Assembly (NCBI GenBank): GCA_003130845.1
Contig: QEXW01000072.1
Coordinates: forward strand, 1-64,000
Origin: Anaerolineae bacterium
Lineage (GTDB): Bacteria; Chloroflexota; Anaerolineae; Anaerolineales; Villigracilaceae
Direction: 5' to 3'
Length of the DNA stretch: 64,000 bases
A program made the position numbers and the translations under genes. Below are positions 1-64,000 of the stretch, piece by piece (within the stretch, counting starts at the first letter, position 1; the number at the start of each line of letters is the position of its first letter). The notes under the pieces are model-generated. The model did no database searches and had not been told where the DNA came from. It saw only the letters and a program-made list of their open reading frames with translations.

Positions 1-2
1 AA

Positions 3-302
3 CCTTTGCCCTGGGAAACCCCTGCTGAGCCGTTGGCGGCAACTCCCTCCGAGCCATTGCCCTGGGAAAGCGTTGAACAACCTACGGCTGAACCTTTGCC
101 CTGGGAAACCCCTGCTGAGCCGTTGGCGGCAACTCCCTCCGAGCCATTGCCCTGGGAAAGCGTTGAACAACCTGCGCCTGAACCTTTGCCCTGGGAAACC
201 CCTGCTGAGCCGTTGGCGACAACTCCCTCCGAGCCATTGCCCTGGGAAAGTGTTGAACAACCTGCGGCTGAACCTTTGCCCTGGGAAACCCCTGCTGAGC
301 CG
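3..302 (+). repeat. 90-bp in-frame tandem repeat, about 3.3 copies
   Basis: Units begin at 3, 93, 183 and 273; the last is only about 30 bp. Copies differ by a handful of bases. Each encodes 30 residues with two EPLPWE motifs (spaced 17 then 13 residues). The period is a multiple of three, so the reading frame survives changes in copy number. The array probably continues to the left of the window. Confidence 0.95.
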
Positions 303-899
303 GCAACTGAAGTGCCACCCGGACCAGTAGTAGATGCTCCGGTTTCTGCTGTGGAAACGGCAGATGTTTCTGCCTGGTTGGAGAGCCTTGAAGAAGAAGG
401 TACAACTTCTTCTGTAGTACCCGTTACTGCGGCGACCGAAGAATTGCCGGCATGGCTCAAAGACATGTCAGCAGACGAGGAAATGCCCTCACCTGCCCAT
501 ATTTCTGGCTGGATACCGGCCGAAGAAGAACCCGCGCGTGCTGAACAATTCGTTGAAACTGTGTCGTCAACCCCACCTCCGGTTTCGCCCCAGCCTACTG
601 CTCAGTCAGCACTGCGGTTGCGTTCTACTTCATCCTTACAGGATAGAGATGTGGCCTTTATCAACAAAGCCCGTGAAATGCTCGATCAGGGCCATCTTGA
701 TGAGGCGATGAACAACTACGCTAAGCTTATCAAGAAAGGTAAATTGTTAGAAGAAGTGATTGAGGACTTAAACGAAATCGTCTATCGCTATCCGGTGGAT
801 GTGATTGTTTGGCAAACGATGGGCGATGCCTACATGCGCTTGAATCGGTTACAAGAGGCCTTAGATGCTTACACCAAGGCGGAAGAACTGTTGCGGTAA
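3..899 (+). CDS. TPR protein with proline-rich 30-residue repeats (5' truncated)
   Basis: This is the C-terminal part of a larger protein; the frame is open to the left edge, so the true start lies outside the window. The first 100 residues are three and a third copies of a 30-residue unit built on the motif EPLPWE, encoded by nearly identical 90-bp DNA repeats. A low-complexity acidic/proline linker follows with Trp-Leu motifs (AWLESLEEE, PAWLKDM). The last 80 residues form two tetratricopeptide-like helical pairs (REMLDQGHLDEAMNNYAKL and GDAYMRLNRLQEALDAYTKA). TPRs usually bind proteins, so a scaffold role is plausible, but no specific function can be assigned. A strong terminator follows, so it is not co-transcribed with ndk. 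Confidence 0.75.
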   Translation, partial: PLPWETPAEPLAATPSEPLPWESVEQPTAEPLPWETPAEPLAATPSEPLPWESVEQPAPEPLPWETPAEPLATTPSEPLPWESVEQPAAEPLPWETPAEPATEVPPGPVVDAPVSAVETADVSAWLESLEEEGTTSSVVPVTAATEELPAWLKDMSADEEMPSPAHISGWIPAEEEPARAEQFVETVSSTPPPVSPQPTAQSALRLRSTSSLQDRDVAFINKAREMLDQGHLDEAMNNYAKLIKKGKLLEEVIEDLNEIVYRYPVDVIVWQTMGDAYMRLNRLQEALDAYTKAEELLR

Positions 900-904
900 A
901 CAAT

Positions 905-936
905 AGGGCGGGATGGCAAATCCCGCCCTGTTTTTT
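905..936 (+). terminator. Rho-independent terminator after the TPR gene
   Basis: A 9-bp stem, AGGGCGGGA paired with TCCCGCCCT, is followed by a run of six T. It begins 6 bases after the TPR stop codon. Confidence 0.9.
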
Positions 937-939
937 CTG

Positions 940-946
940 GTACAAT
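940..946 (+). promoter_or_regulatory. Probable -10 element of ndk
   Basis: GTACAAT lies about 40 bases before the ndk start and right after the preceding terminator. No good -35 box is visible. The leading G matches the -10 form seen at several other genes in this window. Confidence 0.4.
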
Positions 947-986
947 CGGGCGCGGTCAATCAAAAATTTACTCGACTGGAGGAAAT

Positions 987-1439
987 GTGGAACGTTCTCT
1001 TGTATTGGTCAAGCCTGATGGTGTGCAACGCGGCCTGATAGGTGAGGTCATTTCTCGTCTTGAACGGCGTGGATTGCGCCTGGTGGCTGCGAAATTTATG
1101 CAGGTGAGCAAATCCCTGGCAGAAGAGCATTACGCTATTCATAAGGGCAAACCATTTTATGATGGACTGATTGCCTATATTACCTCTGCGCCAGTGATGG
1201 CAATGGTCTGGGAAGGACCGAATGCTGTCGCTGCGATTCGCCAGACGATGGGTGCGACCCGTCCTTGGGAAGCCGCTCCTGGCACGATCCGGCACGATTT
1301 TGCCTTGGAAGTTGGGCGCAATCTAACCCACGCTTCTGATAGTCCTGAAAACGGTGAAAAAGAAACAGCCCTTTGGTTCCAGAGCGAAGAGCTCGTCAAT
1401 TGGAGCCGCGACGTGGATCGCTGGATTTTTGAGAAGTAG
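987..1439 (+). CDS. ndk: Nucleoside diphosphate kinase
   Basis: Transfers the gamma phosphate of ATP to nucleoside diphosphates through a phosphohistidine intermediate; cytosolic. The 150-residue protein has the family's usual length, the N-terminal VKPDGVQRGL nucleotide-binding segment and the active-site motif NLTHASDSPE, whose His is the phosphorylated residue. The start is GTG at 987, placed by the Shine-Dalgarno CTGGAGG ending 4 bases upstream; the ATG two bases earlier is out of frame. The gene stands alone between two terminators. I see nothing unusual in the protein. Confidence 0.97.
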   Translation: MERSLVLVKPDGVQRGLIGEVISRLERRGLRLVAAKFMQVSKSLAEEHYAIHKGKPFYDGLIAYITSAPVMAMVWEGPNAVAAIRQTMGATRPWEAAPGTIRHDFALEVGRNLTHASDSPENGEKETALWFQSEELVNWSRDVDRWIFEK

Positions 1440-1455
1440 TTGTTGTGTATTTGAT

Positions 1456-1494
1456 AAAAAGTGACAGGCATTTGCAGGTGCCTGTCACTTTTTT
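1456..1494. terminator. Bidirectional terminator between ndk and the HNH gene
   Basis: A long stem, AAAAAGTGACAGGCA paired with TGCCTGTCACTTTTT, has T-runs on both strands. It serves the convergent ndk and HNH genes and overlaps the last bases of the HNH stop codon region. Confidence 0.92.
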
Positions 1495-1990
1495 ACCATC
1501 CTTCTACGTAGGGGAGCCATTCTTCATTGTCTGGCAGGTGCGGTCCAAAAATGTATTGTGCGCTGGCGGGTGGCTCACGGGGCGTGTTAATCAGCGTCAT
1601 GTGAGCCTCTTCTAACCGCCGGCCTCCCTTTTGATGGTTACAAGCTGGGCAGGCGGCCACCACATTTGTCCAAGTGTGTGTCCCTCCGAGGTGGCGCGGT
1701 AAGACATGGTCAATCGTCAAGTTTGCGACCTTTCGCCCACAATACTGACAGGTATAATTATCTCGCCGAAAGACCTCGCGCCGGGTGAGTTTGACGCGTG
1801 GCCGAGGACGGTGTACCATATGTTCGAGCCGAATCACCGATGGTCTTGGAAAGGAAGCCGAGACAGTTTTGATTTCTCCTCGGCCATTCGCAATCAGCGT
1901 GGCTTTTCCGGCAAGCATGAGGCCAATGGCTCGCCGCATGTTGCACACATTGATCGGCTCAAAATTGGCGTTTAAAACCAGGACTTCCAT
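1493..1990 (-). CDS. HNH endonuclease family protein
   Basis: A 165-residue protein with a C-terminal HNH fold: two CxxC knuckles (CQYC, CPAC) flank the central IDHVLPRHLGG segment, with the catalytic His in DH and the conserved Asn in TNVVAACPACN. The N-terminal 70 residues (VLVLNANFEPINVC) are typical of the short HNH proteins found in cyanobacteria, Deinococcus and Chloroflexi. Its biological substrate is unknown. The start at 1990 is preferred over a longer frame because AGGAG lies 5 bases upstream and the -10 element at 2012-2017 lies just before it. It is divergent from the epimerase gene. It has no partner methylase, so a restriction role is not supported. Confidence 0.85.
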   Translation of the reverse strand: MEVLVLNANFEPINVCNMRRAIGLMLAGKATLIANGRGEIKTVSASFPRPSVIRLEHMVHRPRPRVKLTRREVFRRDNYTCQYCGRKVANLTIDHVLPRHLGGTHTWTNVVAACPACNHQKGGRRLEEAHMTLINTPREPPASAQYIFGPHLPDNEEWLPYVEGW

Positions 1991-2011
1991 ACCGTCTCCT
2001 AAACCTGGCAA

Positions 2012-2019
2012 ATTATACT
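2012..2019. promoter_or_regulatory. Overlapping divergent -10 elements
   Basis: Read on the minus strand the site is TATAAT (2017 to 2012), about 22 bases before the HNH start. Read on the plus strand it is TATACT (2014-2019), about 25 bases before the epimerase start. The two hexamers share the TATA core, so one melted region could serve both directions. Confidence 0.6.
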
Positions 2020-2043
2020 CCAATGCGTTGCTATGAGGATTGT

Positions 2044-2952
2044 ATGAATGTTCTAATTGCTGGTGGTACGGGTTTTCTTGGCTCAGCACTGGCAGGCTCT
2101 TTGCTTTCTGATGGCCACCATGTCTGGATTCTGACGCGTAACCCGCTGCGTGCACGATTGCCTGCTGGGGCGCAGGCGGTCGCTTGGGATGGCCGCACCG
2201 TTGGCGCGTGGGTGGATGTGTTTTCTACGATGGACGCTGTAGTTAATTTGGTCGGTGAAAATGTAGGTCAGTGGCCCTGGACGGCGGAACGCAAGCGACG
2301 CATTCTTCTTAGCCGGGTAGAGGCCGGCTTTGCGCTTGCGGAAGCCTTCCAGAAATCTGCCCGGCGGCCAGCTGTTTTGCTTCAGGCGTCTGGGATTGGT
2401 TATTATGGTCCACGTGGAAGTGAGCCGGTAGATGAAAACAGCCAGCCAGGCACCGATTTTTTCTCTTCGGTGGCCATAGATTGGGAAGCCTCTACGCGCG
2501 TTGTGGATACGCTGGGTGTGCGACGCGTGATTATTCGCACTGCGCTGGTGTTGGATGCACGCGGTGGAATTTTGCCGCTCATGGCTTTACCCGTGAAATT
2601 GTTCGCTGGTGGTCCTTTAGGGAATGGGCGGCAGGGTGTTTCGTGGATTCACTTAGAAGACCACATTCGTGCAATGCGTTTTCTACTGGAGAATGCAAAG
2701 GCTTTTGGTGCTTTTAATTTGACTGCTCCCAATCCGCTTTCCAACGCTGAATTTATCTCTGCTCTGGCCAAGTCATTAAAGCGACCCTGTTGGCTACCTG
2801 CCCCAGCCTTTGCTTTGCGGGCGGTTTTGGGCGAAATGAGCACGTTATTGTTAGATGGCCAGTTTGTTCTTCCACGTCGCTTAGTGGATATGGGGTTTGT
2901 GTTTAAGTATCAGACTGCCGTCGAAGCGTTGCAGGCGATTTTTGGCGCTTAA
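2044..2952 (+). CDS. TIGR01777-type NAD(P)-dependent epimerase/oxidoreductase
   Basis: A 302-residue short-chain dehydrogenase of the extended, atypical type, like E. coli YfcH. The N-terminal Rossmann motif is GGTGFLG (residues 7-13). The family motifs VNLVGENVG, ASGIGYYG and SWIHLEDH are all present, as is the C-terminal DUF1731-type tail ending in a stretch around GFVFKYQT. The substrate of the family is not known. The start at 2044 follows GAGG at 5-8 bases; an upstream ATG at 2023 has no ribosome site. It is transcribed divergently from the HNH gene. Confidence 0.88.
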   Translation: MNVLIAGGTGFLGSALAGSLLSDGHHVWILTRNPLRARLPAGAQAVAWDGRTVGAWVDVFSTMDAVVNLVGENVGQWPWTAERKRRILLSRVEAGFALAEAFQKSARRPAVLLQASGIGYYGPRGSEPVDENSQPGTDFFSSVAIDWEASTRVVDTLGVRRVIIRTALVLDARGGILPLMALPVKLFAGGPLGNGRQGVSWIHLEDHIRAMRFLLENAKAFGAFNLTAPNPLSNAEFISALAKSLKRPCWLPAPAFALRAVLGEMSTLLLDGQFVLPRRLVDMGFVFKYQTAVEALQAIFGA

Positions 2953-3094
2953 AGCGGATGGTAGGAATGACCTATACATCCAAATGCAAGAATAAACTAC
3001 AATACAAATGTAGAATATCGTCAAAAGATTGCCGTTTCTTTAAGCGACTTTTTCAGGTGGATATCTGTTTTTATCTAATTTGAGAGAGATTTCG

Positions 3095-4459
3095 ATGCAA
3101 GTTGGAACAGTTCAGAAACTGATTAATATTTTCAACCAATCGTTCCGTGAACTAGGGGTTGTGGTTTCACTGGAAAAATTGGAAGACTTATCTGTGACGG
3201 TTCATCGCGCCATGACTGCCCAGGCGCGCCAGTTTCACACCCTCGAGCACGTCTTTACGTTTGTAGATGTGAATGATCCGATTCGTAATCTAGCCGCTCT
3301 GTATCACGATATTGTCTATTTTCAGGTAGATATGGGTTTTTCCCCCGCTGTTTGGGAGATGATTTCTCCTTACGTTCACCAAGACAATGCTACTTTTGTG
3401 GTGGCAGAACATCTGTCTCCTGATGACCGCCAAGTAGCGCTTATCATGGATGTTTTCAACCTTTTGCCTGGGCACCGATTGTCTTCGCTGGCTGCGTTGA
3501 ACGAATTCCTGAGCGCATTGGTGATGTGTAAACAAATTGGTGGTTTGGTGCATGATAAAGATTTATTGCGCATGGCACTTTGTATCGAGGCCACGATTCC
3601 TTTTCGCCCGTTTACTGCCGATGGAAAATCACATTTTGACGTGATGGAAGAGCGCTTGCCTGCCATTTGCGAACGGTTTGGGATTGAATTATCGAAAGAA
3701 GAACAAATTGCCTCGATTAAAACGGCTGTCTTGTTTGCAAACAAGGATATTGAAAATTTTGGCGAAAGTGACCCCTCGCGCTTTTTGGATAATACTTGGA
3801 ATTTACTCCCTGAAACCAATGCGGCGCTGCGTATGCCGGATGTGTACTCCATCAGCACATATCGGCAGGCACTTTCGAAGATGGATGCTTTCTTTGAAAG
3901 CCTTGATCCCAAAACAGTATTTAATCAGTACCGTGGATTGCCGCCAGATGATGAATATCAGCAATTGACGCGCTACGCATATAACAACATTCGGATTGCG
4001 CGTGAATTTTTGCGTATTAAGATTCTTGGTACTACTATTCTTGAGGCGCTTGCCAAGGCCACCGGCGGTGATGCGCCCCTCTCGCTATTTTTGGGTGATT
4101 TGCCGCGCGAAGGCACAAGTATCAAGCGTTTGGAATATTTCTTGCCCGAAGTGGATTATGCCCCCTGGGTGGATCAGCATTCGGTTATCTATCGTCTGCT
4201 CGAAACCGGACGTACCACGAACGTAGATTTTGACATGAAGAATTCCCCGCTCTCGCTCTTTATTTACCGAACCATGGCGCCTGAAAAAATTGAACAGGCG
4301 ATGGAACGTGCCAAAGAATTTTATGCGGGTAGACTTTCTGCTCACGATTTTTTGATGACAATTGACCCGTTTGTGGTTCAATCTATCGCACGCGCCAGTT
4401 CAATTATGGTGTACACACGCCGCCAGGCTTTACTGAAATATGCGGGAGAGGGGGCGTAA
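3095..4459 (+). CDS. HD-domain protein, predicted metal-dependent phosphohydrolase
   Basis: A 454-residue protein. Residues about 45-95 carry HTLEH and LYHDIVY, the paired metal-binding motifs of COG4339-like HD phosphohydrolases. The remaining 350 residues are helical and match nothing I recognise. The ATG at 3095 is favoured because the purine-rich GAGAGAG lies 6-12 bases upstream; a TTG at 3080 in the same frame is less likely. It is followed after 2 bases by a small membrane protein, so the two probably form an operon. Metal-dependent hydrolysis of a phosphomonoester or nucleotide is the family expectation; the substrate is unknown. Confidence 0.7.
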   Translation: MQVGTVQKLINIFNQSFRELGVVVSLEKLEDLSVTVHRAMTAQARQFHTLEHVFTFVDVNDPIRNLAALYHDIVYFQVDMGFSPAVWEMISPYVHQDNATFVVAEHLSPDDRQVALIMDVFNLLPGHRLSSLAALNEFLSALVMCKQIGGLVHDKDLLRMALCIEATIPFRPFTADGKSHFDVMEERLPAICERFGIELSKEEQIASIKTAVLFANKDIENFGESDPSRFLDNTWNLLPETNAALRMPDVYSISTYRQALSKMDAFFESLDPKTVFNQYRGLPPDDEYQQLTRYAYNNIRIAREFLRIKILGTTILEALAKATGGDAPLSLFLGDLPREGTSIKRLEYFLPEVDYAPWVDQHSVIYRLLETGRTTNVDFDMKNSPLSLFIYRTMAPEKIEQAMERAKEFYAGRLSAHDFLMTIDPFVVQSIARASSIMVYTRRQALLKYAGEGA

Positions 4460-4461
4460 CT

Positions 4462-4977
4462 TTGGCTATGCCTGAATCTCAAACCTATAGGCCTGAGCTA
4501 CTTTCGCGTCGCGGCGAGTGGAATGCTTGGTTGTTTGCGTTGTCTGCTACGGTGGGCCTATTTATGATTCGCGCCTGGGCAATTGTTCCTTCTTGGGTGT
4601 GGTTTTTTGTGGGGTTTTTATACTTTTCTGCTCTTTCCATCTCTTTCGGAAACTGGATGGACCGCCAGACTCGGTTGATGGTGTTTGCTGATGGGGTGGC
4701 TTATGAAAATGGTTTGCGCCGCGTACGTTTGCGGTGGGAACAAATTCAGCAAGTCCGACTCCTTTCTGCCCGCTGGGGAAAAACTGTCCAGGTACTTGGA
4801 GACACCGCTCATTTTTCATTCAATACGCTGGGTGAAGTTAAATTTCGCGGCCAGGTACGTGGGCGTACGGGCTTTGTACATGGACAAGCCATTCTTGAGC
4901 ACATCATTCGTTCTGCTGGACTTTTGGCGGTCACACAAAATGAATCGTGCACCATCTACTCGCGCGAACTTTCTTGA
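4462..4977 (+). CDS. Small membrane protein with a PH-like C-terminal domain
   Basis: About 170 residues: two hydrophobic segments near residues 25-45 and 48-65, then a soluble region of beta-strand character (TRLMVFADGVAYENGL, RWEQIQQVRLLSARWG) resembling bacterial PH (bPH) domains. I cannot name its family. The purine run GAGAGGGGG sits 6 bases before a TTG at 4462 and 12 before an in-frame ATG at 4468; either could be the start. It probably shares a transcript with the upstream HD protein. The promoter for the tyrS leader sits at its very 3' end. Confidence 0.55.
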   Translation: MAMPESQTYRPELLSRRGEWNAWLFALSATVGLFMIRAWAIVPSWVWFFVGFLYFSALSISFGNWMDRQTRLMVFADGVAYENGLRRVRLRWEQIQQVRLLSARWGKTVQVLGDTAHFSFNTLGEVKFRGQVRGRTGFVHGQAILEHIIRSAGLLAVTQNESCTIYSRELS

Positions 4978-4978
4978 T

Positions 4979-4985
4979 GTATAAT
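4979..4985 (+). promoter_or_regulatory. -10 element of the tyrS leader transcript
   Basis: GTATAAT ends 6 bases before the ATG of the tyrS leader peptide, so the transcript is expected to begin at or next to that ATG. No clear -35 box is present. It overlaps the stop codon region of the preceding gene. Confidence 0.75.
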
Positions 4986-4991
4986 ATCGCC

Positions 4992-5033
4992 ATGCAAGTC
5001 CGTTCGATTTCTTATTACTTCTCTCTGGATTAG
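4992..5033 (+). CDS. tyrS leader peptide (13 codons, Tyr-Tyr)
   Basis: The short frame encodes MQVRSISYYFSLD and stop. Codons 8 and 9 are TAT TAC (5013-5018), two consecutive tyrosines in a 13-residue peptide placed directly before tyrosyl-tRNA synthetase. The ATG lies 6 bases after the -10 element, so the peptide is predicted to be translated from a leaderless mRNA. Its stop codon is followed at once by the antiterminator arm (5035-5044). This is the classical arrangement for ribosome-mediated attenuation: stalling at Tyr codons when charged tRNA-Tyr is low would leave that arm free. The mechanism is inferred; the parts are seen directly. Confidence 0.8.
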   Translation: MQVRSISYYFSLD

Positions 5034-5034
5034 C

Positions 5035-5082
5035 CCTGCTGTGGACAGTTCAACGCGCCTGCTCCGCAGCAGGCGCGTTTTT
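5035..5082 (+). promoter_or_regulatory. tyrS attenuator: competing antiterminator and terminator hairpins
   Basis: Terminator: ACGCGCCTGCT (5053-5063) pairs perfectly with AGCAGGCGCGT (5068-5078) and is followed by a T-run (5078-5082). Antiterminator: CCTGCTGTGG (5035-5044) pairs with CCGCAGCAGG (5064-5073) over 10 bp including one G-U. The two share 5068-5073, so they exclude each other. A ribosome at the Tyr codons would leave 5035-5044 free; a ribosome at the stop codon 5031-5033 would cover it and allow termination. There is no T-box sequence here. Confidence 0.82.
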
Positions 5083-5108
5083 GTTGTAAAACTTTTTTGG
5101 AGGCTGCC

Positions 5109-6323
5109 ATGAATATCAACGAACAGGTCGAAATTTTGATGCAAGGTACAGAATATGGCGACGATGGTTTGCGCAAGACGATGGAGGCTGAACTTCGCGA
5201 ACGATTGCTTCAGGCTGAGGCAGAGGGCCGTAAACTCAAAGCCTATTGTGGTTACGATCCCCGGACTTCCGATTTGCACATTGGACACACAGTGACCATG
5301 CGCAAGTTGCGACAGTTTCAGGATTTGGGGCATGAAGTGGTCTTTCTGATAGGAACTTATACTTCCTTAATTGGTGACCCTTCGGACAAGGACAAATTGC
5401 GCCCGCTTCTGACCCAAGAGCAGGTGATGGAAAATGCTCGCACATACGCAGAGCAGGCGTTTCGTGTTTTAGACCGCTCCAAAACTATCATTCGCTACAA
5501 CCACGAATGGCTCTCCGGGTTGACATTTGCAGATTTAATTCAGCTTGGCTCGCATTTTACAATTCAGCAATTTCTCACACGCGAAGCGTTTCGTAAACGT
5601 TGGGATGGTGAGGATGCTATCTACTTGCATGAGTTCTTTTATGCAATTATGCAAGGATATGATGCCTTTGCGCTCAAGACCGATGTGCAGGTGGGCGGCA
5701 CCGACCAGTTGTTCAATATCATTACCGCTGGTCGCAAGATTATGACCGCTTTGGGCGAAAAGCCGAATATCGGTATCATCATGTCTATCTTGCCTGGTAC
5801 AGATGGCGTGGTGAAGATGAGTAAGTCGTTAGGGAATCACATTCCGCTTAACTCTACGCCCGCAGATATGTATGGAAAGGTCATGTCAATTCCTGATGCA
5901 GCGATGGTGCAGTATGCCCGCTTGGTAACACGCTGGCTGCCAGATCAAGTGGCTGCTTTTGAGGCAGATTTGCAATCGGGCAGGTTGCATCCGCGCGATG
6001 CAAAGATGAAGTTAGCCTGGGAGATAACGGCCACATATTACAGTGAAGCACAGGCCGACCAGGCACAGGAATCGTTTGTCCGCCTGTTTCAGCAAGGACA
6101 GGTTCCTGAGGATATGCCGGAGTACAGCCTTCAAGCGGGGCAAACCGTGCTGGATGTTTTGCTGGCTACGGGTATGGTGGCGAGCAAGTCGGAAGGACGG
6201 CGTATGATTGAACAGCATGGTGTGCGATTAGACGGAGATGTCCTGAATAAATTTGATGCCTTGTTTCCGCACCCAGGCGTTTTGCAGGTAGGTAAACGAC
6301 GTTTTGTGCGCATTAAGCAATAA
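5109..6323 (+). CDS. tyrS: Tyrosyl-tRNA synthetase
   Basis: Charges tRNA-Tyr with tyrosine using ATP; cytosolic, class I. The 404-residue protein has the HIGH motif within LHIGHT (residues 57-60), the tyrosine pocket region (YAIMQGYDAF, GGTDQLFNI) and the second signature VKMSKSLGN near residue 238. A C-terminal S4 RNA-binding domain covers about residues 340-404. The distance from HIGH and the KMSKS form suit the TyrZ-like second type of bacterial enzyme. The ATG at 5109 is chosen because GGAGG lies 5 bases upstream. Expression is probably controlled by the leader peptide and attenuator just upstream. Confidence 0.97.
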   Translation: MNINEQVEILMQGTEYGDDGLRKTMEAELRERLLQAEAEGRKLKAYCGYDPRTSDLHIGHTVTMRKLRQFQDLGHEVVFLIGTYTSLIGDPSDKDKLRPLLTQEQVMENARTYAEQAFRVLDRSKTIIRYNHEWLSGLTFADLIQLGSHFTIQQFLTREAFRKRWDGEDAIYLHEFFYAIMQGYDAFALKTDVQVGGTDQLFNIITAGRKIMTALGEKPNIGIIMSILPGTDGVVKMSKSLGNHIPLNSTPADMYGKVMSIPDAAMVQYARLVTRWLPDQVAAFEADLQSGRLHPRDAKMKLAWEITATYYSEAQADQAQESFVRLFQQGQVPEDMPEYSLQAGQTVLDVLLATGMVASKSEGRRMIEQHGVRLDGDVLNKFDALFPHPGVLQVGKRRFVRIKQ

Positions 6324-6327
6324 GTAA

Positions 6328-6370
6328 AACGAGGGGCGGCTCCTTTTTTTAGTAGGAGCCGCCCCTCGTT
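6328..6370. terminator. Long palindromic terminator between tyrS and a response regulator
   Basis: A 16-bp perfect stem, AACGAGGGGCGGCTCC with GGAGCCGCCCCTCGTT, has a T-rich loop. It lies between convergent genes and its right arm touches the stop codon of the response regulator. The flanking T-run is weak on both sides, so efficiency is uncertain. Confidence 0.75.
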
Positions 6371-6794
6371 ATTCCGGGTACACGTTCAACCCGCACCAGT
6401 AGCGATGAATGAGACCGATTGCGCTCGAAAACTGGTCATAATCAATCGCTTTGAGAATGTAAGAATTTGCCCCTAGCGCATACGCTTGCTGGATGTCAGT
6501 GGTTTCGTTTGACGAAGTCAGCACCACCACAGGCAGAAGCTTGTAGCGGGAGTGGGTTTTCAGTTTCTTAAGTACTTCTAGACCGTTGATTTTGGGCAGC
6601 TTCAAATCGAGCAAGATGACAATTGGTGTAGGCGTGCCTTTATCCCATTTCTCAAGATACAATAGGGCTTCTTCTCCATCGGAAGCCAGTTCTACCTGGA
6701 TGCCGGTTTCCATTTTTTGCAACGCCCGCTTAATCAAATCGGCATCCAGGAGATTGTCTTCAATAAGTAAGATGCGGCATGTGCTAATGCTCAT
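6369..6794 (-). CDS. Single-domain response regulator, Rcp1-like
   Basis: A 141-residue stand-alone receiver domain. It has the acidic pocket IEDN, the phosphorylation Asp in LLDLKLPKING, the switch Thr in VVLTSS and the conserved Lys in YILK. The spacing and the form LLDLKLPKINGLEVL resemble the Rcp1 family that partners with phytochrome-type kinases, where signal passes by protein contact, not DNA binding. No cognate kinase is adjacent. The start at 6794 is the one nearest the domain; no strong Shine-Dalgarno was found, so a start upstream at 6824 is possible. It is divergent from the DmsB-DmsC gene. Confidence 0.88.
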   Translation of the reverse strand: MSISTCRILLIEDNLLDADLIKRALQKMETGIQVELASDGEEALLYLEKWDKGTPTPIVILLDLKLPKINGLEVLKKLKTHSRYKLLPVVVLTSSNETTDIQQAYALGANSYILKAIDYDQFSSAIGLIHRYWCGLNVYPE

Positions 6795-6892
6795 ACGATA
6801 ACCCGCGCGGAAGGTGAATTCCAAAAATTCCTAGAATGGATTATAGCACGACCTTGACACAATTGACCCTGCGCGTTAGCCTCCGGAGGATG

Positions 6893-8350
6893 ATGGCCTA
6901 CATTTTTCTGTTTGATGCAGCGGCTTGTACGGGGTGTAAATCCTGTCAGATGGCTTGCAAGGATAAGCACAATTTGCCGGTGGGGGTTCTGTGGCGGCGA
7001 GTGTTTGAAGTTTCCGGTGGCTCATGGTTACCCCACGGCGAAGCCTGGACAAATGATGTTTTTGCTTATTATTTGTCTTTGGGTTGTAATCACTGTGTTC
7101 ACCCCAAATGTGCCGGCGTTTGCCCGGCGGATGCCTATGTTCAAACCGCAGATGGCATTGTTTATATTGATGAAACGCGCTGCATGGGCTGTGGTTATTG
7201 TGCGTGGGCTTGTCCGTATGGCGTACCGCAGTATAACCCGATGCTTGGACGGATGACGAAGTGTAATTTTTGCATAGATGAACTGGCGCAAGGTAAGCCC
7301 CCGGCGTGCGTGGCGGCTTGTCCGATGCGCGTTCTCAACTATGCATTCATTGGTAACGAGAGTTCTGCTAGCAATTCAGAATATCTATATTTGTGGGAAC
7401 ATGCAGCGCAAGACCACCCGTTTCCTTTACCTGCTTTTTCGCGCACTCAGCCTCATTTGGCAATTCGACCACACCCGGCAATGGGGAATGGACAGGAAAA
7501 GAGGGTCGCTAATCGGGAGGAGGTGAGACCGCCTTGGCAGGTGTTGCACCGTGTGCCAGAGGGGCAAGTCTCTCCCTTTGCAAGCTCCCGCTCGACAGGC
7601 TTGGCTTTTTTTGATAAGTTGCATTCCATTCCGGCCAGAGATGAATTGCCGCTGATTGCCTTTACATTGCTTACGCAGATGGCAGTCGGCATGACCTTTT
7701 TCTCTTTTTTCTTTCCTCTTTCGCTGTTGCACATATTCTTAATAGGCTTTTTGCTTGGGGCGGGCGGATTGGTTTCTTTTTTGCATTTAGGGACAAAGCG
7801 GAATGCTTGGCGCGCGGTGTTGCACTTGCGCAAATCCTGGCTGAGCCGTGAGATTTTAGCGCTTGGTATGTTGGTGAGCGTTTGGTTGTATTGGTTTTTT
7901 GAGCGCGCAGTTCTTAAGACGGGATATGGCGCTTTATTCACCACGCTGGTTGGTCTTTTCTTCGTTTACAGCATGTCTCAGGTTTATCGCTTGCGGGCGG
8001 TGCCGGCCTGGAATTCGTGGCGCACCGCGGCAGCCTTTTTTCTGAGCGCCGGTATTTTAGGTGTGGTGGGGGCATCTTGGGGTAGAGCTCTGGTTTCGGT
8101 CTGGATGGTGCTATGGGTTTTGCTGGCTCTGCAAGTGGGCCTGATAGTTTCGGCCGTCAGACCTGTTTATCCAACGGAGGAACGACTACGGGGAATGGTC
8201 ACTGTCTTGATGATGCTGGGAGTGAGCCTATTGCCCCTGCTCCCGCCTTGGGCGCAAGAGACCTTAAGCCTGCCCATTGTTTTGTTGATTTTGGTTGAGC
8301 AGGTTTGGGGGCGCTGGTTGTTCTATCGAATGCGTGTCCCGGCGTTGTAA
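6893..8350 (+). CDS. DmsB-DmsC fusion: Fe-S and membrane-anchor subunit of a DMSO-reductase-type enzyme
   Basis: Residues 1 to about 180 are a DmsB/NrfC-type ferredoxin subunit with all sixteen cysteines for four [4Fe-4S] clusters: CTGCKSCQMAC, CNHCVHPKCAGVC, CMGCGYCAWAC and CNFC with CVAAC. After a proline-rich linker (about 180-250), the rest has around eight hydrophobic segments and matches the DmsC anchor. Separately these would be about 200 and 290 residues, so 485 fits a full fusion. It would carry electrons between the quinone pool and a molybdopterin subunit, but no such subunit is in the window. GGAGG at 6885-6889 lies 3 bases before the ATG at 6893 and abuts one at 6890. A TTGACA at 6854 is a candidate -35 without a clear -10. 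Confidence 0.85.
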   Translation: MAYIFLFDAAACTGCKSCQMACKDKHNLPVGVLWRRVFEVSGGSWLPHGEAWTNDVFAYYLSLGCNHCVHPKCAGVCPADAYVQTADGIVYIDETRCMGCGYCAWACPYGVPQYNPMLGRMTKCNFCIDELAQGKPPACVAACPMRVLNYAFIGNESSASNSEYLYLWEHAAQDHPFPLPAFSRTQPHLAIRPHPAMGNGQEKRVANREEVRPPWQVLHRVPEGQVSPFASSRSTGLAFFDKLHSIPARDELPLIAFTLLTQMAVGMTFFSFFFPLSLLHIFLIGFLLGAGGLVSFLHLGTKRNAWRAVLHLRKSWLSREILALGMLVSVWLYWFFERAVLKTGYGALFTTLVGLFFVYSMSQVYRLRAVPAWNSWRTAAAFFLSAGILGVVGASWGRALVSVWMVLWVLLALQVGLIVSAVRPVYPTEERLRGMVTVLMMLGVSLLPLLPPWAQETLSLPIVLLILVEQVWGRWLFYRMRVPAL

Positions 8351-8361
8351 AAAATTGCTTG

Positions 8362-8829
8362 TTACCCGGTTTGCCCAAGCAGGTAATTGGACAGGCCCAT
8401 TTGTTCAATCTGGTCGAGTTGGGCTTCTAGCCAATCAATGTGCTCTTCTTCATCTTCTAGGTTGTCTTCTAGCAGTTCACGTGAGCCATGATCGCCCAAT
8501 TCTATGCACAGGCGAATGCCTTTGTTATAGGCTTCGACGGCCTCCATTTCGGATTGCAAGTCGTTCTTGAGTTGGGTCTCTACTTTGGCGCCGATGTGCA
8601 TCCCTTTGATATTGTTGACGATAGGCGTTCCTTCTAGATACAAGATGCGGGCGATGAGTGCTTCGGCGTGTTTCATTTCTTGAATGGCACGTTTTTCGGT
8701 GGCGTCGTGCAGTTTCTGGTAGCCCCAATTCGCGCACATTTCGGAATGGACGATGTATTGATTGATGGCAGTGAGTTCATCTGCCAAGTAGTCATTCAAT
8801 GCGGCAATGATTTGTTCGTGGCCTTTCAT
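8362..8829 (-). CDS. bfr: Bacterioferritin
   Basis: Stores iron as a ferric mineral in a 24-subunit shell and detoxifies Fe(II). The 155 residues align along their length with E. coli Bfr as I know it. The ferroxidase ligands are present: Glu in ADELTAINQ, Glu and His in QEMKHAE, Glu in SEMEAVEAY, and Glu/His in DEEEHIDW. The heme-ligand Met is also kept in QEMKHA, so this is a true heme bacterioferritin. GGAGG precedes the ATG by 5 bases, and a -10-like TACAAT on the minus strand (8874 to 8869) lies 40 bases upstream. It converges on the DmsB-DmsC gene with only 11 bases between stop codons. Confidence 0.95.
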   Translation of the reverse strand: MKGHEQIIAALNDYLADELTAINQYIVHSEMCANWGYQKLHDATEKRAIQEMKHAEALIARILYLEGTPIVNNIKGMHIGAKVETQLKNDLQSEMEAVEAYNKGIRLCIELGDHGSRELLEDNLEDEEEHIDWLEAQLDQIEQMGLSNYLLGQTG

Positions 8830-8963
8830 AAAAACCTCCGTCGAGAAGGAACAAGGAATGTCTGTTTGATTGTAATCTAATTTGGTATTTAATCTTGTAA
8901 CTTTTTGTATGATTGCGCATCAAGAGAGTTTGGAATATCTTTCTTTTCAGGAGAGTGTGGCGT

Positions 8964-9173
8964 ATGCCGATGTATGAATATTTTTGTACGGAATGTGGCG
9001 CAGAATTTGAGAAGTTGTTGCGCTTCGCTGAGGCCGATACCTTACCGCCCTGTCCCGTTTGCCAAGGAGCGCAAACGCGCAAGAAGCTTTCTGCAGTGGC
9101 TTCATTCGCTTTGGGCGAGAGCGGCTCGTTAAGTTCAGGTGCAGGCTGTTCACCGCGAGGCAGATTTCGGTGA
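8964..9173 (+). CDS. FmdB-family zinc-ribbon protein
   Basis: A 69-residue protein starting MPMYEYFCTECG. Two CxxC knuckles, CTEC (8-11) and CPVC (about 31-34), form the putative zinc ribbon of the FmdB family, named after a protein encoded with formamidase. The C-terminal half is Ser/Gly rich and unstructured, as is usual there. Its function is not known; some members are annotated as regulators. AGGAGA lies 9 bases before the ATG. It is a single gene followed by a terminator. Confidence 0.85.
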   Translation: MPMYEYFCTECGAEFEKLLRFAEADTLPPCPVCQGAQTRKKLSAVASFALGESGSLSSGAGCSPRGRFR

Positions 9174-9215
9174 GAAGGTTAAAATGAGCAACCGTGTGTT
9201 GCGCATGTGATGCAA

Positions 9216-9257
9216 AACGTGGTGCATATCAGACAAGATTTGCACCACGTTATTTTT
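9216..9257 (+). terminator. Terminator after the FmdB gene
   Basis: AACGTGGTGCA pairs with TGCACCACGTT (11 bp) and is followed by ATTTTT. It also lies just past the stop of the convergent GNAT gene and may serve both. Confidence 0.88.
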
Positions 9258-9276
9258 CAAGGGGATATTGCGGAGA

Positions 9277-10128
9277 TTATATGCTGTAAGTCAAGACGGC
9301 GTATTGCTCGCCCGTGCGTCGAAAACCGATTTTTTCATACAGCGCTAGCGAAGCGGTGTTATCGCTCTGCGTATTGACGGTTAGCCGAGCAAGTCCCTGG
9401 GCTCGTGTGTTTTGCAATAGATGTTGTACCATAAGATATCCGAAACCTCGGCCCTGATGCTGGGGATGAACGGCCAGCCGTGCTAAATGGGCGCCAAATG
9501 GATTACGCGTGCTCATTTGGTATGCTACAATTTCATCGTTAAGTATGCCAACAGTTGAGATTTCGGATAGCGGAAAAGCGTATTTCAGCGAGGCGAGCGA
9601 ATTTTGCCAAAGGGGACTAAAAGCAGCTGCGTCAAGGGCGGCGACAGAGGGCAGGTCTTCTTGAGTCATCTCACGGATGTATAAATCGTGCGAATTGGGC
9701 TGCCAAGGGAAAGGTGTATTGTTTTGTGCCAAAACGACAACTTTTTGAAATTCCCTAAAACCTGTCTCTAGCAGCAATTCCTCCATCCAGCGTTGCATAA
9801 CGATGGCTGCTACGGTGAGATTGCGCCCTTGCAATATGCTGCGGGCCGTATCCCACAAAATGTTCCATGCCTGAAGCAAGGACACGGAAGATGAAACGGC
9901 AAATAGCCGAATCCAGGCTGCGGTTTCTGGGTCAGGTGGGCAGGCAAAGGCGGCGTAAAGATTTCCCTGTTCTTCCAGCACCCAATATTCGGGTGCGCCC
10001 AGCCAATCCAGCGGTGTGCGCCAATCAAGATGGCGATGAACGCGATTTTCAAAGTACATTAAATTCGCTATCTGCGATTGGTCGGTGGGGAGTGCCTGAC
10101 GAATGGCTGGCCGAAGGGCGGTTACCAT
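9277..10128 (-). CDS. GNAT-family N-acetyltransferase with two GNAT-like halves
   Basis: A 283-residue protein. The C-terminal half (about 150-283) is a clear GNAT domain: REMTQEDLPSVAALD at the start, the acetyl-CoA loop HPQHQGRGFGYLMV (Q/RxxGxG/A form), and NTASLALYEKIGF near the end. The N-terminal half has a degenerate copy (AIRQALPTDQSQIANL) that lacks the CoA loop. Acceptor substrate unknown. The start overlaps the stop of the upstream TPR gene by 7 bases, so the two are translationally coupled. Confidence 0.85.
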   Translation of the reverse strand: MVTALRPAIRQALPTDQSQIANLMYFENRVHRHLDWRTPLDWLGAPEYWVLEEQGNLYAAFACPPDPETAAWIRLFAVSSSVSLLQAWNILWDTARSILQGRNLTVAAIVMQRWMEELLLETGFREFQKVVVLAQNNTPFPWQPNSHDLYIREMTQEDLPSVAALDAAAFSPLWQNSLASLKYAFPLSEISTVGILNDEIVAYQMSTRNPFGAHLARLAVHPQHQGRGFGYLMVQHLLQNTRAQGLARLTVNTQSDNTASLALYEKIGFRRTGEQYAVLTYSI

Positions 10129-10640
10129 GCGCGCAACCTTAACATGCTAAGTAGAATTTTTTGTTTTAGGGTGGGATGTTTAACCCCTGCCAGTCCCATT
10201 TGCATGTGAAATAAAGCCTCCATCACTTTGCCTTGCTTGAGCTTGATGCCCGCCATGGCTTGATAAACATCGTTGCGCATTTTGTCTTCCCCTGCGCGTT
10301 GAAAGGCTTCGGCGGCTAAGCGGTATTTTTCGAAGGCCTCGTTCGCACGACCAAGGGCTTGCAAGGCGGCGGCTTCGTTACTCCAGGCAATTCCTTCACG
10401 GCGAAAGTCGCTTGCTTGGGCAAAGAGTTGCGCCGTATCCCGTGCCGCTTCGTAGGCTGCTTTGGGGTTACCGGCTTGTAGCCAGGCTACGCTCTGGTTG
10501 TTTTTCATCTCGGCGGCTTCAAGTTTTTCGGTTAGACGAGACGCGGCTTCGCCAAACAGGCGCGCCGCGTTTTCGAAGTCACCTTCCTGGTATGCTGTGC
10601 GTGCAGATTCGGAGAGCGACTTGGCAGTGATTTCGTTCAT
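10122..10640 (-). CDS. Small TPR-like helical repeat protein
   Basis: A 172-residue, all-helical, alanine-rich protein with repeated TPR-like hairpins (SARTAYQEGDFENAARLFGE, AALQALGRANEAFEKYRLAA, KLKQGKVMEALFHMQ). No enzymatic motif. It lies 10 bases after the XRE regulator and overlaps the GNAT gene, so the three likely form an operon. AAAGAGGG lies 3-10 bases before the ATG. A protein-binding role is all that can be inferred. Confidence 0.75.
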   Translation of the reverse strand: MNEITAKSLSESARTAYQEGDFENAARLFGEAASRLTEKLEAAEMKNNQSVAWLQAGNPKAAYEAARDTAQLFAQASDFRREGIAWSNEAAALQALGRANEAFEKYRLAAEAFQRAGEDKMRNDVYQAMAGIKLKQGKVMEALFHMQMGLAGVKHPTLKQKILLSMLRLRAW

Positions 10641-10650
10641 ATACCCTCTT

Positions 10651-11340
10651 TCACAAGGTAATATCGAGCAATCCTTCAGCCACGGCGCGTAATTTTTCGG
10701 TGGAAAGTTGGCTCAGTTTGCGCGCTAGTTCTAGGTAGGGTTGGTTGACCGGCATGCATACAAAGGCGCGCATCTCTGGTGGCAATTTCATAAACGCGTT
10801 GATGGTCTCTTGCTCGTTCATCCACTGACCAATCGTGCCTTTTTGGTCAAAGAATGCTTCGATCCGCCCACCCAGCACGGAGAGAATGGCTTCTAGTTCG
10901 GGCAAGGGAATTGGACGTTCTCCTAATTCGTAGGCCGTCAGGCGTGAGACGGGCAGTCCTGTTTCGGCCGAGAGTCCTTTGAGAGAGAGATTGGCTTGCA
11001 TTCGCTTTTGGCGCAGCAAAGTGCCGATAATGCGGTGGCGCAAAGCGGCCAGGCGAGGTAGGTCAAGCGGTTCGGTGCGGGGAGCGTCATCTGAGAGCGC
11101 TTGGTTACTCCAGAAGTGCTGTATTGGTAAGTTCAGATAATAGGCTAGCACTTCTATCTCTGGCAGCGAGGGTGCTTTTTGACCTTCTTCGTAAGCACGC
11201 AAGAGGGGCGCGGTGATGCCGATGGCTTTGGCTGTTTCGGTGACGCTGCGACGAGCCGCCAAGCGCGCATCGCGAATCAGGACGCCGAGTTTGCGGGTGC
11301 GGATGGCAATTTGGGCCTGAACACTCATGGGTATATCCAT
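10651..11340 (-). CDS. XRE-family transcriptional regulator with two helix-turn-helix domains
   Basis: A 229-residue protein with two Cro/CI-type HTH domains, at about residues 15-75 (SVTETAKAIGITAPLLRAYE) and 95-165 (SLKGLSAETGLPVSRLTAYE). Each has the usual Gly turn and the ExG continuation (EEGQKAPS, ELGERPIP). A short C-terminal helical region follows. Tandem HTHs suggest one polypeptide reading both half-sites. The start is 11340 or the in-frame ATG at 11328; neither has a strong ribosome site. A -10 element (GTATAAT, minus strand 11363-11357) sits just upstream. Targets unknown; it may regulate its own operon with the TPR and GNAT genes. Confidence 0.85.
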   Translation of the reverse strand: MDIPMSVQAQIAIRTRKLGVLIRDARLAARRSVTETAKAIGITAPLLRAYEEGQKAPSLPEIEVLAYYLNLPIQHFWSNQALSDDAPRTEPLDLPRLAALRHRIIGTLLRQKRMQANLSLKGLSAETGLPVSRLTAYELGERPIPLPELEAILSVLGGRIEAFFDQKGTIGQWMNEQETINAFMKLPPEMRAFVCMPVNQPYLELARKLSQLSTEKLRAVAEGLLDITL

Positions 11341-11356
11341 TCTGTGATGATACCGG

Positions 11357-11363
11357 ATTATAC
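11357..11363 (-). promoter_or_regulatory. -10 element of the XRE operon
   Basis: On the minus strand this reads GTATAAT, 16 bases before the first possible start codon. It lies in the 37-base gap after the tadA stop, so the XRE operon can be transcribed separately from the Tad operon. Confidence 0.55.
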
Positions 11364-11377
11364 TCGATGCTCGTCTT

Positions 11378-12694
11378 CTAGCGTCTTCGGAGCATATCGG
11401 CTACGTTGGCTCCGAAGACTTCCGGCGGCAGCTTGAACCCGGCAGATTCTAGGCGTGGGGTGAAGAGCGGGCGGATGCCCGTCGGTTTCAGTTGTCCGAT
11501 GATTTTTCCGTCCGGTGTTTGGCCTGTCTGTTCGAAGCGGAAGATGTCGGTTAAGACAATGGTATCGCCTTCCATGCCGGCCACTTCGCTGATGGCGGTG
11601 ACTTTGCGTGAGCCGTCTTTTAGGCGCGTTTGTTGCACAATTAGGTCAATGGCCGCAGAGATTTGTTGACGGATGACTTTGACAGGTAAATCCATGCCTG
11701 CCATGAGCACCATCGTTTCTAGGCGGGAGAGGGCATCACGTGGGGTGTTGGCGTGCAGGGTGGTGAGCGAGCCATCGTGACCTGTGTTCATGGCTTGCAG
11801 CATGTCCAGGGTTTCGCCGCCTCGACATTCGCCTACTACAATCCGGTCTGGTCGCATGCGTAGGGCGTTGCGTACGAGGTCACGAATCGTCACCTGGCCT
11901 TTGCCCTCTAAATTCGCCGGTTTGGTTTCCAGGCGCACCACGTGGTCTTGCTGTAATTGCAGTTCGGCAGCATCTTCGATGGTTACAATGCGTTCATCTT
12001 CGGGGATGAGACCGGATAGCACGTTAAGTAGCGTGGTTTTGCCAGACCCCGTGCCGCCAGAGATGACGATGTTTAGGCGGCTGATGACGCATGCTTTGAG
12101 AAATTCAGCCATTTGCGGGGTAATAGAGCCGAATTCAATCAGCTGTTGCATCGTGAGTTTGTCGCGCCGAAATTTGCGGATGGTGATGGTGGGACCATCC
12201 AGAGCCACCGGAGGGATAATGGCGTTGACGCGCGAACCATCGGGTAGGCGTGCATCTACTGTGGGCGAATCGGCGTCAATACGGCGGCCAAGCGGCAAGA
12301 CGATGCGTTCAATGACCCGGATGACGTGCGCATCGTTTTCAAAGGTCACGCCGCTCTTGAGGAGTTTCCCCTTTTTTTCAATGTACACTTTTTTGGGACC
12401 ATTGACCATTACTTCGCTCACGTCGGGGTCATCCAGCAGAGGTTGAATGGGCCCATATCCGAGTACATCGTCCATCACCTCGCGCGTGATTTGTTGGCGA
12501 ATCGACTCTGGCACGTTCACCTTAAGCCGTGCAAAGACGTCGGCTAACTTTTGGCGAACATAGGATTCGCGTTGATTGTAAGGCGGGTTTTCGCTCTCTA
12601 GTTCACGCGTCAGGTTTTCGATGACGAAGTGTTTCAGCTTGAGCAAATCGGCAGCAGAAAGCCCCTGAGCAGGCGAGGAAGAAAGTAAGGTCAT
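11378..12694 (-). CDS. tadA: TadA/CpaF-type secretion ATPase
   Basis: Hexameric ATPase that powers assembly of Flp/Tad pili or a related type II-like export machine on the inner face of the membrane. The 438-residue protein has Walker [11 protein letters not shown] (about 225), the Asp box [10 protein letters not shown], Walker B region [14 protein letters not shown] and the His-box [15 protein letters not shown]. The N-terminal domain ([21 protein letters not shown]) is the standard CpaF lead-in. It overlaps the stop of the upstream small gene by 4 bases (ATGA). It is the last gene of a six-gene operon. No TadB, TadC, prepilin or peptidase gene is in the window. Confidence 0.95.
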
Positions 12695-12993
12695 GGCTTG
12701 CCTCCTTCCCCGTAGGCTGTGTCATCACTGGGGATAACCCAGATGATTTGGGCGCGTGCGACGGTCATAAAATCGGTTTCGTAAAGCAAATTGCCGTTCA
12801 CATCGTACACTTTGGCACCCGTCACGGCCAGAAAGAGCTGATTTTGGTCTAGTTCATCTTTGACGCGTCCATCCAAGCGCACATGAATAGCCCCTTCGAT
12901 GCGGTGCAGTGTGGTTTGGATGATGGCTGGTACGGCAACTTTGGAAATGATGTCGGTGAAGTATTTGCCTTTTTCGTTGAATTCGAGGCTCAT
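12691..12993 (-). CDS. Small conserved protein of the Tad operon, function unknown
   Basis: A 100-residue protein lying between tadZ and tadA. It is predicted to be mostly beta strands ([51 protein letters not shown]), with no membrane segment, signal or cysteine. I do not recognise a named family with certainty. The start at 12993 is fixed by AGGAG 7 bases upstream; a longer frame would run into tadZ. Its 4-base overlap with tadA points to coupled translation and a role with the ATPase. Confidence 0.72.
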
Positions 12994-13015
12994 TGTTGTG
13001 ACTCCTTTTGGCGCT

Positions 13016-14218
13016 TTAGGCACGGTTTCGATAGGTGGTTTCCAGGATTTGCCGCGAGACTTGGTCAATCATCATAGCGGCAGTGTCGGTGGGAATTTTT
13101 CGCAAAATGGGTAGGTGTTGATTGTTTGCTAGGCTCAAGTTGGCACCCATGTAAGGGATAGTTGCTTGAATAGGCAAACCGATAATTTGTTCCGCATCGC
13201 TTTTGCTGACGCCTTCCAAACCAACTGCTCGATTGATGAGCGCATATACCTGATTGGGCGAAATGCCTTTGCCTTGGAGATATTGCCAAACAATTTTTGT
13301 GAGAGAGACGGTTGCCATATCCGAAGCGGTGACCATGACGATTAAGTCGGATTGCTGAATAATCGGCAGGCTGATGCGAGAGAGCGAGCGCCCTAAGTCT
13401 ACAAAAACGACATCGAACGTGTTGCGATATGTTTGGATAATGGTTGGAATGCGACTGGCATCCAGGGCGTTAGATTGTTCGGGGTCCGAAATACCTGCTA
13501 GTAAGCGAAAGCCCCATGGATCGAGCGGGGGAACTGCTCTGCGCAGGAAGTCGGGGGTGAGTTCCTCGGCAGATTTTTTGGCGGCTTCGAGCAGGTTGAA
13601 TTCTCCTTGGTAACCCACAATCTGCCCAATCGAGCCGATGGGAAGTACCAAGTCTATCACGGCCATTTCTCGTTCGGAATGGGTGATACTCAGTGCATGG
13701 GCTATATTGGCGCATAGCGAGGATGTGCCTGTGCCACCCTTGGCGCTCAGGAACACAATTAATGCGCCGCCAAGCGTTTTCTTTTTGGTTGCCCCAATGG
13801 GGCGGGTTTCGTTCATTTGACCGGTGCTTTCGGTCAAGATTTCGAAGATGCGTTGTATGGCTTCTTGGGATTTAACCAGGTATTCGTTGCAGCCTGCCGC
13901 CATGAGGGTTCCTAGTTCATCCACATTGGATGTGCCGGTCAGAGCAATGAGGAGGGCGTTGCTTGTGCGTTTGTCACTGCGTAGGCGGCGCACCAGTTCC
14001 AGACCGGGCATATCAGCCAGCGCTGGGTCAAAGATGATTACATCTGGTCGGTCGCGCAAGGCGAGGATGTATCCCTCTTTGGCCGAGGTAGTGCTTTGGA
14101 CGGTATAGCCTCGTTTGGCGAACAGGTTTGCCAGGAATTGGCAACTGCGTGGGTCGGGGTCTGTGATGAGAACGGAAAGCGCAGTGAGCGGTTCTTGCAC
14201 GACAGCCTCCGGATTCAA
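13016..14218 (-). CDS. tadZ: TadZ/CpaE-type protein: receiver domain plus MinD-like ATPase
   Basis: Positions the Tad machine at a site in the cell. Residues about 14-130 are a receiver domain with acidic TDPDP, an Asp in IIFDPALADMPG, Thr in ALTG and Lys in YLVK, so the phosphorylation site looks intact; in many CpaE proteins it is degenerate. Residues 150-400 are a MinD/ParA-type ATPase with the deviant P-loop SAKGGTGTSSL and the switch-region VVFVDLGRSLS. Its start overlaps the OmpR-type regulator by 4 bases (ATGA). Sitting behind two kinases, it may itself be a phosphorylation target; that is inference. Confidence 0.9.
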   Translation of the reverse strand: MNPEAVVQEPLTALSVLITDPDPRSCQFLANLFAKRGYTVQSTTSAKEGYILALRDRPDVIIFDPALADMPGLELVRRLRSDKRTSNALLIALTGTSNVDELGTLMAAGCNEYLVKSQEAIQRIFEILTESTGQMNETRPIGATKKKTLGGALIVFLSAKGGTGTSSLCANIAHALSITHSEREMAVIDLVLPIGSIGQIVGYQGEFNLLEAAKKSAEELTPDFLRRAVPPLDPWGFRLLAGISDPEQSNALDASRIPTIIQTYRNTFDVVFVDLGRSLSRISLPIIQQSDLIVMVTASDMATVSLTKIVWQYLQGKGISPNQVYALINRAVGLEGVSKSDAEQIIGLPIQATIPYMGANLSLANNQHLPILRKIPTDTAAMMIDQVSRQILETTYRNRA

Positions 14219-14907
14219 TTTTCAATGGGTGGCATGAGGTATCCTAGCCCCGAGCGGGTGACGATGTGTTTGGGATTGTGGGGGTCTTCTTCCAATTTTT
14301 GGCGCAAGCGGGCAATGCTCACCCAAAGAATTTCTTTGTCATTGCGATATTCTGGTCCCCATACTGCCGAGAGCAGGTCTTCTGCGCTTAAGACGGTGCC
14401 GACGTTGTGAGCGAACTGGAGCAGCAAGCGGTATTCGGTGGCTGAAAGGAAGATGGGTTGATTGCCGCGCCAGACCTCGGCACGGGCAAAGTCAATCCGC
14501 AGGTTGCCGTGCTCAAAAAAGCGGCTTTGTCCAATATCTTTGGAGGCTTGTGAACGGCGCAACACGGCCCGCACACGCGCCAACAGCTCCGTCGCCGAAA
14601 ATGGCTTGACCAGGTAGTCATCTGCTCCTAAATCAAGTCCGCGCACCCGGTCTTGTTCTTCGCCTTTGGCGGTAAGCATGATGATGGGGACGTTGGAAAA
14701 TTCGCGGATGCGTTGACAGGCCGCAAAGCCATCGAGTTTGGGCATCATCACATCCATCAGGATCAGGTCAACCGGCATGGTGGAGAAGGTTTCAATCGCT
14801 TGTAAGCCATCCATCGCGGTTAATACTTCGTAGCCCTCTGTGCGCAAGTTGGCTTCCAGCAAGCGCAGGTAGCGTGGTTCGTCATCTACAATTAAAATTT
14901 TTTGCAT
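14215..14907 (-). CDS. OmpR/PhoB-type response regulator
   Basis: A 230-residue two-domain regulator. The receiver (1-115) has VDDEPR, the phospho-acceptor Asp in LILMDVMMPKLDG, MLTAKG and YLVKPF. The winged-helix DNA-binding domain (130-228) has LSATEYRLLLQFAHN and VSIARLRQKLEEDP with the final wing strand TRSGLGYLM. One base separates it from the kinase upstream, and it overlaps tadZ downstream. It most likely receives phosphate from one or both operon kinases. Target promoters unknown. Confidence 0.95.
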   Translation of the reverse strand: MQKILIVDDEPRYLRLLEANLRTEGYEVLTAMDGLQAIETFSTMPVDLILMDVMMPKLDGFAACQRIREFSNVPIIMLTAKGEEQDRVRGLDLGADDYLVKPFSATELLARVRAVLRRSQASKDIGQSRFFEHGNLRIDFARAEVWRGNQPIFLSATEYRLLLQFAHNVGTVLSAEDLLSAVWGPEYRNDKEILWVSIARLRQKLEEDPHNPKHIVTRSGLGYLMPPIEN

Positions 14908-14908
14908 A

Positions 14909-16105
14909 TTAGCCTCCTAATTTTGGACCGGTGATGGGGAGATCAATGACGAACGCTGTGCCCTTCCCCAGCGTGGATTCCACTGCAATTTTGCCGCCAT
15001 GTGCTTCGATGATTTGCTTGCAAATAAACAACCCTAATCCTGAGCCGGCGCCGGCCTGGCCAGGAACGCGGTAGAAGCGCTGGAATAGGTTGGGCAAGTA
15101 TTCGGACGGAATGCCTGGCCCGGCATCTACAAAGCGAATGCGGTAAAAGTCTTTGATTTGCATCAGGTAAACGGTCACCGGGGCGCCTGGTGCGTACTTA
15201 TTGGCGTTGCTAAATAAATTTTCTAATACTTGCGAAAGGCGCACACTATCGGCAGTGATGGTGGGCGCAACCGAGAAATCGAGCCGGACCTGCAGGTCCT
15301 TGTAGCGCGCCTGACTGCGTATCATCGTATCACGAATCAGTGCATCTAGGCGGACGGGTTGGAAGTGCATTGGTAGGGTATTGCTCTGTAAACGCGCCGA
15401 TTCCAGCACATTTTCAATCAGTTCATTCAGGTGGTCGGCCTCTTCATCAATGATTTGCAGGAATTCACGGCGGGTTTCTTCGTCCCATTTGGTGTCTTTG
15501 CGCAGCAAAGTGGTTGTATACCCCTTAATAAATCCCAGCGGCGTCCGCAACTCATGTGAAATGGTGGCGATAAAATCTTCCTGCATTTCTAGCAGGCGGC
15601 GTGCGTTTTGCAGGGCGGTTATTTCCTCGGTGAGTTTTTTGCGCACAAACAAGGCGGAAAATTGGGTTGCAATGTATTGGGCGCGTTGGATTTGGGCAGG
15701 AGTGTATTCTGGGCCGCCAAAGCGGACGAAGACAACTGCCCCTATCAGCCCTTCGTAGGTTCTCAAAGGCAGTCCAAGCAGGAAGGGTTTGGTTAAGCGG
15801 TCGTCATTTGGCGATGAATCGGCAGGGATTTGCACCACCATTTCTTTTTGCGCAATGACACGGTTGGCAATTTCTGCGCCCCAGGCGACATCGGCGCCGG
15901 CGCTTTGTCCCCGCCCAACGGCACGCGCATAGGCGATTTCGGTCAACTCGCTTGAACCACTCTCAAGAATGTAGAGCGCCAGGTTATCAAATAGGAAGAC
16001 CGAGCGCACGACGGCCATGACCGAGTCGAGCGCTTGTTTCCAATCGGGTTTTTGGGTTACAGCCTCTGCCAATGCCAGAATTTCTGGAATGTGTTCTTCT
16101 GTCAT
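14909..16105 (-). CDS. GAF-domain sensor histidine kinase
   Basis: A 398-residue cytosolic kinase without membrane segments. A GAF-like sensory domain covers about 15-160 (LALYILESGSSE, GLPLRTYEGLIGAVVFV). The dimerisation/phosphoacceptor helix has the H-box FIATISHELRTPLG, and the catalytic domain has the N-box NLFSNANKYA, G1 DAGPGIP and G2 GSGLGLFI. Its first bases overlap the end of the upstream kinase (ATGA). The GAF ligand cannot be predicted. Two kinases next to one regulator suggests convergence of two signals on Tad gene control. Confidence 0.93.
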   Translation of the reverse strand: MTEEHIPEILALAEAVTQKPDWKQALDSVMAVVRSVFLFDNLALYILESGSSELTEIAYARAVGRGQSAGADVAWGAEIANRVIAQKEMVVQIPADSSPNDDRLTKPFLLGLPLRTYEGLIGAVVFVRFGGPEYTPAQIQRAQYIATQFSALFVRKKLTEEITALQNARRLLEMQEDFIATISHELRTPLGFIKGYTTTLLRKDTKWDEETRREFLQIIDEEADHLNELIENVLESARLQSNTLPMHFQPVRLDALIRDTMIRSQARYKDLQVRLDFSVAPTITADSVRLSQVLENLFSNANKYAPGAPVTVYLMQIKDFYRIRFVDAGPGIPSEYLPNLFQRFYRVPGQAGAGSGLGLFICKQIIEAHGGKIAVESTLGKGTAFVIDLPITGPKLGG

Positions 16106-17139
16106 GTGGTTTCATCCCCTTTAGCAGCTAAGAGTGAAAACGAAACGCGCGTTCCCTGATTTACTTCCGATTGTACATTAATCTGTGCGCTATGTGCTTC
16201 CACAATTTCGCGTACCAGGGCCAGGCCTAGTCCCGTGCCGCCATAGCGGCGGGTAGGTGACCCATCCAGTTGATGAAACGGTTCGAAAATTTCTTGAATG
16301 CGTTCTGGGGGAATGCCGATGCCGGTGTCGGCTACGAGGATGTTTACGATGCTGTCACTGGCTGGGTCTTTTGAAACATCTAGCCACACCTGTCCACCTG
16401 CCGGCGTGAATTTGATGGCGTTGTCGAGCAGATGGGTGAGAACCCAACGGATTTTCTCTTGGTCGGCTTTGACAAAGGTGACTTGGGGCGCAATCTTTTC
16501 TTGAAATGTGATTTGACGGTTTTCTGCCTTGGCGCGGACATGCGGGGCAATACCTTCAAGTATCTGGCGCAAATTTACGGTTTTTAGGGTGAGGGTCATT
16601 TCGCCACGCGCGGCTAAGGAGAAAAGAATCAAGTCTTCAATCAAATTTTGTAGGCGTGAGGCTGCCTGAAGCGAGACTTCAATTGCTTTGGCCTGGTCGG
16701 TGGTGAGTGGACCCAGCGTTTGGGTTTGCATCAGTTCTAGGTATCCGCGAATGTGTGTAAGGGGGGTGCGTAGTTCGTGCGAGACATTGGCAACGAAGTT
16801 GGCTTTGAGCTGGTTTAGTTCTGAGAGTTTGCGCAGCGCTTCTTCCAGTTCTGCTGTGCGCTGTTGCACGCGTTTTTCCAGGTGACGGTTGGCATCCTCC
16901 AGCGCAGCGCGCAGGCGCAGGATTTGTTCGGTGACGGCACGGTCGAGGGTGGGGCGGTCTAGAAACCCAAGTTCTACAATTGCGTTGCCAAGTAAAATCG
17001 GCTTGCCCTGCGCTGTGCATTGTTTTTGATAGGCGAGTGCTTGTTTTAATTGCTCTGGCGTCAGCAAGCCTGCTTCGACCAGTTGTTCTCCTAACCTGGG
17101 TACCAACACTTCGGGACTGATTAATACTTGATTGCTCAT
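16102..17139 (-). CDS. Histidine kinase with an N-terminal MshEN-like domain
   Basis: A 345-residue soluble kinase. Residues 15-38 (RLGEQLVEAGLLTPEQLKQA and on) match the 24-residue MshEN motif RLGxxLVxxGxxxxxxLxxxLxxQ; residues 49-72 are a second, looser copy beginning LLGNAIVELG. In type II ATPases such pairs bind cyclic di-GMP. The second motif lacks the leading Arg and the spacer is about 10 residues, longer than usual, so binding is uncertain. A coiled coil (78-110) leads to the H-box FVANVSHELRTPL, then N-box HLLDNAIKFT, DTGIGIP and GGTGLGLAL. AAGAGGAT precedes the ATG. First gene of the tight Tad operon block. Confidence 0.88.
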   Translation of the reverse strand: MSNQVLISPEVLVPRLGEQLVEAGLLTPEQLKQALAYQKQCTAQGKPILLGNAIVELGFLDRPTLDRAVTEQILRLRAALEDANRHLEKRVQQRTAELEEALRKLSELNQLKANFVANVSHELRTPLTHIRGYLELMQTQTLGPLTTDQAKAIEVSLQAASRLQNLIEDLILFSLAARGEMTLTLKTVNLRQILEGIAPHVRAKAENRQITFQEKIAPQVTFVKADQEKIRWVLTHLLDNAIKFTPAGGQVWLDVSKDPASDSIVNILVADTGIGIPPERIQEIFEPFHQLDGSPTRRYGGTGLGLALVREIVEAHSAQINVQSEVNQGTRVSFSLLAAKGDETT

Positions 17140-17151
17140 CGTATATCCTCT

Positions 17152-18744
17152 TTAGGGTTGCCAGGCCCAGGCTCCAGAAATCATTGTTGCCGAAGGGCGC
17201 AGGGTATACAGTTCTTCTGCGGGACAAACGAAAGGGTCTTGTTCCAATACAATCAAATCGGCATCGAAGCCGGGAGTGAGTTTTCCACGGCGCGTTTCTA
17301 GGCCGGCAGCGTAGGCTGCACCTATGGTGTAGGCTTCTAATGCCTGGTGCAGTGTCAGTCGTTCTTCAGGATACCAGCCTTGCGGGCCGGGGGCACCATC
17401 GCTGCGGCGGCGTGTGACAGCGGCGTGCAATCCGAGAAAGGGATTGGGACTTTCCACAGGGGCATCGGAGCCAAAGGCCAATATGGCACCGGCTAGCAGT
17501 TGTGTTTTCCAGGCGTAGGCTAATCGTGCGCGTTCTCCCCAGTAGTAATCGGCAGCGAACATATCGGAGGTGGCATGAATGGGTTGCATCGAAGCAATGA
17601 CTTTCAATTGCGCCAGACGGTTTGTATCGTTTGGGTGGATTATTTGGACATGCTCGATGCGATGACGCAGGGCGGGCAGGTGGTTGGCATGTTCATAATG
17701 ACGTAAGTGTTCTAATCCGTTTAGCACTTCATGCACAGCGCGGTCTCCGATGGCGTGAACGGTCAGGCCTAGTCCAACTTCAGCGGCTTTGCGGCCATGT
17801 TCAAAGAGTTCTTCTCCATCCATATTCAGGATACCCCGATTTTCTGGTTCGTTCAAGTAGGGGGCGAACATGGCTGCGGTACGTGGTCCGAGCGCACCAT
17901 CCATGAAGATTTTGACCATGCCAATGCGTAAATGGTCACTGCCAAAGCCGGCGCGTAATCCTAACCCATGCGCGTAGTCAAGAAGGGCGAGCGGGATGTT
18001 TTTGAGAACGCGTAATTTTAGCCGCCCTTCTGCATCGAGTTGTTGTAGTGCCATGAAGCAGGGGCGGTAATCAAAATCGTGCACGCCGGTTATGCCCATT
18101 GCCAAGAGGGTGGCTTGTGCAGAGTCGATCGCATCGGCCACCTGACTGGTCGTAGGTTGCGGTAGTTTTGTTTCGATCAGTGTCATGGCGCTTTCTAACA
18201 AAATTCCGGTGGGCTGGCCATGTTCATCGCGGAGAATTTTGCCGTTTGCTGGGTCTGGCGTGTTGGGGCCGATGCCGGCTTGCTGCAAGGCGGCAGAGTT
18301 GGCCCAGCCGGCGTGTAGCGATTTGGCGGTGAGATAGACTGGTTTATCTGCAACGACGGCATCTAAGTCAGTGGCGGTGGGGAAATCGCCCCCCCAATCG
18401 TTTTGTTGCCATCCATGTCCCAAAATCCACTCCCCAGCCAAGGTTTTGTTGGCGCGTTCGGCCACTCGGCGGATGGCCTCGGCTTTGGTGGATGTTTCTA
18501 CATCTACTTTTTGCAGATTCAGGGCGTAATGCATCAAATGAATGTGCGCATCGGTCAGTCCGGGCAAAATCACCCGTTTCCCCATATCTTGTCGTTGGGC
18601 AAAGGGGAAGGTTTCACGCAGTTCTTCGCCGCCGGCGGCGATGATGCGCCCTTGCGCGTCTATCGCGAGTGCCGAAACAACAGGTTGGTGACGATCCAGG
18701 GTGTAGATGCGCGCGTTGTGTAGAAGGGTACAGAGAAGAGACAT
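17152..18744 (-). CDS. Amidohydrolase, YtcJ-like
   Basis: A 530-residue metal-dependent hydrolase of the amidohydrolase 3 group. It has the entry metal motif DAHIHL (about 67-72), the carboxylated-Lys region MVKIFMDGALGPRTA, HAIGDRAVHE, RIEHVQ and the late Asp in FGSDAPVE. Members hydrolyse N-acyl or formyl amides of diverse type; the substrate here is unknown. It sits 12 bases upstream of the MshEN kinase and 39 bases after parB, so it may be co-transcribed with either. No signal peptide. A weak -10-like element lies next to the ATG on the minus strand. Confidence 0.9.
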   Translation of the reverse strand: MSLLCTLLHNARIYTLDRHQPVVSALAIDAQGRIIAAGGEELRETFPFAQRQDMGKRVILPGLTDAHIHLMHYALNLQKVDVETSTKAEAIRRVAERANKTLAGEWILGHGWQQNDWGGDFPTATDLDAVVADKPVYLTAKSLHAGWANSAALQQAGIGPNTPDPANGKILRDEHGQPTGILLESAMTLIETKLPQPTTSQVADAIDSAQATLLAMGITGVHDFDYRPCFMALQQLDAEGRLKLRVLKNIPLALLDYAHGLGLRAGFGSDHLRIGMVKIFMDGALGPRTAAMFAPYLNEPENRGILNMDGEELFEHGRKAAEVGLGLTVHAIGDRAVHEVLNGLEHLRHYEHANHLPALRHRIEHVQIIHPNDTNRLAQLKVIASMQPIHATSDMFAADYYWGERARLAYAWKTQLLAGAILAFGSDAPVESPNPFLGLHAAVTRRRSDGAPGPQGWYPEERLTLHQALEAYTIGAAYAAGLETRRGKLTPGFDADLIVLEQDPFVCPAEELYTLRPSATMISGAWAWQP

Positions 18745-18783
18745 GGTTTATGCTATTTTGGTGTGGAGAATCTGTTCAGGTAT

Positions 18784-19662
18784 TTATTCGTCGAGCAGGC
18801 GGTTGAGTATGGCGTCTAGTTCCTCATTTGAAAAGTAATGCAGGGAAAGTACACCGCCACCTTTGCGGTTGGTTTTGAGGGTAACGCGTGTCCCTAAACT
18901 GGCTTCTAGCCGCTCTTGTAATTCTTTGACATCGGGCGCAGGGGCAGGCTTAGGGGGTGGAGAAGGTTTTTCACCTTTGAGCTTGTTAACTAGTTCTTCG
19001 GTTTGTCGCACCGTCAGGTCATGCGCGCGGATTTGTTTTAGGGCGGCTTCTTGTGCTTGCGGGCTGTTTAGGCTGAGCAGGGCGCGGGCGTGTCCTTCAG
19101 AGATTCCGCCTTCGACCAGCGCTTGCTGCACCGAGGGCGGTAGTTTGAGCAGGCGCAAGGTGTTGGTGATGGCTACGCGGCTTTTGCCTACGCGGGTGGC
19201 AATTTCTTCGTGTGAAAGGTGAAATTCTTCGTTGAGTTGCCGATAGGCATTCGCTTCTTCTAGTGGGTTTAGGTCAGCACGTTGGACGTTTTCGATGAGT
19301 GCCAGTTCCAGGCGTTCCAAGTCGGTGGTTTGGCGCACAATCACCGGCACTTCGCTGAGGCCGGCCAGTTTGGCCGCTTGCCAGCGACGTTCTCCGGCAA
19401 TGAGGGTATAGCGGTTGGCGGTGTCATCTTGGCTGACCAGCAGGGGTTGAATCACACCATGTTCGCGAATGGAGGCTGCGAGTTCTTGCAGCGCGGTTGG
19501 TTCAAAGTGCGAACGGGGTTGGCGCGGGTTGGGGATGATACTTTGAATTGGTACGGTGCGCACGCCAGGGGTTGATGCTTCGAAGGTTGCAGGTTGTTCT
19601 GGCGTGTTCCCACCGGGGATCAGGGCGTCTAACCCTTTACCGAGGCCGCTATGTTTAGGCAT
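18784..19662 (-). CDS. parB: Chromosome partitioning protein ParB
   Basis: CTP-dependent DNA clamp that loads at parS sites and works with ParA in origin segregation. The 292-residue protein has the N-terminal ParA-interacting tail (SGLGKGLDALIP), the CTPase/ParB motif region (NPRQPRSHFEP, GERRWQAAKLAG), the HTH (LSHEEIATRVGKSRVAITN) and a C-terminal dimer domain. AGGAGG lies 6 bases before the ATG at 19662, which overlaps the parA stop by 8 bases. I found no perfect parS site in the window. Confidence 0.96.
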   Translation of the reverse strand: MPKHSGLGKGLDALIPGGNTPEQPATFEASTPGVRTVPIQSIIPNPRQPRSHFEPTALQELAASIREHGVIQPLLVSQDDTANRYTLIAGERRWQAAKLAGLSEVPVIVRQTTDLERLELALIENVQRADLNPLEEANAYRQLNEEFHLSHEEIATRVGKSRVAITNTLRLLKLPPSVQQALVEGGISEGHARALLSLNSPQAQEAALKQIRAHDLTVRQTEELVNKLKGEKPSPPPKPAPAPDVKELQERLEASLGTRVTLKTNRKGGGVLSLHYFSNEELDAILNRLLDE

Positions 19663-20449
19663 GCGCAGCCTCCTGTAGGATGACACCATCTTGGGTTAGC
19701 ACTTCGCGTGCTAGCGCTTCATATGCCTGTGCTCCGGTGGAATGAGGGGCGTATGCTGAAATGGGCAAGCCATACGAGGGGGCTTCGGCCAGGCGCACCG
19801 AGCGTGGCACAACCGCATGAAATACTTGGCCGGGGAAGTGTTTTCGCACTTCTTCTACTACGTCAAACGAGAGTCGTGCGCGCGCATCGTACATCGTCAG
19901 AACTACACCGCGCACAGCCAGTTCTGGAAAAAGCGCCGAGCGGATGCGTTGCAGGGTGCTCATTAATTGCCCTAGCCCTTCTAGTGCCAAATATTCGCAT
20001 TGCACAGGGATGATGACACCCTCTCGCGCTGCCATGAGCCCGTTAACGGTCAGCAGGCTGAGCGAGGGGGGACAATCTATCAACACGTAGTCGAAGCGCT
20101 CGTTGAGCGGTTCCAACGCTTTGCGCAGGCGTGATTCGCGCGCTTCGGCCTCCACCAGTTCTACTTCTGCACCGGCCAGAGCGGGTGAAGAAGGCAATAG
20201 GGAAAGATTCAGGTCAGGATTGGTCAGTAAACTGCTGCTGGCCGAGGCCAGGCCGAGCAGGGCTTCATAGGTTCCTTGTTTGACAGTTCGTTTGTCTACT
20301 CCCAAGCAAGAAGTTGCGTTTGATTGTGGGTCCAAATCTACAATTAGAACGCGTTGCCCGAATTTTGCTAAATAGGCACCTAAGTTAATGGCGGTGGTGG
20401 TTTTGCCCACGCCACCTTTTTGATTAACCAATGTATAGAACCGTGCCAT
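19655..20449 (-). CDS. parA: Chromosome partitioning ATPase ParA/Soj
   Basis: MinD-like ATPase that forms gradients on the nucleoid and moves ParB-bound origins. The 264-residue protein starts MARFYTLVNQKGGVGKTT, with the deviant Walker A KGGVGKTT at residues 11-18, switch I VDLDPQSNAT and Walker B region YVLIDCPPSLS. The ATG at 20449 has GGGAG about 6 bases upstream; an in-frame extension to 20515 is less likely. A -10 element (GTACAAT, minus strand 20493-20487) lies about 40 bases upstream. Confidence 0.96.
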   Translation of the reverse strand: MARFYTLVNQKGGVGKTTTAINLGAYLAKFGQRVLIVDLDPQSNATSCLGVDKRTVKQGTYEALLGLASASSSLLTNPDLNLSLLPSSPALAGAEVELVEAEARESRLRKALEPLNERFDYVLIDCPPSLSLLTVNGLMAAREGVIIPVQCEYLALEGLGQLMSTLQRIRSALFPELAVRGVVLTMYDARARLSFDVVEEVRKHFPGQVFHAVVPRSVRLAEAPSYGLPISAYAPHSTGAQAYEALAREVLTQDGVILQEAAHA

Positions 20450-20486
20450 GCTTGCTCCCGGTGAAGTTGTTGAATGGTATGCAGTA

Positions 20487-20493
20487 ATTGTAC
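20487..20493 (-). promoter_or_regulatory. -10 element of parAB
   Basis: Reads GTACAAT on the minus strand, preceded by T, about 40 bases before the parA start. No clear -35. Confidence 0.45.
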
Positions 20494-20535
20494 ATGAGAA
20501 ATGCTTACTCTTCATTGCTTTTGAGAATCGAACCG

Positions 20536-20571
20536 AAAGAAAACGTCCCGAAGGTGATTCTCCGGGACGTT
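20536..20571 (-). terminator. Terminator after the 198-residue membrane protein gene
   Basis: On the minus strand AACGTCCCGG pairs with CCGGGACGTT-like arm (plus-strand arms 20542-20550 and 20563-20571) and is followed by TTTTCTTT. It closes the acs transcript before parAB. Confidence 0.8.
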
Positions 20572-20591
20572 GGGATACATCTACAATTTAC

Positions 20592-21188
20592 TTATGCGGC
20601 TACCGTTGGAACGCTTAAATAGGCAAGGACTCCATAGATGAACATTCCAATGCTCAGGATTGCAAAGAGCAAGCGCATGTTGCTTTCTTCTTTGAGCAGA
20701 GAAGCCCAGGCTGCGAAGGCTAGCCCAACGGCTGTGATTAGCATGACAAGTTGTAACGCGTCACCGCGTTTATTCCACGCTTCGGCTTTTTCAAAAAAGG
20801 CGTTGGCTTCGGCGAACAAAGAATTGGCCTCGGTGTACATGGCTTCGTAGTAGACCTCATCGAAGATGTCTTGGGCGTTGGCAGCAATGCGCGCCTGAAG
20901 TTCTTCTGAGAAGTTTTCCAGATAGTAGTTGGCTTTCTCCTCGTTGTCATTGGTGTACCAGCCATCGTAGAGTTGATAGTCGTAGACAATCAGCTGATTG
21001 GCGGTCAGGTACTCGGCGTTCGCATCGGTCAGCCGTTGTTGTCCAAGCACGTTGTTGGCTGTTTGTTCGGAATCGGCCATGGAGCCTTGATAGCTGGCGA
21101 CTGCTGTGAAGACGCTTAGAATAGCAATTAGGCTACCCAGGGTAATTTCCGAGGCGAGAAAGCGCAATTTTTGCAGGACGGTGTTCAT
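20592..21188 (-). CDS. Membrane protein of unknown function encoded after acs
   Basis: A 198-residue protein with one transmembrane helix near the N-terminus (ITLGSLIAILSVFTAVASY) and two near the C-terminus. The central 100 residues are acidic, helical and rich in Tyr, Asn and Ala. I do not recognise a family with certainty; the layout (TM, helical domain, two TMs) resembles DUF4337-like proteins. The start at 21188 is preferred: AGGA lies 9 bases upstream, while the ATG at 21197 overlaps the acs stop and has no room for a ribosome site. It is probably co-transcribed with acs. Confidence 0.65.
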   Translation of the reverse strand: MNTVLQKLRFLASEITLGSLIAILSVFTAVASYQGSMADSEQTANNVLGQQRLTDANAEYLTANQLIVYDYQLYDGWYTNDNEEKANYYLENFSEELQARIAANAQDIFDEVYYEAMYTEANSLFAEANAFFEKAEAWNKRGDALQLVMLITAVGLAFAAWASLLKEESNMRLLFAILSIGMFIYGVLAYLSVPTVAA

Positions 21189-21193
21189 TATGG

Positions 21194-23095
21194 TCATTCC
21201 TCTAGCGTGCTTAAGTCGCCTTCGGGTAAGCCCTGTGCGCGGGCTTTAAGGACGCGCCGCATAATTTTCCCGGAGCGGGTTTTGGGGAGTTTGTCTATAA
21301 AGCGCACCTCTTCAGGCCGGGCGATGGGGCCCATGTGGCGTGCTACGTGTTGGCGTAGTTCCTCGCCCAATTCCTCGCTGGGGGCAAAGCCTGGTTTGAG
21401 TTGGACAAAGCAGTAAATGGCCTGTCCTTTGACTTCATGCGGTAGCCCGATGGCCGCCGATTCGGCTACTGCCGGGTGCGTGATGAGCGCCGATTCGATT
21501 TCTGCGGTGCCGAGCCGGTGACCGGAGACTTTGATGACGTCATCTACCCGTCCGATAATCCAGAAGTAACCGTCTTTGTCGCGCCGTGCGCTATCGCCGG
21601 TCATATATTTGCCGGGATATTTGCTCCAATATTGGCTGACATACCGCTCGGGGTCTTTATAGATGGTGCGGAGCATAGAAGGCCAGGGACGGGTTAGCAC
21701 GAGGTAGCCTTCGGAGCCATCTGGTACGGGGTTGCCCTGCTCGTCCACAATTTCGGCTACCTGACCAAAGAAGGGGCGTGTGCCAGAGCCAGGCTTAAGT
21801 GGCACAACCGGTGTGGGGGTAATCATAAACGCGCCGGTTTCAGTCTGCCACCAAGTGTCCATGATAGGACAGCGTTCTTTGCCAATGACGCGGTAAAACC
21901 ACTTCCAGGCCTCTGGGTTGATGGGTTCGCCGACGGTGCCGAGCAAGCGCAGCGAGGACAAATCGTGCTTATTGGGCCAGGCTTCGCCGAAGCGCATCAG
22001 CCCGCGAATGGCGGTCGGCGCCGTGTAAAAGATGGTAATGCCGAAACGTTCGATGAGTTGCCACCAACGGTTGGGGTAAGGGTAAGCCGGGCCGCCCTCA
22101 AACATGAACACGGTTGCGCCGTTAAGAAACGGGCCATAGACCAGGTAGGAGTGACCGGTAATCCAGCCGGGGTCGGCGGTGCACCAAAACCGGTCTTCAT
22201 CGTTGATGTCAAATACATACTTAAGTGTGGCATATGTGCCGACCATGTAGCCACCATGGGTATGGAGAATAGCTTTGGGCTTGCCGGTTGAACCGCTGGT
22301 ATAGAGGATAAACAGTGGGTCCTCGGCATCCATTTCCTCGGTGGGGCATTTGCCATTGGCGATTGGCAGGGCGCACATATCATGATACCAATGGTCGCGC
22401 ATCGATTCCATTGGCACATCGTGGCCAGTGCGCTTGACGACAATCACATTTTCGACGGTTGGGCAGTGCTTAAGCGCTTCATCTACAATCCGTTTCAGCT
22501 CGACCAATTTGCCGTTTTGATATGCCCCATCACAGGTGATGACAAGTTTGGATTCAGAATCGGCAATTCGACCCTGCAACGCGTCTACACTGAAGCCGCC
22601 AAACACGACCGAATGAATTGCGCCGATTTTGGCACAGGCCAGCATGGCAAAGACAATTTCTGGAATGCGTCCCATGTAAATGGTGACACGGTCACCCTTG
22701 CCAACCCCCATTGACTTAATGATGTTGGCCATGCGGTTCACTTCACGGTTGAGTGCATAATACGAGAATGTGCGCTCGCTTTTGCCGTCCTCCGCCTCCC
22801 AGATGAGCGCTAGCTTGTTCTTGCGAAAGGTCAACAAGTGCCGGTCTACCGCATTGTAGGCGATGTTTACTTTGCCGCCTACGAACCATTTGTAGAACGG
22901 GGCTTGCGATGCGTCTAGCACTTTCTCCCATTTTTGGAACCAGACGAGTTCTTCGGCTTCTTTGGCCCAGAACCCTTCTAGGTCGCGTTGGGCAAATTCG
23001 GCCAGAGCATCCCAATCTTTGAGAACAGCTTGTTGAATCACTTCTTGGGGCGGATAGTAAACTTCCCCTTCCAGTTCGACTTGCCTGGCAGACAT
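21194..23095 (-). CDS. acs: Acetyl-CoA synthetase (AMP-forming)
   Basis: Activates acetate to acetyl-CoA through acetyl-AMP; cytosolic. The 633-residue protein is near the normal 640-650 length. It has the N-terminal ACAS_N region ([17 protein letters not shown]), the phosphate loop [11 protein letters not shown], the acyl pocket DTWWQTETG, the hinge [16 protein letters not shown] and the C-terminal [11 protein letters not shown] whose Lys is the usual acetylation site. AGGAGGAG lies 8 bases before the ATG. A good promoter (TTGAAT, 17 bp, TATAGT) lies about 60 bases upstream. Divergent from the glutaredoxin-groES pair. Confidence 0.97.
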
Positions 23096-23153
23096 AAATA
23101 CGGCTCCTCCTGTGAGTTTGGGGTTGCGGAGATGCTCCGCTATACATTACACT

Positions 23154-23182
23154 ACTATACAGCGGTTTTTGATTTGATTCAA
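23154..23182 (-). promoter_or_regulatory. acs promoter
   Basis: On the minus strand: TTGAAT (23182-23177), a 17-bp spacer, then TATAGT (23159-23154) preceded by TG. It is one of the few in the window with both boxes. Confidence 0.7.
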
Positions 23183-23333
23183 GAATTATTACCCAAAATG
23201 TCATAAAAACTAGCCTGCGTTTTGCTGTATTTCTGAGCGTTTTTTGTGACAACACGTTTATTATGGTGTAACTTTTGGCATATCATTGCATCTAACCTGT
23301 GGAATATACACCGAACAGTAGAGGTAATGTGCT

Positions 23334-23585
23334 ATGCCTGATTCCAAACCCCAACCTCGTGTTATCATTTTCACCACGCCCACTTGTACCTATTGCAATA
23401 TGGCAAAAAAATATTTTCGCGAGAAAGGGATTAAGTTTAAGGACGTAGATGTCTCGCGTGATGAAGCGGCAGCGCGTGACATGGTGCGCCGCTCTGGGCA
23501 GCAAGGTGTGCCGGTGATTGATATCGGCGGTAAAATCGTGGTCGGTTTCGACCGTCCCAAAATTGATAAATATCTTGGACTCTAA
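23334..23585 (+). CDS. Glutaredoxin-like thiol oxidoreductase
   Basis: An 83-residue thioredoxin-fold protein with the redox pair CTYC in FTTPTCTYCNMAKKY (about residues 18-21) and the cis-Pro segment QGVPVIDIGG. Size and motif resemble NrdH/YruB-type glutaredoxins. It would reduce disulfides in small proteins; the reductant (thioredoxin reductase or a low-molecular thiol) cannot be told. AGAGG precedes the ATG. It is followed by groES after 19 bases, so the two are probably co-transcribed. Confidence 0.88.
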   Translation: MPDSKPQPRVIIFTTPTCTYCNMAKKYFREKGIKFKDVDVSRDEAAARDMVRRSGQQGVPVIDIGGKIVVGFDRPKIDKYLGL

Positions 23586-23604
23586 AACCTAGGAGGTATC
23601 TCGT

Positions 23605-23880
23605 ATGAGCAACATCAAAATTCAACCGATGGGCGCGCGGGTGCTCATCAAGCCGCTCGAACAGGAGAGCAAAACTTCAACGGGTTTGTACTTGCCTGAT
23701 ACGGCCAAAGAGAAGCCCCAAACTGGGATTGTTGTCGCCGTGGGCGATGACGAGGACATCAAGCTAAAGGTGAATGACCGGGTTTTGTTTGCCAAGTACA
23801 CCGGCACTGAGTTTAAACTTGATGGTCAGGAATATCTGCTCATGGAATGCAGTGACGTTTTGGCAAAGTTGTTAGACTAA
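23605..23880 (+). CDS. groS: Co-chaperonin GroES
   Basis: Heptameric lid for GroEL. The 91 residues show the family signature: GARVLIKPLEQESKT near the start, the mobile loop around TSTGLYLPDTAKEKPQ, and GDRVLFAKYTGTE-like strands (here NDRVLFAKYTGTEFK). AGGAGG lies 8 bases before the ATG. No groEL follows; a terminator closes the pair. No CIRCE inverted repeat is seen upstream of the glutaredoxin gene. Confidence 0.96.
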   Translation: MSNIKIQPMGARVLIKPLEQESKTSTGLYLPDTAKEKPQTGIVVAVGDDEDIKLKVNDRVLFAKYTGTEFKLDGQEYLLMECSDVLAKLLD

Positions 23881-23893
23881 AGGCAACTTAATC

Positions 23894-23936
23894 AAGCAAT
23901 CGGGGATGTTTGCTGGCATCCCCGATTGCTTTTTTG
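23894..23936 (+). terminator. Terminator after groES
   Basis: AAGCAATCGGGGATG pairs with CATCCCCGATTGCTT (15 bp) and is followed by six T. Confidence 0.95.
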
Positions 23937-23968
23937 TGTGGGAAGGTATGCTTGGCTAAGCGAAAAGT

Positions 23969-24610
23969 TTAGTTTTGGTTTTTGAAGAAACCGACAATCA
24001 CCAAAATTCCCGATAGAATAAGCGCTGCTGGCCAAACGTAATCTATCAGCCTGGCAGTAGCCTGTGAACTGAGCAACCCGCCCATAAGCAGCAGTGCTAT
24101 TGCTGGAATATATGCCCAGCGCATTGTTCCCTGCGGATTGGGCAAAAGAGCAACCAATAAGAAGGTGAAGCCTAGCCCGAAAAAGAAGAAACTGGCGGTG
24201 TTGTAACCGCTTCCGGTCGCAAATTCGGTCAAAGTGGCGACTCCGGCGAGGGTAAGCAAGATGCCGCCAGGGAGAATAGCCCACCAGCGTGTGCGGTTTA
24301 GGAAGTACACCAAGAAAAACCCAAAGCCGAGCGTGCCGAGAAATAAGCCGCTAGTCCACTTGCTGAAAGATTCGGGCAACAAGATTGCCCCGGCCATACC
24401 GAGCAGGGCGGTTGCAGGAAAAGCTGCCCACCAGCGCTGGCGCGGGTCTTGTATGAGAACGATTGCAAAATAGGCTGCTGCGGCCAGAAATACCAGCCCT
24501 GCAAAAAAGCCCGATGCGTTCCGCAGGACGTTTATTTTCTCCAGCAACATCAATCCACCCAGCAGAATGAGCCCAAGGCCGAAAAGAGTGCTCAAGCCGA
24601 ATCGTTTCAT
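23969..24610 (-). CDS. Polytopic membrane protein, third gene of a LiaF-like operon
   Basis: A 213-residue hydrophobic protein with about six to seven transmembrane segments, Gly/Leu rich (FGLGLILLGGLMLLEKINV). Similar segment style to the LiaI/LiaF-type and DUF5668 membrane regions of its two upstream neighbours. No enzymatic motif. It lies 16 bases after the toast-rack protein. Likely part of an envelope-stress or membrane-sensing set; this is inference from context. Confidence 0.62.
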   Translation of the reverse strand: MKRFGLSTLFGLGLILLGGLMLLEKINVLRNASGFFAGLVFLAAAAYFAIVLIQDPRQRWWAAFPATALLGMAGAILLPESFSKWTSGLFLGTLGFGFFLVYFLNRTRWWAILPGGILLTLAGVATLTEFATGSGYNTASFFFFGLGFTFLLVALLPNPQGTMRWAYIPAIALLLMGGLLSSQATARLIDYVWPAALILSGILVIVGFFKNQN

Positions 24611-24626
24611 GATGCTCTCCTTGGTA

Positions 24627-25412
24627 TTAACGAATGGTAATGCTGTTTGCGCCGCCTTCTAGGCTGATTTCTGCACGATGTGGTGCGGCTTCAAAATCGG
24701 GGGATTGGTACAGGTCTTGTTCTATCTGGGGAAAGCGCGTTGTGTCAATTTGCTGGGCGGAAGCACCTTGCTTTAGGAAAATACGCGCTGCGACGCTTGA
24801 GGGGATGGTGATGTCAATGGATGCTGCGCCGGATTCTATTGCGACGAGCGTTCGCCCCGCTTGGGCTGGGAGTTTTACTCTTAACGAAGAAGCTCCCATG
24901 TCCACGCCCAGGAATTCTAGGTTGGTGTTGGTGAAATCGAAGTCCAGTGAAGCGACACCTGCGTTTATCTTTACAGCAACTGGCACTTCATTAGTTAGGT
25001 GAAACGGCCACGTGCCGTCTTCTGGGCTGAGAAAGGGGAGAAACGAGGGACCGGCCTCAATCTCTACCGTGAGGGTATCGCCGCTCTGATATTTTTTGAC
25101 ATTCATTGCGGTACTCTTAACGCCACGCAAGGCAATTCCTGGCGGAGCGTCTCCGGTTAGGTGGAGCGCACCGGCGCCATGATTGATTTCTACCGATAAG
25201 CGGGCTGCATTGTTTAGGTCAATCGAAAACTCCGGTTTGGTATCGGTTTGTGAAGCGCTGAATTGATGAACCAGAATGGCTGTGCCGAGCAACATCAGGA
25301 ATAGCGGCCAAAACCAGCCAAAAACATCCTCTATGATGTTGGCTGCTTGTAGTGCAAATAAGCTGCCGAGCAACAGGAGAACTCCACCCCAAAAGAGATT
25401 GCCACGTTGCAT
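24627..25412 (-). CDS. LiaF-like protein: membrane segment pair plus toast-rack domain
   Basis: A 261-residue protein. Residues 5-50 hold two hydrophobic segments of the LiaI/LiaF-like type (GNLFWGGVLLLLGSLFAL, FWPLFLMLLGTAILV). Residues 65-260 are extended beta-rich repeats (LSVEINHGAGALHLTGD, VKINAGVASLDFDFTN, VAIESGAASIDITIPS) characteristic of toast-rack/adhesin-like DUF4097-type folds. In Firmicutes such proteins tune envelope stress signalling; here the partner is unknown. Only 1 base separates it from the upstream gene. Confidence 0.72.
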   Translation of the reverse strand: MQRGNLFWGGVLLLLGSLFALQAANIIEDVFGWFWPLFLMLLGTAILVHQFSASQTDTKPEFSIDLNNAARLSVEINHGAGALHLTGDAPPGIALRGVKSTAMNVKKYQSGDTLTVEIEAGPSFLPFLSPEDGTWPFHLTNEVPVAVKINAGVASLDFDFTNTNLEFLGVDMGASSLRVKLPAQAGRTLVAIESGAASIDITIPSSVAARIFLKQGASAQQIDTTRFPQIEQDLYQSPDFEAAPHRAEISLEGGANSITIR

Positions 25413-25413
25413 C

Positions 25414-25932
25414 TTAGTTTTCCTTTCTTCGTCCGCGCCACAGGCCGCTTACAATCAGCCACAGGCCGAGCAACATCAGTAAAATAGCCGGGCCAAAAGA
25501 GCCTAAAATGGTTAGTTTGCCAAAAATAGACGCAAATATGACGAAGAGTACCAAACTGACAATGATAGTCTTGAAGCCGGAAATGATTTCCTTGCGCCCG
25601 TTGCCTAGCAACCCAGATAAAATCTGACCAACCCCGATGAAGCCGATGATGAGCGTCCACATATAGGACCAAGAAGCCTGGTCTTCAAATCTCTCTTGGT
25701 AATATAGAATGCCGCCGATGCCTGCTACAATCGAGGCGGGGATGGCCATGCCCGGTGCGCCGAACAGCAACCCAAGCAACAGAATTAGCCCGCCAATGGC
25801 AACGATGTTGAGGGGCCACTCCATATACATAGCAATCCATTCGCGAATGGTAGGCACTTGCTGTTGTGCAATCAGCCCGACGCCGAACAAAATTAACAGA
25901 ATTCCTAACGTCAATTGGCTGCGATTTTTCAT
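25414..25932 (-). CDS. Polytopic membrane protein, first gene of the LiaF-like operon
   Basis: A 172-residue protein with about five hydrophobic segments, starting MKNRSQLTLGILLILFGVGL, a typical LiaI/PspC-like opening. It ends in a basic tail (WRGRRKEN). AAAGGAG precedes the ATG by 7 bases. The promoter upstream has TTGACT and TATAAT boxes with a palindrome over the -35, so the three-gene operon looks tightly controlled. Confidence 0.65.
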   Translation of the reverse strand: MKNRSQLTLGILLILFGVGLIAQQQVPTIREWIAMYMEWPLNIVAIGGLILLLGLLFGAPGMAIPASIVAGIGGILYYQERFEDQASWSYMWTLIIGFIGVGQILSGLLGNGRKEIISGFKTIIVSLVLFVIFASIFGKLTILGSFGPAILLMLLGLWLIVSGLWRGRRKEN

Positions 25933-25961
25933 GCTACACTCCTTTTTTAATTATTGATTTT

Positions 25962-26000
25962 ATTATATCTATAGTTTATTTTAAGTCAATAATACTTAAA
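25962..26000 (-). promoter_or_regulatory. Promoter with palindromic operator for the LiaF-like operon
   Basis: Minus strand: TTGACT (25989-25984), 16-bp spacer, TATAAT (25967-25962). A perfect inverted repeat TTTAAGT-N7-ACTTAAA (25980-26000) covers the -35 box, the position expected for a repressor. The region is very AT-rich compared with its surroundings. Confidence 0.72.
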
Positions 26001-26102
26001 TAATATTCAATGTGTTTTTTTATTTTTGTAACCAGAAGAAGCGAGGCCGTTCTATGCCTCGCTTAATCATACGCTGTTGGAAGATGAAAGTTTCGCATAT
26101 TC

Positions 26103-26948
26103 TCACAGCAGTTCAGCCAGCACCATCCACTCGCCGGTTTGATTTTCTAGCCGTATTCCGGCTACAATCTGTTGGGTGTTTAGCAAACGCAACAGACTGC
26201 GCTGGGTTACTTCGTGGCCCCAGCCGAAGAGTTTTTCGACCTCGCGCACTTGTGCTGCGCCCACCGACCGAAAATACATGTTGAGCAGAGTTTCACGCGC
26301 TTGGGCTTCACTAATCGTGCGCGCTTTTTCGGGTAAATCGGGGTAATGATAGGCGGTGATGGTGTATACGAAGGCATACTTCCATGCTCCTGCTTGGGCT
26401 ATCCCTATCGGCAGGATTTTGAAATCCGCTTGCAGTGTTTCCAAGGCGCGGTTGAATTCCGCCTCGCTGTTGGGGCTGGTCAGATGTGCTTTTCGGCGTA
26501 GTTCGATGGTATCGAGCGGGCCGTTCAGCAAGGCCTCGTAGACTTGTTTGGCCGCCAAAGTCATACGTCCTTCACGATAGGCAATCCAATGGTCTTCGTG
26601 CGGCGCGCCGTAGTTTTCGGAGAGTGCGTAAAAATATGGCGCAATTTCTAGGGAGATAAGCGTTGCTTTGCGGCGCAACACTTTGGCGTAATACCAAATC
26701 CGTTTGTCGAGTGCCTCGTCTTTCCATCTCCAAGTGATATGGCCTGGGTCATCGTGTTCATCGGCTACGGGACGGTCACCCGCCACCGCTACCCACAAAC
26801 TGGGAAACGTGATTCCCTTAATTGGCCAGAAGAACACAAAGCCTCGTTGGTTGACCCATTCCAGCGCTTGCTGTGGGGTGGTGATGCGCTCGCGCAGCCG
26901 AAATGTTTTGGCGCGAAAGACCTTCAAACGTTCCGCAGGTAGTTCCAT
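26103..26948 (-). CDS. Winged-helix protein related to the AlkZ/YcaQ glycosylase group
   Basis: A 281-residue soluble protein. It begins with a short helical region (FRLRERITTPQQALEWVNQR), then FFWPIKGITFPSLWVA, and in its middle IWYYAKVLRRKATLISLE and YFYALSENYG. Residues 140-280 look like winged-helix units (LRRKAHLTSPNSEAEFNRAL). I associate this with AlkZ-related winged-helix proteins of Chloroflexi, which are distantly like the crosslink glycosylase YcaQ. The catalytic QxQ motif of true YcaQ is not evident, so glycosylase activity is not claimed. Eleven bases separate it from the thioesterase gene upstream. Confidence 0.55.
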   Translation of the reverse strand: MELPAERLKVFRAKTFRLRERITTPQQALEWVNQRGFVFFWPIKGITFPSLWVAVAGDRPVADEHDDPGHITWRWKDEALDKRIWYYAKVLRRKATLISLEIAPYFYALSENYGAPHEDHWIAYREGRMTLAAKQVYEALLNGPLDTIELRRKAHLTSPNSEAEFNRALETLQADFKILPIGIAQAGAWKYAFVYTITAYHYPDLPEKARTISEAQARETLLNMYFRSVGAAQVREVEKLFGWGHEVTQRSLLRLLNTQQIVAGIRLENQTGEWMVLAELL

Positions 26949-26959
26949 AGGATTGGACG

Positions 26960-27433
26960 TTACCCCTCGCGCGCCAGATTTTCTGGCATTTGCACAGCCA
27001 CGACCTCGCCGCGCGCGGTGACGACCTCGCCGGCATAAAGCAGTGTTTCAACGACTACTTTGCGTCCCTTAATTTCTTTCACCCGTCCGCGTGCCACCAG
27101 CTCCATGCCCAGCGGCGTTGGTTTGAGATAGTCCACATGCAAGGAAGCCGTTACGAACCGAAAGGCCGGCTCTGTATCCATCTCTCGCCCTTCGGCGCGG
27201 TACATCGCAGCCGCGGCAGTGCCGGTGGAGTGGCAATCAATAAGGGAAGCAATTAGTCCACCGTACACATAACCAGGAATAGCAGTATGGTAGGGTTGGG
27301 GTGTAAAGCGTGTTACACTTTCTTCACCTTCCCATACCGTCTTAAATTGATGGCCATGTTCATTCAATCGTCCGCAGCCGTAGCAATGTGCGACATTTTC
27401 GGGGTAGTAATCTTGAAAAGCGTTTGAGGACAT
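26960..27433 (-). CDS. PaaI-type hotdog-fold thioesterase
   Basis: A 157-residue single hotdog protein. The central helix region YVYGGLIASLIDCHSTGTAAAAM carries the catalytic-type Asp and conserved Gly pair (read as GGLIASLIDCHS); LHVDYLKPTPLG and the final VAVQMPEN are typical of the PaaI/YbgC superfamily. A Cys pair near the N-terminus (CYGCG) is common in this subgroup. It probably hydrolyses an acyl-CoA. It is followed by the winged-helix gene. Confidence 0.85.
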   Translation of the reverse strand: MSSNAFQDYYPENVAHCYGCGRLNEHGHQFKTVWEGEESVTRFTPQPYHTAIPGYVYGGLIASLIDCHSTGTAAAAMYRAEGREMDTEPAFRFVTASLHVDYLKPTPLGMELVARGRVKEIKGRKVVVETLLYAGEVVTARGEVVAVQMPENLAREG

Positions 27434-27543
27434 GCGTTCTCCTTAAGAAATGGGCAGATGGATGTGCTGCTGAATAGTATACTCCTTTTGGTTGCTTTGC
27501 TCCTGTAACCCCGTTTTGTGTTAAGAAACAGACTGCACTTCTT

Positions 27544-29001
27544 ATGTTTACTTCGATCGAATTGCTTTTGCTTTCTATCAGCGTGTTACTCTTGTTGGCG
27601 ATTCTGGTCAGCAAGGCTTCGGGCCGGGTGGGCGTACCGGCATTGGCGGCCTTTTTGGGGTTGGGCATGTTGGCCGGGTCAGATGGGATTGGTGGAATTT
27701 ATTTTGATAATCCCTGGTTGACCCAATTGGTTGGCACAATAGCGCTCTCGTACATCTTGTTTGCTGGCGGGTTAGAAACGCGTTGGCGCGTGGTTCGGCC
27801 GGTGTTTGCGCCTGCCCTTGTGCTTTCCACGCTGGGAGTAGCCTTAACAACCTTGCTGGTGGGCGCTTTTGCCATCTTGGCCATGAAATTTTCACTGTTA
27901 GAGGGTTTTTTGCTGGGGGCGATTGTTTCTTCCACCGACGCGGCAGCGGTCTTTTCGATTTTACGGTCGCGCGATACCCGCCTGCGCGGTCATCTCGAAC
28001 CACTCTTAGAGACCGAGTCCGGGAGCAATGACCCGATGGCGGTTTTTCTGACGATTGGTCTGGTTCGCCTGATGAGCGACCCGGCCTTGAGCGCTTTCAG
28101 CTTGTTGCCATTTTTTCTCATCCAATTTGGGGTTGGCGGCCTCGCAGGTGTTCTGCTCGGAAAAGCCGGCATCTGGTTGGTGAATGCGCTCAAACTGCGC
28201 GAAGATGGCTTGTATCCGGTGTTGACGACGACCTTGGTTGTTTTTATCTATGGCATTGCCGCATCGGTTGGCGGCAATGGATTTTTGGCGGTGTACCTGG
28301 CAGGCATTGTGATGGGTAATGGGGTTTTCGTTCACCGGCGCAGTCTGATCCGTTATCACGATGGTTTGGCCTGGTTGATGCAGATTGCCATGTTCCTCGT
28401 GCTTGGGTTACAAGTTTTCCCCTCACGGTTGCCTAACGTCGCCTTGGGCGGATTGTTGATAGCCCTGTTTCTTATTCTGTTCGCGCGTCCTGTGAGTGTC
28501 TTCGTCACGTTACACCCGTTTGCGTTCCATCTGCGTGAAAAACTGCTGATTTCTTGGGTAGGCTTGCGCGGGGCTGCACCCATTGTTCTGGCTACCTTTC
28601 CTCTCTTGGCCGGTTTGGAACAGTCTTCCACACTCTTTCACATCGTTTTCTTTGTTGTATTGCTTTCCGTGTTGGTGCAAGGGAGCAGTATCCCCTTGGT
28701 AGCACGCTTGCTGAAGGTGTGCGACCCAGAACCCGCCCCTGAACCTGGGAACTTGTCAGAGATGCTTTTGGATAAATACCAAGGCGACCTGGTCGAGATG
28801 AAAGTGATGCCCGATAGCCCGGCTTGCAACCGACGCATCCTAGAAATTGGCTTGCCAGATAGCGCCCTGCTTGTTCTCATTCAACGTGGCGAGGACTTAT
28901 TCCTGCCGCGCGGCGACATCATTTTGTTGGCGGGTGACCGCGTATTAGTGGCCTCTGATAAAGAGGGCATTGCTCTCGTGCGCACCTTGTTTGAACGATA
29001 A
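27544..29001 (+). CDS. Potassium or sodium/proton antiporter with RCK_C domain (NhaP2/CvrA-like)
   Basis: A 485-residue inner-membrane exchanger of the CPA family. About twelve transmembrane segments cover residues 1-395. The ion-binding core shows GAIVSSTDAAAVFS and ETESGSNDPMAVF, the ND motif being the expected cation site. The C-terminal 80 residues (VEMKVMPDSPACNRRILEIG, LPRGDIILLAGDRVLVAS) form a TrkA-C/RCK_C regulatory domain. Length and layout match NhaP2/CvrA K+/H+ antiporters. No strong ribosome site is seen before the ATG. Divergent from the thioesterase operon. Confidence 0.92.
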   Translation: MFTSIELLLLSISVLLLLAILVSKASGRVGVPALAAFLGLGMLAGSDGIGGIYFDNPWLTQLVGTIALSYILFAGGLETRWRVVRPVFAPALVLSTLGVALTTLLVGAFAILAMKFSLLEGFLLGAIVSSTDAAAVFSILRSRDTRLRGHLEPLLETESGSNDPMAVFLTIGLVRLMSDPALSAFSLLPFFLIQFGVGGLAGVLLGKAGIWLVNALKLREDGLYPVLTTTLVVFIYGIAASVGGNGFLAVYLAGIVMGNGVFVHRRSLIRYHDGLAWLMQIAMFLVLGLQVFPSRLPNVALGGLLIALFLILFARPVSVFVTLHPFAFHLREKLLISWVGLRGAAPIVLATFPLLAGLEQSSTLFHIVFFVVLLSVLVQGSSIPLVARLLKVCDPEPAPEPGNLSEMLLDKYQGDLVEMKVMPDSPACNRRILEIGLPDSALLVLIQRGEDLFLPRGDIILLAGDRVLVASDKEGIALVRTLFER

Positions 29002-29026
29002 ACCATTCCATGCCGCATATTTCGGG

Positions 29027-29033
29027 GTATACT
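29027..29033 (+). promoter_or_regulatory. Probable -10 element
   Basis: GTATACT lies about 27 bases before the ATG at 29060 and after the antiporter stop codon; it could start the operon 29060-31322. Confidence 0.4.
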
Positions 29034-29059
29034 GGCACAAATTTAACCCTGGAGGCACG

Positions 29060-29965
29060 ATGAAACGCGCTGTTAGTATCAGCATTGGTTCCTCAAAGCG
29101 AAACAAAGCCGTAGAAATCACTCTGCTAGGGCAAAGAGTGAGCATTGAGCGCATCGGCACCGATGGAGATATGGAAGCCGCCGCCTTGAAATTTAAAGAA
29201 TTGGATGGAATAGTAGATGCTTTTGGGGTAGGGGGAGCTGATTTGGGCGTGATGGTGGAAGACAAGTGGTATCCCCTCTACTCCGTTCAGCCGATGATAC
29301 GCTACGTTAAAAAAACTCCTGTAGTAGATGGAACCGGGCTAAAAACAACACTTGAGCGACAATCTGCCGCGCTGCTTGATGAACACATTGGTGACTACCT
29401 AGCCCAAAAAGGGCGTAGAGCGCTCATTATGACCGGGGTAGACCGCTGGGGGTTGACCCGCTGTTTTTTAGATGCCGGTTATGATTGTGTCTTTGGTGAT
29501 TTTTTGTTCTCGCTCGGCATTCCTATTCCACTGCGCAGCGAGCAACAACTCAAAACGTTGGCCGCCTTGCTCATGCCGATTGCCGGGCGCTTACCGTTTG
29601 AATGGATTTACCCGACCGGCGCCAAGCAGGAAGAGCGGCGACCAAAACATGCCGACCTCTTCCATTGGGCAACGGTCGTTGCGGGCGATTGTCACTACAT
29701 CAAACGCTATATGCCCGACGATATGCACGGCAAAGTGATTGTCACCAACACCACCACTCCCGAAGATGTTGAATTTTTCCGCCGCTCTGGCGTAAAATAT
29801 TTGCTGACTACAACGCCCGTTTTGGAAGGAAGGTCGTTTGGCACAAACATGATGGAGGCTGCCCTCATCGCCGTCTCCGGCAAAGGGCGCGTGTTGACAC
29901 GCCAAGAATACGCTGAATTATTGTCAAAAATTGGGTTTGTTCCCCAATTGCAGCCACTGACTTGA
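29060..29965 (+). CDS. Conserved protein of the 'quinate 5-dehydrogenase'-annotated family
   Basis: A 301-residue soluble protein beginning MKRAVSISIGSSKRNKAVEI. Recognisable conserved stretches are IERIGTDGDMEAAALKFKEL, DGIVDAFGVGGADLGV and VVDGTGLKTTLERQ. From memory, relatives in Firmicutes and Chloroflexi are annotated as quinate 5-dehydrogenase, but I see no clear Rossmann GxGxxG and the label is unproven. GGAGG lies 4 bases before the ATG. The next gene follows after 21 bases, suggesting an operon with the nucleotidyltransferase and PAP2 genes, possibly for lipid or polyprenyl-linked metabolism. Confidence 0.6.
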   Translation: MKRAVSISIGSSKRNKAVEITLLGQRVSIERIGTDGDMEAAALKFKELDGIVDAFGVGGADLGVMVEDKWYPLYSVQPMIRYVKKTPVVDGTGLKTTLERQSAALLDEHIGDYLAQKGRRALIMTGVDRWGLTRCFLDAGYDCVFGDFLFSLGIPIPLRSEQQLKTLAALLMPIAGRLPFEWIYPTGAKQEERRPKHADLFHWATVVAGDCHYIKRYMPDDMHGKVIVTNTTTPEDVEFFRRSGVKYLLTTTPVLEGRSFGTNMMEAALIAVSGKGRVLTRQEYAELLSKIGFVPQLQPLT

Positions 29966-29986
29966 TTTGAATTTGGGAGATTGCGC

Positions 29987-30772
29987 ATGAACGCCATCGT
30001 CATTGCGGGGGGCATTCCGCTCCCTGAAGACCCGCTTTATACCTACACCGAAGGCCGCTCCAAAGCCATGCTTGACATTGCCGGAAAACCCATGATTCAA
30101 TGGGTGCTGGATGCACTTTCAGAGGCACACAAGGTTGATAAAGTTATCCTGATTGGCTTAAGCGAAAAGATTGGCCTGCGCTGTGCTAAACCTATCTTTT
30201 ATGTTTCTAACCAGGGACGCATGCTGGAAAACATTGTGGCCGGCGTGGAAAAATCACTGGAACTCAATCCGCAAAACGAGTACGTGCTGATTGTTTCCTC
30301 TGATATTCCTGCCTTGCGCGGCGAGATGGTGGATTGGCTGGTGGAACAAGTCCAGCAAACCCCGGCGGATGTTTATTACGGCGTGGTGCCACGCGATGTC
30401 ATGGAACAGCGTTACCCGAACTCAAAACGTACCTGGACTCGTCTCAAAGAAATGGAAGTATGCGGTGCGGATATTAATGCTTGTCACGTTCGCATGGCAA
30501 CCGAACATCTCGATTTGTGGGAAGACCTAATTGGCAACCGCAAGTCGCCCATCAAGCAAATCATGAAGTTAGGCCTGGATACCGTTTTGCTTTTGCTCTT
30601 ACGCCGGCTGACGATTGACGAAGTGGTGCAACGCGCCTCGCAGCGATTAGGAATTCATGGCAAGGCGATTGTTTGGCCTTGGGCCGAAGCCGGTATGGAT
30701 GTGGATAAACCGCATCAGTTGGAACTCATGCGCGAAGATTTGGAGCGTACTCTTGCTAAAACGTCTGCTTGA
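29987..30772 (+). CDS. MobA-like NTP transferase
   Basis: A 261-residue nucleotidyltransferase of the GT-A fold. The N-terminal signature is IVIAGGIPLPED, followed by GRSKAMLDIAGKPMIQW, where the Lys-Pro-Met pattern contacts the nucleotide; the metal-binding Asp lies in IVSSDIPAL. The rest (VYYGVVPRDVMEQRYPNSKR, KTWTRLKEMEVCGADINACH) is less typical. It could transfer CMP, UMP or GMP to a sugar, polyol or cofactor; the substrate is open. GGGAG precedes the ATG. It overlaps the PAP2 gene by 20 bases. Confidence 0.78.
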   Translation: MNAIVIAGGIPLPEDPLYTYTEGRSKAMLDIAGKPMIQWVLDALSEAHKVDKVILIGLSEKIGLRCAKPIFYVSNQGRMLENIVAGVEKSLELNPQNEYVLIVSSDIPALRGEMVDWLVEQVQQTPADVYYGVVPRDVMEQRYPNSKRTWTRLKEMEVCGADINACHVRMATEHLDLWEDLIGNRKSPIKQIMKLGLDTVLLLLLRRLTIDEVVQRASQRLGIHGKAIVWPWAEAGMDVDKPHQLELMREDLERTLAKTSA

Positions 30773-31322
30773 ACTTGACCGTGACTGGTCTTATGCTTTA
30801 CGGGTGGCCGAAAAACCGGGACTGGTGCGTAATCTAGCCCGTTTTTTTGCCCATTCGGGTGATTCCTGGTTTTGGGGCATGGGAATGCTGGCTTTGTGGG
30901 GCTTGGCGGATGTTTTCTGGAAGCGCTGGGCCGTCTATGAATTGTGGTGGATTTCCGTCTTGGCCGCTTTGGTCATGGCTCTCAAGTTCATCATCAAACG
31001 CCGCCGACCCGAAGGCGAGTGGGGGGCGATTTACAGGAACACCGACCCCCACTCCTTTCCCTCAGGACATGCCGCGCGGGCCTTTTTGATAGCCGTCTTA
31101 GCCACCTTCCTCGGCCCGGGCTGGCTGGCTGCTCTGTTGTGGATTTGGGCCCCGCTGGTTGCCATTGCGCGTGTAGCCATGGGCGTTCACTACCTATCTG
31201 ACATCATCGCCGGTGCAGCAGTTGGGATTGCCGTGGCGCTGGCAGGGTACCCCATCTCGCTGGCAATTTTTGGCTGGATTAGCCAGGTGATGATGCCATT
31301 TTGGGGGTTCGGCTTATGGTAA
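30753..31322 (+). CDS. PAP2-family membrane phosphatase
   Basis: A 189-residue membrane protein with about five to six transmembrane segments. The phosphatase signature is complete: KFIIKRRRP (KX6RP), FPSGHAARA (PSGH) and ARVAMGVHYLSD (RX5HX3D, with Ala in place of the usual Ser). It dephosphorylates a lipid such as undecaprenyl diphosphate or phosphatidate. The start is taken as TTG at 30753, with GGAG 7 bases upstream, inside the end of the nucleotidyltransferase gene; a longer frame from 30657 would overlap more and is less likely. Translational coupling with the upstream gene is probable. Confidence 0.85.
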   Translation: MLKRLLELDRDWSYALRVAEKPGLVRNLARFFAHSGDSWFWGMGMLALWGLADVFWKRWAVYELWWISVLAALVMALKFIIKRRRPEGEWGAIYRNTDPHSFPSGHAARAFLIAVLATFLGPGWLAALLWIWAPLVAIARVAMGVHYLSDIIAGAAVGIAVALAGYPISLAIFGWISQVMMPFWGFGLW

Positions 31323-31324
31323 AA

Positions 31325-31356
31325 CAAAATAGTCACCGACCTCGGTGACTATTTTT
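31325..31356. terminator. Bidirectional terminator
   Basis: AATAGTCACCG pairs with CGGTGACTATT (11 bp) with T-rich ends on both strands. It separates the convergent PAP2 and UPF0173 genes. Confidence 0.9.
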
Positions 31357-31362
31357 TCATCT

Positions 31363-32049
31363 TTAGAATGTAAAACTCTCACCGGGGCGAATGGCATGAA
31401 CTTTGGCACCGGTTTGCGTTTCCACTTGGGCAGCCCAGCCGATGGCATCTTGGTCAATCAACCCCCAAGTTCCGTAATGGATGGGGATAACATGTTTCGG
31501 CGTAAGCAATTTGACGGCTCGCAGCGCATCGTCTGGCCCCATGGTGAAATTATCGCCAATCGGTAAGACGGCCACTTCCAACCCTTCTTCGCCGATGAGT
31601 TTCATATCGCCAAATAGGCCGGTGTCGCCGGCAAGATAGATTTTTTTCCCATCGGCGGTGGTCAGCAAAAAACCGGCCGGATTGCCGCCGTATGAACCAT
31701 CTGGCAAGGCTGACCCGTGCAACGCCAAGGTCAGTTTTAGGTACCCAAACGGATATTTGAACCCACCGCCTAAATGCTGGGGGTGAGTTTTTTCCACGCC
31801 CTGCGCCGCCAGCCAGTTACAGATTTCAAAATTGGAGATGACGGTCGCCCCGGTGCGCTTTGCAATGCTCACGGCATCGCCGACGTGGTCGCCGTGCCCA
31901 TGTGTAATTAAAATAAAGTCTGCCGCGATAGATTCCGGTTTGACCGGTGAGGCCGGATTACCGCTGAAGAAAGGGTCAATGACTAAGCGGTGTCCACCGG
32001 TTTCCAACCCCAGGGTGGCGTGTCCGTACCAAGTGAGTTTGTGTGACAT
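31363..32049 (-). CDS. UPF0173 metal-dependent hydrolase
   Basis: A 228-residue metallo-beta-lactamase-fold protein. The metal motif is ITHGHGDHVGDAV (HxHxDH), with LAGDTGLFGDM and HVIPIHYGTWGLID supplying further ligands. It begins LTWYGHATLGLE, the diagnostic opening of UPF0173. The substrate is unknown; relatives are annotated as L-ascorbate-lactonase-like. AGGAGG lies 5 bases before the ATG at 32049. Single gene, divergent from the channel gene. Confidence 0.93.
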   Translation of the reverse strand: MSHKLTWYGHATLGLETGGHRLVIDPFFSGNPASPVKPESIAADFILITHGHGDHVGDAVSIAKRTGATVISNFEICNWLAAQGVEKTHPQHLGGGFKYPFGYLKLTLALHGSALPDGSYGGNPAGFLLTTADGKKIYLAGDTGLFGDMKLIGEEGLEVAVLPIGDNFTMGPDDALRAVKLLTPKHVIPIHYGTWGLIDQDAIGWAAQVETQTGAKVHAIRPGESFTF

Positions 32050-32174
32050 CGAATCCTCCTGACGGTGAATGGTTTGCTTATTTTCGATTTTTAGTATAGG
32101 GAAATTTATCTCCCAGGTCAATCACAAACAAAAAAACGTCTATAATCAAGTCATCTTCTCCAATCAGGGAGATT

Positions 32175-34091
32175 GTGCCTTGGCGTATGTCTCACAAACC
32201 CTCTTTCTCTGAAAAAATTCGCTATTGGTTCGATAATTACATGTCCAGCGGTACCTTGGCACTGATTGGTGGCTTGGGGGTTATCTCGTTAGCCGTTATT
32301 CTGCTGGCAGCCACCATCATTAGTTTGGGTGGAACCTTCCTGGCGCCAGAAGGCTCAGCCGGCATGGATTTTATCGAAGCAGCTTGGGAGAGCCTGATGC
32401 GCACCCTCGACCCCGGCACAATGGGTGGCGATGTAGGCTGGGGATTCCGCTGGGTGATGTTGTTCGTCACACTGGGTGGAATCTTTATCATCAGTACTCT
32501 GATTGGCGTGCTGACGACCGGTTTAGAGAGCAAAATCGAAGAACTGCGCAAAGGCCGCTCGCGCGTTTTGGAGACAAACCATATTGTGATTCTGGGATGG
32601 TCGCACCAAGTGTTCCCCATCATCTCAGAATTGGTGATTGCCAATCAGAACCAAAAGCGCAGTGTCATTGCTATTTTGGCAGATAAAGACAAATTAGAGA
32701 TGGAAGAAGAAATTCGCACCCACGTGGGTGAAAGTGGTCGAACTCGTATCATCTGTCGTTCCGGTTCACCCAGCGATCCGGCTGACTTGGAAATTGTCAA
32801 CCCACATGCTGCCCGCACAATTATTATTTTGCCTCCTGAGACTGGTGATGCAGATGCCGCCGTTATCAAAGCGGCCCTGGCGTTGACCAATAGTCCAAAC
32901 CGTCACCCTGAGCCATACAACATTGTGACACAATTGCGTAATGCACATAGCTTGGCTATCCTGCGTATGATTGGAAAAAACGACCGGCTCAGCGCCATCT
33001 TAACACCCGAAGTGATTGCACGCGTTACAGCACAAACTGCGCGGCAATCTGGCCTTTCGGTGGTTTACACCGAATTGCTCAACTTTGGTGGCGATGAAAT
33101 TTACTTCAAAGAAGAGCCTACCCTGTCTGGAAAAATGTATGGAGACGCACTGCTCTCTTATGAAGATTCAGCCTTGCTAGGCATTCGACGTGCCGATGGC
33201 ACAGTTCTGCTCAACCCGCCCTCTGAAACACGCTTTGCACCTGGCGACCAACTGATAATCATTTCTGCCGATGATGATACCATCCGGCTTTCTGGCCTAA
33301 GCAACCCGCCGGTGCAGACCAGCCTGATTCGTAGTGCATTCAAACGCGCCGTTTCGCCACCTGAAAAGGCTCTTATCTTGGGTTGGAATGCTGCCGGCCC
33401 GGTTATTCTGCGAGAACTCGATAATTATGTTGCTCCTCATTCAAGCGTAACCGTCGTTGCCGCGCCGCAATTCCAGGCCCAAGTTCAGTCGTGTTGTGCG
33501 CTCCAGAACCAGACTCTCACCTTTCGTTCGGGCGATACAACCGATCGCGACTTGTTGGATGCTCTCCAAATTCACAATTACAATCATGTCATCGCTCTCG
33601 CCGATACGAATCTCGATGTGCAATCGGCAGATGCACGCACACTGATTACTCTTTTGCACCTACGCAATATCGCCGGCCTGGATGAGACACCCTTCTCCAT
33701 CGTGAGTGAAATGCTCGACCTGCGCAATCGTGAACTCGCCGCTGTAACCAATGTGGATGACTTTATCGTGAGTGACCATCTCATCAGTCTGATGACCGCC
33801 CAACTGGCCGAAAATGCCGAGTTATTCGGTGTGTTGAGTGATTTGTTTGACCCACAGGGTTGTGAAATTTACTTGAAGCCGGTGGCAGATTATGTAGAAT
33901 TAGGCCAAGCAGTGAATTTCTACACGGTGGTTGAAGCTGCCCGCCGTAGGCACGAAACGGCCATTGGGTATCGGCTGAATGCACAAGCCCGAAACCCTGC
34001 CCAGCAGTTTGGGGTTTACATCAACCCGAAAAAGTCAACGGAAATCCGTTTTGTGGAAGGCGATAAAATCATCGTCTTGGCTGAAGATTAA
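32175..34091 (+). CDS. CASTOR/POLLUX-like ion channel with RCK domains
   Basis: A 638-residue protein with two transmembrane helices (about 28-52 and 88-112) around a pore-helix segment WESLMRTLDPGTMGGD. The C-terminal 500 residues contain two RCK-type Rossmann modules: IVILGWSHQVFPIISELV (about 135-300) and ALILGWNAAGPVILREL (from 395). This is the layout of CASTOR/POLLUX/SYM8 channels of plants and their bacterial relatives. Ion preference (K+ or Ca2+) cannot be read. The start is GTG at 32175 with AGGGAG just upstream; an ATG at 32187 is the alternative. A TATAAT element lies around 32140-32145. Confidence 0.85.
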   Translation: MPWRMSHKPSFSEKIRYWFDNYMSSGTLALIGGLGVISLAVILLAATIISLGGTFLAPEGSAGMDFIEAAWESLMRTLDPGTMGGDVGWGFRWVMLFVTLGGIFIISTLIGVLTTGLESKIEELRKGRSRVLETNHIVILGWSHQVFPIISELVIANQNQKRSVIAILADKDKLEMEEEIRTHVGESGRTRIICRSGSPSDPADLEIVNPHAARTIIILPPETGDADAAVIKAALALTNSPNRHPEPYNIVTQLRNAHSLAILRMIGKNDRLSAILTPEVIARVTAQTARQSGLSVVYTELLNFGGDEIYFKEEPTLSGKMYGDALLSYEDSALLGIRRADGTVLLNPPSETRFAPGDQLIIISADDDTIRLSGLSNPPVQTSLIRSAFKRAVSPPEKALILGWNAAGPVILRELDNYVAPHSSVTVVAAPQFQAQVQSCCALQNQTLTFRSGDTTDRDLLDALQIHNYNHVIALADTNLDVQSADARTLITLLHLRNIAGLDETPFSIVSEMLDLRNRELAAVTNVDDFIVSDHLISLMTAQLAENAELFGVLSDLFDPQGCEIYLKPVADYVELGQAVNFYTVVEAARRRHETAIGYRLNAQARNPAQQFGVYINPKKSTEIRFVEGDKIIVLAED

Positions 34092-34112
34092 CCACTGAAT
34101 GACAGGGATAAA

Positions 34113-34313
34113 ATGACCGTTAAACTTGTTTTACGTGGCAAAGAATACGAAGTCAAACCTGGCATGACCTTGCTCGATTCCCTCAAGAAAATTGATGTTT
34201 TGCCCGAATCGGTCATTGCCGTACGTGATGGAGAGATGATTCTCGAAGATGAAATCCTGAAAGACGGTGATGTGGTCAAATTGGTGGCCGTCATTTCAGG
34301 GGGCGCACAATGA
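34113..34313 (+). CDS. ThiS/MoaD-family sulfur-carrier protein (TtuB-like)
   Basis: A 66-residue ubiquitin-fold protein that would carry sulfur as a C-terminal thiocarboxylate. It shows VKLVLRGKEYEVKPGMTLLD, DGDVVKLVAVISGG and then two extra residues, Ala-Gln, after the Gly-Gly. In most carriers Gly-Gly is the very end, so this one may need trimming or may differ. Its stop overlaps the start of the next gene (ATGA), a PP-loop tRNA thiolase; this couples carrier and enzyme. The pair resembles TtuB-TtuA, which makes 2-thio-ribothymidine at tRNA position 54. Confidence 0.88.
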   Translation: MTVKLVLRGKEYEVKPGMTLLDSLKKIDVLPESVIAVRDGEMILEDEILKDGDVVKLVAVISGGAQ

Positions 34314-35236
34314 AGTGCAGAACGTGTGGCGCAAAAGCCGCTGTCAACATGCGTCAACACAAATTGGCGCTGTGCAAACAACACTTTTTGGATTGGGTTC
34401 CCATCCAAACAGCGCGTTTCATCAAGAAATATCGTATGTTTGGGCCAGAGGAGAGGGTGCTGGTTGCTGTTTCGGGCGGCAAGGACTCTCTTTCGTTGTG
34501 GGACATCCTGCATCGCTTGGGGTATCAGGCAGATGGTTTGTATCTTGGTTTAGGAATTGATGAGGGCCTGGGCTATTCCGATGAATCGCGCCGTCTGACC
34601 GAACAATTTGCTCGTCAGCATGGCCTGAAACTTCACATTGTAGATGTGCAAGCCACCTACGGTTACGATATTCCGACTCTTTCGGCACTCACTCATCGAG
34701 GGCAAAATCGCCCGTGTGCCGTGTGTGGTGTGGTGAAACGACACGAAATGAATCGCATTGCCCGCGATTTAGGTTACGATGTGTTGGCCACCGGTCATAA
34801 CCTGGATGACGAAGCCTCCGTTCTATTTGGCAATACGCTCTCTTGGCAGGCTGAATTCCTTCTGCGTCAAGGGCCGGTATTGCCAGCGCATGATGGCTTG
34901 GCCCGCAAAGTCAAACCGTTGTGCCGCTTTTACGAGAAAGAAATGACCGCGTATGCGCTGTTACGGGGCATTGAATACATTTACGAGGAATGTCCATTTT
35001 CGGCCGGCTCAACCACCATTTACTATAAAGAACTGCTCAACCGCCTGGAAAACGACCGCCCCGGCGCCAAATTGGCCTTTTACCTGAAATTTTTAGAAGC
35101 GCGTGAAAACGGACTTTTTCGTTCCTCTCTTGATTCTTCCCAACCGATGTATAATTGCCCGTCCTGTGGTCAGCCGACCCAATACGAAGGAAAGTGCTCA
35201 TTTTGCAGAATGATAGAGAAAGTGCAACCCGCCTGA
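34310..35236 (+). CDS. TtuA/Ncs6-type tRNA 2-thiolation enzyme
   Basis: A 308-residue PP-loop ATPase. The ATP pyrophosphate loop is VAVSGGKDSLSLWD (about residues 48-55). An N-terminal zinc finger (CRTCGAKA with later CKQH) and a C-terminal one (CPSCGQ, CSFC) flank the core. Two further cysteines, CAVC near 142 and CPF near 223, are the likely Fe-S or catalytic positions. This matches TIGR00269-type TtuA that activates the tRNA uridine by adenylation. The upstream ThiS-like protein is the likely sulfur donor. The start overlaps that gene by 4 bases. Confidence 0.92.
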   Translation: MKCRTCGAKAAVNMRQHKLALCKQHFLDWVPIQTARFIKKYRMFGPEERVLVAVSGGKDSLSLWDILHRLGYQADGLYLGLGIDEGLGYSDESRRLTEQFARQHGLKLHIVDVQATYGYDIPTLSALTHRGQNRPCAVCGVVKRHEMNRIARDLGYDVLATGHNLDDEASVLFGNTLSWQAEFLLRQGPVLPAHDGLARKVKPLCRFYEKEMTAYALLRGIEYIYEECPFSAGSTTIYYKELLNRLENDRPGAKLAFYLKFLEARENGLFRSSLDSSQPMYNCPSCGQPTQYEGKCSFCRMIEKVQPA

Positions 35237-35853
35237 TGAAACCCACTGTAGACCCTGTGTTGGATTACAAACGCTTGGTGGCTGAAGGTTATAACTTTTG
35301 TGCGGAAATTTATGAACCGTCTTCCCGCCAGCCTCTTCTTTCCGCTATTAAATGGCTAAAAAATAAACTCCCCAATCGGGCGCGTGTACTGGATATTGGC
35401 TGCGGTAACGGTCTACCACTCACGCGTGAACTGGCAAAACGTTTTGCAGTCACCGGTGTGGATATTTCTTTCGAACAAATTCGCCGTGCGCGTGACCATA
35501 TTCGCCATGCGGAATTTTTTCACAGCGACATCATGGGCCTCGATTTTCCGGTGGCAAGCTTTGAAGCGGTGGTCGCCTTCCAGGTTATCGTACATATTCC
35601 GCGCGGTGAGCATGAACGCTTATTCCGAGCCATTTCCCGTTGGTTGACGCCGGGTGGGTACCTGCTTGTGACTTTGGCCCGCGAATCACAAGAAGGATAC
35701 TTGCAATCAGATTTTTTTGGAACGCCCATGTTCTGGAGTCACTATAGCCTGCCAGAATACCGCGCCTTGCTGACCGAAACCGGCTTTGATATTGTGGATA
35801 TTCAATACGAGCAGACAGACTTTCCGCTTGCGCTTTGCAAGACGACCGTTTAA
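35236..35853 (+). CDS. Class I SAM-dependent methyltransferase
   Basis: A 205-residue Methyltransf_11/25-type enzyme. Motif I is RVLDIGCGNGLPLTREL (about 55-70), the acidic loop VTGVDIS, and later DFPVASFEAVVAFQVIVHI and LTPGGYLLVTL. Substrate unknown. Its ATG overlaps the TtuA stop (TGATG), so it is translated with the tRNA thiolase; a tRNA substrate is possible but unproven. Confidence 0.88.
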   Translation: MKPTVDPVLDYKRLVAEGYNFCAEIYEPSSRQPLLSAIKWLKNKLPNRARVLDIGCGNGLPLTRELAKRFAVTGVDISFEQIRRARDHIRHAEFFHSDIMGLDFPVASFEAVVAFQVIVHIPRGEHERLFRAISRWLTPGGYLLVTLARESQEGYLQSDFFGTPMFWSHYSLPEYRALLTETGFDIVDIQYEQTDFPLALCKTTV

Positions 35854-35908
35854 CTTCCTCATCCGCCTATAAAACCATAAATCATATCTTCACAGGACCG
35901 AGTAGTCT

Positions 35909-36622
35909 ATGCAATCCAACAAGACCTATCACTACTTTGACTTTATCATGGCCGCTTTTGTGACCGTTTTGGTGGTCTCGAATATCGCTTCTTCGGCCAA
36001 AATTATTGACCTAGGCTTTCAACTCTTTGGCGTGCCGATGGCTTTCGATGCCGGCACCATTCTCTTCCCCGTTTCGTACATTTTTGGTGATATTCTGACA
36101 GAAGTGTATGGCTATCAGCGCTCGCGGCGCGTAATCTGGGCCGGTTTTGCGGCCTTGGCGCTCTCTGCGCTGGTCTTTTGGCTGATTCAGCACCTACCTG
36201 GCGAGGCGGCTTGGCAGCAATACGCCGGTGATGCCGCATACGCAGCCATTTTGGGCGGCATGTCTAGCGGGGGCATTTTGCTTGGCTCGCTGGCTGGTTA
36301 CTGGAGCGGTGAATTTTCCAACTCGTTTGTGCTGGCAAAACTAAAAATACACACGGCTGGTCGGCATCTGTGGCTGCGCACCATCAGCAGCACCTTGGTT
36401 GGGCAGGGCGTGGATACCCTGGCGTTTGTCTTGGTGGCTACGCTGTTGGGTGTTTTCCCGTGGAGCTTATTCGTAACCCTGACCGTGACCAATTATCTGT
36501 TCAAATGTGCAGTGGAAGCCCTGATGACGCCGGTTACCTATGCGCTGGTCAACCTGCTAAAGCGCGCCGAAAACGAGGATTTCTACGACCGCGAGACGAA
36601 TTTTAATCCGTTTGCGGCTTAA
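35909..36622 (+). CDS. yhhQ: YhhQ-family queuosine-precursor transporter
   Basis: A 237-residue inner-membrane protein of the VUT family, which imports preQ0 or preQ1 for queuosine synthesis. About six transmembrane segments; family motifs DAGTILFPVSYIFGDILTEV and YGYQRSRRVIW are clear, as is TLVGQGVDTLAF. Length is normal. No preQ1 riboswitch was found in the 55 bases upstream. It follows genes for tRNA modification, a consistent theme. Confidence 0.92.
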   Translation: MQSNKTYHYFDFIMAAFVTVLVVSNIASSAKIIDLGFQLFGVPMAFDAGTILFPVSYIFGDILTEVYGYQRSRRVIWAGFAALALSALVFWLIQHLPGEAAWQQYAGDAAYAAILGGMSSGGILLGSLAGYWSGEFSNSFVLAKLKIHTAGRHLWLRTISSTLVGQGVDTLAFVLVATLLGVFPWSLFVTLTVTNYLFKCAVEALMTPVTYALVNLLKRAENEDFYDRETNFNPFAA

Positions 36623-36683
36623 AACCGAAACATCCCTGCTCAGGTTGGGGCAGGGATGTGATTTATGAACCTGGGGAGTTGTT

Positions 36684-36929
36684 TTAGGCTGCTTCCACGC
36701 GAACTTCGGGGAAGAATTGCTTAATCGTTCCTTCCACCCAGCCATGCAAAGTAGAAGGCGAAAGCGGGCATCCTAAACAGGCGCCCCCCAGTCGCACCTT
36801 CAGGGTAACATCATCAAAAGAGATAAATTCCACCGACCCGCCGTGAAATTGTTCAATATACGCGCTCAGGTTTTCTACCAACGCCCGCAATTGTGCTTCC
36901 TTAGGGCTGACGCTTGATTCTGTTGTCAT
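36684..36929 (-). CDS. Nfu-type protein from an internal start (same frame)
   Basis: Internal start inside the fusion gene. ATG at 36929 is preceded by GGAGG (36941-36937) with a 7-base spacer, an ideal ribosome site. It would give an 81-residue stand-alone Nfu protein beginning MTTESSVSPKEAQ, the usual length for this domain alone. The codons GNGGYH at the junction are those that encode the ribosome site. Whether it is used in vivo is not known. Confidence 0.5.
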   Translation of the reverse strand: MTTESSVSPKEAQLRALVENLSAYIEQFHGGSVEFISFDDVTLKVRLGGACLGCPLSPSTLHGWVEGTIKQFFPEVRVEAA

Positions 36930-37418
36930 ATGATAACCTCCGTTCCCGATTGGCGAGACATTTTCCTTTACGCCTTTGCGAATCATGGATTTGACTTGTT
37001 GTTGCGCATCCACCCAGCGTGAAGAAACTGCTTGTGCCAGCCGGTCCAAGATAATTTGGCCAGTTTGCGGGTGAAAATCTTGCAGTGTACGCAGGTTATC
37101 GCCACGTACAACTAGCACTTCACAGGGGGTACTGCAAACAACAGACGAACTATATGCGGGATTTCCCAACACGGCTGACCAGCCAAATACCCCCCCGGCG
37201 CGAATCCGGTTCAAGTTGATGGGTTCGCCATCGTACGGTTTGTAGCGAATCACCACCTCACCCTGGGTTAGCAAATATAACCACTCTGCCTTTTCTCCCT
37301 GCTCGATGACAATCGCCCCTTCGGGATACTTGCGGGCATGAAAAAGCGGCGCAATGATTTTCAAATCAGCGCTGCTCAAATCACGAAATAACGGAAAGCG
37401 AATCAATTCAGCCAGCAT
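36684..37418 (-). CDS. Cyclic-nucleotide-binding domain fused to an Nfu (NifU C-terminal) domain
   Basis: A 244-residue protein. Residues 1-150 are a CRP-like nucleotide-binding domain (GAIVIEQGEKAEWLYLLTQG, GGVFGWSAVLG) without any helix-turn-helix. Residues 164-244 are an Nfu iron-sulfur scaffold with the CxxC cluster site in LGGACLGCPLS and the family end FFPEVRVEAA. No stop codon separates them. An in-frame ATG at 36929 with a strong Shine-Dalgarno lies exactly at the junction, so an Nfu-only product may also be made. It has no normal ribosome site at 37418 but a -10 element 7 bases before the ATG. Confidence 0.85.
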   Translation of the reverse strand: MLAELIRFPLFRDLSSADLKIIAPLFHARKYPEGAIVIEQGEKAEWLYLLTQGEVVIRYKPYDGEPINLNRIRAGGVFGWSAVLGNPAYSSSVVCSTPCEVLVVRGDNLRTLQDFHPQTGQIILDRLAQAVSSRWVDAQQQVKSMIRKGVKENVSPIGNGGYHMTTESSVSPKEAQLRALVENLSAYIEQFHGGSVEFISFDDVTLKVRLGGACLGCPLSPSTLHGWVEGTIKQFFPEVRVEAA

Positions 37419-37425
37419 TGTCTAG

Positions 37426-37431
37426 ATAATA
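37426..37431 (-). promoter_or_regulatory. -10 element of the CNB-Nfu gene (leaderless type)
   Basis: TATTAT on the minus strand ends 7 bases before the ATG at 37418. Confidence 0.5.
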
Positions 37432-37560
37432 AATCTGTAAGGCTCACCTTACATAGTGGCAAATTTCCTGAATTGGTTGACATTTATCCCGTTCTTTGTG
37501 ACATTCTGGCGGATAAGACGCGCCATTAATCAGGGTCATCAGGTATACTACAAAAACATC

Positions 37561-37591
37561 TGTCACTTTTTCAAGGACAAGCGCATCCAAA
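37561..37591 (+). promoter_or_regulatory. Bipartite motif TGTCACTTTT-N12-GCATCCAAA before the ECF sigma gene
   Basis: The same two blocks recur at 38471-38500 before the disulfide oxidoreductase gene with an 11-base gap. TGTCAC and GCATCC are 16 and 15 bases apart, near the spacing of ECF-type -35 and -10 boxes. Here the second block touches the start codon, so it may instead be an operator or RNA element. Confidence 0.5.
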
Positions 37592-38196
37592 TGATAAACG
37601 AAGCAGACCCCCCTCTCTCTCTTGATGCTTTGCGGTCAGGCGACCGTGCCGAATTCGCTCGTTTGGTCGAAATCTACTACACACCCATTTATCGGCTAGC
37701 GCTCAAAATGCTTGCGCGTGAACAAGATGCGGAGGACGTGCTTCAAAACACGTTTCTGAAAGCGCTCCAGCACATCGGTGAATTTGAAGGCCGCTCCACC
37801 CTCTCCACTTGGTTATATCGAATTGCGGCCAACGAAGCCCTTATGTTTCTGCGTCGCAAGCGCCCAGAAGTCTCAATAAACGACGAGGCAGAAGAAGCCG
37901 ACGATAGCCTGCCCATGCCTGAGCAATTTACCGATTGGTGCTGCCTGCCCGAACAAGAATTTGCCACCGCCGAGGCCAAACGGCAACTCGACCAAGCCAT
38001 TCTAAAATTGCCTGAAAAACTGCGCGTTGTTTTCTTGTTGCGCGATATAGAAGGCCTTTCCATCAAAGAAACCAGCGAAGTACTGAACCTGACTGAAACT
38101 GCTGTCAAAACGCGACTTTTACGAGCCCGCCTCGCTCTGAGAGAATATCTTGCCGCATATTTTTCGGAACGTCTCCTTTCGGAGAATGAGAAATGA
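37591..38196 (+). CDS. ECF-type RNA polymerase sigma factor
   Basis: A 201-residue group 4 sigma factor. Region 2 shows LVEIYYTPIYRLALKML, EDVLQNTFLKALQHI and LSTWLYRIAANEAL; region 4 shows LPEKLRVVFLLRDIEGLS and the recognition helix in LNLTETAVKTRLLRAR. The linker is unusually acidic (NDEAEEADDSLPMPEQ). It overlaps the anti-sigma gene by 4 bases (ATGA). With a zinc-type anti-sigma factor and thiol proteins downstream, it probably answers oxidative or thiol stress, as SigR does in actinobacteria; that is inference. The start codon is not fixed by a strong ribosome site. Confidence 0.92.
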   Translation: MINEADPPLSLDALRSGDRAEFARLVEIYYTPIYRLALKMLAREQDAEDVLQNTFLKALQHIGEFEGRSTLSTWLYRIAANEALMFLRRKRPEVSINDEAEEADDSLPMPEQFTDWCCLPEQEFATAEAKRQLDQAILKLPEKLRVVFLLRDIEGLSIKETSEVLNLTETAVKTRLLRARLALREYLAAYFSERLLSENEK

Positions 38197-38465
38197 CACT
38201 TCACTCGCACACTCACGATATGTCTTGCCAACAACTGCTTGCTTCGATTGGTGATTATGTCGAAGGCGATTTGGCTCCTGAACTGTGCCAGGAAATCGAG
38301 CGGCACCTGGCTGCTTGTGACCACTGCCGCGTGGTGGTAGATACGCTCAACAAAACCATCACCCTCTATCATGCCTCAGCGCACGAAACCGAAGTCCCAT
38401 CCGAGGTGCGTGGCCGGCTCTTTCAAGTGCTTAAACTCGATAATTTGCGTGAAAAGAAGTCCTGA
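38193..38465 (+). CDS. Zinc-finger (ZAS) anti-sigma factor
   Basis: A 90-residue protein with the ZAS motif HLAACDHC (HxxxCxxC) near residue 37 and an upstream Cys in CQQLLASIGDYVEG. There is no transmembrane helix, so it is soluble, as is RsrA, whose cysteines form a disulfide and release the sigma factor under oxidation. It overlaps the sigma gene by 4 bases, the standard sigma/anti-sigma pairing. Confidence 0.88.
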   Translation: MTLHSHTHDMSCQQLLASIGDYVEGDLAPELCQEIERHLAACDHCRVVVDTLNKTITLYHASAHETEVPSEVRGRLFQVLKLDNLREKKS

Positions 38466-38470
38466 GAAGT

Positions 38471-38500
38471 TGTCACTTTTAATGTGTATTTGCATCCAAA
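38471..38500 (+). promoter_or_regulatory. Bipartite motif TGTCACTTTT-N11-GCATCCAAA before the disulfide oxidoreductase gene
   Basis: Second copy of the motif at 37561-37591. It lies 46 bases before the ATG at 38546, a reasonable place for a promoter of the preceding ECF sigma factor. Confidence 0.55.
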
Positions 38501-38545
38501 AAACGAACCAGTTTTTACTGGTATCTTTCCTGAGGAGAATTTTTT

Positions 38546-39214
38546 ATGGAAAAACTACTTCCGGCTGAAATCGTCCGCCAAATTCGCGAGGTCTTCCAGC
38601 AACTCAAGCACCCGGTGCAAATCCTTTTCTTTGGCACACAGAAACATTGTGAATATTGCACAGAAATTCGTCAGCTGCTGGAGGAGGTCTCTGAACTTTC
38701 CGATTTGATTGGCCTATCTGTTTATGATGTCGAGCAAGATGCCGACCTAGCAAAATTGTATCGTGTCGAAGGCAAAGCTCCGGCTACCATCATTGCTGCG
38801 CGTGAAGGTGAGCAAATCACCGATTTTGGCATCCGTTATCTTGGCATCCCCTCGGGTCACGAGTTTACCACCCTTATTCAGGCCATTTTGCTGGTCTCGG
38901 CACGTGATTCCGGCCTAACGCCACAATCTCGTGAATATATTCAGTCCCTCACCAAACCGCTTCACCTAGAAGTCTTCGTCACTCCGACTTGCCCTTACTG
39001 CCCGCGTGCAGTTGTACTCGCTTACCAATTGGCCATGGAAAATCCCAAAATGGTCTTAGCCGAAGGGATTGAAGCGATGGAATTTGATGAACTCTCCAAT
39101 CGCTACATGATTAGCGGCGTGCCTGATACAGTCATCAATGCGGATGCCGGACGCGTGGTAGGCGCTGTTCCCGAAAGCCACATGTTGGCTGAGCTGATGC
39201 GCGTTTTGGGGTAA
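38546..39214 (+). CDS. Protein disulfide oxidoreductase (two glutaredoxin-fold domains)
   Basis: A 222-residue protein with two thioredoxin-fold halves, each with a redox site: CEYC in QKHCEYCTEI (about 34-37) and CPYC in TPTCPYCPRA (about 149-152). The cis-Pro segments are KAPATII and SGVPDTVIN. This matches PDO proteins of thermophiles. It can reduce or form disulfides in the cytosol. GAGGAG precedes the ATG. Six bases later the TlpA-like gene begins, so both share a transcript. Confidence 0.9.
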   Translation: MEKLLPAEIVRQIREVFQQLKHPVQILFFGTQKHCEYCTEIRQLLEEVSELSDLIGLSVYDVEQDADLAKLYRVEGKAPATIIAAREGEQITDFGIRYLGIPSGHEFTTLIQAILLVSARDSGLTPQSREYIQSLTKPLHLEVFVTPTCPYCPRAVVLAYQLAMENPKMVLAEGIEAMEFDELSNRYMISGVPDTVINADAGRVVGAVPESHMLAELMRVLG

Positions 39215-39220
39215 CTGTTC

Positions 39221-39805
39221 ATGTCTGCTCGTCAACGCGCTCTTAACCGCCAACGCAGTCAGCGAAACAGCATCATCTTGCTGGTGATTGGCGCCAGCCT
39301 GGTTCTGCTGGCTTTGGCAGCGTTTTTGAGTTTGCCTCGCGCGCAGGCAGAACTCCAACAAAACGAGTTTTCCGCCATTCCTGTTGCGGTCAATTTTCCG
39401 GCGCCCAATGTGCAGTTGACCGACCTGAACGGTCAGGCAGTGTCGCTTTCAGATTTTCAAGGGAACGTGATTCTCTACAATGCATGGGCCACCTGGTGTC
39501 CGCCTTGTAAGCAGGAAATGCCCACCTTGCAAGCCTACTATGATGCCCATAAAGACCAAGGCTTTGTAATTGTCGCGATTGCAGATGGCCAACCGCTCGA
39601 AGAAGTTCAACCCTTTGTACAAGATTACCGCTTGACGTTTCCGGTTTGGCCCGACCCGCAATACCGCGCCACAAAAACCTTTCGTATCAACAGCTTGCCC
39701 ACCTCCTTTGTGATTGACCGTGAAGGCACTGTGCGGCTGACCTGGACGGGTGCTATCAGCCGTGCCATGCTCGAAGAATACATCACCCCTTTACTTGGGG
39801 AGTGA
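39221..39805 (+). CDS. TlpA/ResA-like membrane-anchored thioredoxin
   Basis: A 194-residue protein. A single N-terminal transmembrane anchor (SIILLVIGASLVLLALAAFL) puts the thioredoxin domain outside the membrane. The active site is WATWCPPCKQEMP, followed by the family's LPTSFVIDREG. It would reduce extracytoplasmic disulfides, for example in cytochrome assembly. Encoded directly after the disulfide oxidoreductase. Confidence 0.92.
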   Translation: MSARQRALNRQRSQRNSIILLVIGASLVLLALAAFLSLPRAQAELQQNEFSAIPVAVNFPAPNVQLTDLNGQAVSLSDFQGNVILYNAWATWCPPCKQEMPTLQAYYDAHKDQGFVIVAIADGQPLEEVQPFVQDYRLTFPVWPDPQYRATKTFRINSLPTSFVIDREGTVRLTWTGAISRAMLEEYITPLLGE

Positions 39806-39841
39806 TAGCGCCTGTCACCTTCCACTGTGCAGTAAAATTCA

Positions 39842-39875
39842 GACTGCCTGCCGCCGGCCTTGGGGGTAGGCAGTC
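39842..39875 (+). other. Hairpin between tlpA-like and osmC-like genes
   Basis: GACTGCCT pairs with AGGCAGTC (8 bp, GC-rich loop). No T-run follows, so it may be a stability hairpin, not a terminator. Confidence 0.4.
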
Positions 39876-39919
39876 GTGTACATCAGCAACGTTTATATAC
39901 CCAAAAGGAGCCAAATCGC

Positions 39920-40387
39920 ATGAACGCCAAAGTGACCTGGAAGCAAGGAATGAGCTTTACCGGCAGCGCCGATACTGGGTTTCAAGTACCCTTGGGTGCT
40001 GACCCCAGCGTAGGCGGCGCCAATGATGGCTTTCGCCCATTGGAACTGATGGCTGTTTCTTTGGCTGGTTGTACCGCCATGGATGTTATTTCTATTCTGC
40101 GCAAAAAACAACAAGACGTGACAGCCTTCGAGGTGCAAGTGCAGGCCGAACAACAGCACGACCATCCACACATTTTTACCAAAGCCGTCATCACCTACCA
40201 AGTCACCGGGCGTGGTGTGACCGAGGCTGCCCTGGTGCGAGCCATTGAACTTTCTGCTACCAAATATTGCCCGGCACAGGCCATGTTGGCCAAAACAGTG
40301 CCAATGGATTTGTTGTACGAGATTTACGAAGAAAAAGGCCAGGGAAAGGAATTGGTCTTGCGGGGCCAGTGGCAGCCACAGAGTTGA
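39920..40387 (+). CDS. OsmC-family peroxide-defence protein
   Basis: A 155-residue OsmC/Ohr-type protein. It has RPLELMAVSLAGCTAMDV, where the Cys is the first catalytic thiol, and KYCPAQAMLA with the second. Members reduce organic hydroperoxides. AAGGAG lies 9 bases before the ATG. Its place after the thiol proteins supports one oxidative-stress module under the ECF sigma factor. Confidence 0.93.
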   Translation: MNAKVTWKQGMSFTGSADTGFQVPLGADPSVGGANDGFRPLELMAVSLAGCTAMDVISILRKKQQDVTAFEVQVQAEQQHDHPHIFTKAVITYQVTGRGVTEAALVRAIELSATKYCPAQAMLAKTVPMDLLYEIYEEKGQGKELVLRGQWQPQS

Positions 40388-40400
40388 TCTTTTTCTCCGC

Positions 40401-41141
40401 CTAGCCAATTTTTTCCACAACCCAAAGGTGAGACAAGCCAAACCAGCGCAATGGCGTGCGTTCTAGGAATTGCAACATCGCACGCACAACGCGGCCAAAC
40501 AATCCAAATCGGGCAATCAGGTTGTCGTAGGCCCCAAAAATAATGGTGCGTTCGATGAACCGGACGGGCAGACCATCAAATAGGGCTGCCAGGTCACCAA
40601 AAGCATATATGCGCACATGGGGAGCCAGGCGGTTGCGCAACAGACGCGGCAGATAGTTGACCAGCGGGATATTCCCAAAGCGATAGCGTCCGCGCCAGTA
40701 TATGCCGTGCGTTTCAAACGGGTAGCCAATGTTTGGGACGAAAATCACTGCCCGTCCACCCACTTTTAACACACGTATCATCTCCTGCACCGCACAGCGG
40801 TCATCGGCCACATGTTCCAGCACTTCATGGCTGAGAATTAGATCGAACACACCCGTCGGATACGGCAGCGCCTCGCCGGCGGCGTTGATAATGTGCGGAT
40901 TGCGTTGACCCGCTTCAAACGCGCGCTCGAAATCATATTCCAGCCCAAACACCGTGCCACCGAACTTAGCCAGCTTTTCCACATACATTCCGACCCCACA
41001 GCCGTTTTCTAAAATCTGGCCTCGCAGCCGTTCTCCGGCGGCGCGGCGAATCATTTCTAGGCGGCGTGCCTGCCCGGCGCGCCAAACATAAGAAGGTTCA
41101 CCGCGTAAAGCGGCTTTTTGCAAGTTGCGTTGTTCATTCAT
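40401..41141 (-). CDS. SAM-dependent methyltransferase
   Basis: A 246-residue class I methyltransferase: ILENGCGVGMYVEKLAKFG (motif I), GLEYDFERA, and FDLILSHEVLEHVADD, LKVGGRAVIFVPN. Substrate unknown; the C-terminal 90 residues (YWRGRYRFGNIP, YLPRLLRNRLAPHV) resemble methyltransferases of polysaccharide or lipid clusters. The ATG at 41141 has no ribosome site, but TATAAT ends 7 bases upstream, so it is predicted to be leaderless. Confidence 0.88.
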   Translation of the reverse strand: MNEQRNLQKAALRGEPSYVWRAGQARRLEMIRRAAGERLRGQILENGCGVGMYVEKLAKFGGTVFGLEYDFERAFEAGQRNPHIINAAGEALPYPTGVFDLILSHEVLEHVADDRCAVQEMIRVLKVGGRAVIFVPNIGYPFETHGIYWRGRYRFGNIPLVNYLPRLLRNRLAPHVRIYAFGDLAALFDGLPVRFIERTIIFGAYDNLIARFGLFGRVVRAMLQFLERTPLRWFGLSHLWVVEKIG

Positions 41142-41147
41142 AGGCGG

Positions 41148-41154
41148 TATTATA
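41148..41154. promoter_or_regulatory. Overlapping -10 elements between the methyltransferase and dnaN
   Basis: Minus strand TATAAT (41154-41149) and plus strand TATTAT (41148-41153) overlap. The minus one sits 7 bases before the methyltransferase start; the plus one lies about 60 bases before dnaN. Confidence 0.5.
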
Positions 41155-41213
41155 ACGATAAGATGATGTAAAATAAGATATTCATACGCAATTTTACGCA
41201 GGAGAGGACGCCG

Positions 41214-42344
41214 ATGAAAGTCACCGTACTTCAAGAGAACCTAGCGCGCGGATTGAGCATCGTTTCTCGTGCCGTGTCACCCCGCAGCACCTTGCCTGTG
41301 CTGGCCAATGTCTTGATTGCAACCGATGAAGGCCGCCTGCGCCTTTCGGCCACCAACTTGGAAATGGGCATTACCTGTTGGATCGGAGCGCGAATCGAGG
41401 AAGATGGCTCAACCACCGTACCGGCCCGCACCTTTGCTGATTTAGTAAGCACCCTGCCCGACCAGCAAGTGAACTTGAGACTTGACCCGCGCACACAGAC
41501 CCTAACGGTGCGTTCTGGTTCTTCAACCAATGACATCAAAGGCATAGATGCCCAAGAATTTCCCCCTCTGCCTGTGCCGGATTTCGAGCAGGCCGTTCAT
41601 ATCAACGTGGCTGACTTCAAAGAGATGGTACACCAAGTGGCCTTTGCGGCTTCTATTGACGAAGCCCGCCCGGTGCTGATGGGCGTGCTGGTAAAAGTAG
41701 AAGGTGATAGAATCACCATGGCCGCTGCCGATGGTTTCCGGCTTTCGGTACGGACTGCGACGCTTTCATCTCCTACAGCCCAACCTGTTAATGCCATTAT
41801 TCCGGCGCGCGCCTTGTCTGAATTGGCACGCATCGCCAGCGATGGCGAGCAAGTGATTCAGATGGTGTTGCCCAAAGGCCGGGGCCAAGTTGTTTTCCGC
41901 GTCAAAGATATAGAACTGGTCTCGCAATTGATTGACGGCACATTTCCGGACTACCAACAAATCATCCCACGTTCGTACAAATCGCGTACACTGGTCTCAA
42001 CCGCTTCTCTGCTCAAAGCCTGCAAACAAGCCGAAATCTTCGCGCGCGAAGGTTCCAACGTGGTGCGTATGAACATTCGCACGAGCGGCGAGTTGCAGCC
42101 AGGCGAGGTGGAAATTTCTGCTCACAGCGAAGAAACCGGTTCGAACGAGACCATTGTTGAAGCAACGGTGGATGGCATCCCTCTGCTGATTGCGTTCAAC
42201 GTCAAGTTCTTGCGTGAAGTCTTGGAAGTCATCAAAACCCCCAATGTGGCCATTGAAACCACAGCCCCCAACGCTCCTGGTGTAGTCAAGCCGGTGGGCG
42301 AAGATAACTTCCTGCACGTCATTATGCCAATGCATTTGGGATAG
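41214..42344 (+). CDS. dnaN: DNA polymerase III beta clamp
   Basis: Ring-shaped processivity clamp for replication. The 376-residue protein has three like-folded domains and the opening MKVTVLQENLARGLSIVSRA; later AAADGFRLSVRT and the C-terminal clamp-binding end VIMPMHLG. AGGAGAGG lies 7 bases before the ATG. Here dnaN is not next to dnaA, recF or gyrB, so it does not by itself mark the origin. A bulged hairpin terminator follows. Confidence 0.97.
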   Translation: MKVTVLQENLARGLSIVSRAVSPRSTLPVLANVLIATDEGRLRLSATNLEMGITCWIGARIEEDGSTTVPARTFADLVSTLPDQQVNLRLDPRTQTLTVRSGSSTNDIKGIDAQEFPPLPVPDFEQAVHINVADFKEMVHQVAFAASIDEARPVLMGVLVKVEGDRITMAAADGFRLSVRTATLSSPTAQPVNAIIPARALSELARIASDGEQVIQMVLPKGRGQVVFRVKDIELVSQLIDGTFPDYQQIIPRSYKSRTLVSTASLLKACKQAEIFAREGSNVVRMNIRTSGELQPGEVEISAHSEETGSNETIVEATVDGIPLLIAFNVKFLREVLEVIKTPNVAIETTAPNAPGVVKPVGEDNFLHVIMPMHLG

Positions 42345-42378
42345 GCCACCTCACTATCCTAAGACCGTCTTGGCTCAC

Positions 42379-42410
42379 AAGCGCCTGGTTCTCCAACCGG
42401 CGCTTTTTGA
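42379..42410 (+). terminator. dnaN terminator
   Basis: AAGCGCC with a bulged T, then GGTT, pairs with AACC and GGCGCTT; a T-run follows. Confidence 0.85.
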
Positions 42411-42486
42411 TAGATTCATATAGACCATCTATCACGAGCTTAACAGCCTACTGCCACAGAGTCGCTTTCGCAGGCTAGGCTTTTTG
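42408..42486 (+). other. Two further hairpins upstream of the PEP/pyruvate-binding gene
   Basis: TGATAGA/TCTATCA (42408-42434) and AGCCTA-CTGC with GCAG-GC-TAGGCT (42445-42481), the latter followed by TTTTT. The second resembles a terminator, so the leader of the next gene may be attenuated or there is a tandem terminator. No short open frame or riboswitch was recognised here. Confidence 0.5.
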
Positions 42487-42546
42487 TTATAGAATAAATA
42501 AACCTAACCGTCTCTCTGCTTTTTAACCAAGCCTCGGTAACAAACA

Positions 42547-44865
42547 ATGACTCTTCCCAGCCCATCGAATGACCGCATTCTCAATATCTACCTGACCTTG
42601 ACTCAGTACCCGATTTTGGCCTCGCGCATTCGTGCCAGAATGCGTGACATGTTGTTAGCCCGCGGCATTATTCACATGGAAGAGTTTGAGGCTGAAGTGC
42701 GCAAAAAGGCCATTGAATCGCAAATTCGAGAGGGCCTGCACGACCCCTATAGCGAAGAACCATTTGACCTGTGGGAGTTGCGCCTGGAACGGGTGCGCGA
42801 TGCGCTCACGGATTTCTACTTTGCCTATAACCTGCTTTACGAAGATTTCGAATCTCTAGTTCGACAGACGGTGGGAGAGCGTGGTGAAGTTCCTAACATG
42901 ATTTACTTCAACCCGGAACTTGCCCCACAGGATATGCTCTTTGAACAAGCCGAATTGATTGAGCGATTGCCGCCGGATAAGCGCAAAATGCTCGACGCAC
43001 GTTTGCAAGAAATCAAAGTCGTTCTCATCCGCACGATGATTAGCGACCAGCTGGCCTATATCAAAATCGCCCGAAAATGGTTCACCATTGACGATTTGAA
43101 CGAAATCCGCAAACGTAAAATTGGCTATGGAAAAATTGGGGGGAAATCAGCCGGGATGTTGCTGGCCTACCGTATTTTGCGTGAGACTGCTTCCCCTGCC
43201 CTACGCACTTCTTTGCGTATTCCGGTTTCGTATTATCTCGCTTCCGATGTGTTCTATTCATTCATGGCGACCAATGGCTTGGTGCATTGGTCAGACCAGA
43301 AATACAAACCTGAAGCGCAAATGCGGGCTGAATATCCCATCATTCAACAAGAATTTCGCCAAGGACGTTTTCCGGAAGATATTGCCGAGCGATTGCGCGC
43401 CATTTTGCGCGAGGCGGATGGCCGCCCTCTGATTGTCCGCTCATCGAGTCTACTGGAAGATAACTTCGGCACCTCGTTTGCCGGCAAATATGATAGTTTC
43501 TTTTGCCCTAACCAGGGAACCGAAAAAGAAAACCTGCGTGACCTGACACGCGCCATTACGCAAATTTACGCCAGTGGCCTCAACCCCAACGCGCTCCTTT
43601 ACCGGCATCACAAAGGCTTGGTGGATTACGATGAGCGCTTAGCGGTCCTAATTCAGTTTGTAGAAGGCGAACGGGCCGGTAAATATTTCCTACCCCAGGG
43701 GGCAGGCGTAGGTTTTAGCCGGAACTTATACCGTTGGTCGCCCCAGATTCGGCGGGAAGATGGATTTCTGCGCTTGGTATGGGGCCTTGGCACGCGCGCA
43801 GTCGAAGCCGTTGCCAACGACCATCCACGCCTGGTAGCGCTTAGCCATCCCTTGTTACACCCGGCCTCTTCGGTTGAGATAATCAGTCGCTATTCGCAAA
43901 AATACGTAGACTTGATTGACCTGGAAGAAAACAAGCTCAAGACTCTTCCCGTCGAACAAGCGTTTGACCCGCGCTACCCTGCCTTGCGCTATATTGCTCA
44001 AATTGATGAAGGCGGCTACTTGACTCCCATTCGTACCAGCACCGCAGATACCCGCTACATGGTCATCACGTTCGATGAAATGCTGCGTCGTACCCCTCTC
44101 GCTGCGTTGATGCGCGAAATGCTCAAACTATTGGAAGAGCACTATCAAGCCCCGGTAGATACCGAATTCACCGTGCGTGTGCCAGACCCGTATAGCGTCC
44201 AACCGGGCATAGAGATTACTCTGCTACAATGCCGTCCACAAAGCCACATTGACGCCGGTGAACAAGTCCGCATTCCAGAAGAATTACCCCAAGCGGACAT
44301 TGTCTTTTCCACGCCTCGCATGGTTCCGCATGGCATTATCGAACGCATCCGCTATGTGCTATTTGTTACTCCTGAAGGATATTTCCATCTCCCTTCTGTT
44401 GCAGACCGCGTTCGCCTAGAACGGACCATTGGACAACTAAATCTGGCACTTAAGGGCCAAAATTTTATATGTGTTGGCCCAGGCCGTTGGGGAACCTCCA
44501 CCCCTGACCTAGGAGTGCATGTTGGCTATGGGGATATTTATAACACCCGGGCGCTCGTGGAACTTTCTGGTCGTGAAATTGGCACTTCGCCGGAACCGTC
44601 CTTTGGGACCCACTTTTTCCAAGATTTGATGGAAGCGCACATCTATCCGCTTGCAATCTACACAGATGACCCAGATGTCATCTTCAACCGTGATTTTTTC
44701 TACTCCACCCCGAACCGGCTGGATGAATGGATTCCAAACCCGGACGACACCCTTAAAAAAACACTCCGACTGATAGATGTTCAGGATTATCGCCCAGGTG
44801 CGGTGTTGGAACTCATCATGGATGATGAAGAAGGCCGCGCGGTTGCTTACCTAAAACGGAAGTAA
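42547..44865 (+). CDS. PEP-synthase-like ATP-grasp protein (PPDK N-terminal domain), function unknown
   Basis: A 772-residue soluble protein. A helical N-terminal region (1-190) is followed by a pyruvate phosphate dikinase-type ATP-grasp domain: YGKIGGKSAGMLLAYRIL (about 197), LIVRSSSLLEDNFGTSFAGK (about 295-315), VGFSRN and a downstream ITLLQCRPQ, which is the usual end of the domain. The His-carrying swivel and PEP-binding domains are absent. About 180 C-terminal residues (GPGRWGTSTPDLGVHVGYGD, FFQDLMEAHIYPLAI) are unfamiliar. It may phosphorylate something with ATP through a dikinase-like step; substrate unknown. Long gaps on both sides make it a single transcription unit. Confidence 0.75.
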   Translation: MTLPSPSNDRILNIYLTLTQYPILASRIRARMRDMLLARGIIHMEEFEAEVRKKAIESQIREGLHDPYSEEPFDLWELRLERVRDALTDFYFAYNLLYEDFESLVRQTVGERGEVPNMIYFNPELAPQDMLFEQAELIERLPPDKRKMLDARLQEIKVVLIRTMISDQLAYIKIARKWFTIDDLNEIRKRKIGYGKIGGKSAGMLLAYRILRETASPALRTSLRIPVSYYLASDVFYSFMATNGLVHWSDQKYKPEAQMRAEYPIIQQEFRQGRFPEDIAERLRAILREADGRPLIVRSSSLLEDNFGTSFAGKYDSFFCPNQGTEKENLRDLTRAITQIYASGLNPNALLYRHHKGLVDYDERLAVLIQFVEGERAGKYFLPQGAGVGFSRNLYRWSPQIRREDGFLRLVWGLGTRAVEAVANDHPRLVALSHPLLHPASSVEIISRYSQKYVDLIDLEENKLKTLPVEQAFDPRYPALRYIAQIDEGGYLTPIRTSTADTRYMVITFDEMLRRTPLAALMREMLKLLEEHYQAPVDTEFTVRVPDPYSVQPGIEITLLQCRPQSHIDAGEQVRIPEELPQADIVFSTPRMVPHGIIERIRYVLFVTPEGYFHLPSVADRVRLERTIGQLNLALKGQNFICVGPGRWGTSTPDLGVHVGYGDIYNTRALVELSGREIGTSPEPSFGTHFFQDLMEAHIYPLAIYTDDPDVIFNRDFFYSTPNRLDEWIPNPDDTLKKTLRLIDVQDYRPGAVLELIMDDEEGRAVAYLKRK

Positions 44866-44979
44866 TTTTTATATTCATGTTATTTCAAAGAACACAAAAT
44901 AATGATATGATGAATACAAAGCAAGACGCCCCAGGCTGAAACAAACGATATGCTGACTCCATACGAGGAAAATTGAATA

Positions 44980-46389
44980 ATGTGGCAATTGGTGGTGACA
45001 TCGCCCGATAAAGAGCCGAAACTGGTCGAATTGAAACCAGGAAAGTGGAGTATTGGTCGCGCTTCGACGAACGATATTCTCATTGAAGACGTTTCTGCTT
45101 CCCGCAACCATGCCGAGATATTTCTGGATGCGCTCACCAATGTCCTGACTCTCACCGACTTAGATAGCACAAACGGTACCTATGTCAACCGGCAGCGACT
45201 GACCGGCTCTTGTCAATTGCACCCCGATGACCTGATTCGTATCGGCATGGTGGTGATTCACGTTGTTCATCAGACCGGTAACATCCAACGACTGTCCAAT
45301 ATCAGTGGGACCCATCGCTTCACGCGTGAATTGGTGTTGGAATCGGTCGAAGAGCACTCACTCCTCATTGCTGAAGTGGCACAAAAACTGAACACGGTGC
45401 TGGATGTCAGAACTGCCATTCAGGAAGTGACGCAAATGCTAAAGCGCGCTATGGCCATTGATTTCTGTGAAATTATCCTTAAGCAGGAATTAGGCGTGCT
45501 TGAAACTTCTGATTTGACAGACCCCCTTGCCAAGCAAGCGCTGCGCAACAAAACCGCTGAAGTATCTCCTGTTTCGATGTTTGTTCCCATCCTGGTTCAA
45601 GACCAGGTGATTGGGTTGATTGCCATGCGTAAATCACGGCCAGGGACATTGCCCTTCGACCGGCGTGATTTACAACTGGCGGTTGCCATTAGCCACCAGA
45701 CGGCACTCACCATTCAACGCATGGACTTGCTCGAAAAGGTGCGCCAAGAAGAACATGTGCGACGCTTGCTCTTGCGGTTTGTTTCCCCGGCCGAGGCCGA
45801 ATACATGCTCAAATCCTATCTTACAACGGGGCATTTACCGCCCCTGACCGAGCAAAAAGTAACCGTCTTGTTTGCCGATATTGCCGATTCAACCCGTTTG
45901 GCCGAAATGCTGGGCGCCAGGCAGTTTGCTAATATTCTCAACAATTTTTATCAGGCGGCATCCGAAATTGTTTTTCGGCATGGCGGCATGATTAAGTATC
46001 TGGGGGATGGCATCTTAGGGATTTTTACCGAGCGAACAGGAGAACCCTCTTCCGAAGAAAAAGCGGTCCAGGCTGGGCGTGAATTGTTACAATCTCTCAA
46101 TCGCACTGGCTCGCTCGACCACCGCACTCGCTTAGTATTTGGTGTATCAATTAACACCGGCAAAGCGATGGTCGGCTATGTAGGCACCAAAGAGCGGGTG
46201 GAGTTCAATGCGCTGGGCGACGTGGTGAATGTGGCGTATCGCATGCAGGAATATGCTCGACCTTTTAAGATTATTGCTGGGCCGGCCACCGTCGCTGCCA
46301 TTTCGAACAAATATCAGTTTAGCCGGGTGGGCGGCGTGTCATTGCGCGGGCGCGAAGGTGCTATCCAAGTGTATGAAGTGATGCCCTAA
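44980..46389 (+). CDS. FHA-GAF-adenylate/guanylate cyclase
   Basis: A 469-residue signalling protein. FHA domain at about 20-95 (WSIGRASTNDILIEDVSASR, LDSTNGTYVNRQRL) binds phosphothreonine peptides. GAF-like domain at about 130-255 (LLIAEVAQKLNTVLDVRTAI, MFVPILVQDQVIGLIAM). Class III cyclase catalytic domain at about 290-469: the metal-binding Asp pair lies in VLFADIADSTRLAE and MIKYLGDGILGIF; later NALGDVVNVAYRM. It should make cAMP or cGMP. It offers a possible source of ligand for the cyclic-nucleotide-binding protein at 36684-37418. Confidence 0.92.
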   Translation: MWQLVVTSPDKEPKLVELKPGKWSIGRASTNDILIEDVSASRNHAEIFLDALTNVLTLTDLDSTNGTYVNRQRLTGSCQLHPDDLIRIGMVVIHVVHQTGNIQRLSNISGTHRFTRELVLESVEEHSLLIAEVAQKLNTVLDVRTAIQEVTQMLKRAMAIDFCEIILKQELGVLETSDLTDPLAKQALRNKTAEVSPVSMFVPILVQDQVIGLIAMRKSRPGTLPFDRRDLQLAVAISHQTALTIQRMDLLEKVRQEEHVRRLLLRFVSPAEAEYMLKSYLTTGHLPPLTEQKVTVLFADIADSTRLAEMLGARQFANILNNFYQAASEIVFRHGGMIKYLGDGILGIFTERTGEPSSEEKAVQAGRELLQSLNRTGSLDHRTRLVFGVSINTGKAMVGYVGTKERVEFNALGDVVNVAYRMQEYARPFKIIAGPATVAAISNKYQFSRVGGVSLRGREGAIQVYEVMP

Positions 46390-46507
46390 GAACAAATCCT
46401 TTCAATGTGACAAATTAACCCCGATTCACAGAAAAATGTCATTTGACATTCGCGCACAAGGAAAGTATAAGAACATCAGCGTTTATCATCACTCAAGGAG
46501 AAAACCT

Positions 46508-46693
46508 ATGGCAATGAAAATTCAAGATGACTGCATTGCGTGCGGCGCTTGCCTGCCGGAATGCCCTACCAATTCCATCAGCGAAGGTGACATCTACGTC
46601 ATTGACGCCGCAACCTGCGTGGAGTGCGTTGGTCATTACGATGCTCCTCAATGCGTTGCCGTTTGCCCGGTGGATTGCATTGTTAAGGCATAG
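46508..46693 (+). CDS. 2[4Fe-4S] ferredoxin
   Basis: A 61-residue bacterial-type ferredoxin. The first cluster motif is CIACGACLPECP (CxxCxxCxxxCP). The second, CVECVGHYDAPQCVAVCP, has an 8-residue insertion between the second and third cysteines, as in YfhL-type ferredoxins. AAGGAG lies 7 bases before the ATG at 46508. It is a single gene, followed by the FMN riboswitch region. Confidence 0.95.
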   Translation: MAMKIQDDCIACGACLPECPTNSISEGDIYVIDAATCVECVGHYDAPQCVAVCPVDCIVKA

Positions 46694-46768
46694 CCATACT
46701 GCATTCTAGCGCGCTCTATTCGTTTATTGGAAATATCGTTATAATCTAGACAACTAAATATCATATTA

Positions 46769-46926
46769 TCCTTCGGGGCAGGGTGACGCCTGCGTACACA
46801 AAGCGCAAGCGAATTCCCGATCGGTGGTAAAGCCCACGAGCACCAAAATGCATGATTCGGTGACGCTATCCAGCGCAACTGGTGGCGAATTCCGAAGCCG
46901 ACGGTATAGTCCGGATAGAAGAAGGG
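46769..46926 (+). ncRNA. FMN riboswitch (RFN element)
   Basis: The conserved RFN blocks appear in order: CCTTCGGGGCAGGGTG at 46770, ATTCCCGATCGGTGGTAAAG at 46813, CCCACGAGC, GATTCGGTG at 46854, AATTCCGAAGCCGACGGTAT at 46888, AGTCCGGAT at 46908 and GAAGAAGG at 46918. P1 closes CCTTC with GAAGG. Two arms are longer than usual: about 25 bases are inserted after GGGTG and about 26 after GATTCGGTG, both able to form small hairpins. It binds FMN and represses the downstream importer when FMN is plentiful. Confidence 0.95.
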
Positions 46927-46961
46927 CAACCCTTTGAGATGGGTTTGCTTTGCCGTACATG

Positions 46962-46996
46962 CCCCGAAAACGCTTGCGTTTTCGGGGTGTTTGTTT
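46962..46996 (+). terminator. Riboswitch expression-platform terminator 1
   Basis: CCCCGAAAACG pairs with CGTTTTCGGGG (11 bp, 4-base loop), followed by TGTTTGTTT. It lies 36 bases after the FMN aptamer and is the likely regulated terminator. Confidence 0.85.
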
Positions 46997-47012
46997 GGGC
47001 AAGGTCTCTTTG

Positions 47013-47044
47013 CGCCCCGTTGGTTCTTCTAGCGGGGCGTTTTG
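47013..47044 (+). terminator. Riboswitch expression-platform terminator 2
   Basis: CGCCCCG pairs with CGGGGCG and is followed by TTTT. It comes 27 bases before the permease start; two hairpins in tandem may tighten repression. Confidence 0.7.
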
Positions 47045-47070
47045 CTTCCTGCTAAGAAAGAGAGCATAAA

Positions 47071-47871
47071 ATGGATTTACACCTAACGCAAAAAATTGCA
47101 ATACTCCCTGTGCCGCGCCCAACCAGGCTGCCATCGCTTGTACCTTTATTGGTGTTATTTTTGGCCATTGCAGGTTGGGAGTTGTTCGCACGTTTCGCAG
47201 GTTTGCCTGCATTTATCTTACCCTCGCCCACGCAAGTGGCGGAACGCTTTGGACGTGCTTTGATGAGCGGTAATCTGCTGTATCACACCGCCATTACACT
47301 TTTACAAATTCTATTGGGGTTGCTCTCAGGTGTTCTGGCGGCACTTATGCTTGGATATGCAATTGCCAAGAGCCGCCTGTTTGAGCAAGTGGTTTCTCCC
47401 TTTTTGGTCGCCAGCCAAGCCATCCCGATTGTGGCCATTGCCCCGCTTTTGGTCATCTGGTTTGGGCCGGGGATGTTCTCAAAAGTTTTGATTTGCGCCT
47501 TGATTGTGTTTTTCCCGGTCTTGGTCAATACCGTCGTTGGGTTGCGTGCGGTGCCTCGCTCGCTGTATGAATTGATGCGGTCATTGCGTGCTAGTCGCTG
47601 GCAAATGCTGCGTTTGCTTGAAATCCCGGCTGCTTTGCCGGTCTTTTTGGGAGGGTTACGGATTGGTGCTACTCTGTCGGTAATTGGTGCGGTTGTGGGC
47701 GAATTGGTTGGCGCCGACCGAGGCTTGGGATTTCTCATCAATGTTGGACGAGGCCAATATGACACAGCGCTGGTGTTCGTGGCTGTCATCACCTTGATTG
47801 TGTTAGCACTTGGGCTGTATGGCTTGGTTATCTTGCTTGAAAACCGCCTGCTGGCGTGGCAGAAACAGTAA
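47071..47871 (+). CDS. ribX: RibX-type ABC transporter permease (riboflavin or precursor import)
   Basis: A 266-residue inner-membrane permease with six transmembrane segments. The EAA loop, which docks the ATPase, is YELMRSLRASRWQMLRLLEI near residue 170. Related to SsuC/ThiX permeases. FMN riboswitch control makes riboflavin or a flavin precursor the likely cargo, in line with the RibXY system described for Chloroflexus-like bacteria. A purine-rich AAGAAAGAGAG precedes the ATG. Confidence 0.85.
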   Translation: MDLHLTQKIAILPVPRPTRLPSLVPLLVLFLAIAGWELFARFAGLPAFILPSPTQVAERFGRALMSGNLLYHTAITLLQILLGLLSGVLAALMLGYAIAKSRLFEQVVSPFLVASQAIPIVAIAPLLVIWFGPGMFSKVLICALIVFFPVLVNTVVGLRAVPRSLYELMRSLRASRWQMLRLLEIPAALPVFLGGLRIGATLSVIGAVVGELVGADRGLGFLINVGRGQYDTALVFVAVITLIVLALGLYGLVILLENRLLAWQKQ

Positions 47872-47902
47872 TCTCATCCCAAAAACTGATAAAAGGAGCG
47901 TT

Positions 47903-48886
47903 ATGTTCAAACGAAGCCTGTTTTTCGTCATTCTTTTTGCGCTGGCGTTAACTGCCTGTTCTACTGGGGCCGATTCGGGGGCGAACCAAGCGGCCCCTGT
48001 CCAGATTAAACTTCCAATGGGGTATATTCCGAATGTGCAGTATGCGCCTTTCTATGTTGCCGTCGAAAAGGGCTATTTTGCTGCTGAAGGTATTCAGTTG
48101 GAATTCGATTATTCTTTTGAAACCGATGGCGTAGCGCTGGTTGGCGCGAATAAGCTGCCTTTTGCTCTGGTTTCGGGCGAACAGGTTTTGTTGGCGCGCG
48201 CCCAGGGATTGCCCGTTGTGTATGTGCTTGGGTGGTACCAGAAATACCCGATTTCTGTGGTAGCGCACCAAAGCGAAAATATCCGAACCCCCGCCGATTT
48301 GCGCGGTAAGAAAATCGGCCTTCCAGGGTTGTTTGGGGCCAATTATGTTGGTTTGCGCGCTCTGCTTTATACGGCTGGCTTGAAGGAAAGCGATGTGACG
48401 CTCGATTCCATCGGCTTTAACCAAGTGGAAGCGCTTGCAACCCGACAAGAGCAGGCGGTGGTAGGATATACAGCGAATGAACCAATTATTTTGCGCGCCC
48501 AGGGTGTTTTGATTGACGAAATTCGCGTAGCGGATTATGTGCAACTGGCATCCAACGGCATTTTGACAAATGAAACCGTCCTTAAGGAGCAGCCAGATTT
48601 AGTACGCGCTTTCAACCGTGCCTTCTTGCGCGGCTTGCAGGATACCCTGGCGAACCCCCAAGAAGCCTACGAAATTTGCAAGAAGTTTGTGGAAAACTTG
48701 GCGCAAGCCGATGAAACGGTTCAGAAGCAAGTGCTAGCAGCCTCAATCGAAATGTGGAAAGCGCCCCGCTTGGGGTACTCTGACCCGGCCGCCTGGCAAA
48801 CGATGCAAACCGTTTTGTTGGAGATGGGCATGTACCCCGCTCCCATAGATGTTTCTCAAGCCTTCAGTAATGACTATTTACCCTAA
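47903..48886 (+). CDS. ribY: RibY-type substrate-binding lipoprotein (NMT1/THI5-like)
   Basis: A 327-residue extracytoplasmic binding protein. The signal peptide ends at a lipobox, ALTACSTG, so Cys would be lipidated. The NMT1/THI5-like fold shows GYIPNVQYAPFYVAVEKGYF, then GANKLPFALVSGEQVLLARA and VVYVLGWYQKYPISVVA. Under FMN riboswitch control its ligand should be riboflavin or a related flavin, not thiamine pyrimidine, though the fold alone does not decide. AAAGGAG lies 5 bases before the ATG. Confidence 0.87.
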   Translation: MFKRSLFFVILFALALTACSTGADSGANQAAPVQIKLPMGYIPNVQYAPFYVAVEKGYFAAEGIQLEFDYSFETDGVALVGANKLPFALVSGEQVLLARAQGLPVVYVLGWYQKYPISVVAHQSENIRTPADLRGKKIGLPGLFGANYVGLRALLYTAGLKESDVTLDSIGFNQVEALATRQEQAVVGYTANEPIILRAQGVLIDEIRVADYVQLASNGILTNETVLKEQPDLVRAFNRAFLRGLQDTLANPQEAYEICKKFVENLAQADETVQKQVLAASIEMWKAPRLGYSDPAAWQTMQTVLLEMGMYPAPIDVSQAFSNDYLP

Positions 48887-48889
48887 CTC

Positions 48890-49663
48890 ATGACCCGCAA
48901 ACCTGCCTCGCCGGTTGTTTCGGTTCAAAATTTGAGCGTGTTATTTGCAGATGGAAGTAACGATGCTTCCTCTCCAGGAGGCTTCCATGCCCTCGGGCCG
49001 GTGACGTTTTCGGTCTGTCCGCGCGAGTTTGTTTGTGTGCTAGGGCCTTCGGGCAGCGGAAAAAGCACGTTGCTGCGTGCTTTGGCCGGTCTTGTGCCGC
49101 CAACTTCAGGCGAAATCACGTTTTCAGGTGGCGAGCGCCCCCGCATCGGTTTTGTCTTTCAGCAGGCTAACTTGATGCCCTGGCGTTCGGTGTTAGAGAA
49201 TATCACTCTACCCCTGGAGATTGAAAACCAGCCCGTTCATATCGCTCGTCAACATGCCCTGGAGTTGGTCGAGCTGGTCGGTTTGCAAGGCTTCGAACAT
49301 AGTCTGCCGCGTGATCTTTCGGGTGGTATGGCGCAGCGCGTGGCTCTGGCGCGTGCTTTGGTGCATGACCCCGATATTTTGCTGCTGGATGAACCGTTTG
49401 GTTCACTCGATGCTCTTACGCGTGAACGAATGTGGACTGAGCTTTCCCGCATTTGGCAGGTGCGTCAGAAAACGGTGATTATGGTTACGCATTCTATCAG
49501 CGAGGCGCTTTTTCTGGCTGACCGGGTGTTGGTGCTGACTGCGCGCCCTGGACGGGTGAAAATGGACTTGAAAGTGGATTTACCCCGCCCGCGCGAGGAT
49601 GAAATGCGCTACACGTTGCATTTTGGCCGCTTGGCGCGTCGCTTAAAGGAAGCAATTGAGTAG
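48890..49663 (+). CDS. ABC transporter ATPase of the flavin importer
   Basis: A 257-residue SsuB/TauB-type ATPase. Walker A GPSGSGKSTLL (about 51), Q-loop FVFQQANLMPW, signature LSGGMAQRVALARAL, Walker B ILLLDEPFGSLD and the H-loop VTHSISEA are all present. It starts 3 bases after the ribY stop, completing a permease, binding protein and ATPase operon. The published RibXY systems that I recall did not stress a dedicated ATPase, so its presence here is useful. Confidence 0.9.
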   Translation: MTRKPASPVVSVQNLSVLFADGSNDASSPGGFHALGPVTFSVCPREFVCVLGPSGSGKSTLLRALAGLVPPTSGEITFSGGERPRIGFVFQQANLMPWRSVLENITLPLEIENQPVHIARQHALELVELVGLQGFEHSLPRDLSGGMAQRVALARALVHDPDILLLDEPFGSLDALTRERMWTELSRIWQVRQKTVIMVTHSISEALFLADRVLVLTARPGRVKMDLKVDLPRPREDEMRYTLHFGRLARRLKEAIE

Positions 49664-49674
49664 GCGGTAATTTG

Positions 49675-49681
49675 GTACAAT
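49675..49681 (+). promoter_or_regulatory. -10 element, leaderless type
   Basis: GTACAAT ends 6 bases before the ATG at 49688. No ribosome site is visible before that ATG. Confidence 0.55.
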
Positions 49682-49687
49682 CGCGCT

Positions 49688-51262
49688 ATGTCGCGAACAT
49701 CGTTTTCTCGCAATGATTTTGCCGTCCTGGTCTTGGGGTTTGCGCTCCTGGCTGGGACGGCTGCGCGTTTTTTTCCAACTCTGATGGCAGGCTTTCCTAT
49801 TAACGATGGCGGGATGTTTGCTGTGATGGTGGATGACCTGCGCGTCAGTGCTTATGCCCTGCCGGTTTTCACATCCTACAACCTAGACAACCTGCCTTAT
49901 GCTTACCCGCCGTTTGGATTTTACCTGGGGCGGATTGTGGCCGACCTGACGGGCTGGACTTCTGTGGAAGTGGCGCGCTGGCTGCCGGCATTCTTTGCTT
50001 CGCTGGCGGTGGGAGCGTTTTACCTGCTGGCGGTTCGCCTGTTGCCCTCGCGCTTGCATGCTGCGCTGGCGACTCTCTTCTTTGCGCTTACGCCACGCGC
50101 GTTTTCGTGGTTTGTTGAAGGCGGCGGAATTACCCGCAGCCCGGCGCAGTTCTTCATGCTCTTGACCTTTGCCAACGTGGTGGAACTTTACCGGCGCGGC
50201 AGGTGGCGCGATGTGTTTTGGAGCGGACTGTGGGGGGCATTGGCGGTGCTTTCTCATCCAGAAGCCGCTGTCCATGCGGCGTTTTCTTGTTTCCTGCTGT
50301 GGGTTATGTTGGGGCGCACCCGGCAGTCGTTTTTGCATTCGGCAGTTGTGGCTGGGCTGGTGGCCTTACTCTCTGCGCCCTGGTGGGTGATGGTCTTGGT
50401 ACGGCACGGGCTAGAGACCATTCTGGCCGCTGCCAGCACCGGACAGAAATGGCTGGCGCTGTTGCATCTGGTCTTTTTCTCCTTCACCGAAGAGCCGTAT
50501 GCCACGTTGACCGCCGTCTTGGGGCTGATTGGCTTGGCGTGGCAGGTTAGCCGCCGCGCGTGGCTCTTACCGCTCTGGTTAATTTTGCCTTTCATCGTAG
50601 AAGGCCGCAGCGCACACCTGCCGGCGGTCATTCCGCTTTCCATGCTGGCTGCGGTTGCGGTGTTGGATGTCGTTTTCGCTGCCCTGCGCTCTTTAGTCTC
50701 TACCGACACGGTGACGCCCCTGGAGCGGGGGATATTCTTCTACCTGTTCCTGTATCTCCTGTTTTCTGCGCTTGTTTTTGGGGTGGAAATTTCCAGCGCG
50801 CGTGTGTACCCTGGCGACCAGGCTGCCCTTGCTTGGGTTCGCACGAATACGCCTGCCGAGGCGCGTTTCTTGGTTCTCACCGGCTCGCGTTCGGTTTCGT
50901 ATGACCCGCTGCCGGAGTGGTTTCCGGCCTTAGCCAAACGTCAGAGCGTTTACACCGTTCAGGGGTTAGAATGGGTTCCAGGAGCGCGGTTTTTTCTGAC
51001 GCTACAAAGAGCAGCTCGCGCGCAAGCGTGTCTGGTTACGAGTGCGGCTTGTGTTTGGGAAGCGTTCCCAGATGTGGATGTAGATTACATCTACTTGTCG
51101 CGCTTTTTGCGCACCGAACACTTTGCCCCCCTCGACCCGCCGCGTACTTTTCGTTATGTGGAAGAAGGTCTGCGGCAGGATGCTCGGCTGAATCTAGTGT
51201 ATGAAAGTGAGGATGTGCTGGTGTTTCGGGTTTTGCGTGTGCCAATTAGCGCACAAAAATGA
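49688..51262 (+). CDS. Large membrane protein, GT-C glycosyltransferase-like
   Basis: A 524-residue protein with about ten to eleven hydrophobic segments in the first 380 residues and a soluble C-terminal part. The first loop has an acidic pair (FPINDGGMFAVMVDD) and the region PYAYPPFGFYLG, as expected for lipid-linked sugar transferases of the GT-C superfamily. Its donor and acceptor are not known. It converges on the next gene and overlaps its 3' end by 17 bases. Confidence 0.7.
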   Translation: MSRTSFSRNDFAVLVLGFALLAGTAARFFPTLMAGFPINDGGMFAVMVDDLRVSAYALPVFTSYNLDNLPYAYPPFGFYLGRIVADLTGWTSVEVARWLPAFFASLAVGAFYLLAVRLLPSRLHAALATLFFALTPRAFSWFVEGGGITRSPAQFFMLLTFANVVELYRRGRWRDVFWSGLWGALAVLSHPEAAVHAAFSCFLLWVMLGRTRQSFLHSAVVAGLVALLSAPWWVMVLVRHGLETILAAASTGQKWLALLHLVFFSFTEEPYATLTAVLGLIGLAWQVSRRAWLLPLWLILPFIVEGRSAHLPAVIPLSMLAAVAVLDVVFAALRSLVSTDTVTPLERGIFFYLFLYLLFSALVFGVEISSARVYPGDQAALAWVRTNTPAEARFLVLTGSRSVSYDPLPEWFPALAKRQSVYTVQGLEWVPGARFFLTLQRAARAQACLVTSAACVWEAFPDVDVDYIYLSRFLRTEHFAPLDPPRTFRYVEEGLRQDARLNLVYESEDVLVFRVLRVPISAQK

Positions 51263-52679
51263 CGGCAGTTTCGTCTCGATACACTTCGCTCCATCCTTGG
51301 GTTGGAAGCAGGCGCACAACCGGCCAGGTTGGTTCAAGCAGGATGACCTTAATTTGGCGTTTTTCCAGGGCTGTTAGGCCGTGTGGTGTGCCACCAACAA
51401 TAGCGTGCCATTCGCGCAACATGGCTTCTCCATACAGGTCGGCGCGACCGTCTATATATACGGGCATTTCTGGCAATGACCAGGTTAGGTAGCCGCCCCA
51501 GTTGTAAGAATTGAATAAGGGGCCTGAGAAAGATTGTGTTTTGAGCCATGCGACGGCCTTGGCAGGGTAGTCCTTTTCAACCAACGCAGGTGTTGAGAGT
51601 AGATGTAGCCGAAAGAGAGCCAATCCAAGCAAAACCAGCACGAGCAATGCGTTGAAAATTGTGTTGACTGGCCTACGCACGGGTTGCGCGGTCAAAAAAT
51701 ATAAGCCCAAGGTTTGGAAGGCGGAATGGGTGGTGCGCGCTAGCACAGGGGCCGTAACAATTGCGAAAGGTGCAATGTTGCGTTGTGCTACAAACGTGAG
51801 ATAAACGAAACCGATGATTTTGAAAAGTTCAGCCCATTGTAGGCGCTCTTTACCAAAGTTGAGCGAACCCAGAAGTAGAAAGAGCATCCATAACATGGGA
51901 TGAAAATCTACCCGATGGAAATCTGGCGAAAGCCATTCCTGAATTTGCATGGAAACGTTGACAGTGTGGAAGGGCAACCGCCAAAGCCATAACCCGTTTG
52001 GATTCAGCCCAACCGCAAGCCCGGCTGTTAAGAGAATGGCGGATTGCTGAAGAAGCCTAAAGATGGTACTGCGTGAGATAGATTGCGTTTGCAGACTCTC
52101 AAAGAGATGTCCGGCGAGGTGTGCTATCAAAAGCAGGATGCCCCAAATCCAGCCGCCGTGCAGGTTAGCCCAAAGTGCGAATAACAAACCAATCATTATC
52201 ACTCGGCGCAGTAAGTGATGATTAGGGTGCGCCAGCAGCAAATCGAGAATGGTAAGCAGCAGGAAAGAGAACAGTTGCGGGCGAGGCCCCCAGACGGGAG
52301 CCGCTGTAATTGCTGCTAACAGGGTAATCAGCGCTCCGCTCCAGGGGGCTTGTTGTCGAACGCGAAAATAAAGTACTCCGAAGGTCAATGCTGCCATGCA
52401 AGCGACGAATAGGCTTAGCCCTAAAAAGCCGCCTAACTGGTAGATGCCGTATAGTAGAATTTCCGCCAGCCAAAAAGCGTTGACCCATGGGTTGCCAGCC
52501 TGAGTATAACTGAACGTGTCGGTGAGCAAGATTTGCTGGTTTTCCCACATTTCCTTTCCCGCGCGCAAGTGCCACCACATATCGGCGTCGGCCGGGGTGC
52601 GCGAAAGTAGAAAAAAGACCAAAACAGGGATGAGCCAGTCAAGCAGGGAAAGAGTGGGGAAGGGTGTCGTTTTTGGCAT
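51246..52679 (-). CDS. Large membrane protein, GT-C-like
   Basis: A 477-residue protein with about ten transmembrane segments. The first loop has TPADADMWWHLRAGKEMW, with acidic residues typical of GT-C catalytic loops; the C-terminal part is soluble (YIDGRADLYGEAMLREW). Start 52679 is used because a longer GTG start at 52712 would overlap the opposing gene. Family function unknown. Divergent from the next gene with 24 bases between starts. Confidence 0.68.
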   Translation of the reverse strand: MPKTTPFPTLSLLDWLIPVLVFFLLSRTPADADMWWHLRAGKEMWENQQILLTDTFSYTQAGNPWVNAFWLAEILLYGIYQLGGFLGLSLFVACMAALTFGVLYFRVRQQAPWSGALITLLAAITAAPVWGPRPQLFSFLLLTILDLLLAHPNHHLLRRVIMIGLLFALWANLHGGWIWGILLLIAHLAGHLFESLQTQSISRSTIFRLLQQSAILLTAGLAVGLNPNGLWLWRLPFHTVNVSMQIQEWLSPDFHRVDFHPMLWMLFLLLGSLNFGKERLQWAELFKIIGFVYLTFVAQRNIAPFAIVTAPVLARTTHSAFQTLGLYFLTAQPVRRPVNTIFNALLVLVLLGLALFRLHLLSTPALVEKDYPAKAVAWLKTQSFSGPLFNSYNWGGYLTWSLPEMPVYIDGRADLYGEAMLREWHAIVGGTPHGLTALEKRQIKVILLEPTWPVVRLLPTQGWSEVYRDETAVIFVR

Positions 52680-52703
52680 ACTAAAGAAAGAGGGCAGTGA
52701 TTG

Positions 52704-53645
52704 ATGTTTCACAGAACAAAGCGCTTGTTGGCATCCTTGATTGATGCAAAGGCCACACCGCCGGCTTGGATGGCAGCCATGGGCGCCGTGCTTGGCTTGT
52801 CGCTTGCCAGTTTTTTCTTGCCGGGGGGTGATGATTTATACCGGTATTATATTCCGTTTGCGCAAGGATGCCTTGATTGTGGTTTTGTCCCCTACTACGC
52901 GCGTTGGATTTTATTTCCCTTGATGTTGTTGCCTGCCTATCCGTTGGCCTGGCCCTTGTGGGTGATTTTCAGTTTGTTGGGGTTTGTGTTGGTTGTATAC
53001 AAGATGAAAATCAACCCGTTCTTGTTCTTCCTTTCGTTTCCGTTGCTGGGGCAGGTTTGGCTTGGGCAAATTGACGTTATCGTTTGTGCCGGAATTGCCA
53101 TATTGGTTTTATCAAAAAATCCTTATTGGCGAGGGGGGGGTATCGTTTTGGCTTTAACCAAGCCCCAATTAAGTTTTCTTGCAATCGCGGTGGCAGTTTT
53201 TGATGAAGACAGGCAAAACATATGGAAAATTTCTGTCGCGCCATTGTTTGTGTTGGCCGCGAGTTGTTTGTTTTTTGGCTTGGATTGGCCGGTGCGCTGG
53301 TTGGGAAATGCTATGCAATCTCTGCCGGTTCATGCCTGGCGTTTGGCTGGCTTGGATACCTGGCGCTGGGGCCTCTTTCTGTTGCCGCTCCCTTTTTTTG
53401 TTCGCGGACGTGAAACCCGGCTCTTAACCGCTATTTTGGTCTCTGTCCTGTCCACTCCCTTTTTTGGTGTGTATTCTTACCTTCTCTTCTTGATGTTGGG
53501 GGTGCAATGGTGGCAGGTTGTACTCTCGTATGCTTGGTTGGCTGCCTATCCTTGGCAAAATGAGAACGCTATGCGCTTGGCGTGGATTTTACCGGTCGTC
53601 CTTTTGCTGCAGGTTTTGTGGCAGGCGTGGCGTAAACGAAATTAA
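52704..53645 (+). CDS. Membrane protein, GT87-like mannosyltransferase fold possible
   Basis: A 313-residue protein with about eight hydrophobic segments. Acidic residues in the first loop (PGGDDLYRYYIPFAQG) and the segment WRGGGIVLALTKPQLSFLA resemble DUF2029/GT87 polyprenyl-linked mannosyltransferases. It is shorter than most (about 400), so assignment is tentative. AGAGGG lies 8 bases before the ATG. Confidence 0.6.
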   Translation: MFHRTKRLLASLIDAKATPPAWMAAMGAVLGLSLASFFLPGGDDLYRYYIPFAQGCLDCGFVPYYARWILFPLMLLPAYPLAWPLWVIFSLLGFVLVVYKMKINPFLFFLSFPLLGQVWLGQIDVIVCAGIAILVLSKNPYWRGGGIVLALTKPQLSFLAIAVAVFDEDRQNIWKISVAPLFVLAASCLFFGLDWPVRWLGNAMQSLPVHAWRLAGLDTWRWGLFLLPLPFFVRGRETRLLTAILVSVLSTPFFGVYSYLLFLMLGVQWWQVVLSYAWLAAYPWQNENAMRLAWILPVVLLLQVLWQAWRKRN

Positions 53646-53795
53646 TCTCGCCACCCGGCACTTTTTTGGACGCGGATTCGCACGGAAAACGCGGAACTTT
53701 TCTGGGCTTTCTTCGCAAAACACGCTTTTTGTCTGCGTTCCTGCGCGTTTGTCTGGTGTAATTTTAAGTCTGTATGGTCGCCAGAAATTAATTTG
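53646..53795. other. Intergenic region with degenerate GCGGA-type repeat
   Basis: The 150 bases between convergent genes hold several copies of a GCGGA-like word (GACGCGGATTCGCACGG, AAAACGCGGAA) and a related GCGTTCCTGCGCG stretch. It looks like a decayed dispersed repeat. No gene or clear terminator is seen. Confidence 0.3.
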
Positions 53796-55253
53796 CTATG
53801 GAATGGTCCACTGATAGATTGCCATGTTTCCTAAAACAGTTTCTGCCGAGAAGTTTCCCTTGCTCTGGTACACCATTGGTTTGTTGTTTGGCAGAGTTTG
53901 ATACCATCCTGGAAAGACAATCAAATAATCCACGTTTTGGGTTGAAAGATAGTCGGCCAAGCGTTGCTCGTTTCTCATGAAGGGAATGATTTCGGGGGAA
54001 ATCAAGCCGGCTAGGTCAATGATGGTTCGCTCGGTGAAGTACCCTAAGGCGCCAATATCGTGGGCGGCAATTCGAGCAGAAGCGGGTAAATTTTCGTTGA
54101 CCCAGCGGGCAGTATCAACCATTTCGCTTTCTATAAAGGCCACATCTTGGCCATAGGTGAACGCGCCAAATAGGAGAAACGAAAGACTCAAAGCAGTCAA
54201 CAGCGCCACGCTTAATCGTTGAAAAAATTCTTGTCTGTGCTTGGGCAAGGCTGAGATAAAACGCAGCGTTCCAATTAGGCCTAATGGCAGGAAGATGCCT
54301 AAGGTGGGCATTAGGTATCGGCCATGTTGGTACGGGGGCAAACGCAAAGCGTACAAAGCGATATAACCCGTTATCCACAAGACGATAAGGCTTGTCTCCC
54401 AGCGCCGTTGACGAATTTCGGTCAGTGTTTGATACACCACTCCCCACACAAGCAGCAGGCTTGGACCCGCTAAAAAGACCGTAATGCTAGACCATAATCG
54501 CTGCACCAGCGGCAGAGATTGCCAGGCAGCATATTCTTGTTGTTTTGCGTAAAACGTGCTTGGCCAGAGCGAATTGGACAGCGTTAAGTTGAACCAAGCG
54601 TAGGGAAGACTAAAAACTACAACCCCTAGCGTGAGAATGAGTAAGCCTCGGAGCCGCAACAGGTTGGCGTTTTCTGAAATAAGGACATACAGCACGGCCG
54701 GACCGATTAAAGTCATCCCGTCAGGTCGTACCCAGGCGCTAATTCCTATCAGGCTGCCGAGCAAAGCATAGTGGCGGTTGCCTTTCAGCAGTAAACCAAA
54801 AAAGAAGGTGATGAGTAGGTTGTGCAAGAGGGTCTCCATACCAGAGAAGGCCAGCCAAGAGAGCCTCCATTCGAGCATGCAGAAGATACCTGCCCAGGGT
54901 AAAGAGGGAGCGTAGCCCGGAACATGGGTGCGAACAATCGTTTCGACGAGCCATCCTGTGCTAATTAGCAGCACTGTTCCTAGAAAAAACGTCCAAAAAT
55001 AAGGCGGGTAAGGCAGAAAAAACCCTGCCCAGAGAAGCATGGTCCACAACGGCGAGGTTGAGCCAGCCGATGGTTGGCCTGGCACGAAGGACCATTCTCC
55101 GTAAGTTGCCAGATTACGAGCGTATGTCTGGTGTATCCAGGCATCATCGAGTGGAAAGCCAATTCGATAGGTGATGGCAGAGGAAGCCAAATGGGTGATG
55201 AGAAGGATAACGGCGCTTAGTGCAAGGGCGAAAAATTGGCGACGCGTATACAT
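53796..55253 (-). CDS. Large membrane protein, GT-C glycosyltransferase-like
   Basis: A 485-residue protein with about eleven transmembrane segments and a soluble C-terminal domain. The first loop FPLDDAWIHQTYARNLATYG has the paired Asp expected of GT-C enzymes. Later features include VRPDGMTL and PYQHGRYLMPTLG. The C-terminal 100 residues (ARIAAHDIGALGYFTERTII) are like those of Chloroflexi GT-C proteins. Substrate unknown. No ribosome site is evident before the ATG. Confidence 0.72.
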   Translation of the reverse strand: MYTRRQFFALALSAVILLITHLASSAITYRIGFPLDDAWIHQTYARNLATYGEWSFVPGQPSAGSTSPLWTMLLWAGFFLPYPPYFWTFFLGTVLLISTGWLVETIVRTHVPGYAPSLPWAGIFCMLEWRLSWLAFSGMETLLHNLLITFFFGLLLKGNRHYALLGSLIGISAWVRPDGMTLIGPAVLYVLISENANLLRLRGLLILTLGVVVFSLPYAWFNLTLSNSLWPSTFYAKQQEYAAWQSLPLVQRLWSSITVFLAGPSLLLVWGVVYQTLTEIRQRRWETSLIVLWITGYIALYALRLPPYQHGRYLMPTLGIFLPLGLIGTLRFISALPKHRQEFFQRLSVALLTALSLSFLLFGAFTYGQDVAFIESEMVDTARWVNENLPASARIAAHDIGALGYFTERTIIDLAGLISPEIIPFMRNEQRLADYLSTQNVDYLIVFPGWYQTLPNNKPMVYQSKGNFSAETVLGNMAIYQWTIP

Positions 55254-55296
55254 GAAATTGTTTTGGGATGAAATATCAACTGTGTTTTATCTCTAA

Positions 55297-55331
55297 CCCA
55301 AAATCCCGGCCAAACGGACCGGGATTTTGGG
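55297..55331. terminator. Hairpin after rpoD
   Basis: CCCAAAATCCCGG pairs with CCGGGATTTTGGG, a 13-bp perfect stem 30 bases past the rpoD stop. The T-run on the rpoD side is weak. Confidence 0.7.
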
Positions 55332-55360
55332 AAGGCAAATTCTTGGATGATTTACCCGCA

Positions 55361-56566
55361 TTATTCGCCCAAATAGTCGCGCAATTTGCGGCGGACGGAG
55401 GGGTGGCGCAGGCGGCTGAGCGCCTGCGCTTCGATTTGACGCACGCGCTCGCGGGTGACGCCCATCTTGCGGCCTACTTCCTCGAGGGTGTAAGCCTGCC
55501 CATCCAGCAGGCCGTAGCGCAATTGCAGGATGCGCACTTCGCGCGGCGGCAGGGTGTTCAGCACTTCGCCCAGGTGTTCGCGCAATAGGTTATAGGTGGC
55601 GGTGTCATCGGGCGGGGCAGCTTCGTCATCTTCGATGAAATCGCCTAGCACCGAGTCTTCTTCGTCGTCGGTAGGCGTTTCCAGCGAGAGCGGACGGCGC
55701 GCTACCTGAATCATGTTCTCGACCTTTTTAGGCGGCACTTCCAGCGCGTCGGCGAGTTCTTCCACGGAGGGGTCACGTCCGAGGCGCTGTGTCAGTTGGT
55801 GCTGAACGCGCAATAATTTGTTAATCTGATCGCCCATGTGCACCGGGACGCGAATGGTGCGTCCTTGGTCGGCAATGGCGCGCGTGACGGCTTGGCGAAT
55901 CCACCAGGTGGCGTAGGTGGAGAATTTGTGGCCGCGGCGGTAGTCGAATTTTTTGGTGGCGCGAATCAGGCCTATGTTGCCTTCTTGAATCAGGTCCAGG
56001 AACGGCACACCGCGCCCCATATACTTTTTGGCAACCGAAATGACCAAGCGGCTGTTGGCCGTGATGAGGTGCTCGCGGGCGGCCCAACCATCTTCGATGA
56101 GCGCGCGCAATTCTTGCCGGCGGCGTGGACTGGCGTTGCCTTTGGCCAGTTCTTCGCGCGCAATGCGTCCGTTTTCGATGCGTTGCGCAAGTTGCACTTC
56201 TTCATCGGCGGTCAACAGAGGAACACGGCTGACTTCTTTTAGGTACAGGCCAATCGTGTCGTCGGTGTCTATATTTGCTAGGTAGTCATCTAGGTCTAGG
56301 TCTGGTTCGGCTTCGGAGGGCACTTCGGCTGAAACGAGTTCCTCTTCTGCTACATCAGTTAGGGTGGTATCCTCAATGAAAGGGATACCGGCACTTAACA
56401 GCGCGGCAAATGCCTCTTCCAGTTGCTCTACATCCTGCTCGGCTTCAGGAAAGAAGTGCAGGATGTCATCAATGGTGACATACGATTTTTGCCGTCCTAG
56501 TTCAATGAGACGGGCAATAGGGGAATATTCTTCTTCCTCTTCAACAATCAGTAGAGGTTCATCCAT
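55361..56566 (-). CDS. rpoD: Primary RNA polymerase sigma factor (RpoD/SigA)
   Basis: A 401-residue group 1 sigma factor. Region 1.2 [18 protein letters not shown]; region 2 with [20 protein letters not shown], the promoter-melting helix [20 protein letters not shown]; region 3 [15 protein letters not shown]; region 4.2 [20 protein letters not shown]. The N-terminal 100 residues are acidic (region 1.1-like, shorter than in E. coli). AGGAAGAG precedes the ATG. It is the housekeeping factor that should read the GTA(T/C)AAT -10 elements in this window. Confidence 0.97.
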
Positions 56567-56675
56567 TCGTTACTCTTCCTCGCGGTGAAATCAAAATCAG
56601 GATACTCTTTTTCAGGGCCGATTTCAATACCTGAAATCGCTGGTTTGCTTTGCTTGTCAAATCCGCAAGGCCATC

Positions 56676-57308
56676 TCACGGCGTGGCAGTCGGTTGGGGA
56701 GTGGAGGGTGTCTCACGCGGTGAGGGAGTTTCCGTGACCGACTGCGGAGAGGGTGTGGCCGTTTGCAGGAAAGGCGGTGTGGTCATCAGGTTGAGCAGCG
56801 CATCAATGTTGTAGGCGGCTGTCACATATAGGTTTCCATCAGCTGTGCGCACATAGTAGCCGCTTTGAATGACGGTTTTAGAGCCAATGTGAAAGTCCAC
56901 TGTGCTGCCATCGCTCATGGTGACCGATACGCGATAGGCTGGTGGTTCCAAGGCAATGGAGGTAAGCTCGGGCGCGGGCTGAATGTTGCTCAAGATTCGC
57001 AGGGTGGTCAGGCCTGCAACGACTGACTCTACCTTGTTGGGGTCGGCGGGGCCGCTTGTTCCGCCGACGGTCAGAAACCAGATGCCGCTGCTCTTATCGA
57101 GTGTCAGTGCTTGGCCCTCGGCGCTTTCGATGACGATACGCGTTGGCTGACCTTTCTCAGGCGAGATGATATTGCCCCATTCGATTCGGGTGGCGGTTGG
57201 AGTGGGCTGTAAGGTGCGCGCGATGAGATTTTCGGGCTGCTGCATGTACCAGTACAAACCGGCAAGCACTACCAGCAACACAATCATCACAACGGTAGAG
57301 CGACGCAT
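56676..57308 (-). CDS. DUF4340-type protein of the Gld-like ABC operon
   Basis: A 210-residue protein with one N-terminal membrane anchor (VVMIVLLVVLAGLYWYM) and an outside domain (GIWFLTVGGTSGPADPNK, TVDFHIGSKTVIQSGYYV) of the DUF4340 type. The C-terminal 30 residues are a Pro/Thr/Ser tail. GGAGGGGG precedes the ATG at 57308, 1 base after the GldG-like stop. DUF4340 proteins usually end Gld-type export operons. Confidence 0.82.
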   Translation of the reverse strand: MRRSTVVMIVLLVVLAGLYWYMQQPENLIARTLQPTPTATRIEWGNIISPEKGQPTRIVIESAEGQALTLDKSSGIWFLTVGGTSGPADPNKVESVVAGLTTLRILSNIQPAPELTSIALEPPAYRVSVTMSDGSTVDFHIGSKTVIQSGYYVRTADGNLYVTAAYNIDALLNLMTTPPFLQTATPSPQSVTETPSPRETPSTPQPTATP

Positions 57309-57309
57309 A

Positions 57310-58890
57310 TTACCCCCTCCGACGGCGCGAGAACCAAGCCCATACGCCGCCTCCGACAATCATGAGCGGGAGAAAGCACAACGAAGAAAGGACGATGCCC
57401 AGGAAGCCAAGCGTGCCAGGAGCGCGGAAGGTGCGCGGTGTGGCTGCTTTGGGTGTCAGGTTGATGAGGTTTTCTTGCTCAGCAGCCCAATCTACCGCGT
57501 TGATGAAAATGTCGCCGTTGCCGCGCGCATACAGTCCGTCGGCAGTAAATTCGGAATCGCCAAACACGACCAGTCGTCCTTTGGTTGTGAAGTTTTCGGC
57601 GGAAGCGGCGAGGGTGAGCGGACCTGGGGTATCTTGGTCGGCGGCAAAATCTACCTGGTTACTATCAATGGATGCGAAATTCGTCTCGCCCCAAGCGTTT
57701 TCGTTGGTCACAACCAAGCGTGTTACGGTTACGCCGGCTGTTTCTGTGTTGAGATTGAGCGAACGCGCTGTTGGGTACAAGGAGTTGAATCCCATCATTC
57801 TTTGGGTGATAGGATGTTGGGGGTAGGCATTGGCGTTGGAAATGGCAAAGGAGGCCGGGTTGATGTTGGGGTCAATCACAAAATCGTTGTTGAAGGCGAT
57901 GCCCCACTTGGCCAACAAGCTCGTGAGGGGGTCAGGCAGGTCGCCAAAGCGGCTGAGTGGTTGGGGTTCGTACATGACGATGAGCGAGCCGCCGTTGTTA
58001 AGGTAGGCATCAAGTGCCTGAACTTCGCTTTCTGTAAGGGGAACTTGCGGTCCACCAATGACCACCACACTGGCATCTTCTGGCACCTTGCCGGTGGCCT
58101 GCAAGTTCAGGGTTTGGACGGTGTAATTCTTTTTGCGTAAGGTGCCAACCGCTAACGTGTAAGCGATGTCGGAGGCTTGCTCAATCGAGTTTTCACCATG
58201 TCCGGTTGTGAAGTAAACAACCCGCGCTTGCGGATTGATGAGACGCAAGAGCGCAGCATCTATTTCTTGCTCAGTGGCGAATGTTACTTGTTCTTTCCGG
58301 TCACCCATGAGCAGGATAATGGTTCCGTTGCGCTCAATGCCGTCAGCCTGGGCGGCAATTGGGTTGAATTCCGGGTCAATGAACTCATAGCTAAACTTTT
58401 GATTGGAATTTTCCTTCATGCGCTCTAGTAACTTGCGCGCATCGTCGCTTGGCATGCTGGTGGTGTAATAGGCGCGTGCAAATACCGGTTCGGGGAGTGT
58501 CTTTAAGATTTCGATGGTTTCGGGAGCCAGGGTGTTGCTTTTGTCTTCGGTCAGGTCCCAGGTTTGTTTGTATTGATAGGCCAGGGCATTGAGGAAGATG
58601 AGAATGCCGATAAACGCCAGCAACGTGATGAGCGAATTGCTGCCGTATTGCGCTTGCCGACCGACAATAAAGCGGCGTGTTCCTTCCGGGGCAAGGATGG
58701 CCGTGAGTGCTAAGCCGAGGATGATGGATAGCCCAGAAATGAGCAATCCGTTTTGCAGGACATCGCGGTCAATGGTTACTGTTCCTGCAATCGTCAGGCC
58801 AAGCACCAGCAAGAAGCCGATGAAGATAAGCAGAGCCAGCCCAGAGAGAACCAGCCCTAAAAAGGCGTAGCGACGTGGGTTGCTTTTCAT
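57310..58890 (-). CDS. GldG-like auxiliary ABC transport protein
   Basis: A 526-residue membrane protein. Three to four hydrophobic segments at the N-terminus, a long outside domain (TLAPETIEILKTLPEPVFAR, VVYFTTGHGENSIEQA, VVVIGGPQVPLTESEVQALD) and a last transmembrane helix before a basic tail (WFSRRRRG). This is the DUF7088/ABC_transp_aux (GldG) type. It overlaps the permease by 4 bases. GGAGG lies 5 bases before the ATG. Confidence 0.88.
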   Translation of the reverse strand: MKSNPRRYAFLGLVLSGLALLIFIGFLLVLGLTIAGTVTIDRDVLQNGLLISGLSIILGLALTAILAPEGTRRFIVGRQAQYGSNSLITLLAFIGILIFLNALAYQYKQTWDLTEDKSNTLAPETIEILKTLPEPVFARAYYTTSMPSDDARKLLERMKENSNQKFSYEFIDPEFNPIAAQADGIERNGTIILLMGDRKEQVTFATEQEIDAALLRLINPQARVVYFTTGHGENSIEQASDIAYTLAVGTLRKKNYTVQTLNLQATGKVPEDASVVVIGGPQVPLTESEVQALDAYLNNGGSLIVMYEPQPLSRFGDLPDPLTSLLAKWGIAFNNDFVIDPNINPASFAISNANAYPQHPITQRMMGFNSLYPTARSLNLNTETAGVTVTRLVVTNENAWGETNFASIDSNQVDFAADQDTPGPLTLAASAENFTTKGRLVVFGDSEFTADGLYARGNGDIFINAVDWAAEQENLINLTPKAATPRTFRAPGTLGFLGIVLSSLCFLPLMIVGGGVWAWFSRRRRG

Positions 58891-59633
58891 CTCCACCTCC
58901 GCATTTCCACGGCAGTTGTGCCGAGCGCAATTCCCAGGCCGGTTAGACTCAACAGGTAAACGATGTTGGACAGATTGATGCTGCCGGTGGCAAAATTATC
59001 TTGCACGTGATTGCCAACGCTCAAGTACCGGAAGATTTCTCCACCGCTGGGCAGGATGAATGCCGGTAGGCCGATGAACCACCATAAGAACAAGAGCACC
59101 AGTAAGGTGACAAAGGCTGCTGCAAACTGATTATTAAACAGCGCCGAAATGCCCACCCCAATGGCCAAGAAGGCTGCTGACATTAGCACCAGGCCGAGAT
59201 AGCCCGAGAGCATCAATACTTGGTCAATGCCGGGGGTGACAAGCTGGTCGAGCATAAACGGGAAAACCAGCGTGATGGCGATGAGTAATAAAACGAAGAG
59301 GAATGCCCCCAGCCACTTTCCGATGACGAGTTCATAATCTCGTACAGGTGCGGTGAGTAAAAGTTCCATCGTACCCATGCGTACCTCATCTGCTACCAGG
59401 CGCATGGTTAGAAAGGGCAAGGAAAAAACTAACAAGGTGGCCAGCAACCCGCCGGTCACTTGCCACGAGTCGGGGGTGTCCATCATAAAGCCGCTGGAGG
59501 AAGAAAGATACACTAGGTAGGCTACGAAGTATCCGCCTAACACAACAAATACGAAAAAGGCAATCGCGTAAGCAATCGAACTGCTGAAATAGTTGCCAAA
59601 TTCACGTTTTGCAATGGTCCAGATGTTGCGCAT
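58887..59633 (-). CDS. GldF-like ABC transporter permease
   Basis: A 248-residue ABC-2-type permease with six transmembrane segments. FGNYFSSSIAYAIAFFVFVV at the start and EVRMGTMELLLTAPVRDYEL are typical of the family. It overlaps GldG-like by 4 bases and follows the ATPase after 5 bases. Confidence 0.9.
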   Translation of the reverse strand: MRNIWTIAKREFGNYFSSSIAYAIAFFVFVVLGGYFVAYLVYLSSSSGFMMDTPDSWQVTGGLLATLLVFSLPFLTMRLVADEVRMGTMELLLTAPVRDYELVIGKWLGAFLFVLLLIAITLVFPFMLDQLVTPGIDQVLMLSGYLGLVLMSAAFLAIGVGISALFNNQFAAAFVTLLVLLFLWWFIGLPAFILPSGGEIFRYLSVGNHVQDNFATGSINLSNIVYLLSLTGLGIALGTTAVEMRRWR

Positions 59634-59638
59634 ACAGG

Positions 59639-60580
59639 CTACTCTCCCTGGGTTTCCATCAGAGAAACATCTTCACGAGTCAGTTGCAAGAAAATTTCTT
59701 CTAGGCTCAGGTTGACTGAGCGCATTTCGAGCAAATCATGTTTTTCGTTGATTGTTAGCCGGGCCACTTCGGGGCGCAAATCTTGTCCGGGTGCAAACTG
59801 AAATTCGATGATACCTTCGCCTTTGGTCTGGACATTTTCTACGCCGTTCAACCGACCAATTTTTTCGGGTAGGTCACTCACTTCGCCGCGCACGCGTAAC
59901 AGCACGCGCTCTGCGCCGGTCAGGCGGGCTTGTAGGTTTTCTGGTGTATCTTCGGCGACAATTTTTCCTTTGTTAATGATGAGAATGCGGTCGCAAAGTT
60001 GCTGCGCTTCCGACAAGATATGGGTAGAGAGCATGACCGTACGCTCTTTGCCTACTTCGCGGATGATGTTGCGGACTTCGATAATTTGCGCGGGGTCAAG
60101 GCCGATGGTTGGCTCGTCCAAAATCAGCACTTCGGGTCGGTGAAGTAGGGCTTGCGCCAAGCCAACCCGTTGCCGCATTCCTTTGGACAGGTTGCCAATG
60201 TACCCTTCGGCCCGCTCGAGCAGGCCAACCATTTCGAGCGTTTCTTCTACCCGTTCCTCGCTATTCGGCAGATGCCGTAAATCTGCCATAAACTTAAGAT
60301 AGTCAAAGACGGTCATATCGGTATACAGAGGTACGGTTTCAGGCAGGTACCCAACGCGTTTGCGCACTTCCAGCGATTCGTTCACGACATCGTACCCGGC
60401 CACAATGGCCTCGCCGCTGGAGGGCGGCATATAGCCGGTGAGAATGCGCATGGTGGTTGTTTTTCCCGCTCCGTTAGGGCCTAAAAATCCCAAAATTTCT
60501 CCTTGCCGGGCTTCAAAGGAGATGTTATCAACAGCTTTTCTTAACCCGTATGTTTTGGATAATTCGTTAACGCGAATCAT
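59639..60580 (-). CDS. GldA-like ABC transporter ATPase
   Basis: A 313-residue ATPase. Walker A GPNGAGKTTT, signature LSKGMRQRVGLAQALL, Walker B LILDEPTIGLDPAQ and H-loop LSTHILSEAQ. A C-terminal 90-residue extension (LRVRGEVSDLPEKIGRL) is as in GldA/CcmA-type export ATPases. AGGAGA lies 6 bases before the ATG at 60580. Promoter at 60688-60717. Named for gliding in Bacteroidota; here an unknown envelope export role. Confidence 0.92.
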   Translation of the reverse strand: MIRVNELSKTYGLRKAVDNISFEARQGEILGFLGPNGAGKTTTMRILTGYMPPSSGEAIVAGYDVVNESLEVRKRVGYLPETVPLYTDMTVFDYLKFMADLRHLPNSEERVEETLEMVGLLERAEGYIGNLSKGMRQRVGLAQALLHRPEVLILDEPTIGLDPAQIIEVRNIIREVGKERTVMLSTHILSEAQQLCDRILIINKGKIVAEDTPENLQARLTGAERVLLRVRGEVSDLPEKIGRLNGVENVQTKGEGIIEFQFAPGQDLRPEVARLTINEKHDLLEMRSVNLSLEEIFLQLTREDVSLMETQGE

Positions 60581-60687
60581 GCAATCTCCTAAACTGGGAA
60601 ATTGACGAAACAAAAGGCACAGCAGCTCGGGGCAGCGGTGCCGAAATTCCGCGCAATTGGCAAGCGCTTAAAGGGTAATCGGCTTTT

Positions 60688-60717
60688 ACTATACAACAAT
60701 CTATGGCAGAAAGTCAA
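60688..60717 (-). promoter_or_regulatory. Promoter of the Gld-like operon
   Basis: Minus strand TTGACT (60717-60712), 18-bp spacer, TATAGT (60693-60688) with a G before the -10. Confidence 0.65.
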
Positions 60718-60810
60718 GCACCTTTCAGAACTCTAATGAAATGCTAATGCTGCCCGGTTTGGGATGGGTGCTGTCTTGGGCTTATCATGCACACAAACGC
60801 TTTGCCCGAA

Positions 60811-60817
60811 GTATAAT
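60811..60817 (+). promoter_or_regulatory. ruvB -10 element, leaderless type
   Basis: GTATAAT ends 6 bases before the ATG at 60824; no ribosome site and no clear -35. Confidence 0.6.
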
Positions 60818-60823
60818 CATGGC

Positions 60824-61852
60824 ATGACCGACCCCAAAAACCGCCCTCTTACCCCCGAAGCCAAACCCGAAGACCGCGTTGACCATGCTTTGCGCCCGCA
60901 AAAACTGGCTGATTTGATTGGTCAGGACCAGGTGAAAGAAAACCTGGCGATTTTGATTGCGGCAGCCCGACAACGTGGTGAATCTCTGGACCATGTCTTA
61001 TTTTATGGGCCGCCTGGTTTGGGAAAAACTACGCTGGCACATGTCCTGGCCAATGAGATGGGTGTCAATATCAAAATCACTTCCGGCCCCGCCATCGAGC
61101 GTGCTGGTGATTTGGCGGCTATTCTCACCAACTTACGGGCGGGAGATGTCTTGTTCATTGATGAGATTCACCGGCTTGGGCGAGCAGTTGAAGAAGTGCT
61201 TTACCCTGCGATGGAGGATTTTGCCCTCGATATTGTGATTGGTAAAGGGCCCTCGGCGCGTTCTATCCGGCTTAAACTGCCGCGTTTTACCGTAATTGGA
61301 GCCACAACCCGTTTGGCACTCGTGACAGCACCTTTACGGGCGCGTTTTGGAGCCGTCTATCGCCTGGATTATTACGAGCAGCCGGCCATGGAGGCCATTG
61401 TTCGACGGGCTGCTGCGATGCTTAAAGTAGAAGCCGAGCCGCACGGCGTGGCTGAAATTGCCCGCCGGGCACGAGGCACACCCCGCATTGCTCTGCGTCT
61501 TTTGCGCCGTGCGCGTGACTATGCTCAAGTGCGTGGTGCAGGCTGTATCACGCGTGAAATGGCCGCCCAGGCGCTTGACCTGATGCAAGTTGACCCGCTG
61601 GGCTTAGACGACGTAGACCGGCGTGTCTTGAAGGCTATCATCGAAAAGTATAATGGAGGTCCGGTTGGGCTTAACACGATTGCCGCTGCGATTAGCGAAG
61701 AAGCCGACACGATTATGGATGTGGTGGAACCGTATCTTTTGCAGCTAGGCTTTCTTGACCGCACGCCACAGGGTCGAATTGCCACCAAATTAGCGTATAG
61801 CCACCTAGGGGTGAAATACCCTGAAGAGGGAGCGCAACCTAAACTGTTGTGA
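60824..61852 (+). CDS. ruvB: Holliday junction branch-migration helicase RuvB
   Basis: Hexameric motor that drives RuvA-bound junctions. The 342-residue protein has Walker [10 protein letters not shown], Walker [11 protein letters not shown], sensor GATTR and the winged-helix end. Start at 60824, with the first residues [15 protein letters not shown]; only a -10 element precedes it. No ruvA or ruvC nearby. Confidence 0.97.
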
Positions 61853-61870
61853 AGACGACTTTACCTTGTT

Positions 61871-61877
61871 GTATAAT
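61871..61877 (+). promoter_or_regulatory. -10 element of the DUF2905 gene, leaderless type
   Basis: GTATAAT ends 8 bases before the ATG at 61886. Confidence 0.5.
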
Positions 61878-61885
61878 TTTGCCCT

Positions 61886-62113
61886 ATGGAAGCGATTGGC
61901 CGTTTTCTCATGTTGGCGGGCGTTCTCCTGTTTTTGATGGGAGGCGCGTTGGTTCTCACCGGAAAATTTGGCTTGCCGCTGGGTCGCCTGCCTGGTGATA
62001 TTCGCCTGGAAGGCCCCAACGGCGTGTTTTATTTCCCATTGGCAACCTCTCTCTTGGTTTCTGTGGTGCTGACGGTGTTACTCAATCTTGTGCTGCGATG
62101 GTTACGAAAGTGA
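61886..62113 (+). CDS. DUF2905-family small membrane protein
   Basis: A 75-residue protein with two transmembrane segments around the diagnostic loop KFGLPLGRLPGDIRLEGPNG. Function of the family unknown; often encoded near ruvB, as here. No ribosome site; -10 element close to the ATG. Confidence 0.88.
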   Translation: MEAIGRFLMLAGVLLFLMGGALVLTGKFGLPLGRLPGDIRLEGPNGVFYFPLATSLLVSVVLTVLLNLVLRWLRK

Positions 62114-62118
62114 TGCTC

Positions 62119-62125
62119 GTACAAT
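62119..62125 (+). promoter_or_regulatory. -10 element of the alpha/beta hydrolase gene, leaderless type
   Basis: GTACAAT ends 6 bases before the ATG at 62132. Confidence 0.5.
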
Positions 62126-62131
62126 TCGTGG

Positions 62132-62956
62132 ATGAACAAAACATTTGGCATCGAACCTGCCCTCATGCGTGAATTTCAACTCGTTACGGAACACTGCACA
62201 CTAAATGTTGCCGAAGGCCCGGCCAACGGGCCTTTGCTCTTACTCCTGCATGGTTTTAGCAACCGTTGGCAGGTTTTTCGTTCCATGTTGCCGGTGCTTA
62301 TGCCAAACTGGCATGTGGTTTGTTTTGATTTTTGTGGCCATGGCCGTTCGGGGCGCCTGCCGGCTTATTCGGCCAATCACTTTTATCAAGATGGAGCAGC
62401 GGTGTTTGCGCATTTCTCTCCCGAACCGATGGTTTTGGTTGGACACTCCATGGGCGGCTCAATTGCTCTGTATTTAGCACAGAACTTTCCGGAGCGGGTG
62501 CGTGCCGTGGTCACCGGAGATACTTCTTTGGCCTTGTCTGTGCATATTGAGATGATGAACAGCCGTCGTCAGGTGAAGCTATTTGGCCTGCGCCGTAAAT
62601 TGGCTGGACGGCCGGTTGATGAGCTGGTGCGACGTGGCCTAGCGCCCGAGCAGGCTGAAGAAATGTCACAACTTGACCCGCACGTTTTAGATTGTCACGC
62701 CGAGGGGCGGGTTCAAGACTTTTTTGCCGATGTGCAGGATGTGGATTTTGGTCGGATTGGTTGTCCTGTGCTTTTGACCCAAGCCAACCCGGAAAAAGGC
62801 GGCCTGCTTCAAGATGCTGAAGTTGCACCTGTTTTGACAGCGTACCCGCATTTTGTGTTTCGACGGTTTGATGAGGCAGGTCACGATTTGAATATCGAAC
62901 AAGGTCTTAACTCGCCATTTTGGCAGGTAGCGCTAGAATTTTTGCAGAAATTTTAA
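62132..62956 (+). CDS. Alpha/beta hydrolase
   Basis: A 274-residue serine hydrolase. Oxyanion region LLLLLHGFSNRW, nucleophile elbow GHSMGGSIAL (Ser at the centre), acid within the DVQDVDFGRIGCPVL neighbourhood and the final His in DEAGHDLNIE. Substrate unknown. Only the -10 element at 62119 precedes it; no ribosome site. Confidence 0.88.
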   Translation: MNKTFGIEPALMREFQLVTEHCTLNVAEGPANGPLLLLLHGFSNRWQVFRSMLPVLMPNWHVVCFDFCGHGRSGRLPAYSANHFYQDGAAVFAHFSPEPMVLVGHSMGGSIALYLAQNFPERVRAVVTGDTSLALSVHIEMMNSRRQVKLFGLRRKLAGRPVDELVRRGLAPEQAEEMSQLDPHVLDCHAEGRVQDFFADVQDVDFGRIGCPVLLTQANPEKGGLLQDAEVAPVLTAYPHFVFRRFDEAGHDLNIEQGLNSPFWQVALEFLQKF

Positions 62957-62979
62957 CCATTCTCGTTGATGGAGGCTGA

Positions 62980-63756
62980 ATGCGCATCGTTCGCTATCAA
63001 TATAAAAACGAACCCCCTCGCTATGGCTGGGTCTTGGATGACCAAGTTGGGCCAATGGAGGGTAATCCATTTGGTGAGTATCGCCGTTTGAAGGCTGAAA
63101 TTGCTTTGGAAGAGGTGCGTTTGCTGGCGCCTTGTCTGCCCTCGAAGATTGTGTGTGTAGGACGCAATTATGCCGAACATGCTCGCGAACACGATGCCGA
63201 AGTGCCGAAAGTGCCGCTCATTTTCTTGAAGCCGCCTTCCAGCATCATCGGGCCGGGCGAGGCGATTGTCCTGCCGCCGCAATCGAAGCAGGTCGAACAC
63301 GAGGCCGAGCTGGTGGTCGTGATTGGCAAGCGCGGACGGCATATCACTCCTGAAACGGCGCGCGAGTATATCTTGGGTTACACGGTTGGGAATGACGTCA
63401 CCGCGCGCGATTTGCAAAAGTCGGATGGGCAGTGGACGCGTGCCAAAGGGTTTGATACCTTTTGTGCGTTTGGCCCTTGGATTGATACCGATTTTGACCC
63501 TGCTGATGCGCTTGTCACCTGCCGCGTGAGCGGTCAGCCGCGTCAAATGGCTTCGACCCGTGATATGGTCTTCAATGTGAATACGCTGCTCGCATTTGTC
63601 TCCTCGGTGATGACTCTCGAACCGGGCGATTTGCTCTTCACCGGCACACCTGCTGGGGTGGGCATTCTCAAAGATGGGGATGAAGTGGTCTGTGAGATTG
63701 AGGGGCTGGGCAAATTGGTCAACCCGGTGCGGGCTGAAGTGAAACCGGCCGGCTAG
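62980..63756 (+). CDS. Fumarylacetoacetate hydrolase-family enzyme
   Basis: A 258-residue FAH-superfamily protein. The sequence KIVCVGRNYAEHARE, FLKPPSSIIGPGEAI, then EAELVVVIGKRGR with metal-binding Glu, GYTVGNDVTARDLQ and FTGTPAGVG are all diagnostic. Members hydrolyse or decarboxylate C-C bonds in beta-keto acids. A GGAGG lies 6 bases before the ATG. Confidence 0.93.
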   Translation: MRIVRYQYKNEPPRYGWVLDDQVGPMEGNPFGEYRRLKAEIALEEVRLLAPCLPSKIVCVGRNYAEHAREHDAEVPKVPLIFLKPPSSIIGPGEAIVLPPQSKQVEHEAELVVVIGKRGRHITPETAREYILGYTVGNDVTARDLQKSDGQWTRAKGFDTFCAFGPWIDTDFDPADALVTCRVSGQPRQMASTRDMVFNVNTLLAFVSSVMTLEPGDLLFTGTPAGVGILKDGDEVVCEIEGLGKLVNPVRAEVKPAG

Positions 63757-63898
63757 AGTCCGGCGCGCTCATTGCCTGCCCATCCGCTTTGGTGAACGAA
63801 CAAAGGCGGCTGAAGCCCACTGGCTGTCAGCCAGTCCGAGGGACGTTCAGGCCGCGGGGCGGGGATTTCCAATCCCCGCCGATACGCCAGGGAGGCAG
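63757..63898. repeat. GC-rich intergenic palindromic sequence
   Basis: Two inverted repeats: ACTGGCTGTCAGCCAGT (63820-63836 region) and GGCGGGGATT-TCC-AATCCCCGCC (63858-63880, 10-bp arms). Base composition is richer in GC than the neighbours. It is likely a dispersed palindromic element and may also end transcription. Confidence 0.5.
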
Positions 63899-64000
63899 CT
63901 ACCCGGCGCGCACGGTCACCAGCCCCGCGCCCGCCGCCCACTGATTCAGGTCTTCGCGTTGGATGGCGGCGGCCATCAGGCCGGGGAACAGGTCGGGGGT
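63899..64000 (-). CDS. 3' end of an unidentified gene (truncated by window edge)
   Basis: The minus-strand frame is open from the right edge to a TAG at 63901-63899: 33 residues, Ala/Gly rich, ending LVTVRAG. Too short to identify. A different overlapping minus frame at 63753-63941 is less convincing. Confidence 0.45.
   Translation of the reverse strand, partial: TPDLFPGLMAAAIQREDLNQWAAGAGLVTVRAG

Follow-up and report, generated by a model that had tools for sequence, protein, structure and literature searches.

What controls the tyrosyl-tRNA synthetase gene (tyrS) in a genome rich in T-boxes? The genome behind our window (by which we mean the whole 64-kb stretch of DNA analysed) carries eight of them, before a trpB-like gene, trpE, ileS, pheST, thrS, serS, valS and leuS. 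T-box matches were obtained in 60 of the 60 class genomes tested, 49 above the family cut-off. At tyrS, however, no T-box (RF00230) was found in the window, in 40 loci of the class, or in the phylum loci, and the T-box match at L168 is on the opposite strand. With no RF00230 match upstream of tyrS, the T-box was rejected as its control element. Since eight T-boxes lie elsewhere in the genome and none at tyrS, the gene is, judged by these matches, an exception in a T-box-rich genome. An Rfam scan of the 64-kb window placed no family at the tyrS leader. The sole Rfam match in the window was an FMN riboswitch (RF00050) at 46765–46930, with 77.6 bits.

The features of the tyrS region, all on the + strand, are as follows.

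4462–4977, +: upstream gene, a bPH_6-like membrane protein; Met start probably at 4468, stop TGA at 4975–4977, tail ...TIYSRELS
4980–4985, +: −10 hexamer TATAAT, two bases (TG) downstream of the upstream-gene stop
4992–5033, +: leader frame MQVRSISYYFSLD, 13 codons, ATG at 4992, stop TAG at 5031–5033; read and translated
5013–5015 and 5016–5018, +: predicted control codons TAT and TAC (Tyr Tyr), codons 6 and 5 before the stop
5035–5045, +: antiterminator 5' arm, from folding and from arm pairing and covariation in relatives
5052–5082, +: intrinsic terminator, a 12-bp stem (5052–5063 with 5068–5079) with loop 5064–5067 and T-run 5078–5082
5063–5073, +: antiterminator 3' arm, coinciding with the terminator loop and part of the terminator 3' arm
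5099–5103, +: tyrS Shine–Dalgarno sequence GGAGG, from the sequence
5109–6323, +: tyrS, tyrosyl-tRNA synthetase, 404 aa, ATG at 5109; from translation and homologues in relatives

The upstream gene product matches Pfam PF10756 (bPH_6) with E = 1e-6. The original prediction of a 13-codon leader with consecutive TAT TAC was borne out by reading and translation, and its ATG does lie six bases 3' of TATAAT. After the leader TAG, the window reads CCCTGCTGTGGACAGTTCAACGCGCCTGCTCCGCAGCAGGCGCGTTTTT, then GGAGG, then tyrS. The two hairpins had been placed to within one base pair of what we find. The antiterminator, given as 10 bp (5035–5044 with 5064–5073), is one of 11 bp, including one G-U pair (5042/5066), and the terminator, given as 11 bp (5053–5063 with 5068–5078) plus a T-run, has 12. 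They are mutually exclusive, as had been claimed, because bases 5063 and 5068–5073 are used by both. Folding of 5034–5075, which leaves out the end of the terminator, gives the antiterminator −22.5 kcal/mol (z −3.7), with 0 of 200 shuffles as stable; the terminator folds at −22.3 kcal/mol (z −4.9).

We consider it very likely that tyrS is controlled here by ribosome-mediated transcription attenuation, through which charged tRNA-Tyr is sensed. The sequence basis for an attenuator consists of both hairpins, the conserved codons, the covariation, the conserved geometry and the association with tyrS; the stalling, the readthrough, the direction of the response and the transcript start we infer. 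The locus has a frame with cognate codons, exclusive hairpins, the arm at an appropriate distance from the stop, and tyrS downstream on the same strand, with the translation of the frame itself predicted. Transcription would begin at the leader ATG or beside it, and translation of the leader would do without a Shine–Dalgarno sequence. When Tyr-tRNA is scarce, the ribosome would stall at TAT TAC with its front edge short of 5035; the 5' arm (5035–5045) would be left free to pair with 5063–5073, the terminator would be blocked, and the polymerase would enter tyrS. With ample Tyr-tRNA, the ribosome would reach the stop and cover the 5' arm, the 12-bp terminator would form, and transcription would end. 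A ribosome covers roughly 12 nt beyond its A site. With the A site at TAC it would cover the transcript to about 5028, and at the stop to about 5043. In many relatives, the last codons of a full-length bPH_6 gene would stand in for the separate leader.

The arrangement can be followed in relatives. tyrS was located in 37 of 41 relatives, in 109 of 150 class genomes sampled, and in 80 loci, the best of which come from Anaerolineales, Anaerolineaceae, Anaerolinea sp. and other Chloroflexi MAGs. Before comparison, their upstream sequences were turned to one orientation. At most order-level tyrS loci, a frame with Tyr codons at its end is followed by the antiterminator arm and then a GC-rich terminator. 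Examples of leaders from the order, each closed by a stop codon, are MFASLYPYYYAIF, MISKAYSTYYALF, MNSSSYSSYYTQA, MFKVACVSYYYSHP, MLELKCKSYYYYSHP, MKFAGRFGYYYYFHP, MVCNTIFFQYTYYPHR and MNFTFAFSYYYSHA. Residue enrichment was taken as the per-residue maximum over frames ending before the terminator, in the last 12 codons, by the same computation for all residues. Over 30 order-level loci that have a terminator, the mean for Tyr was 2.4 and the next highest, for Ser, was 1.3; at least three Tyr were present in 53% of these loci, while any other residue reached that number in at most 13%. Tyr is the only residue consistently enriched in the relatives' leaders. The terminator finder, which allowed longer loops, missed the terminators of L007 and L033, though these are visible by eye.

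Conservation of the Tyr codons in relatives had been set beforehand as a check, and it came out positive. Their position is kept as well: in most cases the last Tyr stands four codons before the stop, whether the leader is free-standing or formed by a gene tail. The antiterminator 5' arm begins about at the stop, between −3 and +5 nt of it in 37 of 39 loci, so that the distances do fit attenuation, as had been proposed for the window. The arrangement of leader and hairpins recurs before tyrS across the order and, on this comparison of sequences, is not the product of chance. The L026 leader has a single Tyr, and the whole device is lost in the family members L022, L032, L037, L052–L054 and L058. 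At L017 and L012, short direct repeats (CACTCTCCACTCTCCA... and AGAGATTAGAGAATAG...) extend the spacer between the terminator and tyrS.

The pairing of the antiterminator arms is maintained between genomes. Over 39 loci, the arms of each locus pair at a mean of −19.8 kcal/mol. With arms exchanged among genomes the mean is −15.1, and none of 20000 permutations reached a value as low as that of the own pairing, with the loci treated as independent of shared ancestry. In an alignment of 25 loci, changes on both sides are seen in 7 of 10 antiterminator pairs. The covariation is 0.421, above all 500 shuffles (0.245 ± 0.024), with shared ancestry uncorrected, and it falls to 0.06–0.15 when the partner arm is slid. 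The antiterminators of L013, L027, L046 and L009 are weak or no better than shuffles. For the terminator, covariation says little, the stem being conserved in sequence. Covariation of the competing hairpins, another of the proposed checks, is thus seen in the antiterminator arms and gives little signal in the terminator.

A real terminator and antiterminator might be switched by an RNA-binding protein such as TyrRS, or by another trans factor, and not by a ribosome. Autoregulation by aminoacyl-tRNA synthetases is known, for example in E. coli thrS. The closest relative (G009, locus L002), whose TyrRS is 90% identical, lacks the Tyr run and yet keeps the arms and the terminator; the frame there is the acidic tail of another upstream gene, with one Tyr, as its last codon. 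A protein sensor is hard to reconcile with a 5' arm whose sequence changes while the pairing is kept, which leaves no obvious protein-binding motif, or with Tyr codons and a stop distance that are conserved even in genes for full-length proteins. We regard it as quite unlikely, and keep to the ribosome as the sensor.

As a hold-out, a model was made of the post-stop region of the 25 aligned loci, with the Tyr codons left out. It gave 28 matches at E < 1e-6 in 27 of the 41 family genomes, all at tyrS, and among them is the second tyrS of G357. Genomes outside the model set carry Tyr leaders, such as MFELKRETYYYYSHP, MISRLYAYYPEIP, MQQLRFGSYYYTSP and MFIHRPFSYYYSRA, each followed by a stop. A weaker match in G012, at 3.6e-5, is away from tyrS, and we therefore take the useful limit of the model to be about 1e-6. 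The location of the strong matches bears on an alternative in which the hairpin does no more than end transcription of the upstream gene, the short frame and the antiterminator pairing arise by accident, and the tyrS promoter is elsewhere. It is true that a strong intrinsic hairpin sits between two genes, and that some relatives have no leader and a TATAAT near tyrS instead. However, an ordinary terminator is contradicted by the antiterminator covariation, and against it stand also Tyr codons conserved in a fixed register, a −10 lying between the upstream gene and the terminator, and strong model matches that are all at tyrS. The upstream genes vary by lineage, whereas the device stays with tyrS. 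This alternative is highly improbable. We give almost no weight to the idea that the leader stalls the ribosome by its own sequence, as an arrest peptide, or senses a general slow-down of translation and not Tyr-tRNA: attenuators with arrest peptides are known in general, and certain lineages have recurring residues beside the Tyr run (SYYYSHP), but Tyr alone is common to the leaders, the flanks vary freely (tails ...YYARE, ...YYTRP, ...YYGR), and the regulated gene is the cognate synthetase.

The proposed ribosome-mediated attenuator has a second form, in which the leader is the tail of a gene. In about 20 relatives, a full-length upstream bPH_6 gene supplies the leader with its C-terminus (...YY[AST]R before the stop), and the attenuator comes directly after it. 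That gene is a homologue of the one at 4462–4977 in the window, and the antiterminator arm is immediately 3' of its stop. The C-termini include ...NGVVYYSRR, DGYYYSRL, SYSYYARK, RRYYARE, VYYYARE and GYYYARG. Among 39 distinct homologues, at least two Tyr are present in the last 12 residues in 19 of the 21 with an attenuator directly after and in 3 of the 18 others (Fisher p = 3.5e-6, with the homologues counted without correction for relatedness). Those with no attenuator following mostly end in a single Tyr (IYMR, VYTR, VYQR, VYIR), and upstream-gene tails in the window's genus likewise have one (IYSR, LYSR, VYSR). An exception is L040/L259, with a YY tail and no attenuator. Because families f7, f12 and f14 each show this contrast among their own members, the association of the second Tyr with the attenuator probably reflects more than one event. 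Within genus g222, an apparent gene-tail leader (...QYAYYSRA) is present in G370 and a free-standing leader in G356, from which the two forms may interchange at a short evolutionary distance. For the order as a whole, we think it probable, with some reserve, that tyrS is under Tyr-codon attenuation where other synthetase genes have T-boxes, with many lineages sensing through the C-terminal codons of bPH_6 and keeping the second Tyr for regulation.

The free-standing leaders share their start. A perfect TATAAT precedes the ATG in 26 of 26 scored free-standing leaders, with a gap of 6, 7 or 8 nt in 20, 4 and 2 of them, so that the spacing predicted for the window is general. The signal reported for leaderless genes of Chloroflexi is TAtaaT (PMC3160421), the same as the leader −10 here. 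Since TATAAT lies 6–8 nt before the ATG in all 26 scored leaders, as close to the start codon as is expected of a leaderless mRNA, the leader transcript is probably leaderless and would start at or next to the A of the ATG, to judge by the −10 spacing. No convincing −35 for the leader was found in the window, and a generic promoter scan of the window did not list the leader promoter site. The pattern TATAATNNNNNNATG is found twice in the 64-kb window, against 0.23 expected; the other TATAAT-6-ATG match is at 60812–60826. At L260, directly 3' of the bPH_6 gene, is TGATATAATCGCCCCATG, where a gene that looks scpA-like by eye starts 7 bases after TATAAT. This second start hints that leaderless starts may be common in these genomes.

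Upstream of tyrS, sister orders of the class have Tyr-codon frames of other architecture, as do a few genomes from outside the class. A second type (L127, L132, L134, L148, L149, L171, L175, L177, L181, L187, L136, L059 and L270) is apparently leaderless and has TAY NNN TAY followed by a nearly invariant in-frame hairpin, GGGGCG-loop-CGCCCC, and usually then a terminator. The peptide is YSYxGGDYAPxP or YxYPRGxxRP. Swapping arms between genomes did not support a post-stop antiterminator in the sister-order YSYxGG leaders (p = 0.78), and for that reason we claim only Tyr codons and leaderless geometry for the sister orders. In a third type (L076, L154, L156, L159, L169, L172, L183, L184 and L185), the leader before tyrS ends in YIYxSGL and a stop. 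The stop lies within AGCGGATTGTAGCGC, for which GCGCTACAATCCGCT further downstream is a nearly perfect pairing partner, and ACCCAC...GTGGGT often comes next. More Tyr-containing leaders (TGYYHCGSARAAHATGGFTAS, RQYIYLWRARGWGAIS and FKYIYRRRAQGPGVGA, each with a stop) stand before tyrS at L178 and L182, and at L224, L234 and L237; the last three loci are from the same phylum, outside the class. Other synthetase genes were also considered. Before hisS, L288 and L287 have apparent leaderless His leaders, MNKYCLLTHATASHHHHHHNGHFSLG after TAAAAT and MTQRHLDHCHASHRGAHPARRRTFGLG after TATAAT, each closed by a stop and followed by a hairpin. His leaders were found before hisS neither in 25 class loci, by a crude start finder, nor in the window's genus, and a class-wide hisS rule is not claimed, the His leaders having been seen in these two genomes. 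No convincing Trp codons were found before trpS.

The kind of regulation is known. E. coli pheST has an attenuator with the pheM leader peptide, cognate Phe codons and competing hairpins. The tyrS leader resembles it in combining a cognate-codon leader peptide with competing hairpins before an aminoacyl-tRNA synthetase gene, and differs in that pheM belongs to Gammaproteobacteria, uses Phe codons in place of Tyr, and has a normal ribosome-binding site. The genome of the window does the opposite of E. coli here, with pheST placed under a T-box. A T-box tyrS of the Bacillus subtilis type (RF00230) shares with our locus the gene, the signal of uncharged tRNA-Tyr and the logic of terminator versus antiterminator, but there the tRNA binds the RNA directly and there is no leader frame. 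In bacilli, His leader-peptide attenuation has been predicted for hisS*/hisZ in place of a T-box (Naville and Gautheret 2010, PMC2965389). That too would be leader-peptide control of a synthetase gene family outside Proteobacteria, but it concerns His and Firmicutes, and the portion of the paper drawn on here describes neither a leaderless start nor a gene-tail form. According to the same paper, all leader-peptide systems known to its authors before bacilli hisS were from Proteobacteria and Actinobacteria. As given there, their filters dropped terminators closer to the upstream than to the downstream gene, and such filters would tend to miss the gene-tail form. In Sinorhizobium meliloti, the trpL leader peptide is leaderless, its transcript starting at the ATG of the frame (PMC7298713), as we propose for the tyrS leader; that system, however, serves Trp biosynthesis through trpE(G) and belongs to Alphaproteobacteria (PMC7298713). 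In the open-access literature searched, we found neither Tyr leader peptides nor leader peptides for tyrS, nor any leader-peptide attenuator in Chloroflexota, in agreement with the original prediction that none had been described for tyrS of this phylum; priority is uncertain. We are not certain, then, but the Tyr leader at tyrS, its occurrence in this phylum and the gene-tail form may be new.

If the reading is right, leader-peptide attenuation is extended to Tyr, to tyrS and to Chloroflexota, and T-box and leader-peptide sensing would be comparable side by side in one cell. The tyrS leader also makes an attenuator driven by leaderless translation open to test in a concrete case. The gene-tail form suggests one way in which leader peptides could come into being or disappear, as what is the last codons of a gene in one species is a mini-gene in a sister species, and searches confined to intergenic sequence would tend to miss it. 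If the order-wide picture is true, the window would represent a derived state: the sensing role would have passed to a separate leaderless mini-gene, and the bPH_6 tail would have lost its second Tyr.
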